A stretch of DNA of 34,918 bases from Pseudomonadota bacterium (GTDB lineage Bacteria; Pseudomonadota; Alphaproteobacteria; Rhizobiales; Pleomorphomonadaceae), in the NCBI GenBank assembly GCA_018262575.1, contig JAGSYU010000019.1:1-34918 (forward strand), given 5' to 3'. Below, in pieces: positions 1 to 34,918 of the stretch (position 1 is the stretch's first letter; the number at the start of each line of letters is the position of its first letter). Both the position numbers and the translations under genes were made by a program. The notes beneath the pieces were generated by a model. It saw nothing but the letters and a program-made list of their open reading frames with translations. It was not told the DNA's origin and did no database searches.

Positions 1-33
1 CGGCACGCGCCATGTCCACCGCCGCAAAGGCGT

Positions 34-64
34 TAGCTATCGGAACGGAGACGCCAAATGTCAA
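34..64 (-). promoter_or_regulatory. candidate sigma-70 promoter firing leftward out of the window
   Basis: On the minus strand TTGACA (59-64) is followed after exactly 17 bp by GATAGC (36-41), with TAGCTA as an alternative -10 (34-39). It lies downstream of the hypothetical gene ending at 105 and would drive a gene beginning beyond the left edge. A minus-strand ATG at 11-13 is a possible start, but only four codons are visible. The -35 is a consensus match and the -10 is weak. Confidence 0.3.
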
Positions 65-104
65 GAAAATCGGCACCCGCCCGTCCGGCGCGAGGCAACG
101 CCGT

Positions 105-530
105 TCAGGGCGCTCCCCGGCGAATGGTCCGGACCAGATCGCGCGCCACGATCTTGGCGGCCTGCTGCTCATCGGGGCCAAGCGGACCGCAATCCTTGCC
201 AAAATTGTCGCGATCCTCGTTCCGAACGGGCTCGTTATTGATGGCCACGATGACGATGCGCAGGGCACAGGCCTTCACCGGGTCGACCGTCAGCGCGCCG
301 AAGCAGCCGTCGGCAAGGCAGAAGGCGAAATTGCGGAGCGACAGAGGATCGCCGGCAAGCGCTTTCGGCCATTGCGCTGCCAGCACCGTCTGCTGACCGT
401 CGCAGGCGGCATCGTTCGACGCGGCACAGTCGGCGAGAAGATCGGCATAGGCCGGCACGCCCTCGGCGGCAAAGGCCGGCAGACAACTGGCGGCAAGGCC
501 CAAGATGGAAGCGAGAAACAGCGCACGCAT
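105..530 (-). CDS. secreted cysteine-rich hypothetical protein
   Basis: I do not recognise a named family. The 141-residue product begins with a Sec signal peptide: MRALFL, a hydrophobic stretch to about residue 18, then a PAFAA-type cleavage site near residue 22. It is therefore probably periplasmic. The mature part has six cysteines (about C35, C43, C71, C76, C88, C114), enough for three disulfides, and a helical middle (DPLSLRNFAFCLADGC) faintly like proteins with Sel1-type repeats. The start at 530 is preferred over an in-frame upstream codon at 575 because it puts the signal peptide at the N-terminus and has a GGAG ribosome-binding site about 7 nt upstream. The gene is monocistronic on the minus strand, with a promoter-like sequence beyond its stop that belongs to the next gene. 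Function is unknown. Confidence 0.7.
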   Translation of the reverse strand: MRALFLASILGLAASCLPAFAAEGVPAYADLLADCAASNDAACDGQQTVLAAQWPKALAGDPLSLRNFAFCLADGCFGALTVDPVKACALRIVIVAINNEPVRNEDRDNFGKDCGPLGPDEQQAAKIVARDLVRTIRRGAP

Positions 531-656
531 GAAAACGCTCCGGGCGTCGGTTCGGTCCCGTAAGTGGCCGACCACAGTCCGATTATTCGCCTAGCGACGC
601 TGGCCGCACAAGATCGCCCTTCAGCCCGGTCTCCGGAAGGCGGCCGGTGAAGCCTG

Positions 657-1769
657 TCAGACCGGTTCGGCGGTTTCCTCGACGCCGACGCCCATGCTGC
701 CAAGATTGCCGAGGAAGACGCCGGGATCGACGTAAAGACCTTGCGGGAGAAGGCCGGGGCGACGCTCGCCGCCGGTCATCTCCAGCACGCAGGCGGCAGC
801 AGCGATGGCGGTCAGCTCATAGGAATCGCCGTGGCTGATCCGGAGCCGGGCGGCGACGGGCAGGCCATCACGGGTTCCCCGGCCATCGCAGACCAACACC
901 GTCCACTCGTCGTGCCGCGTCCAATGTTTCAGCGCCGCGAAGAAAGCGGAGGCGGCGAAGCGGCGGAGTGGCGGCAACATCGTCGCCAGCATGGTGGCTG
1001 GCAGCGCCACGTAGTCGATGACCGGCCCGAAGCCACTGATGTAGAATCCGGTGTCACGCAGATGAGGGAGACGATCCGGCAACGACCGCAGTTCCTCGAT
1101 CCCCATGGCAATCGTCTGCTGACGCCCTTGCGGCGGGCCGAAATCGAAATCGCGGGCGTTCCGCCAGGACCGCAGCCAGCGGCCGTCGCGGAAAGCGCTC
1201 GGGTCCATTTCCCGCAACTCGTCGACGAAGTCGTCGGCGGCGCCGGGACCGAAGCTCAGGCGCGACCAGTCGACGCTGAAGCTGGCATAGACCGGCGCAT
1301 GGGTGAGATCGACGGTCGTCGACAGCCGCCGGATCATCGCCGCCGGCAACCCTGGATGAAAGCCACCGTCGCTGACGAACTGCAGGCCGCGCCGGACGAT
1401 GTCCGGTTCGATGGTCCTGAGCGCTCGCCATTTGGCCGCCGACGACAGGTGGATGTCGAAATAATCGATGCCGAGCTGCAGCGCCACGCTCGCCACCGTC
1501 GGGGCGTCGCGGGTGGCCGAAGTCGCCGACACCACGAGATCGGCGCCCGACAGCGCCGCCAGAAGGCCGGCGCGATCGGAGCTGTCGGCGCGAACACCGA
1601 TCAGCGTCGCGCCGGTCTCGGCAGCGATGCGCGCCGCCGCATCGTCCACCGACGCCTTGTTGCGCCCCATCAAACGAAGATCGTAACCGCCGGCCCGGGC
1701 CAACAGGCGCGCCAGGCGCCGACCGGTGTTGCCGGCGCCCCCCAGGATGGCGATGGTCGCCTGTGCCAT
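657..1769 (-). CDS. saccharopine dehydrogenase-like NAD(P)-binding oxidoreductase
   Basis: This 370-residue cytoplasmic protein opens with a Rossmann beta-alpha-beta signature, ILGGAGNTG (residues 8-16), followed by MGRN, as in saccharopine dehydrogenase/trans-acting enoyl reductase relatives (COG3268/COG1748-like). The middle has the family pattern of a second Rossmann half (GADLVVSATSAT; GIDYFDIH) and then a diverged C-terminal substrate region. Lysine metabolism should not be assumed, since these paralogues act on many substrates and no lysine-pathway gene is adjacent. A GGGGGA ribosome-binding site precedes the ATG at 1769. The gene lies 74 bp downstream of gluQRS on the same strand and could be read through from it. 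The family is fairly sure, the substrate unknown. Confidence 0.75.
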   Translation of the reverse strand: MAQATIAILGGAGNTGRRLARLLARAGGYDLRLMGRNKASVDDAAARIAAETGATLIGVRADSSDRAGLLAALSGADLVVSATSATRDAPTVASVALQLGIDYFDIHLSSAAKWRALRTIEPDIVRRGLQFVSDGGFHPGLPAAMIRRLSTTVDLTHAPVYASFSVDWSRLSFGPGAADDFVDELREMDPSAFRDGRWLRSWRNARDFDFGPPQGRQQTIAMGIEELRSLPDRLPHLRDTGFYISGFGPVIDYVALPATMLATMLPPLRRFAASAFFAALKHWTRHDEWTVLVCDGRGTRDGLPVAARLRISHGDSYELTAIAAAACVLEMTGGERRPGLLPQGLYVDPGVFLGNLGSMGVGVEETAEPV

Positions 1770-1843
1770 GAAGTCCCCCGTCGGCGTGTCCCACCGCTTT
1801 GCGGGGCAAGTCTGGGCTCGTTCCGCCGCGTCAGCGAGACGGA

Positions 1844-2743
1844 CTACTGCGTAGAGACGTTGATTGGGGCGAGGCCGACCATCCGCCTGACGTCGGCTGG
1901 CGCCAGCCCCGCCGCCCGCAGGGTCGCCAGACCCGCCGCGCCTTTCGATTTGGCGAGCTTGCGACCGTCGGCGCCAACGATCAGCCGGTGGTGGTGGTAG
2001 CGCGGTGCCGGCAGATCGAGCAGCGTCTGCAGCAGGCGGTGCACGGCCGTGGCAAGATAGAGATCGCGGCCGCGGACCACATCGCTCACCCCCTGCAGCG
2101 CGTCGTCGACGACCACCGCAAGGTGATAGGCCGCCGGCACGAACTTGCCGGCCAGCACCACGTCGCCCCAGGCGGCTGGATCGGCGGCGACCGTCTCGCT
2201 CGGCCCATCGGGCCTGTCGCCGAACTCTGCCCAGGCAAGCGGCCCGGCCAAGCGAGCCGCCTTTGCCATATCGAGCCGCAGTGCATAGGGCCGCCCGGCA
2301 GCGGCAAGCGCCTCGGCCTCGGCGGCCGTCCGCAGGCGATCGACATCCGGATAGAGCGGTGCGCCGTCCGGATCACGCGGCCACGGTCGACCGACCCGCG
2401 CCTCCTCGGCAGCGATGGCGGCGGCGATCTCCGCCCGGCTCAGGAAGGAGCGATAGACCAGCCCGAAGCCGGCAAGACGGTCGAGGGCGGCGGCATAGTC
2501 GCCCGCGTGTTCCGACTGCCGACGGACCGGCTTTTCGTAAGCGACACCCAGCCAGTCGAGATCGTCGAGGATGGCGCGCTCGTGCTCGGGCCGGGCGCGC
2601 GTGATGTCGACATCCTCGATGCGAACGAGCATGCGCCCGCCGCTGTCAGCGGCCATATCGGCATTGAGGAGCGCCGACAGGGCGTGGCCGAGGTGCAGCG
2701 GCCCGTTGGGCGATGGCGCGAAGCGGAAGACGGGAACGGTCAT
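1844..2743 (-). CDS. gluQRS: glutamyl-Q tRNA(Asp) synthetase
   Basis: A stand-alone paralogue of the catalytic core of glutamyl-tRNA synthetase. In the known family it activates glutamate and attaches it to queuosine at position 34 of tRNA(Asp). The 299-residue length fits the family, which lacks the anticodon-binding domain. Class I motifs are clear: FAPSPNGPLHLGH near residues 8-20 carries the HIGH-type motif, and KLAKSKG near the C-terminus is the KMSKS equivalent. RIEDVD near residue 42 is also typical. An upstream in-frame start at 2872 exists, but the family N-terminus fits MTVPVFRFAPSP at 2743, which has AGAGAG just upstream. It is divergent from the DNA glycosylase gene across 100 bp. 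Confidence 0.9.
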   Translation of the reverse strand: MTVPVFRFAPSPNGPLHLGHALSALLNADMAADSGGRMLVRIEDVDITRARPEHERAILDDLDWLGVAYEKPVRRQSEHAGDYAAALDRLAGFGLVYRSFLSRAEIAAAIAAEEARVGRPWPRDPDGAPLYPDVDRLRTAAEAEALAAAGRPYALRLDMAKAARLAGPLAWAEFGDRPDGPSETVAADPAAWGDVVLAGKFVPAAYHLAVVVDDALQGVSDVVRGRDLYLATAVHRLLQTLLDLPAPRYHHHRLIVGADGRKLAKSKGAAGLATLRAAGLAPADVRRMVGLAPINVSTQ

Positions 2744-2843
2744 CTCTCTGGCGGCGATAGCTGGCCGGCGCTGCTGCCGGCTTTTGACGGCCTCAACAGT
2801 ATACATTCGACCTGCTGAAGTCTCGTACCGAAGGAGACCCTCG

Positions 2844-3485
2844 ATGCGCCTCATCCTCACCGACGCCGACATGGCCGAGGGCCTCGACTATCTCGAACGC
2901 GTCGATCCGCGCCTGGTGTCGGTCCGGGCGGCGACCGGTCCCGTCGACATTCGCTACCGCCCGCCCGGCTTCGAAGGCATCGCCCGCATCGTCGTGGCGC
3001 AACAGCTCTCCGTCTCGAGCGCCGATGCCATCTGGAGCCGCTTCGAAGCACTGCTTGGCGAGGCAACCGCCGAAAGCTATCTCCGCCAGGGTGAGGAAGC
3101 CCTGCGCGCCGCCGGCCTGTCGCGCGGCAAGGTCAAGACGCTGCAGGCCCTGGCCGAAGCGGCCGCCTCGGGTCTCGATCTCGAAGGTCTCGCCGTCGAA
3201 GCACCGGAGGCGGCGACCGAAAAGCTGACGGCCATCCACGGCATCGGCCGCTGGACGGCCGAGATCTTCCTGCTGTTTTGCGCCCGCAATGCCGACGTTC
3301 TGCCGGCCGGAGACCTCGCCCTGCAGGTGGCCGCCGCCGAGGCGCTGTCGCTGGAGGGCCGCCCCAGCGAAAAGGAATTGCGGGCGATATCAGAGCTTTG
3401 GTCGCCCTGGCGTGGCGTTGCGGCCAAATTGCTTTGGGCCTATTACAGTAAGATGCGGCAGGGCAAGAACGTCCTTCCGGTCTGA
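2844..3485 (+). CDS. AlkA-type DNA-3-methyladenine glycosylase
   Basis: Base-excision repair glycosylase of the helix-hairpin-helix superfamily, 213 residues and cytoplasmic. The HhH motif is LTAIHGIGRWTAEIFLLF (about 128-145), and the catalytic aspartate lies in LPAGDLAL (D157), the expected spacing for the AlkA family. It corresponds to the catalytic C-terminal part of E. coli AlkA and lacks an N-terminal domain, as is usual for the short bacterial form. The ATG at 2844 has AAGGAG 8 nt upstream; a longer in-frame extension back to 2571 runs over gluQRS and is rejected. The esterase gene follows after 24 bp, so the two may be co-transcribed. The exact lesion range cannot be read from sequence. 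Confidence 0.88.
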   Translation: MRLILTDADMAEGLDYLERVDPRLVSVRAATGPVDIRYRPPGFEGIARIVVAQQLSVSSADAIWSRFEALLGEATAESYLRQGEEALRAAGLSRGKVKTLQALAEAAASGLDLEGLAVEAPEAATEKLTAIHGIGRWTAEIFLLFCARNADVLPAGDLALQVAAAEALSLEGRPSEKELRAISELWSPWRGVAAKLLWAYYSKMRQGKNVLPV

Positions 3486-3509
3486 ACCCGATCCCGGAAG
3501 GAGCTTTCC

Positions 3510-4175
3510 ATGGCCGATATCGACGGTCCGCGCCTTGACCCCACCAGCGGCAAGGCCGACGCCCTCGTCGTCCTGCTGCACGGCTACGGAGCCAACGGCG
3601 AAGATCTCTACGACATCGCCGAAAGCTGGGCGCCCTTTCTGCCGGATGTCGCCTTCGTCTCGCCACACGCGCCGGACGCCTGCCCCATGGCGCCGGGTGG
3701 CCGCCAGTGGTTTCCCCTGACCATGCGCAACGACACCGAACGCTGGGCCGGCGTTGTCGCCGCCGGCCCAGCCCTCGACCGCTTCCTCGACGCCGAACTC
3801 GATCGCTGGGGCGTCTCGGCCGATCGCCTGGTGCTGGTCGGCTTCAGCCAGGGCACCATGATGGCGCTGCACGTTGGCCTGAGGCGCAAGGTGGCGCCGG
3901 CACTGATCGTCGGCTATTCGGGCTATCTTGCCGGGGCCGAGCATCTGGGTGAAATCTCGGCGAAGCCGAAGGTGCTGCTCGTCCACGGTACCGCTGATCA
4001 GGTGCTGCCGGTCGAAAGCAGCCGCGTTGCCGCCGCCGCACTCACCGCTGCCGGATTGCCGGTGTCGCTGCATCTCTCTCCCGGCCTCGGCCACGGCATC
4101 GACCGCATGGGGCTGGTCCTCGGCCTCAGGACCATTGCCGAAGCGCTGGGCGTCGACCTCCCCGACGCCGGGTGA
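3510..4175 (+). CDS. alpha/beta-hydrolase, carboxylesterase/phospholipase family (YpfH-like)
   Basis: A 221-residue cytoplasmic serine hydrolase of the phospholipase/carboxylesterase family (COG0400, acyl-protein thioesterase-like). The catalytic triad can be placed: S113 in GFSQG, D163 in HGTADQVLP and H195 in GLGHGID. LLHGYGANGEDL near residues 22-33 supplies the oxyanion loop. Length and motif order are standard and there is no signal peptide. A strong AAGGAG-type ribosome-binding site precedes the ATG, only 24 bp after the DNA glycosylase. The physiological ester is unknown; family members act on short acyl esters and lysophospholipids in vitro. Confidence 0.88.
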   Translation: MADIDGPRLDPTSGKADALVVLLHGYGANGEDLYDIAESWAPFLPDVAFVSPHAPDACPMAPGGRQWFPLTMRNDTERWAGVVAAGPALDRFLDAELDRWGVSADRLVLVGFSQGTMMALHVGLRRKVAPALIVGYSGYLAGAEHLGEISAKPKVLLVHGTADQVLPVESSRVAAAALTAAGLPVSLHLSPGLGHGIDRMGLVLGLRTIAEALGVDLPDAG

Positions 4176-4270
4176 CAGCCCGCGTGCCTTGACGGTCGCC
4201 GTCCAATGACGGATTGAGCGGCCGTCCCGTCTACGCGAATATGCTAGGGATGGTTTTGCCCGGAGGTAGC

Positions 4271-4852
4271 ATGGTTCGGCTCAATCGCATTTACACTCGC
4301 ACGGGCGACGATGGTTCGAGCGGTCTTTCCACCGGCGAGCGTCGGTCAAAGGACGATCCCCGTTTCGAAGCGATCGGCGGCGTTGACGAGACCAACGCGG
4401 CGATCGGCATCGCTCGCCTGCACATCGCCGACTATCCCGACCTCGACCTGATGCTGGGGGCCATCCAGAACGATCTGTTCGACCTTGGCGCCGACCTGGC
4501 AACGCCGGAGACCGCCACGCCACCGACCTTCGAGCCGCTGCGCATCCTGCCCGTTCAGGTCGAACGGCTCGAGAAGGAGATCGACTACCTCAATCGCAGT
4601 CTGGCGCCGCTCACCACCTTCGTGCTGCCCGGCGGCGGTGCCGCTGCCGCCCATCTGCATCTGGCGCGCACCATCTGCCGGCGGGCCGAGCGGGTGACGG
4701 TGACGCTGGCCCGGGCGGCGAACGAGCCGGTCAACCCAGAGGCGCTGCGCTATCTCAACCGCCTGTCCGATTTTCTGTTTGTGGCGAGCCGCTGGGCCAA
4801 CGATCTCGGCGGCCGCGACGTACTGTGGGTACCCGGCCAGAACCGGGAGTGA
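4271..4852 (+). CDS. PduO-type cob(I)alamin adenosyltransferase
   Basis: Transfers the adenosyl group from ATP to cob(I)alamin to make adenosylcobalamin; cytoplasmic trimer in the known family. The diagnostic N-terminal ATP-binding motif YTRTGDDGSSGL (residues 8-19) is followed by EAIGGVDETNAAIG. The C-terminal half has FVLPGG and RTICRRAER (ATP and cobalamin contacts) and the ending FLFVASRWAN. At 193 residues it has the usual PduO length. The start is the ATG at 4271 with GGAGG 5 nt upstream; an in-frame start at 4214 would add 19 unconserved residues. It is the last gene of a rightward group, followed convergently by cpdR. No B12-dependent enzyme or cobalamin riboswitch was seen nearby. 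Confidence 0.9.
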   Translation: MVRLNRIYTRTGDDGSSGLSTGERRSKDDPRFEAIGGVDETNAAIGIARLHIADYPDLDLMLGAIQNDLFDLGADLATPETATPPTFEPLRILPVQVERLEKEIDYLNRSLAPLTTFVLPGGGAAAAHLHLARTICRRAERVTVTLARAANEPVNPEALRYLNRLSDFLFVASRWANDLGGRDVLWVPGQNRE

Positions 4853-4986
4853 CAGGGGAGCCCCCCAGGGCAGGGCGATCGAAGATCGATCCGCGCCATC
4901 CTTGGCCGAATCCCTCACGCGTTCGATGCAGGAAAAGGGTCGCGACGCTTCCGCCAACAGCTGCGTCAGCGCCTTGGCGGGCAGCG

Positions 4987-5376
4987 TCAGGCTATCTTCT
5001 CGGCCACCGGGCGTCCGGCCAGCGCCCGGTCGACGGCGGCGCGGATCTCCGAGAGCGTGAACGGCTTCGAAATGACATCGCTCACCAGGCTATCGAGGCC
5101 GAAGGCGCGTTCGCGCTGGTCGGCAAAGCCGGTCATCAGCAGGATGGCAAGGCCAGGATGGTCGCGGGCGACATTGAGTGCCAGCGCGATACCATCCATC
5201 ACCGGCATCATGATGTCGGACAGCAGCAGGTCGAAACCACCCTTCCGAGCGCCAAGAATCTCCAGCGCGATGCCGCCATCCTCGGCCTCGGTGATGTCAT
5301 GTCCATCGAGCTCCAGCGCCCTTTTCACAAAGGCCCGGACCGACTCATCGTCCTCGGTCAGCAGAATGCGCGCCAT
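4987..5376 (-). CDS. cpdR: single-domain response regulator CpdR
   Basis: A 129-residue stand-alone receiver. The phosphoacceptor is D54 in LLLSDIMMPVMDG, with acidic E8/D9/D10 (LLTEDDES), T82 in LLMTGFADQRERA and K104 in ISKPF, so all receiver positions are intact. The near-complete match to the alphaproteobacterial CpdR pattern (MARILL..DD.SVR.FVKRALELDGH) supports the name. In Caulobacter and Sinorhizobium, unphosphorylated CpdR acts as a ClpXP adaptor that localises the protease and promotes turnover of cell-cycle proteins, and the CckA-ChpT relay phosphorylates it; applying that here is inference from family. It lies 86 bp downstream of hpt on the same strand, a neighbourhood common in Rhizobiales. 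CtrA-type boxes elsewhere in the window fit the same network. Confidence 0.87.
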   Translation of the reverse strand: MARILLTEDDESVRAFVKRALELDGHDITEAEDGGIALEILGARKGGFDLLLSDIMMPVMDGIALALNVARDHPGLAILLMTGFADQRERAFGLDSLVSDVISKPFTLSEIRAAVDRALAGRPVAEKIA

Positions 5377-5462
5377 GGCCGCCCCCCGGCATTCCCAGTG
5401 GAATCAGGACAAATCCCGTGTGATTCTCGCACAATCGGGCCACTCGTGCCAGACGGCCACAC

Positions 5463-5993
5463 TCAGTCGGTGACGACGCCGACGAAGGGCAACTGACGGT
5501 AGGCATGAGCGGCGTCCATGCCGTAGCCGACCACGAACACATCGGCGCAGGAGAAGCCGACGATGTCGGCGTCGATATTCGCCTTGCGCTTGCCCGGCTT
5601 GTCGAGCAGCACCGCGACCTTGACCTCCTTGGCCCCCCGATCCTCGGTGAGGCGCCGGGCAAAGGCCAGCGTCCGCCCCGATTCCAGGATGTCGTCAATG
5701 ATCAGCACGGTGCGGCCAGCGACGTCGGTGTCGATGTCGCGGATGATCTTGACGATACCGGACGACGTGGTGCCGGTGCCGTAGCTCGACAGCATCATGA
5801 ACTCCACCTGCGGCTCAAGGCCCTCGCGGTGCAAAGCACGCAGGAGATCGGCGGCGAACATGAAGCTGCCCTTGAGGATGGCGATCACCATCAGGTCGTC
5901 GGGCCGGTCGGCGGCGATCTGCTTGGCCATGGCGTTGACGCGCGCGGCAATCGTCTCTTCCGAAAACAGCACGTCGATGGTCCTGCCCGTCAT
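5463..5993 (-). CDS. hpt: hypoxanthine phosphoribosyltransferase
   Basis: Purine salvage enzyme joining hypoxanthine (or guanine) to PRPP to give IMP (or GMP) in the cytoplasm. The type I phosphoribosyltransferase PRPP loop VLIIDDILESGRTL lies at residues 96-109. The flexible loop SSYGTGTTSSG (69-79) and the base-binding end LLDKPGKRK are in the expected order, and 176 residues is normal. The ATG at 5993 starts MTGRTIDVLFSEE, close to the family N-terminus. It is followed on the same strand by cpdR, so the two may share a transcript; no convincing terminator lies in the 86-bp gap. Confidence 0.93.
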   Translation of the reverse strand: MTGRTIDVLFSEETIAARVNAMAKQIAADRPDDLMVIAILKGSFMFAADLLRALHREGLEPQVEFMMLSSYGTGTTSSGIVKIIRDIDTDVAGRTVLIIDDILESGRTLAFARRLTEDRGAKEVKVAVLLDKPGKRKANIDADIVGFSCADVFVVGYGMDAAHAYRQLPFVGVVTD

Positions 5994-6107
5994 CTCGGTT
6001 CCCTCATGAGGTCGCGACGGTTGATGTGCCCCGATCCGCCGCGGACCGGCAAGGGGCGCGCATCCGGAACCGTCGCCAAGCCCCGGCCGCTTTCGGGCGG
6101 AGCTATA

Positions 6108-7124
6108 TTACGGCTGGTGCTGGTCTGTAAACCGGACTTCCACGGTTACCGACGCCTCGGGCGGCGCAAGCAGCCGCGTTTTGAAGTGCACCTTGCCCAT
6201 CTGATCGATGTTGAGTTGCGGCAAGGTGTAGTTCCAGCCATAGACATCGCGACCGGTCGACGACTTCAGCGTGATGCGGATCGCCGGCAATCCCTTGGAT
6301 TCGCTGTCGAGGTTGAAGATATCCCCCTCCACCACCAGCACCGGCGTCGACCCATCCATCTCCTGACGGGCGGCCACATTCTGGAAGTCGAGGCCGCGCA
6401 GGTTCACCTTGAGGCCGAGCAGCTCGTAGATGCCGGCGAAGTCGGGGAACGTCGCCACGACCTTTTCGCGACCGACCACGGCAACGACGCAGAACAGCAC
6501 CAGGAAGCTGATCAACAGAGCCGAGGCCACGGGAGTCGACAGGTGCCGGTCGATCATCACGATGGTCGATGTGCCGCGCCGCGCCGTCTTGCCACGCGTC
6601 TTGCGGCGGCGGGTCTCGAAGCCGGAGGGCGGCGCATCGATGGTTGGTAACGCTTCGGCGTCCACCGCCGACGGCGCGTCGTCGTCGTCCGCCTTCACCA
6701 CCTTGGCCCCGGCCGAATCGGCGGCAAACAGATCATCGACCGCTGACTGGTCGTTGCCGCCATCCGTCTCTTCGGACGCTACGTCCTCGGGGGGCGCGTC
6801 ATCGGCCGGTCCGGACGCGAACAGATCGTCGATCGCCGACTGATCGTTGCCGCCAGATGCCTCGTCGGAAGACGAGTCCTCATCGAAGTTGCTTCCAGGG
6901 CCGTCGCCGACAATGGCATCGCGCCATTCGTCCTCGCTGGGTTCTGGTCCGCCACCAGGAGCCGGCGGGGCGGGAGCGACAGCCATCGGGGCTTCGGGAT
7001 ATTCGTTCGGCGTGGCATGCCAGACGGTGCCGCAACGGGCACAGCGCACCTTGCGGCCAGTAACGCCGAGCGTGCCGTCGGCAACCTGATACCCCGTCTC
7101 GCAGGCGGGGCAGACAATTCTCAT
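6108..7124 (-). CDS. MJ0042-type zinc-ribbon, single-pass membrane protein with DUF3426-like C-terminus
   Basis: A 338-residue inner-membrane protein. Residues 1-36 form an MJ0042-type zinc ribbon with two CxxC pairs (C5/C8 and C28/C31). Residues 40-160 are an acidic, Pro/Ala-rich, probably disordered linker with two near-identical copies of GGNDQSA(I/V)DDLFA (91-103 and 122-134). A basic stretch (TRRRKTRGKTARR) precedes a single membrane segment at about 197-217. The C-terminal 120 residues resemble DUF3426/FxLYD-like beta domains and would be periplasmic by the positive-inside rule. The start at 7124 is chosen because the zinc ribbon begins there; an in-frame start at 7211 is not needed. 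It is divergent from ftsE, a pairing typical of Rhizobiales, with a CtrA-type box upstream. Function unknown; a role with division or envelope genes is inference. Confidence 0.82.
   Translation of the reverse strand: MRIVCPACETGYQVADGTLGVTGRKVRCARCGTVWHATPNEYPEAPMAVAPAPPAPGGGPEPSEDEWRDAIVGDGPGSNFDEDSSSDEASGGNDQSAIDDLFASGPADDAPPEDVASEETDGGNDQSAVDDLFAADSAGAKVVKADDDDAPSAVDAEALPTIDAPPSGFETRRRKTRGKTARRGTSTIVMIDRHLSTPVASALLISFLVLFCVVAVVGREKVVATFPDFAGIYELLGLKVNLRGLDFQNVAARQEMDGSTPVLVVEGDIFNLDSESKGLPAIRITLKSSTGRDVYGWNYTLPQLNIDQMGKVHFKTRLLAPPEASVTVEVRFTDQHQP
6723..6854 (-). repeat. two copies of a 13-residue coding repeat, GGNDQSA(I/V)DDLFA
   Basis: Two copies lie at 6816-6854 and 6723-6761, 93 bp apart, inside the acidic linker of the zinc-ribbon membrane protein. 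They differ only by Ile/Val at position 8. Conservation against a low-complexity background suggests a short binding motif kept in duplicate. The core (DQSAIDDLFA) resembles SQxxIDxLF/L peptides such as the CheY-binding N-terminus of FliM, but that comparison is by eye. Confidence 0.75.
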
Positions 7125-7229
7125 CTTCGGCCCCCGATTGGCCTCCGGCCGGGATTCCTCGCGGACAGAGGCGATGCTACGCCCGCCGCACCGCCGCCGC
7201 GACCTTTCCAAGGGATGGCGGCAACATGC

Positions 7230-7244
7230 TTAATGAAACGTTAA
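7230..7244. promoter_or_regulatory. CtrA-type box TTAA-N7-TTAA between zinc-ribbon gene and ftsE
   Basis: TTAA at 7230-7233 and TTAA at 7241-7244 are separated by exactly 7 bp, matching the full CtrA consensus of alphaproteobacteria; read on the minus strand the first half is TTAAC. AATTAT lies 17 bp after TTAAGG (7241-7246), so the downstream half could overlap the -35 of a rightward promoter toward ftsE. The box is also about 105 bp upstream of the divergent zinc-ribbon gene. Binding is inferred from the motif only. Confidence 0.55.
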
Positions 7245-7303
7245 GGACAAGGGCCGCAACATCAATTATGAGGTTTGGGGACACCGACAAGACGCTGCCA
7301 AGC

Positions 7304-7392
7304 GGCTTCCGGCGCCAGGCGGCGTCGCGCGAAGCGGGTCCATCGCGGTGAGAACCGCTCCGATGGACGTCAAGCGAAGCGGAAGCCTGGCG
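7304..7392. repeat. nested inverted repeats in the ftsE leader
   Basis: The centre is a strong hairpin: GTCCATCG (7338-7345) plus CGGT pairs with ACCG (7354-7357) and CGATGGAC (7361-7368) around a GAGA tetraloop, with a 3-nt bulge on the 3' side. Outside it, GGCTTCC (7304-7310) can pair with GGAAGCC (7381-7387), or CGCCAGGC (7313-7320) with GCCTGGCG (7385-7392); these outer pairings compete. It may be a structured 5' leader, a small RNA or a decayed dispersed repeat. Confidence 0.6.
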
Positions 7393-7402
7393 ATTGGCTC
7401 TG

Positions 7403-7450
7403 GAGCATATCCTGGCCGATCAGAGGGAATCATCTGATCGGGATATGCTC
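7403..7450. repeat. palindromic intergenic element
   Basis: Outer arms GAGCATATCC (7403-7412) and GGATATGCTC (7441-7450) are perfect inverted repeats. Inner arms CCGATCAG (7416-7423) and CTGATCGG (7434-7441) are also perfect, with a 10-nt loop. The left side has about 4 extra bases between outer and inner arms, so the copy looks slightly degenerate. The pattern resembles palindromic elements dispersed between genes in Rhizobiales genomes; only one copy is in this window, so the dispersed nature is recalled rather than shown. Confidence 0.65.
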
Positions 7451-7504
7451 TAGGCCGGAAGCCTGTCGGCGACTGAGGCGGAAAACAACAATGAGGCGCG
7501 GCCG

Positions 7505-8164
7505 GTGATCAGGTTCGAAAATGTCGGCCTTCGCTACGGAACAGGGCGAGAGGTGCTGAGCGATCTCACCTTTTCGATCGCCCCGCATTCCTTCCAGTTC
7601 CTGACCGGCCCCTCCGGCGCCGGCAAGACGACACTGATCCGCCTCCTGTTCCTCAACCTCAAGCCGACGCGCGGCCTGATGTCCATCTTCGGCCGGGACA
7701 CGGCCCTCCTCAGGCGGGCCGACATGCCGTCGTTGCGCCGCCGGATCGGTGTCGTATTCCAGGACTTCCGCCTGCTCGACCATCTCACCACCTACGAAAA
7801 CGTGGCGCTGCCCTATCGCGTGCTGGGCAAGGACGAGGCGAGCTACCGCGCCGACGTCGCCGATCTCCTCGATTGGGTCGGGCTGGGCGATCGCAAGCAC
7901 GTCTACCCGCCGGTACTGTCGGGCGGCGAGAAGCAGCGCGCCGCCATTGCCCGCGCCCTGATCACCAAGCCGGAATTTCTCCTCGCCGACGAGCCGACCG
8001 GCAACGTCGATCCGCCGCTCGCCCGCCGCCTCCTGCGCCTGTTCCTGGAGCTCAATCGCCTCGGAACCGCCGTGCTCATCGCCACCCACGACATCGGGCT
8101 GATGGACCAGCTCGACGCCCGTCGCATGGTTCTCGAAGGTGGCCATCTCGAGATCTACGAATGA
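7505..8164 (+). CDS. ftsE: cell division ATP-binding protein FtsE
   Basis: ABC-type ATPase of the FtsEX complex, which in known systems couples ATP hydrolysis at the divisome to activation of periplasmic murein hydrolases through FtsX. The 219 residues contain Walker A GPSGAGKT (35-42), Q-loop Q86 in VVFQDF, ABC signature LSGGEKQ (138-144), Walker B FLLADEP (158-164) and the switch histidine in IATHD. RLLDHLTTYENVALP is typical FtsE. The start is the GTG at 7505, giving the family N-terminus MIRFENV, with GAGG about 9 nt upstream. The stop overlaps the ftsX start (ATGA), so the two are translationally coupled. The long hairpin-rich region and CtrA-type box upstream may regulate it. Confidence 0.93.
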   Translation: MIRFENVGLRYGTGREVLSDLTFSIAPHSFQFLTGPSGAGKTTLIRLLFLNLKPTRGLMSIFGRDTALLRRADMPSLRRRIGVVFQDFRLLDHLTTYENVALPYRVLGKDEASYRADVADLLDWVGLGDRKHVYPPVLSGGEKQRAAIARALITKPEFLLADEPTGNVDPPLARRLLRLFLELNRLGTAVLIATHDIGLMDQLDARRMVLEGGHLEIYE

Positions 8165-9123
8165 TGCCCGCCTCCCCCAGGCGCGGCAAAGCCGCCGCCA
8201 CGCCCAAGGCCAAAACCGCCCCCGGCACGGCCACCTCGCCGATCGTGCCGCCGCAGGCCATCGCCGGCCGCACGCTGGTGCTGGTCATCGCCATCATGAC
8301 CTTCCTCGCCGGCTTCACCATCGCCGTCGTCTCGGTCATCGACCAGGCCGCCGACGCCTGGGCCTCCGATATCGGCCGCGAGGTGACGATCGAGGTCAGG
8401 CCGCTCGACGGTGTTGCCATCGATGCCGAGGTGGAGAAGGCGGTGGCGCTCGCCCAGGAGTTTCCCGGCGTCAGCGGCGCCCGTGGCCTCAGCGACGACG
8501 AGACGCAACGACTGCTGGAGCCCTGGCTTGGACCGGGCGCCGATCTCTCGGCTCTGCCGGTGCCTCGTCTCGTCGTCGTGTCGATCGACGATGCCACCGC
8601 CTTCGACGCCAAGGCGCTCGCCGAGGCGGTCGGACACCAGATCAGGGGTGGCAGCGTTGACGACCACGCACTCTGGATCGACCGCCTGTCGGCCATGGCC
8701 TCGTCGATGGTCTTTGCCGGCATCGGCCTGATGATGCTGATGCTCGTCGCCCTTGTGCTCTCGGTGGTGTTCGCAACGCGCGCCGCCATGGCAGGAAACC
8801 GCGACGTCATCGAGGTGCTGCACTTCTGCGGCGCCGAAGACGGCTTCATCGCCGGCCAGTTTCAGCGCCGCTTCCTGCTGTTCGGCATCGAGGGCGGTGC
8901 CATCGGCGGTGCGTTGGCGCTGCTCGCCATGGCGGCTGCCGCCCTGGCGGTCGGCGGGTCGGCCGGTCGCCCCGGCGCCGACCAGATTGAGGCGCTGTTT
9001 GGCCGTTTCGACCTGCCGGGCGCGGCCTATGGGTTGGTGTTGGCGCTCGTCGTGGCGGTGGCGCTGTTGACGGCGCTCACCTCGCGACTTGCCGTGCGGA
9101 GGTCATTGTCGGCCTTGGATTGA
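8161..9123 (+). CDS. ftsX: cell division permease FtsX
   Basis: Inner-membrane partner of FtsE, 320 residues. A basic, Ala/Pro-rich cytoplasmic N-terminus (residues 1-36) leads to membrane segment 1 at about 38-60. A periplasmic domain of roughly 110 residues (VTIEVRPLDG... to the IRGG region) follows; in the family it carries the signal to periplasmic amidase regulators. Three further membrane segments come after it (MVFAGIGLMMLMLVALVLSVVF; the Gly/Ala-rich segment after FLLFGIEGG; the C-terminal AAYGLVLALVVAVALL). The cytoplasmic loop VIEVLHFCGAEDGFIAGQFQRRFL is the characteristic FtsX coupling region. The start at 8161 overlaps the ftsE stop; a second ATG follows immediately at 8164. Confidence 0.9.
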   Translation: MMPASPRRGKAAATPKAKTAPGTATSPIVPPQAIAGRTLVLVIAIMTFLAGFTIAVVSVIDQAADAWASDIGREVTIEVRPLDGVAIDAEVEKAVALAQEFPGVSGARGLSDDETQRLLEPWLGPGADLSALPVPRLVVVSIDDATAFDAKALAEAVGHQIRGGSVDDHALWIDRLSAMASSMVFAGIGLMMLMLVALVLSVVFATRAAMAGNRDVIEVLHFCGAEDGFIAGQFQRRFLLFGIEGGAIGGALALLAMAAAALAVGGSAGRPGADQIEALFGRFDLPGAAYGLVLALVVAVALLTALTSRLAVRRSLSALD

Positions 9124-9161
9124 CCGGCATCCGGCCGGAAGACCGCTGGCATTGCCCGGAT

Positions 9162-9190
9162 TTGTCAACTGTCGGCTGATTTCCTAGAAT
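9162..9190 (+). promoter_or_regulatory. sigma-70-type promoter of the YdcF-family gene, probably leaderless
   Basis: TTGTCA (9162-9167) and TAGAAT (9185-9190) are separated by exactly 17 bp, each with one mismatch to consensus (TTGACA, TATAAT). The next gene's ATG begins at 9197, 7 nt after the -10, where transcription would be expected to start. No Shine-Dalgarno sequence lies between them, which fits a leaderless mRNA. Confidence 0.6.
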
Positions 9191-9196
9191 GAAATC

Positions 9197-9895
9197 ATGA
9201 TGGAATCGCCCGCTCCAACCAGAGAGACGGCCAGCGAACCGCGCGAAGCTCCCGGTGAGCGCACCCGCGCCCGCCGGTCGATCGGCGTCCTCATCATCGC
9301 TGTCCTGCTTATCGGTAGCGGTTTCTTCTTCGGCGGCTTCTTCCGATTCGTCGACACCGTCGTCGGCTACCAGACGCCGTCGCCGCTCGCCGCCGACGGC
9401 ATCGTCGTGCTGACCGGCGGCGCCGAACGCATCACCGGGGCCATCGATCTGATGACCGCCGGCAAGGCGCGGCGCCTGCTGATCTCCGGCGTCCATCCCG
9501 ATACGTCGGCTGCCCGGCTCGGTCGCGTCGTCGAGGCGGAACCGGACATGATGGCCTGCTGCGTCGATCTCGACCGCCGCGCCGCCAACACCATCGGCAA
9601 CGCCCTCGAAACAGCCAAGTGGGTCCGGCGCAACGGCTTCCTGTCGCTGATCGTCGTCACCTCCGCCTATCACATGCCGCGGTCCATGCTGGAGCTGTCG
9701 CACGCCATGCCAGACATCCGCCTCATTCCCTACGCGGTGATCCGACCGGGACTGACGCTCGCCAATTGGTCCGAGGACCGGGGCGTGGTTCTGCTTCTCC
9801 TGCAGGAATACCTGAAGTATACGGCAACGCGCGTGCGCCTGTCGCTCGGTGGCATCGACGGTCTCGCCGAACTCATCAGCGGCACGTTCGGCTGA
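9197..9895 (+). CDS. YdcF/ElyC/SanA-family (DUF218) membrane-anchored protein
   Basis: A 232-residue protein with a basic N-terminus, one membrane segment (about residues 30-52, SIGVLIIAVLLIGSGFFFGG) and a periplasmic DUF218 domain. Family marks are DGIVVLTGGAERI, LISGVHPDT, the acidic NTIGNALETAKW and VTSAYHMPRSMLE. DUF218 proteins are linked to envelope integrity in enterobacteria (ElyC, SanA), but their chemistry is unsettled. The gene sits between ftsX and plsC, a conserved Rhizobiales arrangement. A consensus-like promoter ends 7 nt before the ATG with no ribosome-binding site, so translation may be leaderless. ATG codons at 9197 and 9200 are both possible starts. Confidence 0.82.
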   Translation: MMESPAPTRETASEPREAPGERTRARRSIGVLIIAVLLIGSGFFFGGFFRFVDTVVGYQTPSPLAADGIVVLTGGAERITGAIDLMTAGKARRLLISGVHPDTSAARLGRVVEAEPDMMACCVDLDRRAANTIGNALETAKWVRRNGFLSLIVVTSAYHMPRSMLELSHAMPDIRLIPYAVIRPGLTLANWSEDRGVVLLLLQEYLKYTATRVRLSLGGIDGLAELISGTFG

Positions 9896-9899
9896 GCAT

Positions 9900-9915
9900 C
9901 CCCTCGAAAAAGGGG
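9900..9915 (+). terminator. weak hairpin after the YdcF-family gene
   Basis: CCCCT (9900-9904) and AGGGG (9911-9915) form a 5-bp stem with loop CGAAAA, 4 nt after the stop codon. No T-run follows, so it is at best a weak or Rho-assisted terminator, or an mRNA end-protecting hairpin, before plsC. Confidence 0.25.
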
Positions 9916-10035
9916 AGACCTTTCGAAAAAGCGGCTGCGTGACGAGAAAGACCGAAGCGCCCACCCGAAAAGTTGAAAGACTGTCGGGGCGCGTGGAGAT
10001 ACAACCGAAAAGACTGCCACTGCGGAAGACGATCC

Positions 10036-10854
10036 ATGCTGATCCGTTCCTACCTCTATAGCGTCGCCTTCTTCTCGGTGACCGCCGTCATGGCCATCCT
10101 CTGCGCACCCTTTGCCCTCGGCGGCCATCGAGGGGTGATGATCGTCGTCAAGGCCTGGACCGGGACGCTGATCGGCCTGCACAGCCTCATCACCGGCACG
10201 CGCCACGAATACCGCCATCTCGAGCGCCTCCCGCCGGGCGGCTTCATCATCGCCGCCAAGCACCAGTCAACGTTCGAAACGCTGGCGCTGGTGCCGCTGC
10301 TCGCCGACCCTGCCTTCATCCTGAAGCGCGAGCTGACCTGGATTCCCGTGTTCGGCTGGTGGCTGAAGCTGGCCGGCAACATTGCCATCGATCGTGGCAG
10401 CCCCACCGTGGCGCTGCGAAAGGTGATCGAGGGCACGCGCGCCGCCGTCACCGGCGGTCGGCAGGTGATCATCTTTCCCGAGGGCACCCGTGCCGAAGCC
10501 GGCGCCCGGCCGGACTACAAGCAGGGCATCGCCCAGATCTACAAGTCGCTCGATGTGCCGGTGGTCCCGGTCGCCCATAACGCGGGCACCGTCTGGCCCC
10601 GCAAGGCGCGCATCCACCGGCGGGGTACCATTGTCGTCGAGTTCCTGGAGCCGATCCCGCCTGGCCTCAAGCCACGCGATATGGTCCAGAAGATGGAACG
10701 TGACATCGAGGCGGCCTGCGATCGCCTGCTGGTCGAGGCGGCAGCGCGCGGCGACGATCTGCCGATGACGGCGCGCGCCCGGGTCGCCGAGCTTGCGGCA
10801 TCCGAAGCATCCGGCCGAAAAGCTGAGGGCCTTGCGGACGACGCGAAGGCCTGA
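10036..10854 (+). CDS. plsC: 1-acyl-sn-glycerol-3-phosphate acyltransferase (PlsC family)
   Basis: Makes phosphatidic acid by acylating lysophosphatidate at the inner membrane. The 272-residue product starts with a membrane segment (SYLYSVAFFSVTAVMAILCAPFAL, about 6-29). The acyltransferase motifs follow in order: KHQSTFET (motif I), the AIDRG region (motif II), IIFPEGTR (motif III) and VPVVPVAHN (motif IV). Motif I reads H-x4-E rather than the usual H-x4-D, a variant I recall from alphaproteobacterial homologues and probably functional. The start is the ATG at 10036 with GGAAG upstream; in-frame codons back to 9973 encode unconserved residues. The tail (ASEASGRKAEGLADDAKA) is charged and probably disordered. 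It ends 7 bp before the convergent cyclotransferase gene. Confidence 0.87.
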   Translation: MLIRSYLYSVAFFSVTAVMAILCAPFALGGHRGVMIVVKAWTGTLIGLHSLITGTRHEYRHLERLPPGGFIIAAKHQSTFETLALVPLLADPAFILKRELTWIPVFGWWLKLAGNIAIDRGSPTVALRKVIEGTRAAVTGGRQVIIFPEGTRAEAGARPDYKQGIAQIYKSLDVPVVPVAHNAGTVWPRKARIHRRGTIVVEFLEPIPPGLKPRDMVQKMERDIEAACDRLLVEAAARGDDLPMTARARVAELAASEASGRKAEGLADDAKA

Positions 10855-10861
10855 AAGGCGA

Positions 10862-11404
10862 TCAGCCCGATAAGCCCGTGTCCAGATCCGTCAGCGCTTC
10901 GACTGTCCGTTCGAGCGAGCGGTCGCGGATGCCCATATCTTGCAGGCGTCGCAACGTCGCCGTGACGTAATCGACGTTCGGCCCCATCTCACCGGCGCTC
11001 CGCCGGATGATGGCCAGTGTCTCCTCAAAGCCGAGGCCGCCGGCATATTGCTCATGTCCCTGGTTGGCGACGTAGACCAGCGCACCCACCATCTCGCCGC
11101 TGGCGAGCCGCACCGGCCGGACGACTTCGTGATAAACCATGGAGATCTGCTCGCGCGCCCTGAGATAGGCCACCACCGCCTCCCGGTCGGTCCCAGCCAC
11201 CTCAAAGGCGACGCCATGGCACGAGCCACCTCGGTCGAGGCCGAACACCAGGCCGGGATTGTCCGGCGTACCGCGATAGTACGTCGAGCGAATGCAGAGG
11301 GCGCGACGGACGCCATGCATCCGCGCCTGCACCGCCCTCAGATGCGGAAAGCCGGGGTTCCACATCAGCGAACCATAGCCGAACACCCAGATGGTCGCGT
11401 CCAT
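10862..11404 (-). CDS. ChaC-type gamma-glutamylcyclotransferase
   Basis: Cleaves gamma-glutamyl peptides, in this branch most likely glutathione, to 5-oxoproline and the remaining dipeptide. The 180-residue protein begins IWVFGYGSLMWNPGF; YGSLMW (10-15) is the phosphate-like loop typical of the fold. YRGTPDNPGLVFGL and CHGVAFEV match the ChaC pattern, and YLRAREQISMVYHE contains the probable catalytic glutamate (E85). The start at 11404 has GGAG/GGAAG upstream; a longer in-frame reading to 11824 runs across the intergenic region and the divergent DUF2125 gene. The 5' leader has two mutually exclusive inverted repeats (11429-11459). Confidence 0.87.
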   Translation of the reverse strand: MDATIWVFGYGSLMWNPGFPHLRAVQARMHGVRRALCIRSTYYRGTPDNPGLVFGLDRGGSCHGVAFEVAGTDREAVVAYLRAREQISMVYHEVVRPVRLASGEMVGALVYVANQGHEQYAGGLGFEETLAIIRRSAGEMGPNVDYVTATLRRLQDMGIRDRSLERTVEALTDLDTGLSG

Positions 11405-11428
11405 CGCTTCCACTCCGTTGCCACTTTG

Positions 11429-11459
11429 CCGGATGCGTAGCATTCCATCCGGTGAATGC
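11429..11459. promoter_or_regulatory. overlapping, mutually exclusive inverted repeats in the ChaC/DUF2125 intergenic region
   Basis: CCGGATG (11429-11435) pairs perfectly with CATCCGG (11446-11452), while GCATTC (11440-11445) pairs perfectly with GAATGC (11454-11459). Both cannot form at once. In the minus-strand transcript they lie about 25-55 nt before the cyclotransferase ATG, so they could be alternative leader hairpins; as DNA they could be a regulator's operator. No regulator is identified. Confidence 0.45.
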
Positions 11460-11561
11460 AACGCGCGGCAAAGACGATTCCATCTTTCGCCACATTGCTC
11501 TAGTGGATGAACGGTGAACAGTGCGTCCACGAGGGCGCCAAATATCTTGCGAGGAAGCGCC

Positions 11562-12557
11562 ATGAATCGGGCGATGCGATGGGCCGTCTGGACGATCGTC
11601 ACTGTCGCCGTTCTTTGGACCGGCGCGTGGTTCGGCGCCCGCTGGTGGCTCGCCGATACTATCGTGAAGTCCGTCGCCGATCTCTCAGCGAGGAACAGCG
11701 TCACCGTCGACTGCACCGACCAGAGGATCGGCGGCTGGCCTTTCGACCTGACCGTCACCTGTGACGGCCTTGTCGTGACCTTTCCCGATGGCGGCAGGTT
11801 CACGACAGCCGGCGCGCACGGCAACGGATCGATCTTCGATCTGCGACGGCTCGACTTCCGCTTCGATGCGCCCAGTTCCTACACCGCGCCCGATGGCCGG
11901 CAGCTCGACCTTGCCGCCACCACATTCGTCACCAGTATCGGCTTTTCCGGCGGCCGCGCCGACCGGCTCGCCCTCCAGGCAACCGATCTTTCGGCGAGCG
12001 GCCCGCTGGCCGGCGGGACCGAGGGACGGCTGACGATCGGGCGCGGCGATATTCTGCTGGCGCGCCCCGCCGAGCGGCCCGTTGACGCCAACATCGCCGC
12101 CACCGTCGACAGTTTCGCCCTTGCCGTCGGTGACACGACGCTGACCCCTCTTCCGGTTCGCCTGACGCTGGCCGCCACCCTCGGCGAGGCGGACATGGCC
12201 GCCGCCGGCCCGGAAGCGCTCGCCGGTTGGCGCGCGGCGGGCGGCAAGCTGACGCTGCATCGGCTCGCGGCCGAACTCGGTGGCGCCACGTTGACGCTCT
12301 CCGGCGAGGGCACGGTGTCGGAAACCGGCCTCGTCGAGGCCGAGGGTCAGGTGACCGGCCGCGACCTCAACGCCTTGACGGCCGCCGCCGCAGCCGGTGG
12401 CAAGAGCCTGACGCCGGAAATCGCCGGCCTCGTCATGGCTTTCGTCTTCATGGGAACAACCGCCGACGACGGCGGCCGTTCCATCGGGCTCAAGATCGAG
12501 GATGGCGTCGTCGCCGCCAATGGCCGCGAGATCGGGCGGATCGCCCCGCTATTCTGA
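11562..12557 (+). CDS. DUF2125 domain-containing envelope protein
   Basis: A 331-residue protein of a mainly alphaproteobacterial family of unknown function. One N-terminal membrane segment (residues 7-26, after MNRAMR) anchors it, and the rest should be periplasmic. The DUF2125 signature is visible: CTDQRIGGWPFDLTVTCDG near 62-80, then a long beta-rich region (RRLDFRFDAPSSY; LDLAATTF; LQATDLSASGPLAGG) and the C-terminal GLVMAFVFMGTTADDGGRSIGLKIEDGVV. This repeating beta pattern recalls AsmA-like lipid-transfer proteins, which is only an impression. The start at 11562 has GAGGAAG 6 nt upstream. The last 9 bp overlap the end of tyrA on the other strand, a tail-to-tail pairing common in Rhizobiales. 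Confidence 0.82.
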   Translation: MNRAMRWAVWTIVTVAVLWTGAWFGARWWLADTIVKSVADLSARNSVTVDCTDQRIGGWPFDLTVTCDGLVVTFPDGGRFTTAGAHGNGSIFDLRRLDFRFDAPSSYTAPDGRQLDLAATTFVTSIGFSGGRADRLALQATDLSASGPLAGGTEGRLTIGRGDILLARPAERPVDANIAATVDSFALAVGDTTLTPLPVRLTLAATLGEADMAAAGPEALAGWRAAGGKLTLHRLAAELGGATLTLSGEGTVSETGLVEAEGQVTGRDLNALTAAAAAGGKSLTPEIAGLVMAFVFMGTTADDGGRSIGLKIEDGVVAANGREIGRIAPLF

Positions 12558-13490
12558 CGGCGATTTCGGTGGCGCCTTGTGGGAACGGCCGAAGTCGGCC
12601 CCGGGTTCGTCCTGGCCGAGCGTCAGGATGCCGCGACGGATGGCGCGGGTGCGACTGAACAGCTCGTACAGCCGGTCGCCCTCGCCCCAGCGGATCTGCC
12701 GCTGCAGCGCGAACAGGTCCTCCTGGAATCGACCCAGCACCTCCAGCACCGCGTCCTTGTTGTGCAGGAACACGTCGCGCCACATCGTCGGATCGGACGC
12801 GGCGATACGGGTGAAGTCGCGAAAACCGCCGGCCGAGAACTTCATCACTTCGGACTCGGTGACCTTCTCGAGGTCGGCGGCGGTGCCGACGATGTTGTAG
12901 GCGATGAGATGCGGCAGATGGCTGGTGATGGCCAGCACCAGATCGTGCCGCTCGGCGCTCATGCATTCGACGTTGGCGCCCATGCCGGCCCAGAAGGCGA
13001 CGAGTTGATCGAGTGCCCGGGTATCGGTGTCTTCGTCCGGGCAGACGATCGACCAGCGATTGACGAACAGCTCGGAGAAGCCGGCGTCAGGACCGGAGTA
13101 TTCCGTGCCGGCCACCGGGTGGGCCGGGATGAAATGGACGTGGTCCGGCAGGTGCGGCTTCATCTGCCGGACGACCGATCCCTTTACCGAACCGACGTCG
13201 GAGACGACAGCGCCGGGCTTGAGGTGCGGCGCGATCGCCTTGGCCACCGCCTCGGCGGCACCGACCGGCACGCAGGCGATGACGAGATCGGCACCCGCCA
13301 CGGCATCGCAGGCAGCGGCGTGATAGCTGTCGCCGAGCGACAGTTCCTCGGCGCGCTTCAGTATGACCGGCGACAGGTCGGTGATGGCGATCTCGTCGAC
13401 GAGACCGTTCTGGCGGGCCGACCGGGCGATCGACGAGCCGATCAGGCCGATGCCGATGATGGCGAGGCGGGGAAACAACGCGTCGGTCAT
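12549..13490 (-). CDS. tyrA: prephenate/arogenate dehydrogenase
   Basis: Tyrosine biosynthesis: oxidative decarboxylation of prephenate or arogenate using NAD(P). The 313-residue cytoplasmic protein has the nucleotide-binding motif [10 protein letters not shown] (11-20), [11 protein letters not shown], the substrate motif [10 protein letters not shown] and the helical C-terminal dimer domain ([34 protein letters not shown]). There is no chorismate mutase or ACT domain, so it is the monofunctional type; the preferred substrate cannot be told. The start overlaps the hisC stop (ATGA at 13487-13490), so the pair is translationally coupled. The C-terminus overlaps DUF2125 by 9 bp. Confidence 0.9.
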
Positions 13491-14593
13491 GCCGCCCCCT
13501 TCATGAAAATCGTCAGCACGTCAACGAGTCGGCGACAGGCCTCTTCCGAACCGACGGTCATCCGCAGTGCGTTCGGCAGGCCGTAGCCCCCCACCTTGCG
13601 CACCACCACCCCCTCGGCGAGCAGCGCCAGGTCGGCGGCGTCCGCCGTCTTGCCCTCTTCAGGGAAGTGCACCAGCAGGAAGTTGGCGACCGATGGCGTT
13701 ACCAAGAGGCCGAGCTTGCCGAGTTCGACCGTAAGCCAGGCACTCCAGCGCAGATTATGCTCGACCGCCGCCTCGACGAAGGCGCGGTCGCGCATGGCGG
13801 CGGCACCGGCGGCGATGGCCGCCGCGTTGAGGTTGAACGGCCCGCGTACCCGCTCCAGCACGTCGACGACGGCCCTGGGGCCGTAGAGCCAGCCGATGCG
13901 GAGCGCCGCGAGGCCATGGATCTTCGAGAAGGTGCGCGTCATCACCACGTTGTCGGCCGAAGCGACCAGCTCGACACCGCTCTCATAGTCGTTGCGGCGG
14001 ACATAGTCGGCATAGGCCGCGTCGAGCACCAGGAGAACGTTGCCCGGCAGGCCGGCATGCAGGCGCCGCACCTCGGCCATCGGCAGGTAGGTGCCGGTGG
14101 GATTGTTGGGATTGGCCAGGAACACCATGCGCGTTCGCGCCGTCACGGCAGCCAGGATGGAGTCGACGTCGGTGGTGTGGGCGGTCTCCCTGGCCACCAC
14201 CGGCGTCGCTCCAGCGGCGAGAATGGAGATGCGATAGACGAGAAAGCCGTGCTCGGAATAGATCGCCTCGTCGCCCGGCGACAGATAGCACTCGGCGAGA
14301 AGATGCAGCAGTTCGTCCGAGCCGTTGCCGCAGACGATGCGGTCAATGTTGAGGCCGTGCGTCTCGGCGATCGCCTGCCGCAGCTCGGTCGACGAGCCGT
14401 CGGGATAAAGCTCGAGCTTGCCGGCCACCTGTCCGTAGGCCTCAAGCGCCTTCGGGCTCGGCCCGAGCGGCGTCTCGTTGGAGGAGAGCTTGAACAGTTT
14501 CTTGCCCGGCGCCGCCTTCGAGCCGCCAGGTACGTAGAGGTCGATGTCGAGAATGCCGCTACGGGGGACAGGCACGAGAGGGGTGTCGGACAT
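13487..14593 (-). CDS. hisC: histidinol-phosphate/aromatic aminotransferase
   Basis: PLP-dependent class I/II aminotransferase, 368 residues. The Schiff-base lysine is K224 in [31 protein letters not shown], the [12 protein letters not shown] phosphate loop, ANPNNPTGT and DAAYADYV (Asp/Tyr cofactor contacts) are all present. Coupling to tyrA suggests a role in aromatic amino acid synthesis as well as, or instead of, histidine synthesis; HisC relatives commonly do both. The start is the ATG at 14593 with GAGG 9 nt upstream; a TTG at 14608 is an inferior alternative. A terminator-like hairpin with TTTTT ends just before this ribosome-binding site, which may matter for expression. Confidence 0.88.
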
Positions 14594-14606
14594 GGGAAAA
14601 CGCCTC

Positions 14607-14639
14607 AAAAATACCGGCGCCCGTCATACGGCAGGCGCC
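14607..14639 (-). terminator. intrinsic terminator-like hairpin between the AEC permease gene and hisC
   Basis: On the minus strand GGCGC (complement of 14635-14639) pairs with GCGCC (complement of 14616-14620), and CCG with CGG inside, with a 3-nt bulge and loop TATGA. GGTA then TTTTT (complement of 14607-14611) follow. It is 24 nt after the permease stop. The T-run abuts GAGG, the hisC ribosome-binding site, so it could also attenuate read-through into hisC. Confidence 0.55.
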
Positions 14640-14662
14640 ACGCCCACGCAAAGGAAAAGCAC

Positions 14663-15607
14663 TCAACCGAGGAGCCAGGCCCAGAACGTCGTTGTCACGA
14701 CTCCGACCGCTGTGGTGATGGTGATCGATGACGAGGCAAGACCGTGGCCGACGCCGAAGCGGTTGGCGATCAGCCAGGCATTGATGCCCGTCGGCACCGA
14801 CGAGGTGAGCACCAGTGCCGCCGTCCAGGTGTCGTCGAGGCCGAGCAGACGGCTCGCCGCATAGACGGAGGCTGGCAACAGGAACAGCTTGAGAAACGAG
14901 GTGACGAGCGCCGGCCGGACGCCGTCGGAGACGCCGTATTTCATCAGCGCCATGCCGAGCGAGATCAGCGCCGCCGAGCCGGCGATATCGCCGATATCAT
15001 CCACCACCGTCCCGACGACGCCGGTCAGCGGCAGGCCCGACATCTGCCACAGCGAGCCAAACACCAGGCCGACCACCAGCGGATTGCGCACCAGATTGCG
15101 CCCGACCTGTTTGAGAACGGCGGTGACCGGCTGGGCGGGGCGGCCGCCGGTCTGCCGTTCGGCCTGCTCCATCAGCACGGTACCGGCGATCATCATCACC
15201 GGCAGGTGGGCGCAGAGCAGGATGGATAGCGCCACGACGCCATCGTCGCCGACGATGCGCTGAACGAGCGGCAAGCCGATGAACAGGTTGTTGGCGAAGG
15301 CAGAGCTGACGCCGGCCAGCACGCCGATGCGGGCGTCGCGGCCGAACAGGCGGGTCACCGCGTAGTGGCCGACCGCCCAGGTGACGGCGACACCGGAAAA
15401 ATACGCCACCCAGATCGTCCAGGGTGAGCTGCCCTCGACATGCGCCACCGCCACCGTCTTGAACAGCAGCGTCGGCATGGCGATCGTGAAGACGAAATCG
15501 GACAGGCCATCGCCGACCTCCGCCTTCATCACGCCCAAGCGGGCGAGGAGATATCCGATCAGGATCAGCAGGAAGATGGGCAGGACGTCGAGAGCGATGG
15601 CGATCAC
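14663..15607 (-). CDS. AEC (auxin efflux carrier) family transporter
   Basis: Inner-membrane permease of the AEC family, about 314 residues with ten predicted membrane segments in two halves joined by a polar region (MEQAERQTGGRPAQP). Family marks are FLLILIGYLLARLGVMK at the start, FTIAMPTLLF, GVSSAFANNLFIGLPLV and, near the end, TSSVPTGINAWLIANRFG. Substrates in bacteria include small carboxylates, but none can be assigned here. No ATG lies at the N-terminus: a GTG at 15607 or a TTG at 15616 fit best, and neither has a strong ribosome-binding site. It is followed by a terminator-like hairpin and then hisC. Confidence 0.85.
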   Translation of the reverse strand: MIAIALDVLPIFLLILIGYLLARLGVMKAEVGDGLSDFVFTIAMPTLLFKTVAVAHVEGSSPWTIWVAYFSGVAVTWAVGHYAVTRLFGRDARIGVLAGVSSAFANNLFIGLPLVQRIVGDDGVVALSILLCAHLPVMMIAGTVLMEQAERQTGGRPAQPVTAVLKQVGRNLVRNPLVVGLVFGSLWQMSGLPLTGVVGTVVDDIGDIAGSAALISLGMALMKYGVSDGVRPALVTSFLKLFLLPASVYAASRLLGLDDTWTAALVLTSSVPTGINAWLIANRFGVGHGLASSSITITTAVGVVTTTFWAWLLG

Positions 15608-15778
15608 GGGCGGCAACCGGCGCTGGAGCCAAGGAGGGGCCGGCGGCCGGTGCGGCGCGTCGGGAATCGTCGGACGGAAATTAGACTTTCTGCCTAATCA
15701 CCCCGATGCGTCGCCCGCAAGGCAGAAGCAATGCGGATCGGTTCGCCCGCCCTGCTTGCTTGCCTGGAAGGGGCGACG

Positions 15779-16213
15779 ATGACACACTCCCTTCCCATGT
15801 GGGACAAGATCGCCATGCTCAGATGCTTCGCCGCCGCCGTCGCGCTGGTCGGCTTCACTTTACCGGCCGCCGCCTTCGAGCTGTCCTTTTCGTGGGGCGC
15901 TACGCCGGCCTGCGACAGTGGCCGGCCGGCTGTGGTCGCCAGCCCGGAATTTCGTCTTGGCAACGTTCCTCCGGGCACACGCGTCATCATCTTCGAAATG
16001 ATCGACCTCAACGCGCCCGATTTCCGACACGGCGGTGGCACCGTGCCTTATGCCGGCAACGACCTGCTGCCAGCCGGCGCCTTCCGCTACCTCGGCCCCT
16101 GTCCGCCGGCCGGCCCGCACCGCTACACGTGGACGGCTATCGCCAAGGATCGCGGCACGACCTTCGGGCGGACGCTCGGCGAGGCATCGGCCACCCGCTC
16201 CTTCCCCAACTGA
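15779..16213 (+). CDS. secreted PEBP-like (YbhB/YbcL-type) protein
   Basis: A 144-residue protein with a Sec signal peptide (basic WDKIAMLR, hydrophobic FAAAVALVGFTL, cleavage near PAAA-F at about residue 33). The mature part carries a shortened phosphatidylethanolamine-binding/Raf-kinase-inhibitor pattern: SPEFRLGNVPPGTRVIIFEMIDL, then FRYLGPCPPAGPHRYTWTAIAKD, the GPCPP...HRY ligand-pocket motif of YbhB/YbcL proteins. The usual DPDAP and W-nIP segments are weak or replaced (HGGGTVPYAGNDLLP), so it is a compact or diverged member with unknown ligand. The start at 15779 has GGAAGGGG about 6 nt upstream; later ATGs at 15797 and 15815 are possible. slyX follows 13 bp downstream. Confidence 0.7.
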   Translation: MTHSLPMWDKIAMLRCFAAAVALVGFTLPAAAFELSFSWGATPACDSGRPAVVASPEFRLGNVPPGTRVIIFEMIDLNAPDFRHGGGTVPYAGNDLLPAGAFRYLGPCPPAGPHRYTWTAIAKDRGTTFGRTLGEASATRSFPN

Positions 16214-16226
16214 CCGAGGCGAGATC

Positions 16227-16445
16227 ATGACCGCTGAGACCACCGAAGCGCGTATCGACGCGCTCGAGGAGAAGATCGCCTATCAAGACCAGATGATCGA
16301 CGATCTCAACACCGCCGTCACCGACCAGTGGAAGGAGATCGACACGCTGAGGCGCCTCGTGTCGAGCCTGCTCGATGAGGTCAAGGAGATGGAACTGGCG
16401 GCACGGGCGACACCCGGCCGCGAACCACCACCCCCGCATTATTGA
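16227..16445 (+). CDS. slyX: SlyX family protein
   Basis: A 72-residue cytoplasmic coiled-coil protein of the SlyX family. Heptad-like spacing runs through RIDALEEKIAYQDQMIDDLN and DTLRRLVSSLLDEVKEME, and the C-terminal PPPHY is the family hallmark. Function is not established; SlyX lies near slyD in enterobacteria but not here. It starts at ATG 16227 with GAGGCGAG upstream, 13 bp after the PEBP-like gene, so the pair is probably co-transcribed. It converges on the chemoreceptor gene, and GCGCCG/CGGCGC arms (16455-16471) across that gene's stop could form a hairpin in both transcripts. Confidence 0.88.
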   Translation: MTAETTEARIDALEEKIAYQDQMIDDLNTAVTDQWKEIDTLRRLVSSLLDEVKEMELAARATPGREPPPPHY

Positions 16446-16460
16446 CCGAAACGGGCGCCG

Positions 16461-18149
16461 TCAGGCGGCGCGCATCTCGTGCATCAGCCGGTCAACCTCG
16501 GCCTGCAGCGTCTTGCTGTCGCCGACCATCCGGCGGGCCTGCACGGCCACCTCCTGCGATTTCGAGTCGGACGCCTCGGTATTCTCCATCAGCCGCGTCA
16601 TGTCGGCGGCCAGGCTGCCGACGGCAGCCAGCGTCGAAGAAATGGCGCGGGTGATCTCGGAGACGGCAGCGTTCTGCTGGTCCAGCGTTGCGGCGATCGA
16701 TGAAGTGACCTCATTGACCCGCTCGATTGAATGCTCGACGGTACTGGTGGCCGTCACCGCCTCGCCAGTCGCCGACTGGATGACGGCAATGCGCCGGGAA
16801 ATCTCGTCGGTAGCCTTGGACGTCTGGGCAGCGAGTTGCTTCACCTCGGACGCCACCACGGCAAATCCCTTGCCGGCCTCGCCAGCCCGCGCCGCCTCGA
16901 TCGTCGCATTGAGGGCCAGGAGGTTGGTCTGGTCGGCGATCTCCTGAATGAGGGCCACCACCTTGCCGATCTCGCCCGACGCCTCGTCAAGGCCACGGAT
17001 CACCTCGGTAGCCCGCGCCGTCTCGCGCACGGCACCGCTCGAAATAGCGGCAGTTTTGGTGACCTGGGCGACGATCTCGCTGATCGATGCCGACAGTTCC
17101 TCGGCGGCGCTCGACACCGCCTGCACATTTTCCTTGGCCTGCCGGCCTGCCTCGGCCGAGGTCTCCGCCTGGCGACGGGTGTGGTCCGACACGGCGAGCA
17201 GATCCGAGGCGACGCGCTCGAAGCCGGTTGCCGTGCTCTCGATGCCGGCCGAGGTCTCGCGGAACGACCTGTCGAAGCCGTCGGCAAGGCCGGTCAGCGC
17301 GTCGCGCCGCGATTTCTCCATGGCGGCGGCCCGCGCCGCCTCTGCATCCGCTTCGGCGGCAATGCGTTCGCGCTGCAGATCACGGAAGCGAGCAACGGCG
17401 CGGCCGATCAGGCCGATCTCGTCCTTGCGCGCCGCGCCGGAGATCTCGGCGTCGAGATCGCCACCCTGAAGACGATCCATCGAGCGAGTGAGGCGGGACA
17501 AAGGCCCGGCAATGCCACGCGCCACAACAACCGACAGGGCGCCGAGCATGAGCAAGGCAACAAGCGTGGTAAGGCCGATACGACGGGTGCTGGCGGAAAG
17601 AGATGCCTCGATGTCGGCGACGTGGAAGCCGGTGCCGAGCATCCAGTTCCAGCCATCGACGTTGGTGGCATAGGCAAGCTTCAGCGACGGCTCCTTGTCG
17701 CCGGGCTTCACCCACATGTATTGGTAATTGCCGCCACCGGCCCTGGCGATGGCCAGCATGGCGCGAACCAATGGCTTGCCATCGGCATCCTTCATGTCGA
17801 TGAGGCTCTTGCCCTCGAGTTCGGGCTTGCCTGGCAAGAGAATGTTCAGGCCGTCGGCGTCGTAGATGAAGAAGTAATTCTTGTCGGCCCCGAAGCGCAC
17901 CGGCCTCAGTACCGCCTTGGCAGCCTCCTGGGCCTCGGCGACGCTCATCTCGCCTTTGGTGGCGCGATCGCGGAAGCCCTCGATCATCGACCGGACTGTC
18001 TCGACCTGCCCTTGGAGTTCGAGCTTCTTCTGGCCCATCAATTCCGAACGGAGATCGGTGTAGCTCAGGTAGCCGATGGTCGCGAGCCCACCGATCGCCA
18101 ACAGGACGATGGCAGCAATCTTGGCGGATACGGAGTAGATGCTGAACAT
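16461..18149 (-). CDS. methyl-accepting chemotaxis protein with single-Cache sensor
   Basis: A 562-residue inner-membrane chemoreceptor. Membrane segment 1 is at about 10-30. A periplasmic single-Cache (sCache_2) domain spans about 32-185, with [30 protein letters not shown] and the [15 protein letters not shown] ending typical of that fold. Membrane segment 2 is at 191-211, HAMP at about 208-262 and the signalling domain in the rest. The hairpin tip is [22 protein letters not shown], the CheA/CheW contact. There is no C-terminal CheR-tethering pentapeptide (it ends LMHEMRAA). Other sCache_2 receptors often sense small organic acids, but the ligand is unknown. No other che gene is adjacent. 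A near-consensus CtrA-type site lies about 65 bp upstream. Confidence 0.93.
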
Positions 18150-18211
18150 TCTGACTGGCCTCAGCGGTATTCTCCCACAGACTGGGATAATTCCCGTTTA
18201 GGCGCTGGCCG

Positions 18212-18226
18212 TTAACTTTGGCTTAC
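18212..18226 (-). promoter_or_regulatory. near-consensus CtrA-type site upstream of the chemoreceptor gene
   Basis: On the minus strand the sequence reads GTAA-N7-TTAAC, one mismatch from TTAA-N7-TTAAC, 63-77 bp before the chemoreceptor ATG at 18149. CtrA controls motility and chemotaxis genes in several alphaproteobacteria, so the placement is reasonable, but one site with a mismatch could be chance. Confidence 0.3.
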
Positions 18227-18244
18227 GGACCATGATCCAAGCCG

Positions 18245-18266
18245 CAAAACAGTTGCCCAAGGCAAC
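18245..18266 (-). terminator. intrinsic terminator of the urease operon, after ureG
   Basis: On the minus strand GTTGCC-TTG-GGCAAC forms a perfect 6-bp stem (18252-18266) followed by TGTTTTG. It lies about 20 nt after the ureG stop at 18288 and before the chemoreceptor promoter region, so it probably ends the urease transcript. Confidence 0.6.
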
Positions 18267-18287
18267 AAATTCAGCTCCCGGAGACCA

Positions 18288-18904
<617 letters not shown>

Positions 18905-18908
<4 letters not shown>

Positions 18909-19600
18909 GAGCGGAACAACCTCGTGTACTGGGTTTCGTGGGCCATGGAGGCGATGTCGGCGCGCAGAGTTGCGCCGCCGATGTCGTCAAGGGACGCAGA
19001 CAACGCGTCGGCCGCGACGGTCGAGACGATCGGAGCGAGAGTGCGAATCGTCCGCTGTCCCTCGGTCTGTCCGAGCGGCACCGCGCGCACCGCCGCCGAA
19101 ACGAGGTTGGCGGCGAAGGCCGTGAGATAGGCTTCCGTCGTCTCGGCGAGCGGCAGATGGTGATCGGCGGCGGCGGTCGCCACCGCCACCGGATAGGCGA
19201 CCGGGTTGGGCACGAGCCGGCCGGCGAGATCAACAAGCGTCGGCGCCCCCCAGGTATCGGCGATGGCGGTGGCGAAAGCGCGCCCCTGCGCTCCACTCTC
19301 AAGCCGCCGCTCCTTCGACGGTTGCAGCGCGTAGGCGAGTTCGGCCACCTCCAGGAGATCATCCGACCGGCCGTCGGCCGCAGCGCGGAAGGCGGCGACC
19401 AGCAGGATGGCGTCGCTACGGCCGGCGCCGTGGCAGAGAATGTCGGACAACCAGGTCGACAGCGCAGCCGCCGACGTGACGGTGCCGTCCTCGACCGCCC
19501 ACTCCAGACCGTGGCTGTAGGTGAAGGCGCCGACCGGAAAGGCCGGCGACAACCAGGTCATCAGTCGAGACAGCGCAACCCCGGCCGAGGGCTCATCCAT
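18905..19600 (-). CDS. ureF: urease accessory protein UreF
   Basis: Cytoplasmic, all-helical assembly factor, 231 residues, which with UreD and UreG forms the urease activation complex. Family landmarks are [24 protein letters not shown] near the N-terminus, [15 protein letters not shown], and the C-terminal [16 protein letters not shown], typical of UreF. The start at 19600 is inside the ureE end (CATGGATGA; 8-nt overlap), placing MDEPSAG as the N-terminus. An upstream in-frame stretch of Thr/Met-rich residues is only the shadow of the histidine codons of ureE. The stop overlaps ureG. Confidence 0.93.
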
Positions 19601-20210
19601 GCTTGGGGTCGTGCTCGTGGTCGTGGCCATGGGAATGATCGTGGCCACAGCCGCAGTCATCGCCATGGTGGTGGTGATCACAAGCCTCGTCATGCTCGTG
19701 GTGATGATGCTCCGGCCCGTGCTCATGACCATGCTCGTGGGGGCCATGATCGTGGTCATGGTCATGGCCGTGCGTCTCGCCGTGGCCGTAGGCACCACCC
19801 TCCGGGTCGAAAGCGGCCAGCACCGTCGTCACCGTGGCGCCGAGCCCCTTCAGCATGTCCTCGATGACATGGTCGTAGCGGATGCGCAGCCGGTCGCCGA
19901 GGAACTGGGCCGGCAGGTGCCGGTTGCCGAGATGCCAGGCGACGCGAACGAGGTCGGCCGGGCTGGCGGCTACGATCTCGAGCAGGCGTTCCGGCACTGC
20001 CTGCACCAGGATCAGCCGGCCATCCTCAAGCTCAAGGGCGTCGCCGTCCTTCATCACGGCCGCCTCCTTGAGATCGAGAAGGAACACCGTCTTGCCGACG
20101 CAGCGCATGACGAGGCGGCGGCGGTGGCGATCGTCTCGCTCGAGGGCGAGCGTATCGGCCGGCGTGCCGGACCAAGTGCCGGCGGGAAGGATGCGGGTGG
20201 CGGTGATCAT
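19593..20210 (-). CDS. ureE: urease nickel metallochaperone UreE with very histidine-rich tail
   Basis: Nickel-binding accessory protein, 205 residues. The N-terminal domain (1-75) has the UreE pattern (LALERDDRHRRRLVMRC; DLKEAAVMKDGDALELEDG). The metal-binding domain (about 76-145) contains AWHLGNRHLPAQFLGDRLRIRYDHVIEDML, where dimer-interface histidines fall. From residue 142 a tail of about 64 residues contains roughly 26 histidines plus Asp, Glu and three Cys, much longer than the E. coli-type His tail, and should bind several nickel or zinc ions. The start overlaps the stop of the upstream MFS gene by 4 nt and the end overlaps ureF by 8 nt, so MFS-ureE-ureF-ureG are translationally chained. 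Confidence 0.93.
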   Translation of the reverse strand: MITATRILPAGTWSGTPADTLALERDDRHRRRLVMRCVGKTVFLLDLKEAAVMKDGDALELEDGRLILVQAVPERLLEIVAASPADLVRVAWHLGNRHLPAQFLGDRLRIRYDHVIEDMLKGLGATVTTVLAAFDPEGGAYGHGETHGHDHDHDHGPHEHGHEHGPEHHHHEHDEACDHHHHGDDCGCGHDHSHGHDHEHDPKHG

Positions 20211-21436
20211 GGCATATCGGCCCTGGCGGACGAGGAAAGTGACGGACGGACGAGCTTAGCCAAAAGCGCCGCCGAGGCAAGCGCCGCCGCCATCAGCACT
20301 AGGCCGAGCAGTGCGGCAACGGCAACGCCGGCATGATGGATGACGGCGACGAAGATGACCGGCGCCACGGCGTTGGCGATATTCTGCGGCAGCGCCAGCC
20401 GGCCGGACTGACGGGAGAATTCGTCGGGCGGAAAGAAGGCAAGCGGCAACACCGCCCGCGCCATGGCTGAAAGGCCAGCGCCGAAGGCATAGATCGCCAC
20501 GAAAGCCGGCAATAGCCAAGCGCCATCGACGCCCGCGAGAAGCAGCACGAAGGAGCCACCCATCAACAGCGCCGCCGCCGCCGTGGTGGCAAGCGGACCA
20601 CCCCGCCCATCGAGGACAAGATCGGCGGCGCGAGCCGCAATGCTGACCACCGGCCTGATGGTACCGAGCCACAGGGCGTATTCCACAGAGGCGCCCGCTC
20701 CGCGCAAAAGTTCGAGATAGGCAGCGGCAAGGCCAAAGGTGGTGAAGGAAAAGGCGACCGAGATGACGCCGATGTGGAGGAAGGCGCGCGCCGTGCCGTC
20801 ACGATCGAGAAGGATCGCGCGCCGCTGGGTCGTTTCCAACTCTGTCGGAGGAGCGCCGACCGGCGGCAGCACAAAAAGGTGCAGCGGCAGACATACGAGG
20901 AGATGCAGGCCCGCCATGGCGATGAGGGTGACGCGCCATCCGACCACGGCATCGACGGCGTCGAGGATCGGCCAGAAGATGGTTGAGGAAACGCCGGTGA
21001 AGATCATCAGCACACCGATCGTCCGCCGGCCAGCCGCTCCCTCCCGTTCGACAGCCGCCGCGTAAGCCGGTACGGACAACGCCAATGAGCCGGCAGCCCC
21101 GATCATCGTCCAGGCGGTGAAATAGCCTACCGGACCTTCGGCGGCGGCGAGCAAGGCAAGTCCGGCCGTCGACGTCGCCGAGCCGAGCGCCAGTACCCGC
21201 TGGGCGCCCATCCGCCGCACCGCCTCGCCCACCGCCGGGCCGGTGAGGCCAATCACCAACATCATCAATGTCAGTCCGAAAAAGGTCGTGTCGATGTTGA
21301 GATCGACATCAACAGCCATCTTCCGCGCCATCACGCCCGGCATGTCGAAGGTCGTGCCCCAGCCGATCACCTGCGTGACCGCAAGCACCCCGACGAGGCG
21401 GAGACGAACCGGGGAGATACGAAACAAGGCCGACAT
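20207..21436 (-). CDS. MFS transporter inside the urease operon
   Basis: A 409-residue major facilitator superfamily permease with about twelve membrane segments in two halves separated by a cytoplasmic loop (LPPVGAPPTELETTQRRAILLDRDG). The loop between segments 2 and 3 (GEAVRRMGAQRVLALGS) is a degenerate MFS motif A, and VGYFTAWTMIGAAGSLALSVPAY is motif-B/C-like. The substrate cannot be read. Its place between ureC and ureE, with a 4-nt overlap of ureE, suggests a role in nickel, urea or ammonium handling; no nikABCDE, HupE/UreJ or urea ABC genes are in the window. An intercistronic hairpin (21449-21475) sits just upstream and may set its level relative to ureC. Confidence 0.85.
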   Translation of the reverse strand: MSALFRISPVRLRLVGVLAVTQVIGWGTTFDMPGVMARKMAVDVDLNIDTTFFGLTLMMLVIGLTGPAVGEAVRRMGAQRVLALGSATSTAGLALLAAAEGPVGYFTAWTMIGAAGSLALSVPAYAAAVEREGAAGRRTIGVLMIFTGVSSTIFWPILDAVDAVVGWRVTLIAMAGLHLLVCLPLHLFVLPPVGAPPTELETTQRRAILLDRDGTARAFLHIGVISVAFSFTTFGLAAAYLELLRGAGASVEYALWLGTIRPVVSIAARAADLVLDGRGGPLATTAAAALLMGGSFVLLLAGVDGAWLLPAFVAIYAFGAGLSAMARAVLPLAFFPPDEFSRQSGRLALPQNIANAVAPVIFVAVIHHAGVAVAALLGLVLMAAALASAALLAKLVRPSLSSSARADMP

Positions 21437-21448
21437 AAAAGACTATTC

Positions 21449-21475
21449 CCGGATCGCAGTGCCACTGCGTCCCGG
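21449..21475 (-). other. intercistronic hairpin between ureC and the MFS gene
   Basis: CGCAGT (21455-21460) and ACTGCG (21464-21469) form a perfect stem with a 3-nt loop. CCGG on each side (21449-21452 and 21472-21475) extends it beyond a 2x2 internal loop. It lies in the 80-bp gap, just before the MFS start at 21436. AATAGTCTTTT follows on the transcript, a poor T-run, so RNA protection or partial termination is more likely than full termination. Confidence 0.45.
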
Positions 21476-21516
21476 TCTAGCGCGAAAAGGCGCCGACCGT
21501 GCGACGTCTCACCCAG

Positions 21517-23232
21517 TCAGAACAGGAAATATCGCTGCGCCATCGGCAATACGTCGGCCGGCTCGCAGGTGAGGAGTTCGCCGTCGGCCCGCACCTCGTA
21601 GGTCTCGGGGTCGACTTCGATCACCGGCGTTGCCGAATTGTGGATCAGCGACGCCTTGGAGATACCGCCGCGCGTGTTCTCGACCGGCAGCACCATCCGG
21701 TCGAGGCCGAGCCGTTCCTTGATGCCGTGCTCATAGGCATAGCGCGACACGAAGGTGACCGACGAGCGGGTCATCGCCTTGCCGAAAGCGCCGAACATCG
21801 GCCGGTAATGCACCGGTTGCGGCGTCGGGATCGAGGCGTTGGGGTCGCCCATGGCGGCGGCGGCGATGGTGCCGAGCTTCAGCACCAGATCCGGCTTGAC
21901 GCCGAAGAAGGCCGGCGTCCACAGCACGAGATCGGCGAGCTTGCCGACCTCGACCGAGCCGACGTGCTTGGCAAGGCCCTGGGCGATGGCCGGGTTGATG
22001 GTCACCTTGGCGATGTAGCGCTTGACGCGGAAATTGTCGGCGTCGGTACCGACGTCCTCGGGCAAGGCGCCGCGCTGCACCTTCATCTTGTGCGCCGTCT
22101 GGAAGGTGCGGATGATCACCTCGCCGATGCGGCCCATGGCCTGGCTATCCGAGGAGATGATCGAGAAGGCGCCCATGTCGTGCAGGATGTCTTCCGCCGC
22201 GATGGTCTCCTTGCGGATGCGGCTTTCGGCGAAGGCGACATCCTCGGGGATCGAGCCGTCGAGGTGATGGCAGACCATCAGCATGTCCAAATGTTCGTCG
22301 AGCGTATTGCGCGTGTAGGGCCGCGTCGGGTTGGTCGACGACGGCAGCACGTTGGGAAGGCCGGCGACCTTGATGATGTCGGGCGCGTGGCCGCCGCCAG
22401 CGCCTTCGGTGTGGTAGGCGTGGATGGTCCGGCCCTTGAAGGCGGCGATGGTGTCCTCGACGAAGCCGCTCTCGTTGAGCGTGTCGGTGTGGATCATCAC
22501 CTGCACGTCGTAGTCGTCGGCCACCGACAGGCAATTGTCGATGGCAGCCGGCGTCGTACCCCAGTCCTCGTGCAGCTTCAGGCCGCAGGCGCCGGCCTTG
22601 ACCTGCTCGATCAGCGCCGCCGGCAACGAGGCATTGCCCTTGCCGGAGAAGGCAAGATTCATCGGCAGCCCCTCGGCCGCCTCGATCATCCGCGTGAGAT
22701 GCCAGGGACCGGGCGTGCAGGTGGTGGCCGCCGTGCCGGTGGCCGGCCCCGTGCCGCCACCGAGCATGGTGGTGATGCCGGCATAGAGCGCCTCGTCGAC
22801 CTGCTGCGGGCAGATGAAGTGGATATGGGTATCGAGCGCTCCCGCCGTCAGGATCTTGCCTTCACCGGCGATCGCTTCGGTGCCTGGACCGACGATGATG
22901 GTGACGCCGGACTGGACGTCCGGGTTGCCGGCCTTGCCGATTCCGGAGATGCGACCGTCGGTGATGCCGACATCGGCCTTGTAGATGCCCGAATGGTCGA
23001 TGATCAGCGCGTTGGTGATGACGGTATCGACCGCCCCCTCGGCTCGGCTCATCTGGCTCTGGCCCATGCCGTCGCGAATCACCTTGCCGCCGCCGAATTT
23101 CACCTCCTCGCCGTAGATGGTGAAATCCTTCTCCACCTTGACGAATAGCTCGGTGTCGGCAAGGCGCACCTTGTCGCCAACGGTGGGACCGAACATGTCG
23201 GCATAGGCGGCGCGGGACATGCGATAGGGCAT
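21517..23232 (-). CDS. ureC: urease catalytic subunit alpha
   Basis: Hydrolyses urea to ammonia and carbamate at a di-nickel centre. The 571 residues carry every active-site position, offset by 2 from Klebsiella numbering: carbamylated K219 (GLKLHEDWG), nickel ligands H136/H138 (DTHIHF), H248 (MIHTD), H274 ([15 protein letters not shown]) and D362 (SSDSQAMGR), plus flap C321/H322 (VCHHLDG). It is therefore expected to be active once loaded. The start at 23232 follows the vapC stop by only 3 bp, and its AGGAGG ribosome-binding site lies in the last codons of vapC. The long antisense reading frame over it is a shadow. Confidence 0.97.
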
Positions 23233-23235
23233 CGG

Positions 23236-23643
23236 TCAGCCTCCTGAAGAGAGCAGCTTGAAACTCGCGGATCCGGCCGCCTCGCGGTCGAACGTCAGGG
23301 TGTACTCCGCGCCACCAGCCTGGGCCGTCGCGGCAATCAAGTAATCGACGAAGCCGGCAGGCCCCTGCGCATAGGCATCGACGGCAGCGGACAGTGCGAC
23401 GCGGTCGGAGAATGTCAGATGCGCATGGTCGAGAAGGGCCCACAAAATGTCGGCAATTCGGGCGCGCGGAAATTTCTGGCGCTTGGCGAGAAGCCAGAAG
23501 ATTTCCACCAACGCCTCATTTGGCACGAGAAGCGGATCGGATGCGTCCGCCTCATCGTCGATGAGACGGCGGGCAATCGGACTTTGCGCGGGATCGTCAT
23601 TGCGCAGGTAGCGAACGAGGACATTGGTATCGATGGCTCTCAT
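23236..23643 (-). CDS. vapC: VapC-type PIN-domain toxin within the urease operon
   Basis: A 135-residue PIN-domain ribonuclease of type II toxin-antitoxin systems. The acidic active-site set is present: D5 (AIDTNVLVRYL), E43/E47 (PNEALVEIFW), D100 (GFVDYLIA) and D119 (LTFDREA). The product is probably an Mg-dependent endonuclease held inactive by its partner. Its start overlaps the vapB stop by 4 nt, as in most vapBC pairs. Its last codons contain the ureC ribosome-binding site and its stop is 3 bp before the ureC ATG, so it is integrated into the urease operon rather than a loose insertion. No truncation or frameshift is visible. Confidence 0.88.
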   Translation of the reverse strand: MRAIDTNVLVRYLRNDDPAQSPIARRLIDDEADASDPLLVPNEALVEIFWLLAKRQKFPRARIADILWALLDHAHLTFSDRVALSAAVDAYAQGPAGFVDYLIAATAQAGGAEYTLTFDREAAGSASFKLLSSGG

Positions 23644-23897
23644 GGCCGGAGCCGCTCCGACACGCCTTCGGCCACGGCTTCTCCCACGGCGTCCCGCAGA
23701 TCCTGATCGGACATCTGCGTGCCATCGGCCGCCATGCCAAAACCGGCGCCGACCCGCACTTTCCTGACCCGTACACCCAGCCCGCCGTCGAGCTTGTGAA
23801 AGAACACCAATTCGTCCCCCGGCTCGACGCCGAAAGCGTCCCTAACATCGGCAGGAATGGTGATCTGGTTCTTTGACGTCACCTTGGCGACACCCAT
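23640..23897 (-). CDS. vapB: AbrB/SpoVT-family antitoxin (VapB-type)
   Basis: An 85-residue swapped-hairpin AbrB DNA-binding protein: VAKVTSKNQITIPADVRDAFGVEPGDELVFF is the standard N-terminal domain of antitoxins paired with PIN toxins. The C-terminal part (TQMSDQDLRDAVGEAVAEGVSERL) is helical and should block the VapC active site. The start at 23897 has GAAAGG 8 nt upstream. The 56-bp gap from ureB contains an 11-bp palindrome (23923-23933), a likely autoregulatory operator. The gap is also AT-richer than the flanking urease genes, a possible trace of acquisition. Confidence 0.87.
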   Translation of the reverse strand: MGVAKVTSKNQITIPADVRDAFGVEPGDELVFFHKLDGGLGVRVRKVRVGAGFGMAADGTQMSDQDLRDAVGEAVAEGVSERLRP

Positions 23898-23922
23898 GGA
23901 TTTTGCCTTTCAAAACACAACT

Positions 23923-23933
23923 TTGTCGGACAA
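23923..23933. promoter_or_regulatory. palindrome upstream of vapB, candidate VapB/VapBC operator
   Basis: TTGTCGGACAA is a perfect palindrome about a central G, 26 bp upstream of the vapB ATG. AbrB-type antitoxins usually bind short palindromes near their own promoter. No confident -35/-10 pair was found here, so an internal promoter is inferred, not shown. Confidence 0.45.
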
Positions 23934-23953
23934 TACCATGAAACGTAAGGCAC

Positions 23954-24259
23954 TCACAGTTTCCCCATCACGGTCTGTCGGAAGCCATAGACCTCGCGCT
24001 TTCCCGCGTAGGGAACCAGCGTCACCGACCGGCTCTGGCCGGGCTCGAAGCGGACGGCGGTGCCGGCGGGAATGTCGAGCCGATGGCCACGCGCCTTGTC
24101 GCGGTCGAAGACGAGCGCCGGATTGGTTTCTGCAAAATGATAGTGGCTGCCGACCTGCACCGGCCGATCGCCGGAATTGGCCACCTCGAGCACCAGCGTC
24201 GGCCTGTCGGCATTGAGTTCGATGTCGCCCGCATCAGGGATGACTTCACCCGGAATCAT
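23954..24259 (-). CDS. ureB: urease subunit beta
   Basis: Structural beta subunit of the three-subunit bacterial urease, 101 residues. The family pattern is complete: MIPGEV at the start, [24 protein letters not shown] in the middle, [15 protein letters not shown] and the C-terminal YGFR. It packs on UreA and UreC in the trimer of trimers. It lies 11 bp downstream of the DUF1272 gene and is separated from ureC by the vapBC pair, whereas ureB and ureC are normally adjacent. Confidence 0.95.
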
Positions 24260-24270
24260 GATCGTTCCTT

Positions 24271-24522
24271 TCAGGCGGCGCGGGGCGAGCAGGGCTCACC
24301 CTTGAAGACGCGGACGGTGGACGCCGGATTGGCGGCGAGCTTGCCAGCCGGGCGTACCGGCCGACGAACCAGTTCGCCACCGCAGTTGGGGCAGGCGCCC
24401 TTCAGCACATCGCGGGCACAGTCCGGGCACCACGTACATTCGAAGGAGCAGATATAGGCTTCGGCGTCCGGCGACAGGTCGCGGTCGCAGCACTCGCAAT
24501 TGGGACGAAGTTCGAGCGCCAT
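24271..24522 (-). CDS. DUF1272 zinc-ribbon-like protein in the urease operon
   Basis: An 83-residue protein with the DUF1272 opening [14 protein letters not shown] and a cluster of nine cysteines (C9, C11, C12, C25, C29, C32, C35, C44, C47) in about 40 residues, consistent with one or two zinc sites, followed by a flexible basic tail. DUF1272 genes occur between ureA and ureB in other rhizobia, so the position is expected. Function unknown; metal handling for urease assembly is speculation. Gaps of 4 bp to ureA and 11 bp to ureB show it is part of the operon. Confidence 0.85.
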
Positions 24523-24526
24523 GGCT

Positions 24527-24829
24527 TCACCGGATCGGTTCGTGGACGGTAACGAGCTTGGTTCCGTCGGGGAAAGTCGCCTCCACCTGCACGTCGTGGA
24601 TCATCTCGGCGATCCCCTCCATCACCTGCTCGCGGCGAAGCACCGTGGCACCGGCGGCCATCAGGTCGGCCACCGTGCGGCCGTCGCGGGCGCCCTCCAC
24701 CACGTAGTCGGTGATGAGGGCCACCGCCTCCGGATGGTTGAGCTTGACGCCCCGTTCGAGGCGGTTGCGCGCCACCATGGCGGCGAGGCTGACAAGCAGC
24801 TTGTCCTTTTCGCGCGGCGTCAGATTCAT
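24527..24829 (-). CDS. ureA: urease subunit gamma
   Basis: Structural gamma subunit, 100 residues. [55 protein letters not shown] and the C-terminal [20 protein letters not shown] are the invariant UreA blocks. It is the first structural gene after ureD, with a 14-bp gap, and is followed within 4 bp by the DUF1272 gene. Confidence 0.96.
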
Positions 24830-24843
24830 CGGTTTTCCTCGTC

Positions 24844-25704
24844 TCAGATCGACCAGGCGCGCGGCAGCGGCCAGCCGGTGAGGGTTTCGATCAGGGGTTC
24901 GACAATGGCGCGCAGGCGGCGGCCGTCAAGGGCCAGACAGCGTATGGACAACAGGACGTCGAAGGCGGAAGCCCCCGCCTCGATGCCGTCCGTCGCCAGC
25001 CCCGTGATCATCTCCCGGACGCCGCCGAGACGGCCGGCCGCCTCGGGCGCGACCATCAGCAGGCTGGCAAAGGCGCGCGCACCGCCACCAGTGGCTCTGC
25101 CAGCCAGAACGGTCCGGCTGTCACCGGAAAGACGCAAGGCATCGGCGTAGACGAGCCGGCCGTCGCGCCGAACGCGCCAATGGTCGGCAAGCTCGACGGC
25201 GGTGACCTCCTCACCCATGGCGGTACGGCCAAGCACGACGCTTTCGACGGCGACGAGGCGGGCGTCACCGCTGAGCTCGACATCAAAGCGACGGCGGAGA
25301 CCGGCACCGTTAAAAATGATGGTCTCCTGCGGCAGCCAGCGGGCCGTTGCCCCCGCCTCGACCACCAGCCGATTGTCGATACGACCGACGCCGTCGACGC
25401 GCCGGTAGATGCGTTCGGCGGCTTGCGTGGTAACGGTAGCCGTCGTTCCTGCCCCGAAATGCGCCTCAAAGGACAGATGATCGCCACCGGTGACGCCGCC
25501 AGCGCTGTTGAGGAAGACGGCGGCCGGCCCCGACCCGTCGTAGACTCTTGGCAACCGCACCTTGGCCGAACCGTCCTGAAAAAGGTCGGCGAGCCGGGTC
25601 TCCGTGGCGTCCCCGATCTGCCGTAGCGCGAAGGCAACGCGTGCCACGCCGTCGGCCCGTTCGAGCCGGGGCTGTTCCTTCTGAAGCGACACCACGGTCG
25701 ACAC
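24844..25704 (-). CDS. ureD: urease accessory protein UreD
   Basis: Scaffold of the urease activation complex; it binds apo-urease and UreF and forms part of the nickel path. Family motifs are [53 protein letters not shown] and [10 protein letters not shown]. The N-terminus is uncertain. The reading frame extends to 25764 (TTG), but a GTG at 25704 gives a family-like [19 protein letters not shown] start (286 residues) with GGAGG about 11 nt upstream. The extension would also run through a terminator-like hairpin after lysA. UreD opens the leftward urease operon; no clear promoter was found in the short gap. Confidence 0.9.
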
Positions 25705-25762
25705 GTCGGCCAAGCCCTCCCCCAATGCCACGCCAGCGCGGCGAACTGCCCGGCACTGTGGC

Positions 25763-25785
25763 AAAAGGCCCGCCGCCCGGCGAGC
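25763..25785 (-). terminator. terminator-like hairpin between lysA and ureD
   Basis: On the minus strand GCTCGCC pairs with GGCGGGC (one G-T pair) around a GGGC loop (25768-25785), followed by CTTTTG. A second small hairpin, GCCCAA-GTT-TTGGGC, lies just before it. Together they could end the argH-lptM-lysA transcript and make urease a separate unit. The T-run is short, so read-through is possible. Confidence 0.45.
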
Positions 25786-25809
25786 CCAAAACTTGGGCAG
25801 ACGGAGACG

Positions 25810-27078
25810 CTAAATGAGCCAATCCGGCAGGTGGTCGAGACCGATCAGCTCGTCGTAGGAAGGGCGAGGCCGCACCACCGCCCAGCGGTCGCCATCCACC
25901 AGCACCTCCGGCACTAGCAGGCGCGAGTTATAGGTACCGGACTGAACCGCGCCGTATGCGCCGGCCGAGAACACGACCAGCAGTTCGCCCGGCTTTGCCA
26001 CCGGCAGGCTGCGGTCACGCGCCAGATAGTCACCGCTCTCGCAGACCGGGCCGACCACGTCGACCTTCTCCTGATCGGCGCCGGCCGGCCGCTCGTCGAC
26101 CGGGCGGATCTCGTGATAGGCGTCGTAGAGGGTCGGCCGTACAAGATCGTTCATGGCCGCGTCGACGATGACGAAAGTCTTCGCCTTGCCGCGCTTCACA
26201 TACTGTACCTCGGTGACGAGGATGCCGGCATTGCCGACGATGAAGCGGCCCGGCTCGATCAGCACGTCGCAGTCGAGGGACCGGGTGTGCTTGCGCACCA
26301 CCTCGACATAGGCGGCCGGATGCGGCGGCGGCGCGTTGTCGGTCCGATAGGGAATGCCGAGGCCGCCGCCGAGGTCGACATGGTGGATCGTATGGCCGGC
26401 GGCACGCAACGCCGCCACCAGCTCACCGAGCCGGCCGAAGGCGGCGTCGAAAGGCTCGAGGTCGGTGATCTGCGAACCGATGTGCATATCGATGCCGGCC
26501 ACCTCAAGACCCGGCAACGCGGCGGCCCGGGCATAGACGCGGACCGCTTCCTTCCAGGGAATGCCGAACTTGTCCTCGGCCTTGCCGGTGGAGATCTTGG
26601 CGTGGGTGCGAGCGTCAACGTCGGGGTTGATCCTGAGCGACACCGGCGCGGTGCGGCCGAGGCGGGTCGCCACGGCCGACAGGCGTTCAAGCTCCGGCTC
26701 GCTCTCGACGTTGAAGCACTTGATGCCCTCGGCGAGCGCGTATTCGATCTCGCGCACCGTCTTGGCGACGCCGGAGAAGACGATCCGGTCAGCCGGGATG
26801 CCGGCGGCACGTGCCCGGCGGAGTTCGCCTTCCGAGACAACATCGGCGCCCGCGCCGAGGCGCGCCAGGGTTCCGACCACCGCCTGATTGGAATTGGCCT
26901 TCAGCGCATAGCAGACGAGCGATCGTTCATCGCCCAGTGCCTCGCGGAATACCCGGAAATGCCGGGCAATAGTGGCCGACGAATAGATGTAGACGGGCGT
27001 GCCGACCGCCGCGGCGATAGCGGGCACCGCGACGTCCTCGGCGTGGAGAACACCGCCACGATAGGTGAAATGATGCAA
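25810..27078 (-). CDS. lysA: diaminopimelate decarboxylase
   Basis: Last step of lysine synthesis: PLP-dependent decarboxylation of meso-diaminopimelate, 422 residues, fold III. The PLP lysine is in CYALKANSNQAV. DMHIGSQITDLEPF, VDLGGGLGIPY, EPGRFIVGNAGILV and CESGDYLARDR (the C-E-S-x-D active-site segment) are all present. The start is most likely TTG at 27078: there is no ATG, the encoded start (x-HHFTYRGGVLHAEDV) matches rhizobial LysA proteins, and GAGGGGG lies 6 nt upstream. It follows lptM by 10 bp and argH further up, the conserved argH-lptM-lysA order. Confidence 0.94.
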   Translation of the reverse strand: MHHFTYRGGVLHAEDVAVPAIAAAVGTPVYIYSSATIARHFRVFREALGDERSLVCYALKANSNQAVVGTLARLGAGADVVSEGELRRARAAGIPADRIVFSGVAKTVREIEYALAEGIKCFNVESEPELERLSAVATRLGRTAPVSLRINPDVDARTHAKISTGKAEDKFGIPWKEAVRVYARAAALPGLEVAGIDMHIGSQITDLEPFDAAFGRLGELVAALRAAGHTIHHVDLGGGLGIPYRTDNAPPPHPAAYVEVVRKHTRSLDCDVLIEPGRFIVGNAGILVTEVQYVKRGKAKTFVIVDAAMNDLVRPTLYDAYHEIRPVDERPAGADQEKVDVVGPVCESGDYLARDRSLPVAKPGELLVVFSAGAYGAVQSGTYNSRLLVPEVLVDGDRWAVVRPRPSYDELIGLDHLPDWLI

Positions 27079-27088
27079 CCGGACCCCC

Positions 27089-27283
27089 TCAGATGAGACC
27101 GTCGAGGATGAAGGGCTTGTCGGGTGTCGCCGGTTTCGCGGCCGGCGTCACCGCGCCCGGGTCGGCGGTCGAAGGAGCCGCTTCGGCTGTTGATGTCGGC
27201 GCTTCGAGCGTCCCCCGCCGGCCACAGCCGGCGAGCGCGAGGGCAACCATCAGCGATATCATCCCGAGACGCAGCACCATCAT
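27089..27283 (-). CDS. lptM: small lipoprotein, LptM-like
   Basis: A 64-residue lipoprotein. A short hydrophobic signal ends in the lipobox LALAGC followed by GRRGTLEAP, the CGxxGxLxxP pattern of LptM, which in E. coli helps the outer-membrane LptD-LptE translocon mature. The rest is a Pro/Ala/Thr-rich linker ending PDKPFILDGLI, typical of the rhizobial form. Two consecutive ATGs follow GGAG; the second may be better spaced. It lies between argH and lysA, as in many Rhizobiales, and is easily missed by annotation because of its size. Confidence 0.85.
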   Translation of the reverse strand: MMVLRLGMISLMVALALAGCGRRGTLEAPTSTAEAAPSTADPGAVTPAAKPATPDKPFILDGLI

Positions 27284-27314
27284 CTCCTCGATCCGTTTGC
27301 TCTGAAAGGTATCC

Positions 27315-28694
27315 TCAGCCGAGGAGTGCCGTCCAGCGCTTCACCTCGGCCCGCACATTGTCGGGTGCCGTGCCGCCATGCGACGTGCGGCTCCGAACCG
27401 AATTCTCGACGGTGAGCACATCGTAGACCGCTTCGGTGATGCCGTCATGCACCGTTTTCATCTCAGCGAGCGGGATATCGGACAGCTCGATGCCACGTTC
27501 GGCGGCGATTGCCACCAGTCGGCCGGTAACATGGTGGGCGTCGCGGAACGGCAGGCCGAGCACGCGCACCAGCCAGTCGGCGAGGTCGGTGGCGGTGGAA
27601 AAACCCGAGCCGGCCGCCGCCGCCATGCGGGCGACGTTGGGCACGAGATCGTCGACCATGCCGGTCATGGCGGCCAGCACCAGCGAGAGGCTCTCGAAGC
27701 AGTCGAAGGCCTGCTCCTTGTCCTCCTGCATGTCCTTCTGATAGGCGAGCGGCAGCCCCTTCATGATGATCAGCAGCGCGTTCATGTCGCCGATGATGCG
27801 GCCAGCCTTGGCCCGCACCAGCTCGGCGGCGTCCGGGTTGCGCTTCTGCGGCATGATCGACGAGCCCGTCGAGAAGGCGTCCGACAGACGCACGAAGCCG
27901 AACTGCGCCGACGACCAGATGACGATCTCCTCGGCGAGGCGGGAGAGGTGTACGGCGATGATTGCCGCCGCCGCCATCGCCTCGAGCGCGAAATCGCGAT
28001 CGGAGACGCTGTCGAGCGAGTTGGCGGTCGGGCGGTCGAAACCGAGGCTTGCCGCCGTCATGTGGCGATCGATCGGGAATGAGGTTCCGGCCAGCGCCGC
28101 GGCGCCGAGCGGACATTCGTTGAGGCGTCGCCGCGCATCCTGCACCCGGCCGCGATCACGGGACAGCATCTCGACATAGGCCATCAGGTGATGGCCGAAG
28201 GTGACCGGCTGCGCCGACTGGAGGTGCGTGAAGCCGGGCATCACGGTGTCGGCGTGCTCGCCCGCCCGCCTCACCAGCGCGCCCATCAGCTCGGCAAGCT
28301 GACCATCGACATGGTCAAGGGTATCGCGCACCCAGAGGCGGAAATCGGTCGCCACCTGGTCGTTGCGCGAGCGAGCGGTATGAAGGCGCCCGGCCGCCGC
28401 GCCGATCAGATCCTTGAGGCGCGATTCCACGTTCATGTGGATGTCCTCGAGGGCTCGCGAGAAGGTGAAGCTGCCGCCGTCGATTTCCGCCTTGATCGCG
28501 TCGAGACCTTCAGCGATCCTGCCGGCGTCGTCGGTGGATATGATGCCGCGGGCGGCGAGCATTTCAGCATGCGCCTTGGAGCCGGCGATATCCTGGGCGT
28601 AGAGCTTCCGATCGAAGTCGATGGAGGCGTTGATTTCCTCCATGATGGCGGACGGCCCAGCCGAAAACCGGCCGCCCCACATGCGGTTGCTCAT
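27315..28694 (-). CDS. argH: argininosuccinate lyase
   Basis: Last step of arginine synthesis: cleaves argininosuccinate to arginine and fumarate. The 459 residues carry the fumarase/aspartase superfamily signature [12 protein letters not shown] with the catalytic serine loop, [34 protein letters not shown] and the N-terminal [21 protein letters not shown]. Length is standard. GGAG precedes the ATG at 28694. Only 29 bp separate this start from that of the divergent tlpA, so the promoters must overlap or lie inside the opposite gene. lptM and lysA follow on the same strand. Confidence 0.95.
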
Positions 28695-28723
28695 CGGTAC
28701 ACTCCAGGAACAAGGATCAGTCG

Positions 28724-29359
28724 ATGCCGTTCAAGCCTTCTCGCCGCCTCTTCGCCGCGATTGCGATCGTTGCGGTGGCCACCGGCTTTGCTGCGGTATA
28801 CGTGACGGAGAGGGGCGCTGTCGAGAGCGGCGGCCGCTGCGCGGCAGCAGCGCCCAAGGCCGCTGCGTTGAAGCCCTTCGCCACCGGCGATCTCGCCGCC
28901 CTGCTCCCTGCCGATGCGCCGGCCGATCTCTCTGGCCTCGTTCTCCGCGCCCCTGACGGCGGTGAACGCCGCCTCGCCGACCTCACCGGCCGGACGCTGC
29001 TTGTCAACATGTGGGCGACCTGGTGCGTGCCCTGCCGCACCGAGATGCCGCATCTTCAGGCACTTCAGGAAAAGCGAGGGGGCGCCGACTTCTCGGTGGT
29101 GGCGCTCAACGTTGACGTCGGCGGCCCGGACAAGCCGACCCGCTTCCTGAACGGCATCGGCGCCACCTCGCTCGTCGATCTGCGCGATCCCGAGATGCGG
29201 GCTTTCAACGAACTGAAATCGAGGGGATTGGTACTGGGCTTGCCCACCACTTTCGTGGTGAACCGTGATGGTTGCGCCATCGCCTCGCTGGCCGGCCCGG
29301 CCAAATGGGATTCTCCTGCAGCGCTGGCGCTGATCGACGCCGCGGCAAAGCCCGACTGA
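28724..29359 (+). CDS. tlpA: TlpA-family thiol:disulfide oxidoreductase
   Basis: A membrane-anchored periplasmic thioredoxin-fold reductase, 211 residues. One N-terminal membrane segment (about 9-28) is followed by an Ala-rich linker and the AhpC/TSA-like thioredoxin domain. The active site is WCVPC (100-104), the cis-proline is in LPTTFVVN, and VVALNVDVG is the family's central strand. The founding TlpA reduces partners for cytochrome oxidase copper-site assembly in Bradyrhizobium; the same role is inference. Pairing with divergent argH is common in Rhizobiales. Confidence 0.9.
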
Positions 29360-29377
29360 TATGGCTCGAAAAGCCGC

Positions 29378-29632
29378 TTAGGCGTGGCTGCGGCCGGCGA
29401 GACCGAAGCGCGGCAGGAAACGCTCGAACCACTCGGCGACGCGCTCGAGCTGGTCGACGTCATGCCCTTCGATACGACTGACGGTGGCCTTGCGGCGCTC
29501 GGTGGTGCTCATCGCCCTGAAGCGAGCCACCGCCCGCTGATGCGAAGCCTCCACGATACGGACGACCACCGCGTGATCTCCGTCCATCCAGGAAAACAGG
29601 AACGACTCCGGCTTGGCGAGGCTTGTGAGCAC
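29378..29632 (-). CDS. small hypothetical protein downstream of a CtrA-type box
   Basis: I do not recognise this 84-residue protein. It is mostly helical and charged (VEASHQRAVARFRAMSTTERRKATVSRIEGHDVDQLERVAEWFERFLPRFG), with no signal peptide or membrane segment, and could be an adaptor or regulator. The reading frame starts with GTG at 29632 with only a weak GGGAT ribosome-binding site; an ATG at 29587 is an alternative (69 residues). Codon third positions are GC-rich, as in neighbouring genes, supporting a real gene. It converges on tlpA. Upstream lies the gene-free region with a perfect CtrA-type box (about 85 bp before the start) and a DnaA box. Confidence 0.55.
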   Translation of the reverse strand: MLTSLAKPESFLFSWMDGDHAVVVRIVEASHQRAVARFRAMSTTERRKATVSRIEGHDVDQLERVAEWFERFLPRFGLAGRSHA

Positions 29633-29716
29633 GTTTTCAATCCCGTCTTGATCGGGAGTTCGTAGCGCGCCCCAAGGCGCCCGACCACTCCGGTTCCGAG
29701 GATCGAACCAATATGG

Positions 29717-29731
29717 TTAACGGAGCATTAA
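29717..29731. promoter_or_regulatory. perfect CtrA-type box TTAA-N7-TTAA
   Basis: TTAA (29717-29720) and TTAA (29728-29731) are spaced by exactly 7 bp and followed by C on both strands, so either strand reads TTAA-N7-TTAAC, the full CtrA consensus. It is about 85 bp upstream of the small hypothetical gene at 29632. Binding has not been shown; the call rests on the motif and on the presence of cell-cycle genes in the window. Confidence 0.6.
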
Positions 29732-29844
29732 CGACGCTTCGCCGCAAGTTTTCCGTTATTGATAACCAACGAAAATCATAATGAAAAAAGGCAGTTACAG
29801 CAGGAACATGGGAAATCGCCACTGACGCGGCGCCTCATCAAACC

Positions 29845-29853
29845 TGTGGATAA
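29845..29853 (-). promoter_or_regulatory. perfect DnaA box (TTATCCACA)
   Basis: TGTGGATAA on the plus strand is the exact reverse complement of the high-affinity DnaA 9-mer TTATCCACA. A weaker site, TTATCAATA (7/9, 29757-29765), lies in the same orientation 79 bp away. A 9-mer can occur by chance, but this one falls in a gene-free AT-richer segment beside a CtrA-type box. Confidence 0.5.
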
Positions 29854-29951
29854 TCTGTTGTCTTCCCGGGTAAGGGCTTGAACAGCGAAATCCGGAGGCT
29901 TTCCACCCCCATCGCAATATCCGGGAAAACCCGCACATCGGCGCCCCGCGA

Positions 29952-31154
29952 TCAGCCCCGCCGTGATGGCGGCGTGAAGCCGGACAGCGCCAGCGGGTTG
30001 TCGGTCATCGCCCGCCGATCGGGCGTGTCGGGAGCAAGCACGCCGGCGAAGGCGTCGAACAGGCGCTTCACTTCGTCCTTGGCAAGATCGCGGGTGATGA
30101 AGACGAGCCGCGTCCGACGGTCAGCGTCTGGCCAGCCAGGAAGGCGGACCGGCGGGTGGAACAGCTCCTGCACGGCATGGACGACCAGCGGTCGGTCAGG
30201 GTCTTCGGCAAGCCGTACCACGCCCTTGAGGCGCAGGAGCTTCGGTCCATGGGCGGCGCGCAGAAGTTCAAGGAACATCTCGAGAGCACCAACCGGCAAC
30301 GCCTCGTCGGACACCAGCGAGAAGGCGCTGACGCCGTCGTGCCGGCTCTCCTCGCCTCCATGGTGGTGATGGTGCCCGTCGTGATCGTGATGGTGGCTCG
30401 GATGGTCACAGGCCCCGTCGGCGCAGTCAGGATCATGGTGGTGAGGCTCGGCCGTGCCGGCAAAAGCCTCCGCGTTCAGCCAGCGTCGGACATCGGCCGT
30501 TTTGGTGGCCGGATCATAGAGGCCGCAGCCGAGAAGATCGGCCAGCGCGACCGTGGCGGCGTCGACCAGCGACGCGCCGGGATTGAGCGTTGCGAGGCGG
30601 CGTTGCAGGGCGGGGAGTCGCGCCGCGCCCTCGGGAAGGTCGGCTTTGGCGATCACCAGCCGGTCGGCCACCGCCACCTGCTTCACCGCTTCCGCGTGCT
30701 GATCGAGCGTCCGGCCGCCGTTGACCGCGTCGACGACGGTGATCACGCCGTCCACCGCGTAGCGCAGCGACAGGTAGGGGTGGGTGGTCAGCGTGGCGAG
30801 CACCGGCACCGGGTCGGCAAGGCCGGTGGTCTCGATGACGATGCGGCTGAGCGTATCAATGCGGCCGTTGTCGAGCCCACGCAGGAAATTCTCAAGCGTC
30901 GTCACCAGTTCGCCGCGCACCGTGCAGCACAGGCAGCCGGACGACAGCTCAACGATGCCGTCATCGGCCGCCTCGACGAGGAGATGATCGATGCCGATCT
31001 CGCCGAACTCATTGATGATGAAGCCAGTGCCGGCCAGGGCCGGATCGCGCACCAGCCGGTTGAGCAGCGAAGTTTTGCCAGCTCCGAGAAAGCCGGTGAC
31101 GATGGTGACGGGAATGGCGGGCTTTACCCCGCGCGGGCGATCGGCTTCCGGCAA
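29952..31154 (-). CDS. CobW/COG0523-family GTP-binding metallochaperone
   Basis: A 400-residue G3E GTPase. The N-terminal domain has Walker A GFLGAGKT (21-28), the metal-binding GCLCC motif (C74, C76, C77) of COG0523 proteins, an E-T-T-G-L-A-D switch and AKAD as the base motif. A histidine-rich linker (about 238-272, some 17 His with Cys and Asp) joins it to the C-terminal CobW_C domain (LLRLKGVVRLAEDPDRPLVVHAVQELFHPP). Members supply zinc, cobalt or iron to enzymes; there is no cobalamin-cobalt or nitrile hydratase context, so a zinc role is plausible. The start is probably TTG at 31154 with AGAGGA upstream. It is 26 bp downstream of the carboxypeptidase gene. No Zur box was recognised. Confidence 0.87.
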   Translation of the reverse strand: MPEADRPRGVKPAIPVTIVTGFLGAGKTSLLNRLVRDPALAGTGFIINEFGEIGIDHLLVEAADDGIVELSSGCLCCTVRGELVTTLENFLRGLDNGRIDTLSRIVIETTGLADPVPVLATLTTHPYLSLRYAVDGVITVVDAVNGGRTLDQHAEAVKQVAVADRLVIAKADLPEGAARLPALQRRLATLNPGASLVDAATVALADLLGCGLYDPATKTADVRRWLNAEAFAGTAEPHHHDPDCADGACDHPSHHHDHDGHHHHHGGEESRHDGVSAFSLVSDEALPVGALEMFLELLRAAHGPKLLRLKGVVRLAEDPDRPLVVHAVQELFHPPVRLPGWPDADRRTRLVFITRDLAKDEVKRLFDAFAGVLAPDTPDRRAMTDNPLALSGFTPPSRRG

Positions 31155-31180
31155 GGCTCGAATCCTCTTTTTGGCAAACG

Positions 31181-32293
31181 TCAGCGGACGGGCTTGGGCA
31201 GGGGCAGCGGCGCGCCAGCCGCCGCCTTCACCGCCGGCTCCATGGCGTCGGGCATGTCGCTGGCACCGCCGAGGCTGATCGGAACGGGGTCCATCACCTT
31301 GAAGCGCGGCACCAGGTAACTCGCGGGCTGGTCGTCGCCATCGCCGAGGTCTTCACCGACCGATGCCTTGGCGCCCTTCTTGCGCTTGGGGCAGGCAAGG
31401 TCGCGCACGTCGGCAACAGTGGCGGCCACCGGCCCGCGCGGGGTCAGCCGGTCGAGCGTCACCGACGCCGCAGTGGCCGGCGTTCGGAACGACGCCTCGA
31501 GCAGGCTGGCCGCCAGTTCGTCACGCTCCCGCGCCGTCTTGCCGCCCAGCACGATGGTCAGGATCTGCCGGCCGTTGCGCGTCGCCGTCGCCACCACGTT
31601 GAAACCCGACGAGCAGATGAAGCCGGTCTTCATGCCGTTGGCGCCAGGATAGCGTTCGAGCAGGTTGTTGTGGTTCTGGATGATCTTGCCACCAAGCGAC
31701 AGCGCCGTCGTCCGGTAGAGCTGCTGGTAGCCGGGGAACTCCCTGAGGAGGGTACGGGCGAGCAGCGCATAATCGCGGGCGGTCGTCCACTGGTTGGGAT
31801 TCGGCAGGCCGTTGGCGTTGGAAAACCGCGTGTTCGCCATGCCAAGGCGGGCGACGGCGGCGTTCATGCGATTGACGAAGCCCTGGAGGCTGCCGCCCAC
31901 CCGCTCGGCCAGCGCAAAAGAGACGTCATTGGCCGACTTGACCATGATGATCCGGAGTGCCGTATCGACGGTGAGCACCGTTCCCGCCTTGAAACCCATC
32001 TTCGAGGGCTGCTCGCGCGTCGATGCCGGCGTCATCACCACGCCCGAATCACCCCGGATCTCGCCGGCCTTGATGGCGGAGAGCGTCACGTAGACGGTCA
32101 TCAACTTGGTGATCGACGCCGGATACCAGGGATCGAAGCTCTGATTCTCGGCCAACACCGCGCCGGTGGCGAGGTCGACGGAAAGATAAGGGGCGGCAAG
32201 GGCGCCGCCGGCAAGGTTCAGGAACAGCGGCAGCGTGAGGGCAAGACCGAAAAGGCGGCGGGCACGGCCACGCGGGCCGGAAATCGTCAGCAA
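31181..32293 (-). CDS. D-alanyl-D-alanine carboxypeptidase (PBP5/6-type)
   Basis: A penicillin-binding serine peptidase of the S11 family that trims the terminal D-Ala of peptidoglycan stem peptides in the periplasm; about 370 residues. The triad of motifs is present: SITK (S60/K63), SAND (SxN) and KTGF (KTG). A signal peptide (ARRLFGLALTLPLFLNLAGGALA) precedes APYLSVD. The best start is TTG at 32293 with GGGAAG upstream; a GTG at 32422 would put about 43 unconserved, basic residues before the signal. The C-terminal third (after LTPRGPVAATVADV) is a Lys/Asp/Pro-rich extension (PKRKKGAKASVGED) without the usual amphipathic membrane helix. Confidence 0.88.
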   Translation of the reverse strand: MLTISGPRGRARRLFGLALTLPLFLNLAGGALAAPYLSVDLATGAVLAENQSFDPWYPASITKLMTVYVTLSAIKAGEIRGDSGVVMTPASTREQPSKMGFKAGTVLTVDTALRIIMVKSANDVSFALAERVGGSLQGFVNRMNAAVARLGMANTRFSNANGLPNPNQWTTARDYALLARTLLREFPGYQQLYRTTALSLGGKIIQNHNNLLERYPGANGMKTGFICSSGFNVVATATRNGRQILTIVLGGKTARERDELAASLLEASFRTPATAASVTLDRLTPRGPVAATVADVRDLACPKRKKGAKASVGEDLGDGDDQPASYLVPRFKVMDPVPISLGGASDMPDAMEPAVKAAAGAPLPLPKPVR

Positions 32294-32489
32294 GGCTTTC
32301 TTCCCGGAAAATGGTCGTCCACGGACGAGTGATCTTAGCCGAAGGTCGCGATCTTCGCAAAGGCGACAAGATGGCTGGTGTTTTCCGAATGTCCTCCGAA
32401 GGCGGCCAGAATGCGGCGGCACTCTTATCTTCGTCCCATTTCCCTCTTAATGTGATCTGACGATGCAGGCGCTGCCGAGGGAAGGCTGG

Positions 32490-34904
32490 ATGACAGAAGG
32501 ACCGTACCGGCCCGACGACCGGGAAGGCTTGCCGCCCGCCGCGGAGCGTGCCGTGGCGCTTTCCGGCCTGTCGTTGGCCTGGGAGCGTCTGTGGCCGCGC
32601 CTCGCCTTGCTGCTGTCGGTGACTGGCGCTTTCCTGGCGCTTGCCTGGCTCGGCACGTTTGAGCGTCTGCCCACCGCCGTCCGCCTCGCTGCTGCCGGGC
32701 TAGGTGCGGTGGCCTTCATGGCTGCCTTCGTCCATCTCCTGCGGACGCCCTGGCCCGATCGACGCCAGGCTGCCGCTCGGCTTGAACGCGGCGTCCCGCA
32801 CCGTCCGCTCAGCGCCTTCCTCGACCACCCTGCGACCACCGGCGATACCGTTGCCGATTCACTCTGGCAGGCCCATCGCCGCCGCCTCGCGGTGGACCTT
32901 TCCGCCCTGAAGCCCCGCTTGCCGTCGCCGCGCCTTGACCGCGCCGACCCCCATGCCCTGCGAGCGGCCGTCTTCCTCCTGGTGATCGTCGGCTTCTTTG
33001 CCACCTCCGATCATTTCGGGCCGGTCATCGCCGCCTTCCGGCTACCGATTGTCACGCCGGCCGATATCCGTGTCGACGTCTGGGCGAGTCCTCCGAGCTA
33101 TACCGGCTTGGCGCCGCGCGCCCTGATAACGGCCACCAATGACCGTCCAACCTCGTCGAGCACTGCACCGGTCACGCTGCCATCGGGAACGTCTCTTGCC
33201 GTACGGCTCGCCGGCATCGGGTCGCCGGCCATCGCCTTCGCCGTCGATGGCAAGTCGCCGGTCACGCTCGACGGCCGATCACCTGCGCCAGGTCAAACCG
33301 CCTACGAGTATCGGCTCACCACCTCTGGTCGACTGACCCTGGCGGGTGATGGCCTGTCGCCTGTGGAGTTGCCGATCACGCTCAAGGCCGACGCGCCGCC
33401 GGAAATCCATCTGATCGAACAGCCGGCGGCCACCGCCCGCGGCGCACTCCGTCTCGCCTACACGGTCGTCGACGACTACCGCGTGGCCGCCGCCCGTGCC
33501 GTCCTGTCAGGGGATGCGCCCGAAGGCGCCCGGCCGCTCGTTACCTTGCCCGACCTGTCGCTCACCCTGCCGCGCCGGGGAGAGGATCGCGCCATCACCA
33601 CCGCCGACCTCACCGCCCATCCGCTGGCCGGCGGCCGGGTTCGCCTCGTCCTCGAGGCCCGTGACGACGCCGGTCACGCCAGCGAAACGCCGCCACTCCT
33701 CATCGATCTGCCGGCCCGTCCATTCCGAAATCCGCTCGCTGCCGCCATCGTCGAACAGCGGCGGCTATTGGCGTCCGACGCCGGGCGGGCGAAAACGGTA
33801 GCCGCCACCTTCGAGACGCTGGGGGATCTCGGCGCTGCCTTCATCGACCGTCCCGGCGAAATCCTCGGCCTGCGCGTCGCTCGCAACCGCATCCTCGCCG
33901 CTCGTGACGACGCCGAGCTCAGACCGGTGCTCGACTATCTCTGGCAGATGGCGCTCGCTATCGAGGCCGGCGACCTCGCGCCGGTGGCTGAGCGGCTCGC
34001 CGCCGCCCGCGAGGCGCTGAAGACGGCGCTCGAAAGCGGCGCTCCGCCCGAGGAAATCGCCCGCCTCGCCGAGGAGCTCAAGGCCGCCCTCGACGACTAT
34101 CTGAAGGCGATGGCCGAAGCGGCCGCCAGCGATCCGTCCCGTCTCGGCGAACTTGGCCAAAAAGGCGGAGAGCGCGTCACCAGCGACGATCTTCGTAACC
34201 TTGTCGACCGCATGCGAAAGCTCGGCGAGCTCGGCGAACGCGACGCCGCCGCCGAGTTGCTGTCGCGGCTCGACGACATCCTGTCCGGCCTGCAGTTTGC
34301 CCAGCCCGAAGCCGGCGCTGCGCGTGACCCGACGCTCGATGCGCTGGCCGACATCATCCGCCGCCAGCAGGACCTGCAGAACCGGACTCACGAGCTGACT
34401 CCCGACGGCTATGCCGGCGAGGAGTTCGGCGACGACAGCGGCGACCAGCAGGCGCTGAAGGACCTTGAGCGCGAGCAGTCGGCGCTGTCCCGCCGCCTTG
34501 ACGAGCTGCTGTCAGGCCTGGCCGGTGACGGTCAGGGCGACGAGCAAAAGGGGCTCGAGGGTGCCGGTCGCGCCATGCAGGAGGCCGGCCGCAGCCTCGG
34601 CTCCGGCGACGCAGAATCCGCCGTCGGCAACCAGGGCACCGCCCTTGAGGCCCTGAGACGCGGCGCCCGCCAGATGATGCGCGGCGAAGGGCAAGGCGCC
34701 GGCATCCGCGAGGGCGGCATCGACCCGCTCGGCCGGCCGACCGGTCGGCGCGGCCCCGACTTCGGCAACGACACCAAGGTGCCTGGCGAAATCGAGGTGC
34801 AGCGGGCACGCCGGCTCCTTGAGGAACTGCGCCGCCGGTATGCCGATCCCAGTCGGCCGGCGCCCGAACTCGACTATCTCCGCCGGCTGATCGCCCCCTT
34901 CTGA
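32490..34904 (+). CDS. DUF4175/TIGR02302-family large membrane protein
   Basis: About 804 residues. Three membrane segments lie near the N-terminus (RLALLLSVTGAFLALAWLG; AAGLGAVAFMAAFVHLL; AVFLLVIVGFFATSD), with the ERLDRRLPHRPLSA-like segment between the second and third (ARLERGVPHRPLSAFLDHPAT). A beta-rich domain (VDVWASPPSYTGLAPRALI, Ig-like) follows, then a long helical, Glu/Ala-rich C-terminal half ending in a Gly/Gln/Asp-rich tail (GDGQGDEQKGLEGAGRAMQEAGRSLGSGDAE) and VQRARRLLEELRRRYADPSRPAPELDYLRRLI. This is the rhizobial TIGR02302 family of unknown function. The start at 32490 has GGAAGG 5 nt upstream; ATG 32463 has no ribosome-binding site. It is divergent from the carboxypeptidase across 196 bp. 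Confidence 0.85.
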   Translation: MTEGPYRPDDREGLPPAAERAVALSGLSLAWERLWPRLALLLSVTGAFLALAWLGTFERLPTAVRLAAAGLGAVAFMAAFVHLLRTPWPDRRQAAARLERGVPHRPLSAFLDHPATTGDTVADSLWQAHRRRLAVDLSALKPRLPSPRLDRADPHALRAAVFLLVIVGFFATSDHFGPVIAAFRLPIVTPADIRVDVWASPPSYTGLAPRALITATNDRPTSSSTAPVTLPSGTSLAVRLAGIGSPAIAFAVDGKSPVTLDGRSPAPGQTAYEYRLTTSGRLTLAGDGLSPVELPITLKADAPPEIHLIEQPAATARGALRLAYTVVDDYRVAAARAVLSGDAPEGARPLVTLPDLSLTLPRRGEDRAITTADLTAHPLAGGRVRLVLEARDDAGHASETPPLLIDLPARPFRNPLAAAIVEQRRLLASDAGRAKTVAATFETLGDLGAAFIDRPGEILGLRVARNRILAARDDAELRPVLDYLWQMALAIEAGDLAPVAERLAAAREALKTALESGAPPEEIARLAEELKAALDDYLKAMAEAAASDPSRLGELGQKGGERVTSDDLRNLVDRMRKLGELGERDAAAELLSRLDDILSGLQFAQPEAGAARDPTLDALADIIRRQQDLQNRTHELTPDGYAGEEFGDDSGDQQALKDLEREQSALSRRLDELLSGLAGDGQGDEQKGLEGAGRAMQEAGRSLGSGDAESAVGNQGTALEALRRGARQMMRGEGQGAGIREGGIDPLGRPTGRRGPDFGNDTKVPGEIEVQRARRLLEELRRRYADPSRPAPELDYLRRLIAPF

Positions 34905-34918
34905 CCGACCTCTGGGGA

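Follow-up and report, generated by a model that had tools for sequence, protein, structure and literature searches.

A VapBC toxin-antitoxin cassette in the ureB-ureC gap of urease operons of the Hyphomicrobiales

The gap between the urease genes ureB and ureC in the window (the whole 34,918-nucleotide stretch of DNA analyzed here) is filled by a complete vapBC toxin-antitoxin (TA) pair, which is probably best understood as an autonomous, autoregulated cassette occupying a fixed slot that the Hyphomicrobiales reuse. Judged from sequence comparison, the module is complete and under purifying selection, and the slot is common to several families; congeners with similar ureB and ureC genes can differ across the whole block of leader, vapB and vapC; and the 3' end of vapC appears to be left behind, after loss of the cassette, as a ureC leader that carries the Shine-Dalgarno site. 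The cassette is probably functional in the TA sense and its autoregulation by VapBC is likely; tuning of urease by VapB is possible.

The vapBC pair within the urease operon

The order of genes on the minus strand is ureD, ureA, a gene for a small DUF1272 protein, ureB, vapB, vapC, ureC, a gene for a major facilitator superfamily (MFS) transporter, ureE, ureF and ureG (Table 1), the identity of ureG being presumed in part from the look of its sequence. The vapB and vapC genes overlap by 4 bp, and the vapC stop codon (23238-23236) lies 3 nt upstream of the ureC ATG. A preliminary description of this DNA had placed a complete vapBC pair between ureB and ureC and had argued that it is integrated there rather than loosely inserted. 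The coordinates and the matches to PF04014, TIGR01439 and PF01850 bear out the first claim; the second is borne out by the 3 bp that separate vapC from ureC and by an AGGAGG within the last vapC codons.

Table 1. Features of the urease operon and its vapBC cassette, in the direction of transcription
Feature	Position	Strand	Remarks
ureD	24844..25764	-	PF01774, E 6.7e-49; listed from first TTG
ureA (urease gamma)	24527..24829	-	PF00547, NF009712
DUF1272 small protein gene within operon	24271..24522	-	PF06906, E 1.1e-27
ureB (urease beta)	23954..24259	-	PF00699; stop codon is the upstream cassette edge, beyond which identity between congeners falls
Cassette leader, 56 nt	23898..23953	-	putative vapBC operator and promoter region
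CCTTAC outer half-site	23945..23950	-	-53 from vapB start; part of recurrent predicted operator
Palindrome TTGTCCGACAA	23923..23933	-	where other cassettes have the middle half-site
GAAAGG inner half-site	23906..23911	-	-14; one mismatch to GTAAGG; same form at -14/-13 in G003, G012, G291
vapB	23640..23897	-	85-aa AbrB/MazE-type antitoxin; PF04014, E 8.7e-11; TIGR01439, E 7.4e-12
vapC	23236..23643	-	135-aa PIN-domain toxin; PF01850, E 1.1e-11; acidic D5, E47, D100, D119
AGGAGG, ureC Shine-Dalgarno site in vapC end	23240..23245	-	7 nt from ureC ATG
ureC (urease alpha)	21517..23232	-	TIGR01792; ATG is the downstream cassette edge
MFS transporter gene, between ureC and ureE	20207..21436	-	PF07690
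ureE	19593..20210	-	NF009758, 170 bits (under cut-off, 237)
ureF	18905..19798	-	assigned by position; no NCBIfam match
ureG	18288..18908	-	assigned by position

The genome that contains the window is a draft (295 contigs, 86% complete). The same gene order is present in the named isolate Pleomorphomonas carboxyditropha SVCO-16 (L022), whose VapC is 89% identical, and the same arrangement is found in a congener assembled as one contig (G012); an assembly artefact is thereby ruled out. A single recent insertion in this metagenome-assembled genome is likewise out, given the arrangement in the isolate and the presence of vapC at the junction in 28 of 279 genomes (see below). Two other genes of the operon vary among relatives. 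The MFS gene, which scores 153 bits against the ArsK model (cut-off 400), is also present in P. carboxyditropha, and in G006 (L379) ureE follows directly after ureC; the DUF1272 gene lies between ureA and ureB in several relatives and was not found in others, e.g., G007.

Identity and conservation of VapB and VapC

The PIN domain (PF01850) is found in all 26 junction VapC proteins of alignment A1, and the MazE_antitoxin domain in 26 of 27 junction VapB proteins. D5, E47 and D119 of VapC are invariant in these 26 sequences; D100 is present in 25 of them and is replaced by E in G224. We take these four acidic residues to be the catalytic active site. With a PIN toxin, its acidic residues, and an overlapping upstream gene for an antitoxin of DNA-binding type, the pair has the makings of a type II VapBC system. 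The AlphaFold2 model of VapC (pLDDT 95.5) retrieves mostly VapC and PIN proteins as its top PDB chains in Foldseek, none at E <= 0.001 and with TM-scores of at most 0.49; a sequence-profile search of the PDB gave PcrIIC1 as its top match (E 1.5e-7). The predicted model of VapB is poor (pLDDT 68.8).

Comparison of the window with two congeners gives dN/dS of 0.111 and 0.062 for vapC and of 0.053 and 0.055 for vapB, within the range of ureA, ureB, ureC and the DUF1272 gene (0.02-0.13, same congeners); against the distant G291 the values are 0.21 and 0.06, respectively, at dS > 1. Both genes thus appear to be under purifying selection, which is a new result. PADLOC-DB yielded no match at E <= 0.01 to VapB and VapC of the window or to four other pairs, and a known anti-phage defence system was discarded as an identity on that ground. 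A plasmid search with VapC of the window matched 124 records and one with VapC of G007 matched 389, all at less than 60% identity; for the 15 of the 124 that were listed no urease feature is named under the match.

Distribution of the slot across the Hyphomicrobiales

A ureC gene is present in 279 of 397 genomes of the order (the best ureC place was taken in each); ureB-ureC junctions were obtained for 272 of the 279, with ureB seen in 258 and not seen in the stretch used in 14. The seven genomes left without a junction were G015, G150, G217, G227, G244, G304 and G327, of which G304 was obtained later. In 28 of the 279 ureC-positive genomes, representing 17 genera and 8 families, vapC lies at the junction: 27 were recovered with iterated profiles (26 intact, G242 truncated) and G304 by another route. 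The other 251 are without vapC at the junction, six of them for want of a junction. Longer stretches confirm the order ureB, vapC, ureC in the three vapC-bearing genomes whose ureB was out of the initial stretch (G123, G173, G224).

The premise of the preliminary description that ureB and ureC are normally adjacent does not hold well in this order: the gap is <= 30 nt at 105 of the 258 junctions, 31-110 nt at 30, 111-450 nt at 20 and > 450 nt at 103. By content, vapC is present at 24 of the 258; of the junctions without it, 135 have a gap no longer than 110 nt and 99 a longer one, so that relatives with the operon and without the TA pair exist (the 135 include G008, which stands in the 31-110 nt bin only as its gap is measured to a duplicated ureB tail). 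The junction comparison proposed in that description turns up vapC there in 28 of 279 genomes, not in the window alone, and, rather than being always split by unrelated genes, the junctions hold TA pairs, unrelated genes, or no split at all.

Other cargo was surveyed at 101 junctions (two of them also with vapBC), likely ORFs being picked by codon-position GC; the resulting 144 fall into 38 clusters, whose families were called from one representative each. Among these families are LprI (32 ORFs in 28 genomes), GFA (14), an HD protein (11), DUF559 (6), DUF6980 (5), LysE (4) and an RNA ligase (4). Together with the gap lengths, these counts place vapBC among the commonest inserts between two genes that are often apart in the order. 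The LprI, GFA, HD, DUF559, DUF6980 and LysE genes run in the direction of the operon; three of the four RNA-ligase ORFs and four clusters without a named family are antisense to it, and some of these are perhaps spurious.

Over the class as a whole, VapC of the window's kind occurs in 24 of 289 sampled genomes, the window's own included, and none of 29 VapC loci fetched from the other class genomes has a ure gene within ~1.5 kb. In the 397 genomes of the order, the 26 best places for a VapC profile, built from the junction sequences themselves, are all ure junctions, while G089 and G242 score among the non-ure places; since at most the best 10 candidates per genome were scored, hits away from urease are undercounted.

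Cassette geometry, the ureC Shine-Dalgarno site and relics of vapC

The cassettes are compact. Counted, like alignment A1, over the 26 intact cassettes (G242 and G304 left out), the 4-bp overlap of the two genes is present in 24; vapB starts 42-94 nt past the ureB stop codon in 21, the other five having other DNA (482 nt or more) in between; and the vapC stop codon lies 1-26 nt from ureC in 23, and 181, 438 and 530 nt away in the remaining three.

A Shine-Dalgarno match precedes ureC at 24 of 27 vapC-bearing junctions and is absent from three. Its first nucleotide lies no further downstream than the end of the vapC stop codon in 13 of the 27 and beyond that point in 11. Such matches also precede ureC at 188 of 245 other junctions, so that the site as such goes with ureC, and the unusual feature is that a toxin gene can encode it. 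The earlier assertion that the last codons of vapC carry the AGGAGG of ureC is thus upheld for the window, and extends to the 13 cassettes in which the site begins within vapC and to relics in which it survives.

These relics are a new finding: eight congeners that are without the pair appear to retain the 3' end of vapC, with the ureC Shine-Dalgarno site. The genus of the window is represented by 14 genomes, of which 11 form a supported clade (96/98), with the cassette in three (G000, G003, G012) and a vapC relic in eight. In the latter the gap is 71-90 nt long and retains about the last 17-20 vapC codons, the Shine-Dalgarno site being retained as GGAG. Gapped DNA alignment supports all eight relics (scores 57-93, shuffle maximum 30) and detects no vapC relic in G008 or G019; ungapped DNA comparison supports six, not G010 and G011. 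At the protein level only G005, G006, G009 and G013 score above the highest shuffled value; G001 and G010 align in register with lower scores, and a match is absent for G002 and G011. The other congeners have another cassette subtype (G007), a different insert (G008), or a divergent ureC with a 17-nt gap (G004). Intermediate variation exists as well: vapC of G012 stops three codons before that of G003 with the Shine-Dalgarno site still retained, and G242 retains vapB and only the later part of vapC.

The cassette leader

The most frequent 6-mer in the 100 nt upstream of vapB is CCTTAC/GTAAGG (18 of 29 regions). With the half-site defined as GTAAGG or GTAGGG on either strand of these 100 nt, one or more copies are found in 20 of 29 upstream regions (shuffles 3.5, maximum 10), in 13 of 17 genera, and two or more copies in 13 of 29 (shuffles 0.16, maximum 2). 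Many cassettes have the half-site repeated every ~19 bp, near positions -52, -33 and -14 relative to the vapB start. Half-sites also occur upstream of 39 of 111 VapBC relatives away from urease (shuffles 10.2; this background includes duplicate genomes), where TGGTAA and ATTACC are more frequent than CCTTAC. Their recurrence there makes the half-sites a property of the VapB family and not of urease. That cassettes bring along a recurrent predicted GTAAGG operator, shared with relatives elsewhere, is also new; the string GTAAGG is absent from the eight papers listed by a literature search.

The leader of the window has an exact outer half-site and an inner one with a single mismatch; in its subtype the middle half-site has been lost and the inner one is degenerate. 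The 11-bp palindrome TTGTCCGACAA, which had been proposed as an autoregulatory operator, is indeed present and falls inside the better-supported operator region. On its own, however, it is within chance expectation (shuffle p 0.42), and its arms are shorter in G003 and G012; as the whole operator it is out. What endures of the proposal is an operator made of recurrent family half-sites upstream of vapB, and it is this predicted family operator that makes autoregulation by VapBC likely. No consensus sigma-70 promoter was found in the region, the cassette leader included. Terminator-like sites, which in the region are no more frequent than in shuffles, number none inside the cassette and one after ureG; the cassette would thus permit read-through into ureC.

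Probable exchange of cassettes between congeners and families

The cassettes fall into subtypes (labelled X, Y, Z, W and V for the purposes of this report) that cut across families. A further new finding, that vapB and vapC appear to have been exchanged together between congeners whose flanking sequences are alike, is most plainly seen in two genomes of one genus, G291 and G317, with nucleotide identities of 92% in ureB, 90% in the first 330 nt of ureC, 52% in vapB and 47% in vapC. Identity falls directly after the ureB stop codon and recovers at the ureC ATG, and the same edges are seen between G052 and G158/G263 and between G003 and G007. In ungapped profiles an indel makes even two genomes of one subtype, G158 and G263, appear dissimilar over the final 60 nt upstream of ureC; the evidence for the downstream edge is therefore the recovery of identity at the ATG together with gene-level identities.

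The trees of VapC and UreC conflict. UreC groups G007 with G000, G003 and G012 (97/87) and G291 with G317 (99/92; partial sequences), whereas VapC groups G007 with G317 (100/99) and the window's type with G291 (97/97). The VapC data reject the group of G007, G000, G003 and G012 (p-AU 9e-10), and strict vertical descent of one cassette within the genus is rejected by this test. Over 325 pairs, Spearman correlations of identity are 0.50 for vapB-vapC, 0.39 for ureB-ureC and 0.01 for ureC-vapC.

What the cassette may do and how it may move

The preferred reading of an autonomous cassette has the following mechanism. VapC would be an RNase held by VapB, and the principal task of the module would most likely be that of an autonomous TA pair, docked where urease stays unbroken. 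VapBC complexes would repress the cassette's own promoter through the GTAAGG half-sites. Urease transcripts would carry the cassette and transcripts initiated in the cassette would continue into ureC, which would have come to use the ribosome-binding site inside the cassette; any effect on ureC output would probably be a by-product of the shared mRNA and the shared Shine-Dalgarno site. The identity edges at the ureB stop codon and the ureC ATG suggest that cassettes are exchanged by recombination in the conserved flanking ure genes.

A more ambitious combined reading, which we hold only tentatively, treats the gap as an allelic slot throughout the order, with highly divergent VapBC cassettes maintained there and passed across genera and families (a trans-family TA polymorphism) and with the conserved urease genes as recombination arms; visiting nuclease genes may start the exchange, and each cassette would put ureC under its own autoregulated promoter by virtue of a common mRNA and of the Shine-Dalgarno site at the end of vapC. 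The example offered of an exchange-starting nuclease would be the GIY-YIG-type gene beside a duplicated ureB 3' end in G008 (L380, minus strand, about 1480-2283). There, a complete ureB is followed by a 348-nt insert with a 100-aa GIY-YIG-like ORF, then by a duplicated ureB 3' end (94% identical over 99 nt), then by ureC. The locus (L116 in the junction set) is the only junction with two ureB matches; at 139 other gaps (G008, with a measured gap of < 60 nt, not among them) no match to the genome's own ureB or ureC exceeds 43 nt. The GIY-YIG identity comes from plasmid matches (five of six so annotated, the best 67% identical), Pfam and the PDB giving no support. No such ORF was found in 199 genomes of the order, a count of little weight in that the inclusion of G008 among them is uncertain. 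A relative of the ORF lies, in three pieces and unannotated, at 3501-3771 of a plasmid of Rhizobium sp. Q54 (L443), between cas3 and cas5 of a type I-C CRISPR operon.

That the cassette is instead a dedicated regulator of urease, with VapB or VapBC acting at an internal promoter to adjust ureC and the downstream accessory genes separately from ureDAB, seems unlikely. In favor of such a regulator are the recurrence of the predicted operator, the close spacing to ureC and a cassette free of terminator-like sites; in addition, two genomes, G046 and G154 (L375, L376), have vapB 2 nt before ureC with GTAAGG at -30, while no vapC was found at either junction. But these two VapB proteins are identical and come from one genus, and therefore amount to one observation; an LprI-type gene lies upstream of them. 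The same operator, moreover, accompanies VapBC modules elsewhere than at urease, the majority of ureases in the order are without a cassette, congeners have lost it and retained the operon, and cassette subtypes have been swapped.

We regard it as distinctly improbable that unrelated VapBCs have inserted repeatedly and independently into a permissive gap with no exchange between urease loci. Independent insertion of different VapBCs at one site would give similar edges, the junction demonstrably takes LprI, GFA, HD, DUF559, LysE and other genes, and in the VapC tree some non-ure rows fall among ure rows. Nevertheless, the ure-linked VapCs cluster, with five label changes against a shuffled mean of 23.7 (35 of 77 genome-contig background rows used; three of 115 rows, being short, and two duplicates left out), for which a single origin is a possible explanation; the best-scoring VapC-profile places, with the reservations given above, are all ure junctions; and different families share a subtype and a similar leader (G007 and G317 in subtype X, G000 and G291 in subtype Y), although more distant members of subtype X have unlike leaders.

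An addiction module guarding the operon from loss, the other role put forward in the preliminary description, would fit a position within the operon, where operon loss entails loss of the antitoxin gene, but is very hard to credit when eight congeners have lost the pair and retain urease, G242 has lost part of vapC, and carriers number only 28 of 279.

Relation to known systems and significance

Type II TA pairs between the genes of an operon are known: a 2020 review lists relA-mazEF-mazG, dinB-yafNO-yafP and folA-ccd(O157)-apaH, and states that at relA-mazG and dinB-yafP the operon is undisturbed in strains without the TA pair, that the site can hold other elements, and sees no functional link of the TA pair to its neighbors in two E. 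coli cases (PMC7167474). The urease cassette resembles these cases, as described there, in standing between neighboring operon genes, in having relatives without it and in a site that also takes other elements. It differs from them in that the operon is that of urease, the site is common to at least eight families of an order, one vapBC block appears to take the place of another from congener to congener, and the toxin gene can contain the Shine-Dalgarno site of the gene downstream, a site that survives as a relic. Shigella flexneri VapBC likewise combines an AbrB/SpoVT-type antitoxin with a PIN toxin, with operator sites that overlap the promoter (PMC3384007). The kinship does not extend far: VapC is distant from its Shigella counterpart (Shigella sonnei VapBC, 19% identity, Foldseek E 0.49), and here the pair lies inside a metabolic operon. 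The titles and abstracts searched, with most subscription papers outside the search, contain no description of vapBC between ureB and ureC.

Another parallel is ntrPR of Sinorhizobium meliloti, a VapBC-type TA system of the Hyphomicrobiales linked with nitrogen metabolism. It is not known to have a link to urease.

With sister species that differ in the cassette (some with a relic in its place), conserved flanks and a measurable urease, the origin, exchange, loss and urease effect of the cassette are directly testable. Exchange and relics bear on the question of how TA modules move, their movement between hosts and their integration being called unelucidated in the same review (PMC7167474). 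The provision of a metabolic gene's ribosome-binding site by the toxin gene before it suggests a way in which clean removal of a selfish insert can become difficult, and the ureB-ureC slot offers a natural test case for the way in which TA genes settle inside working operons.
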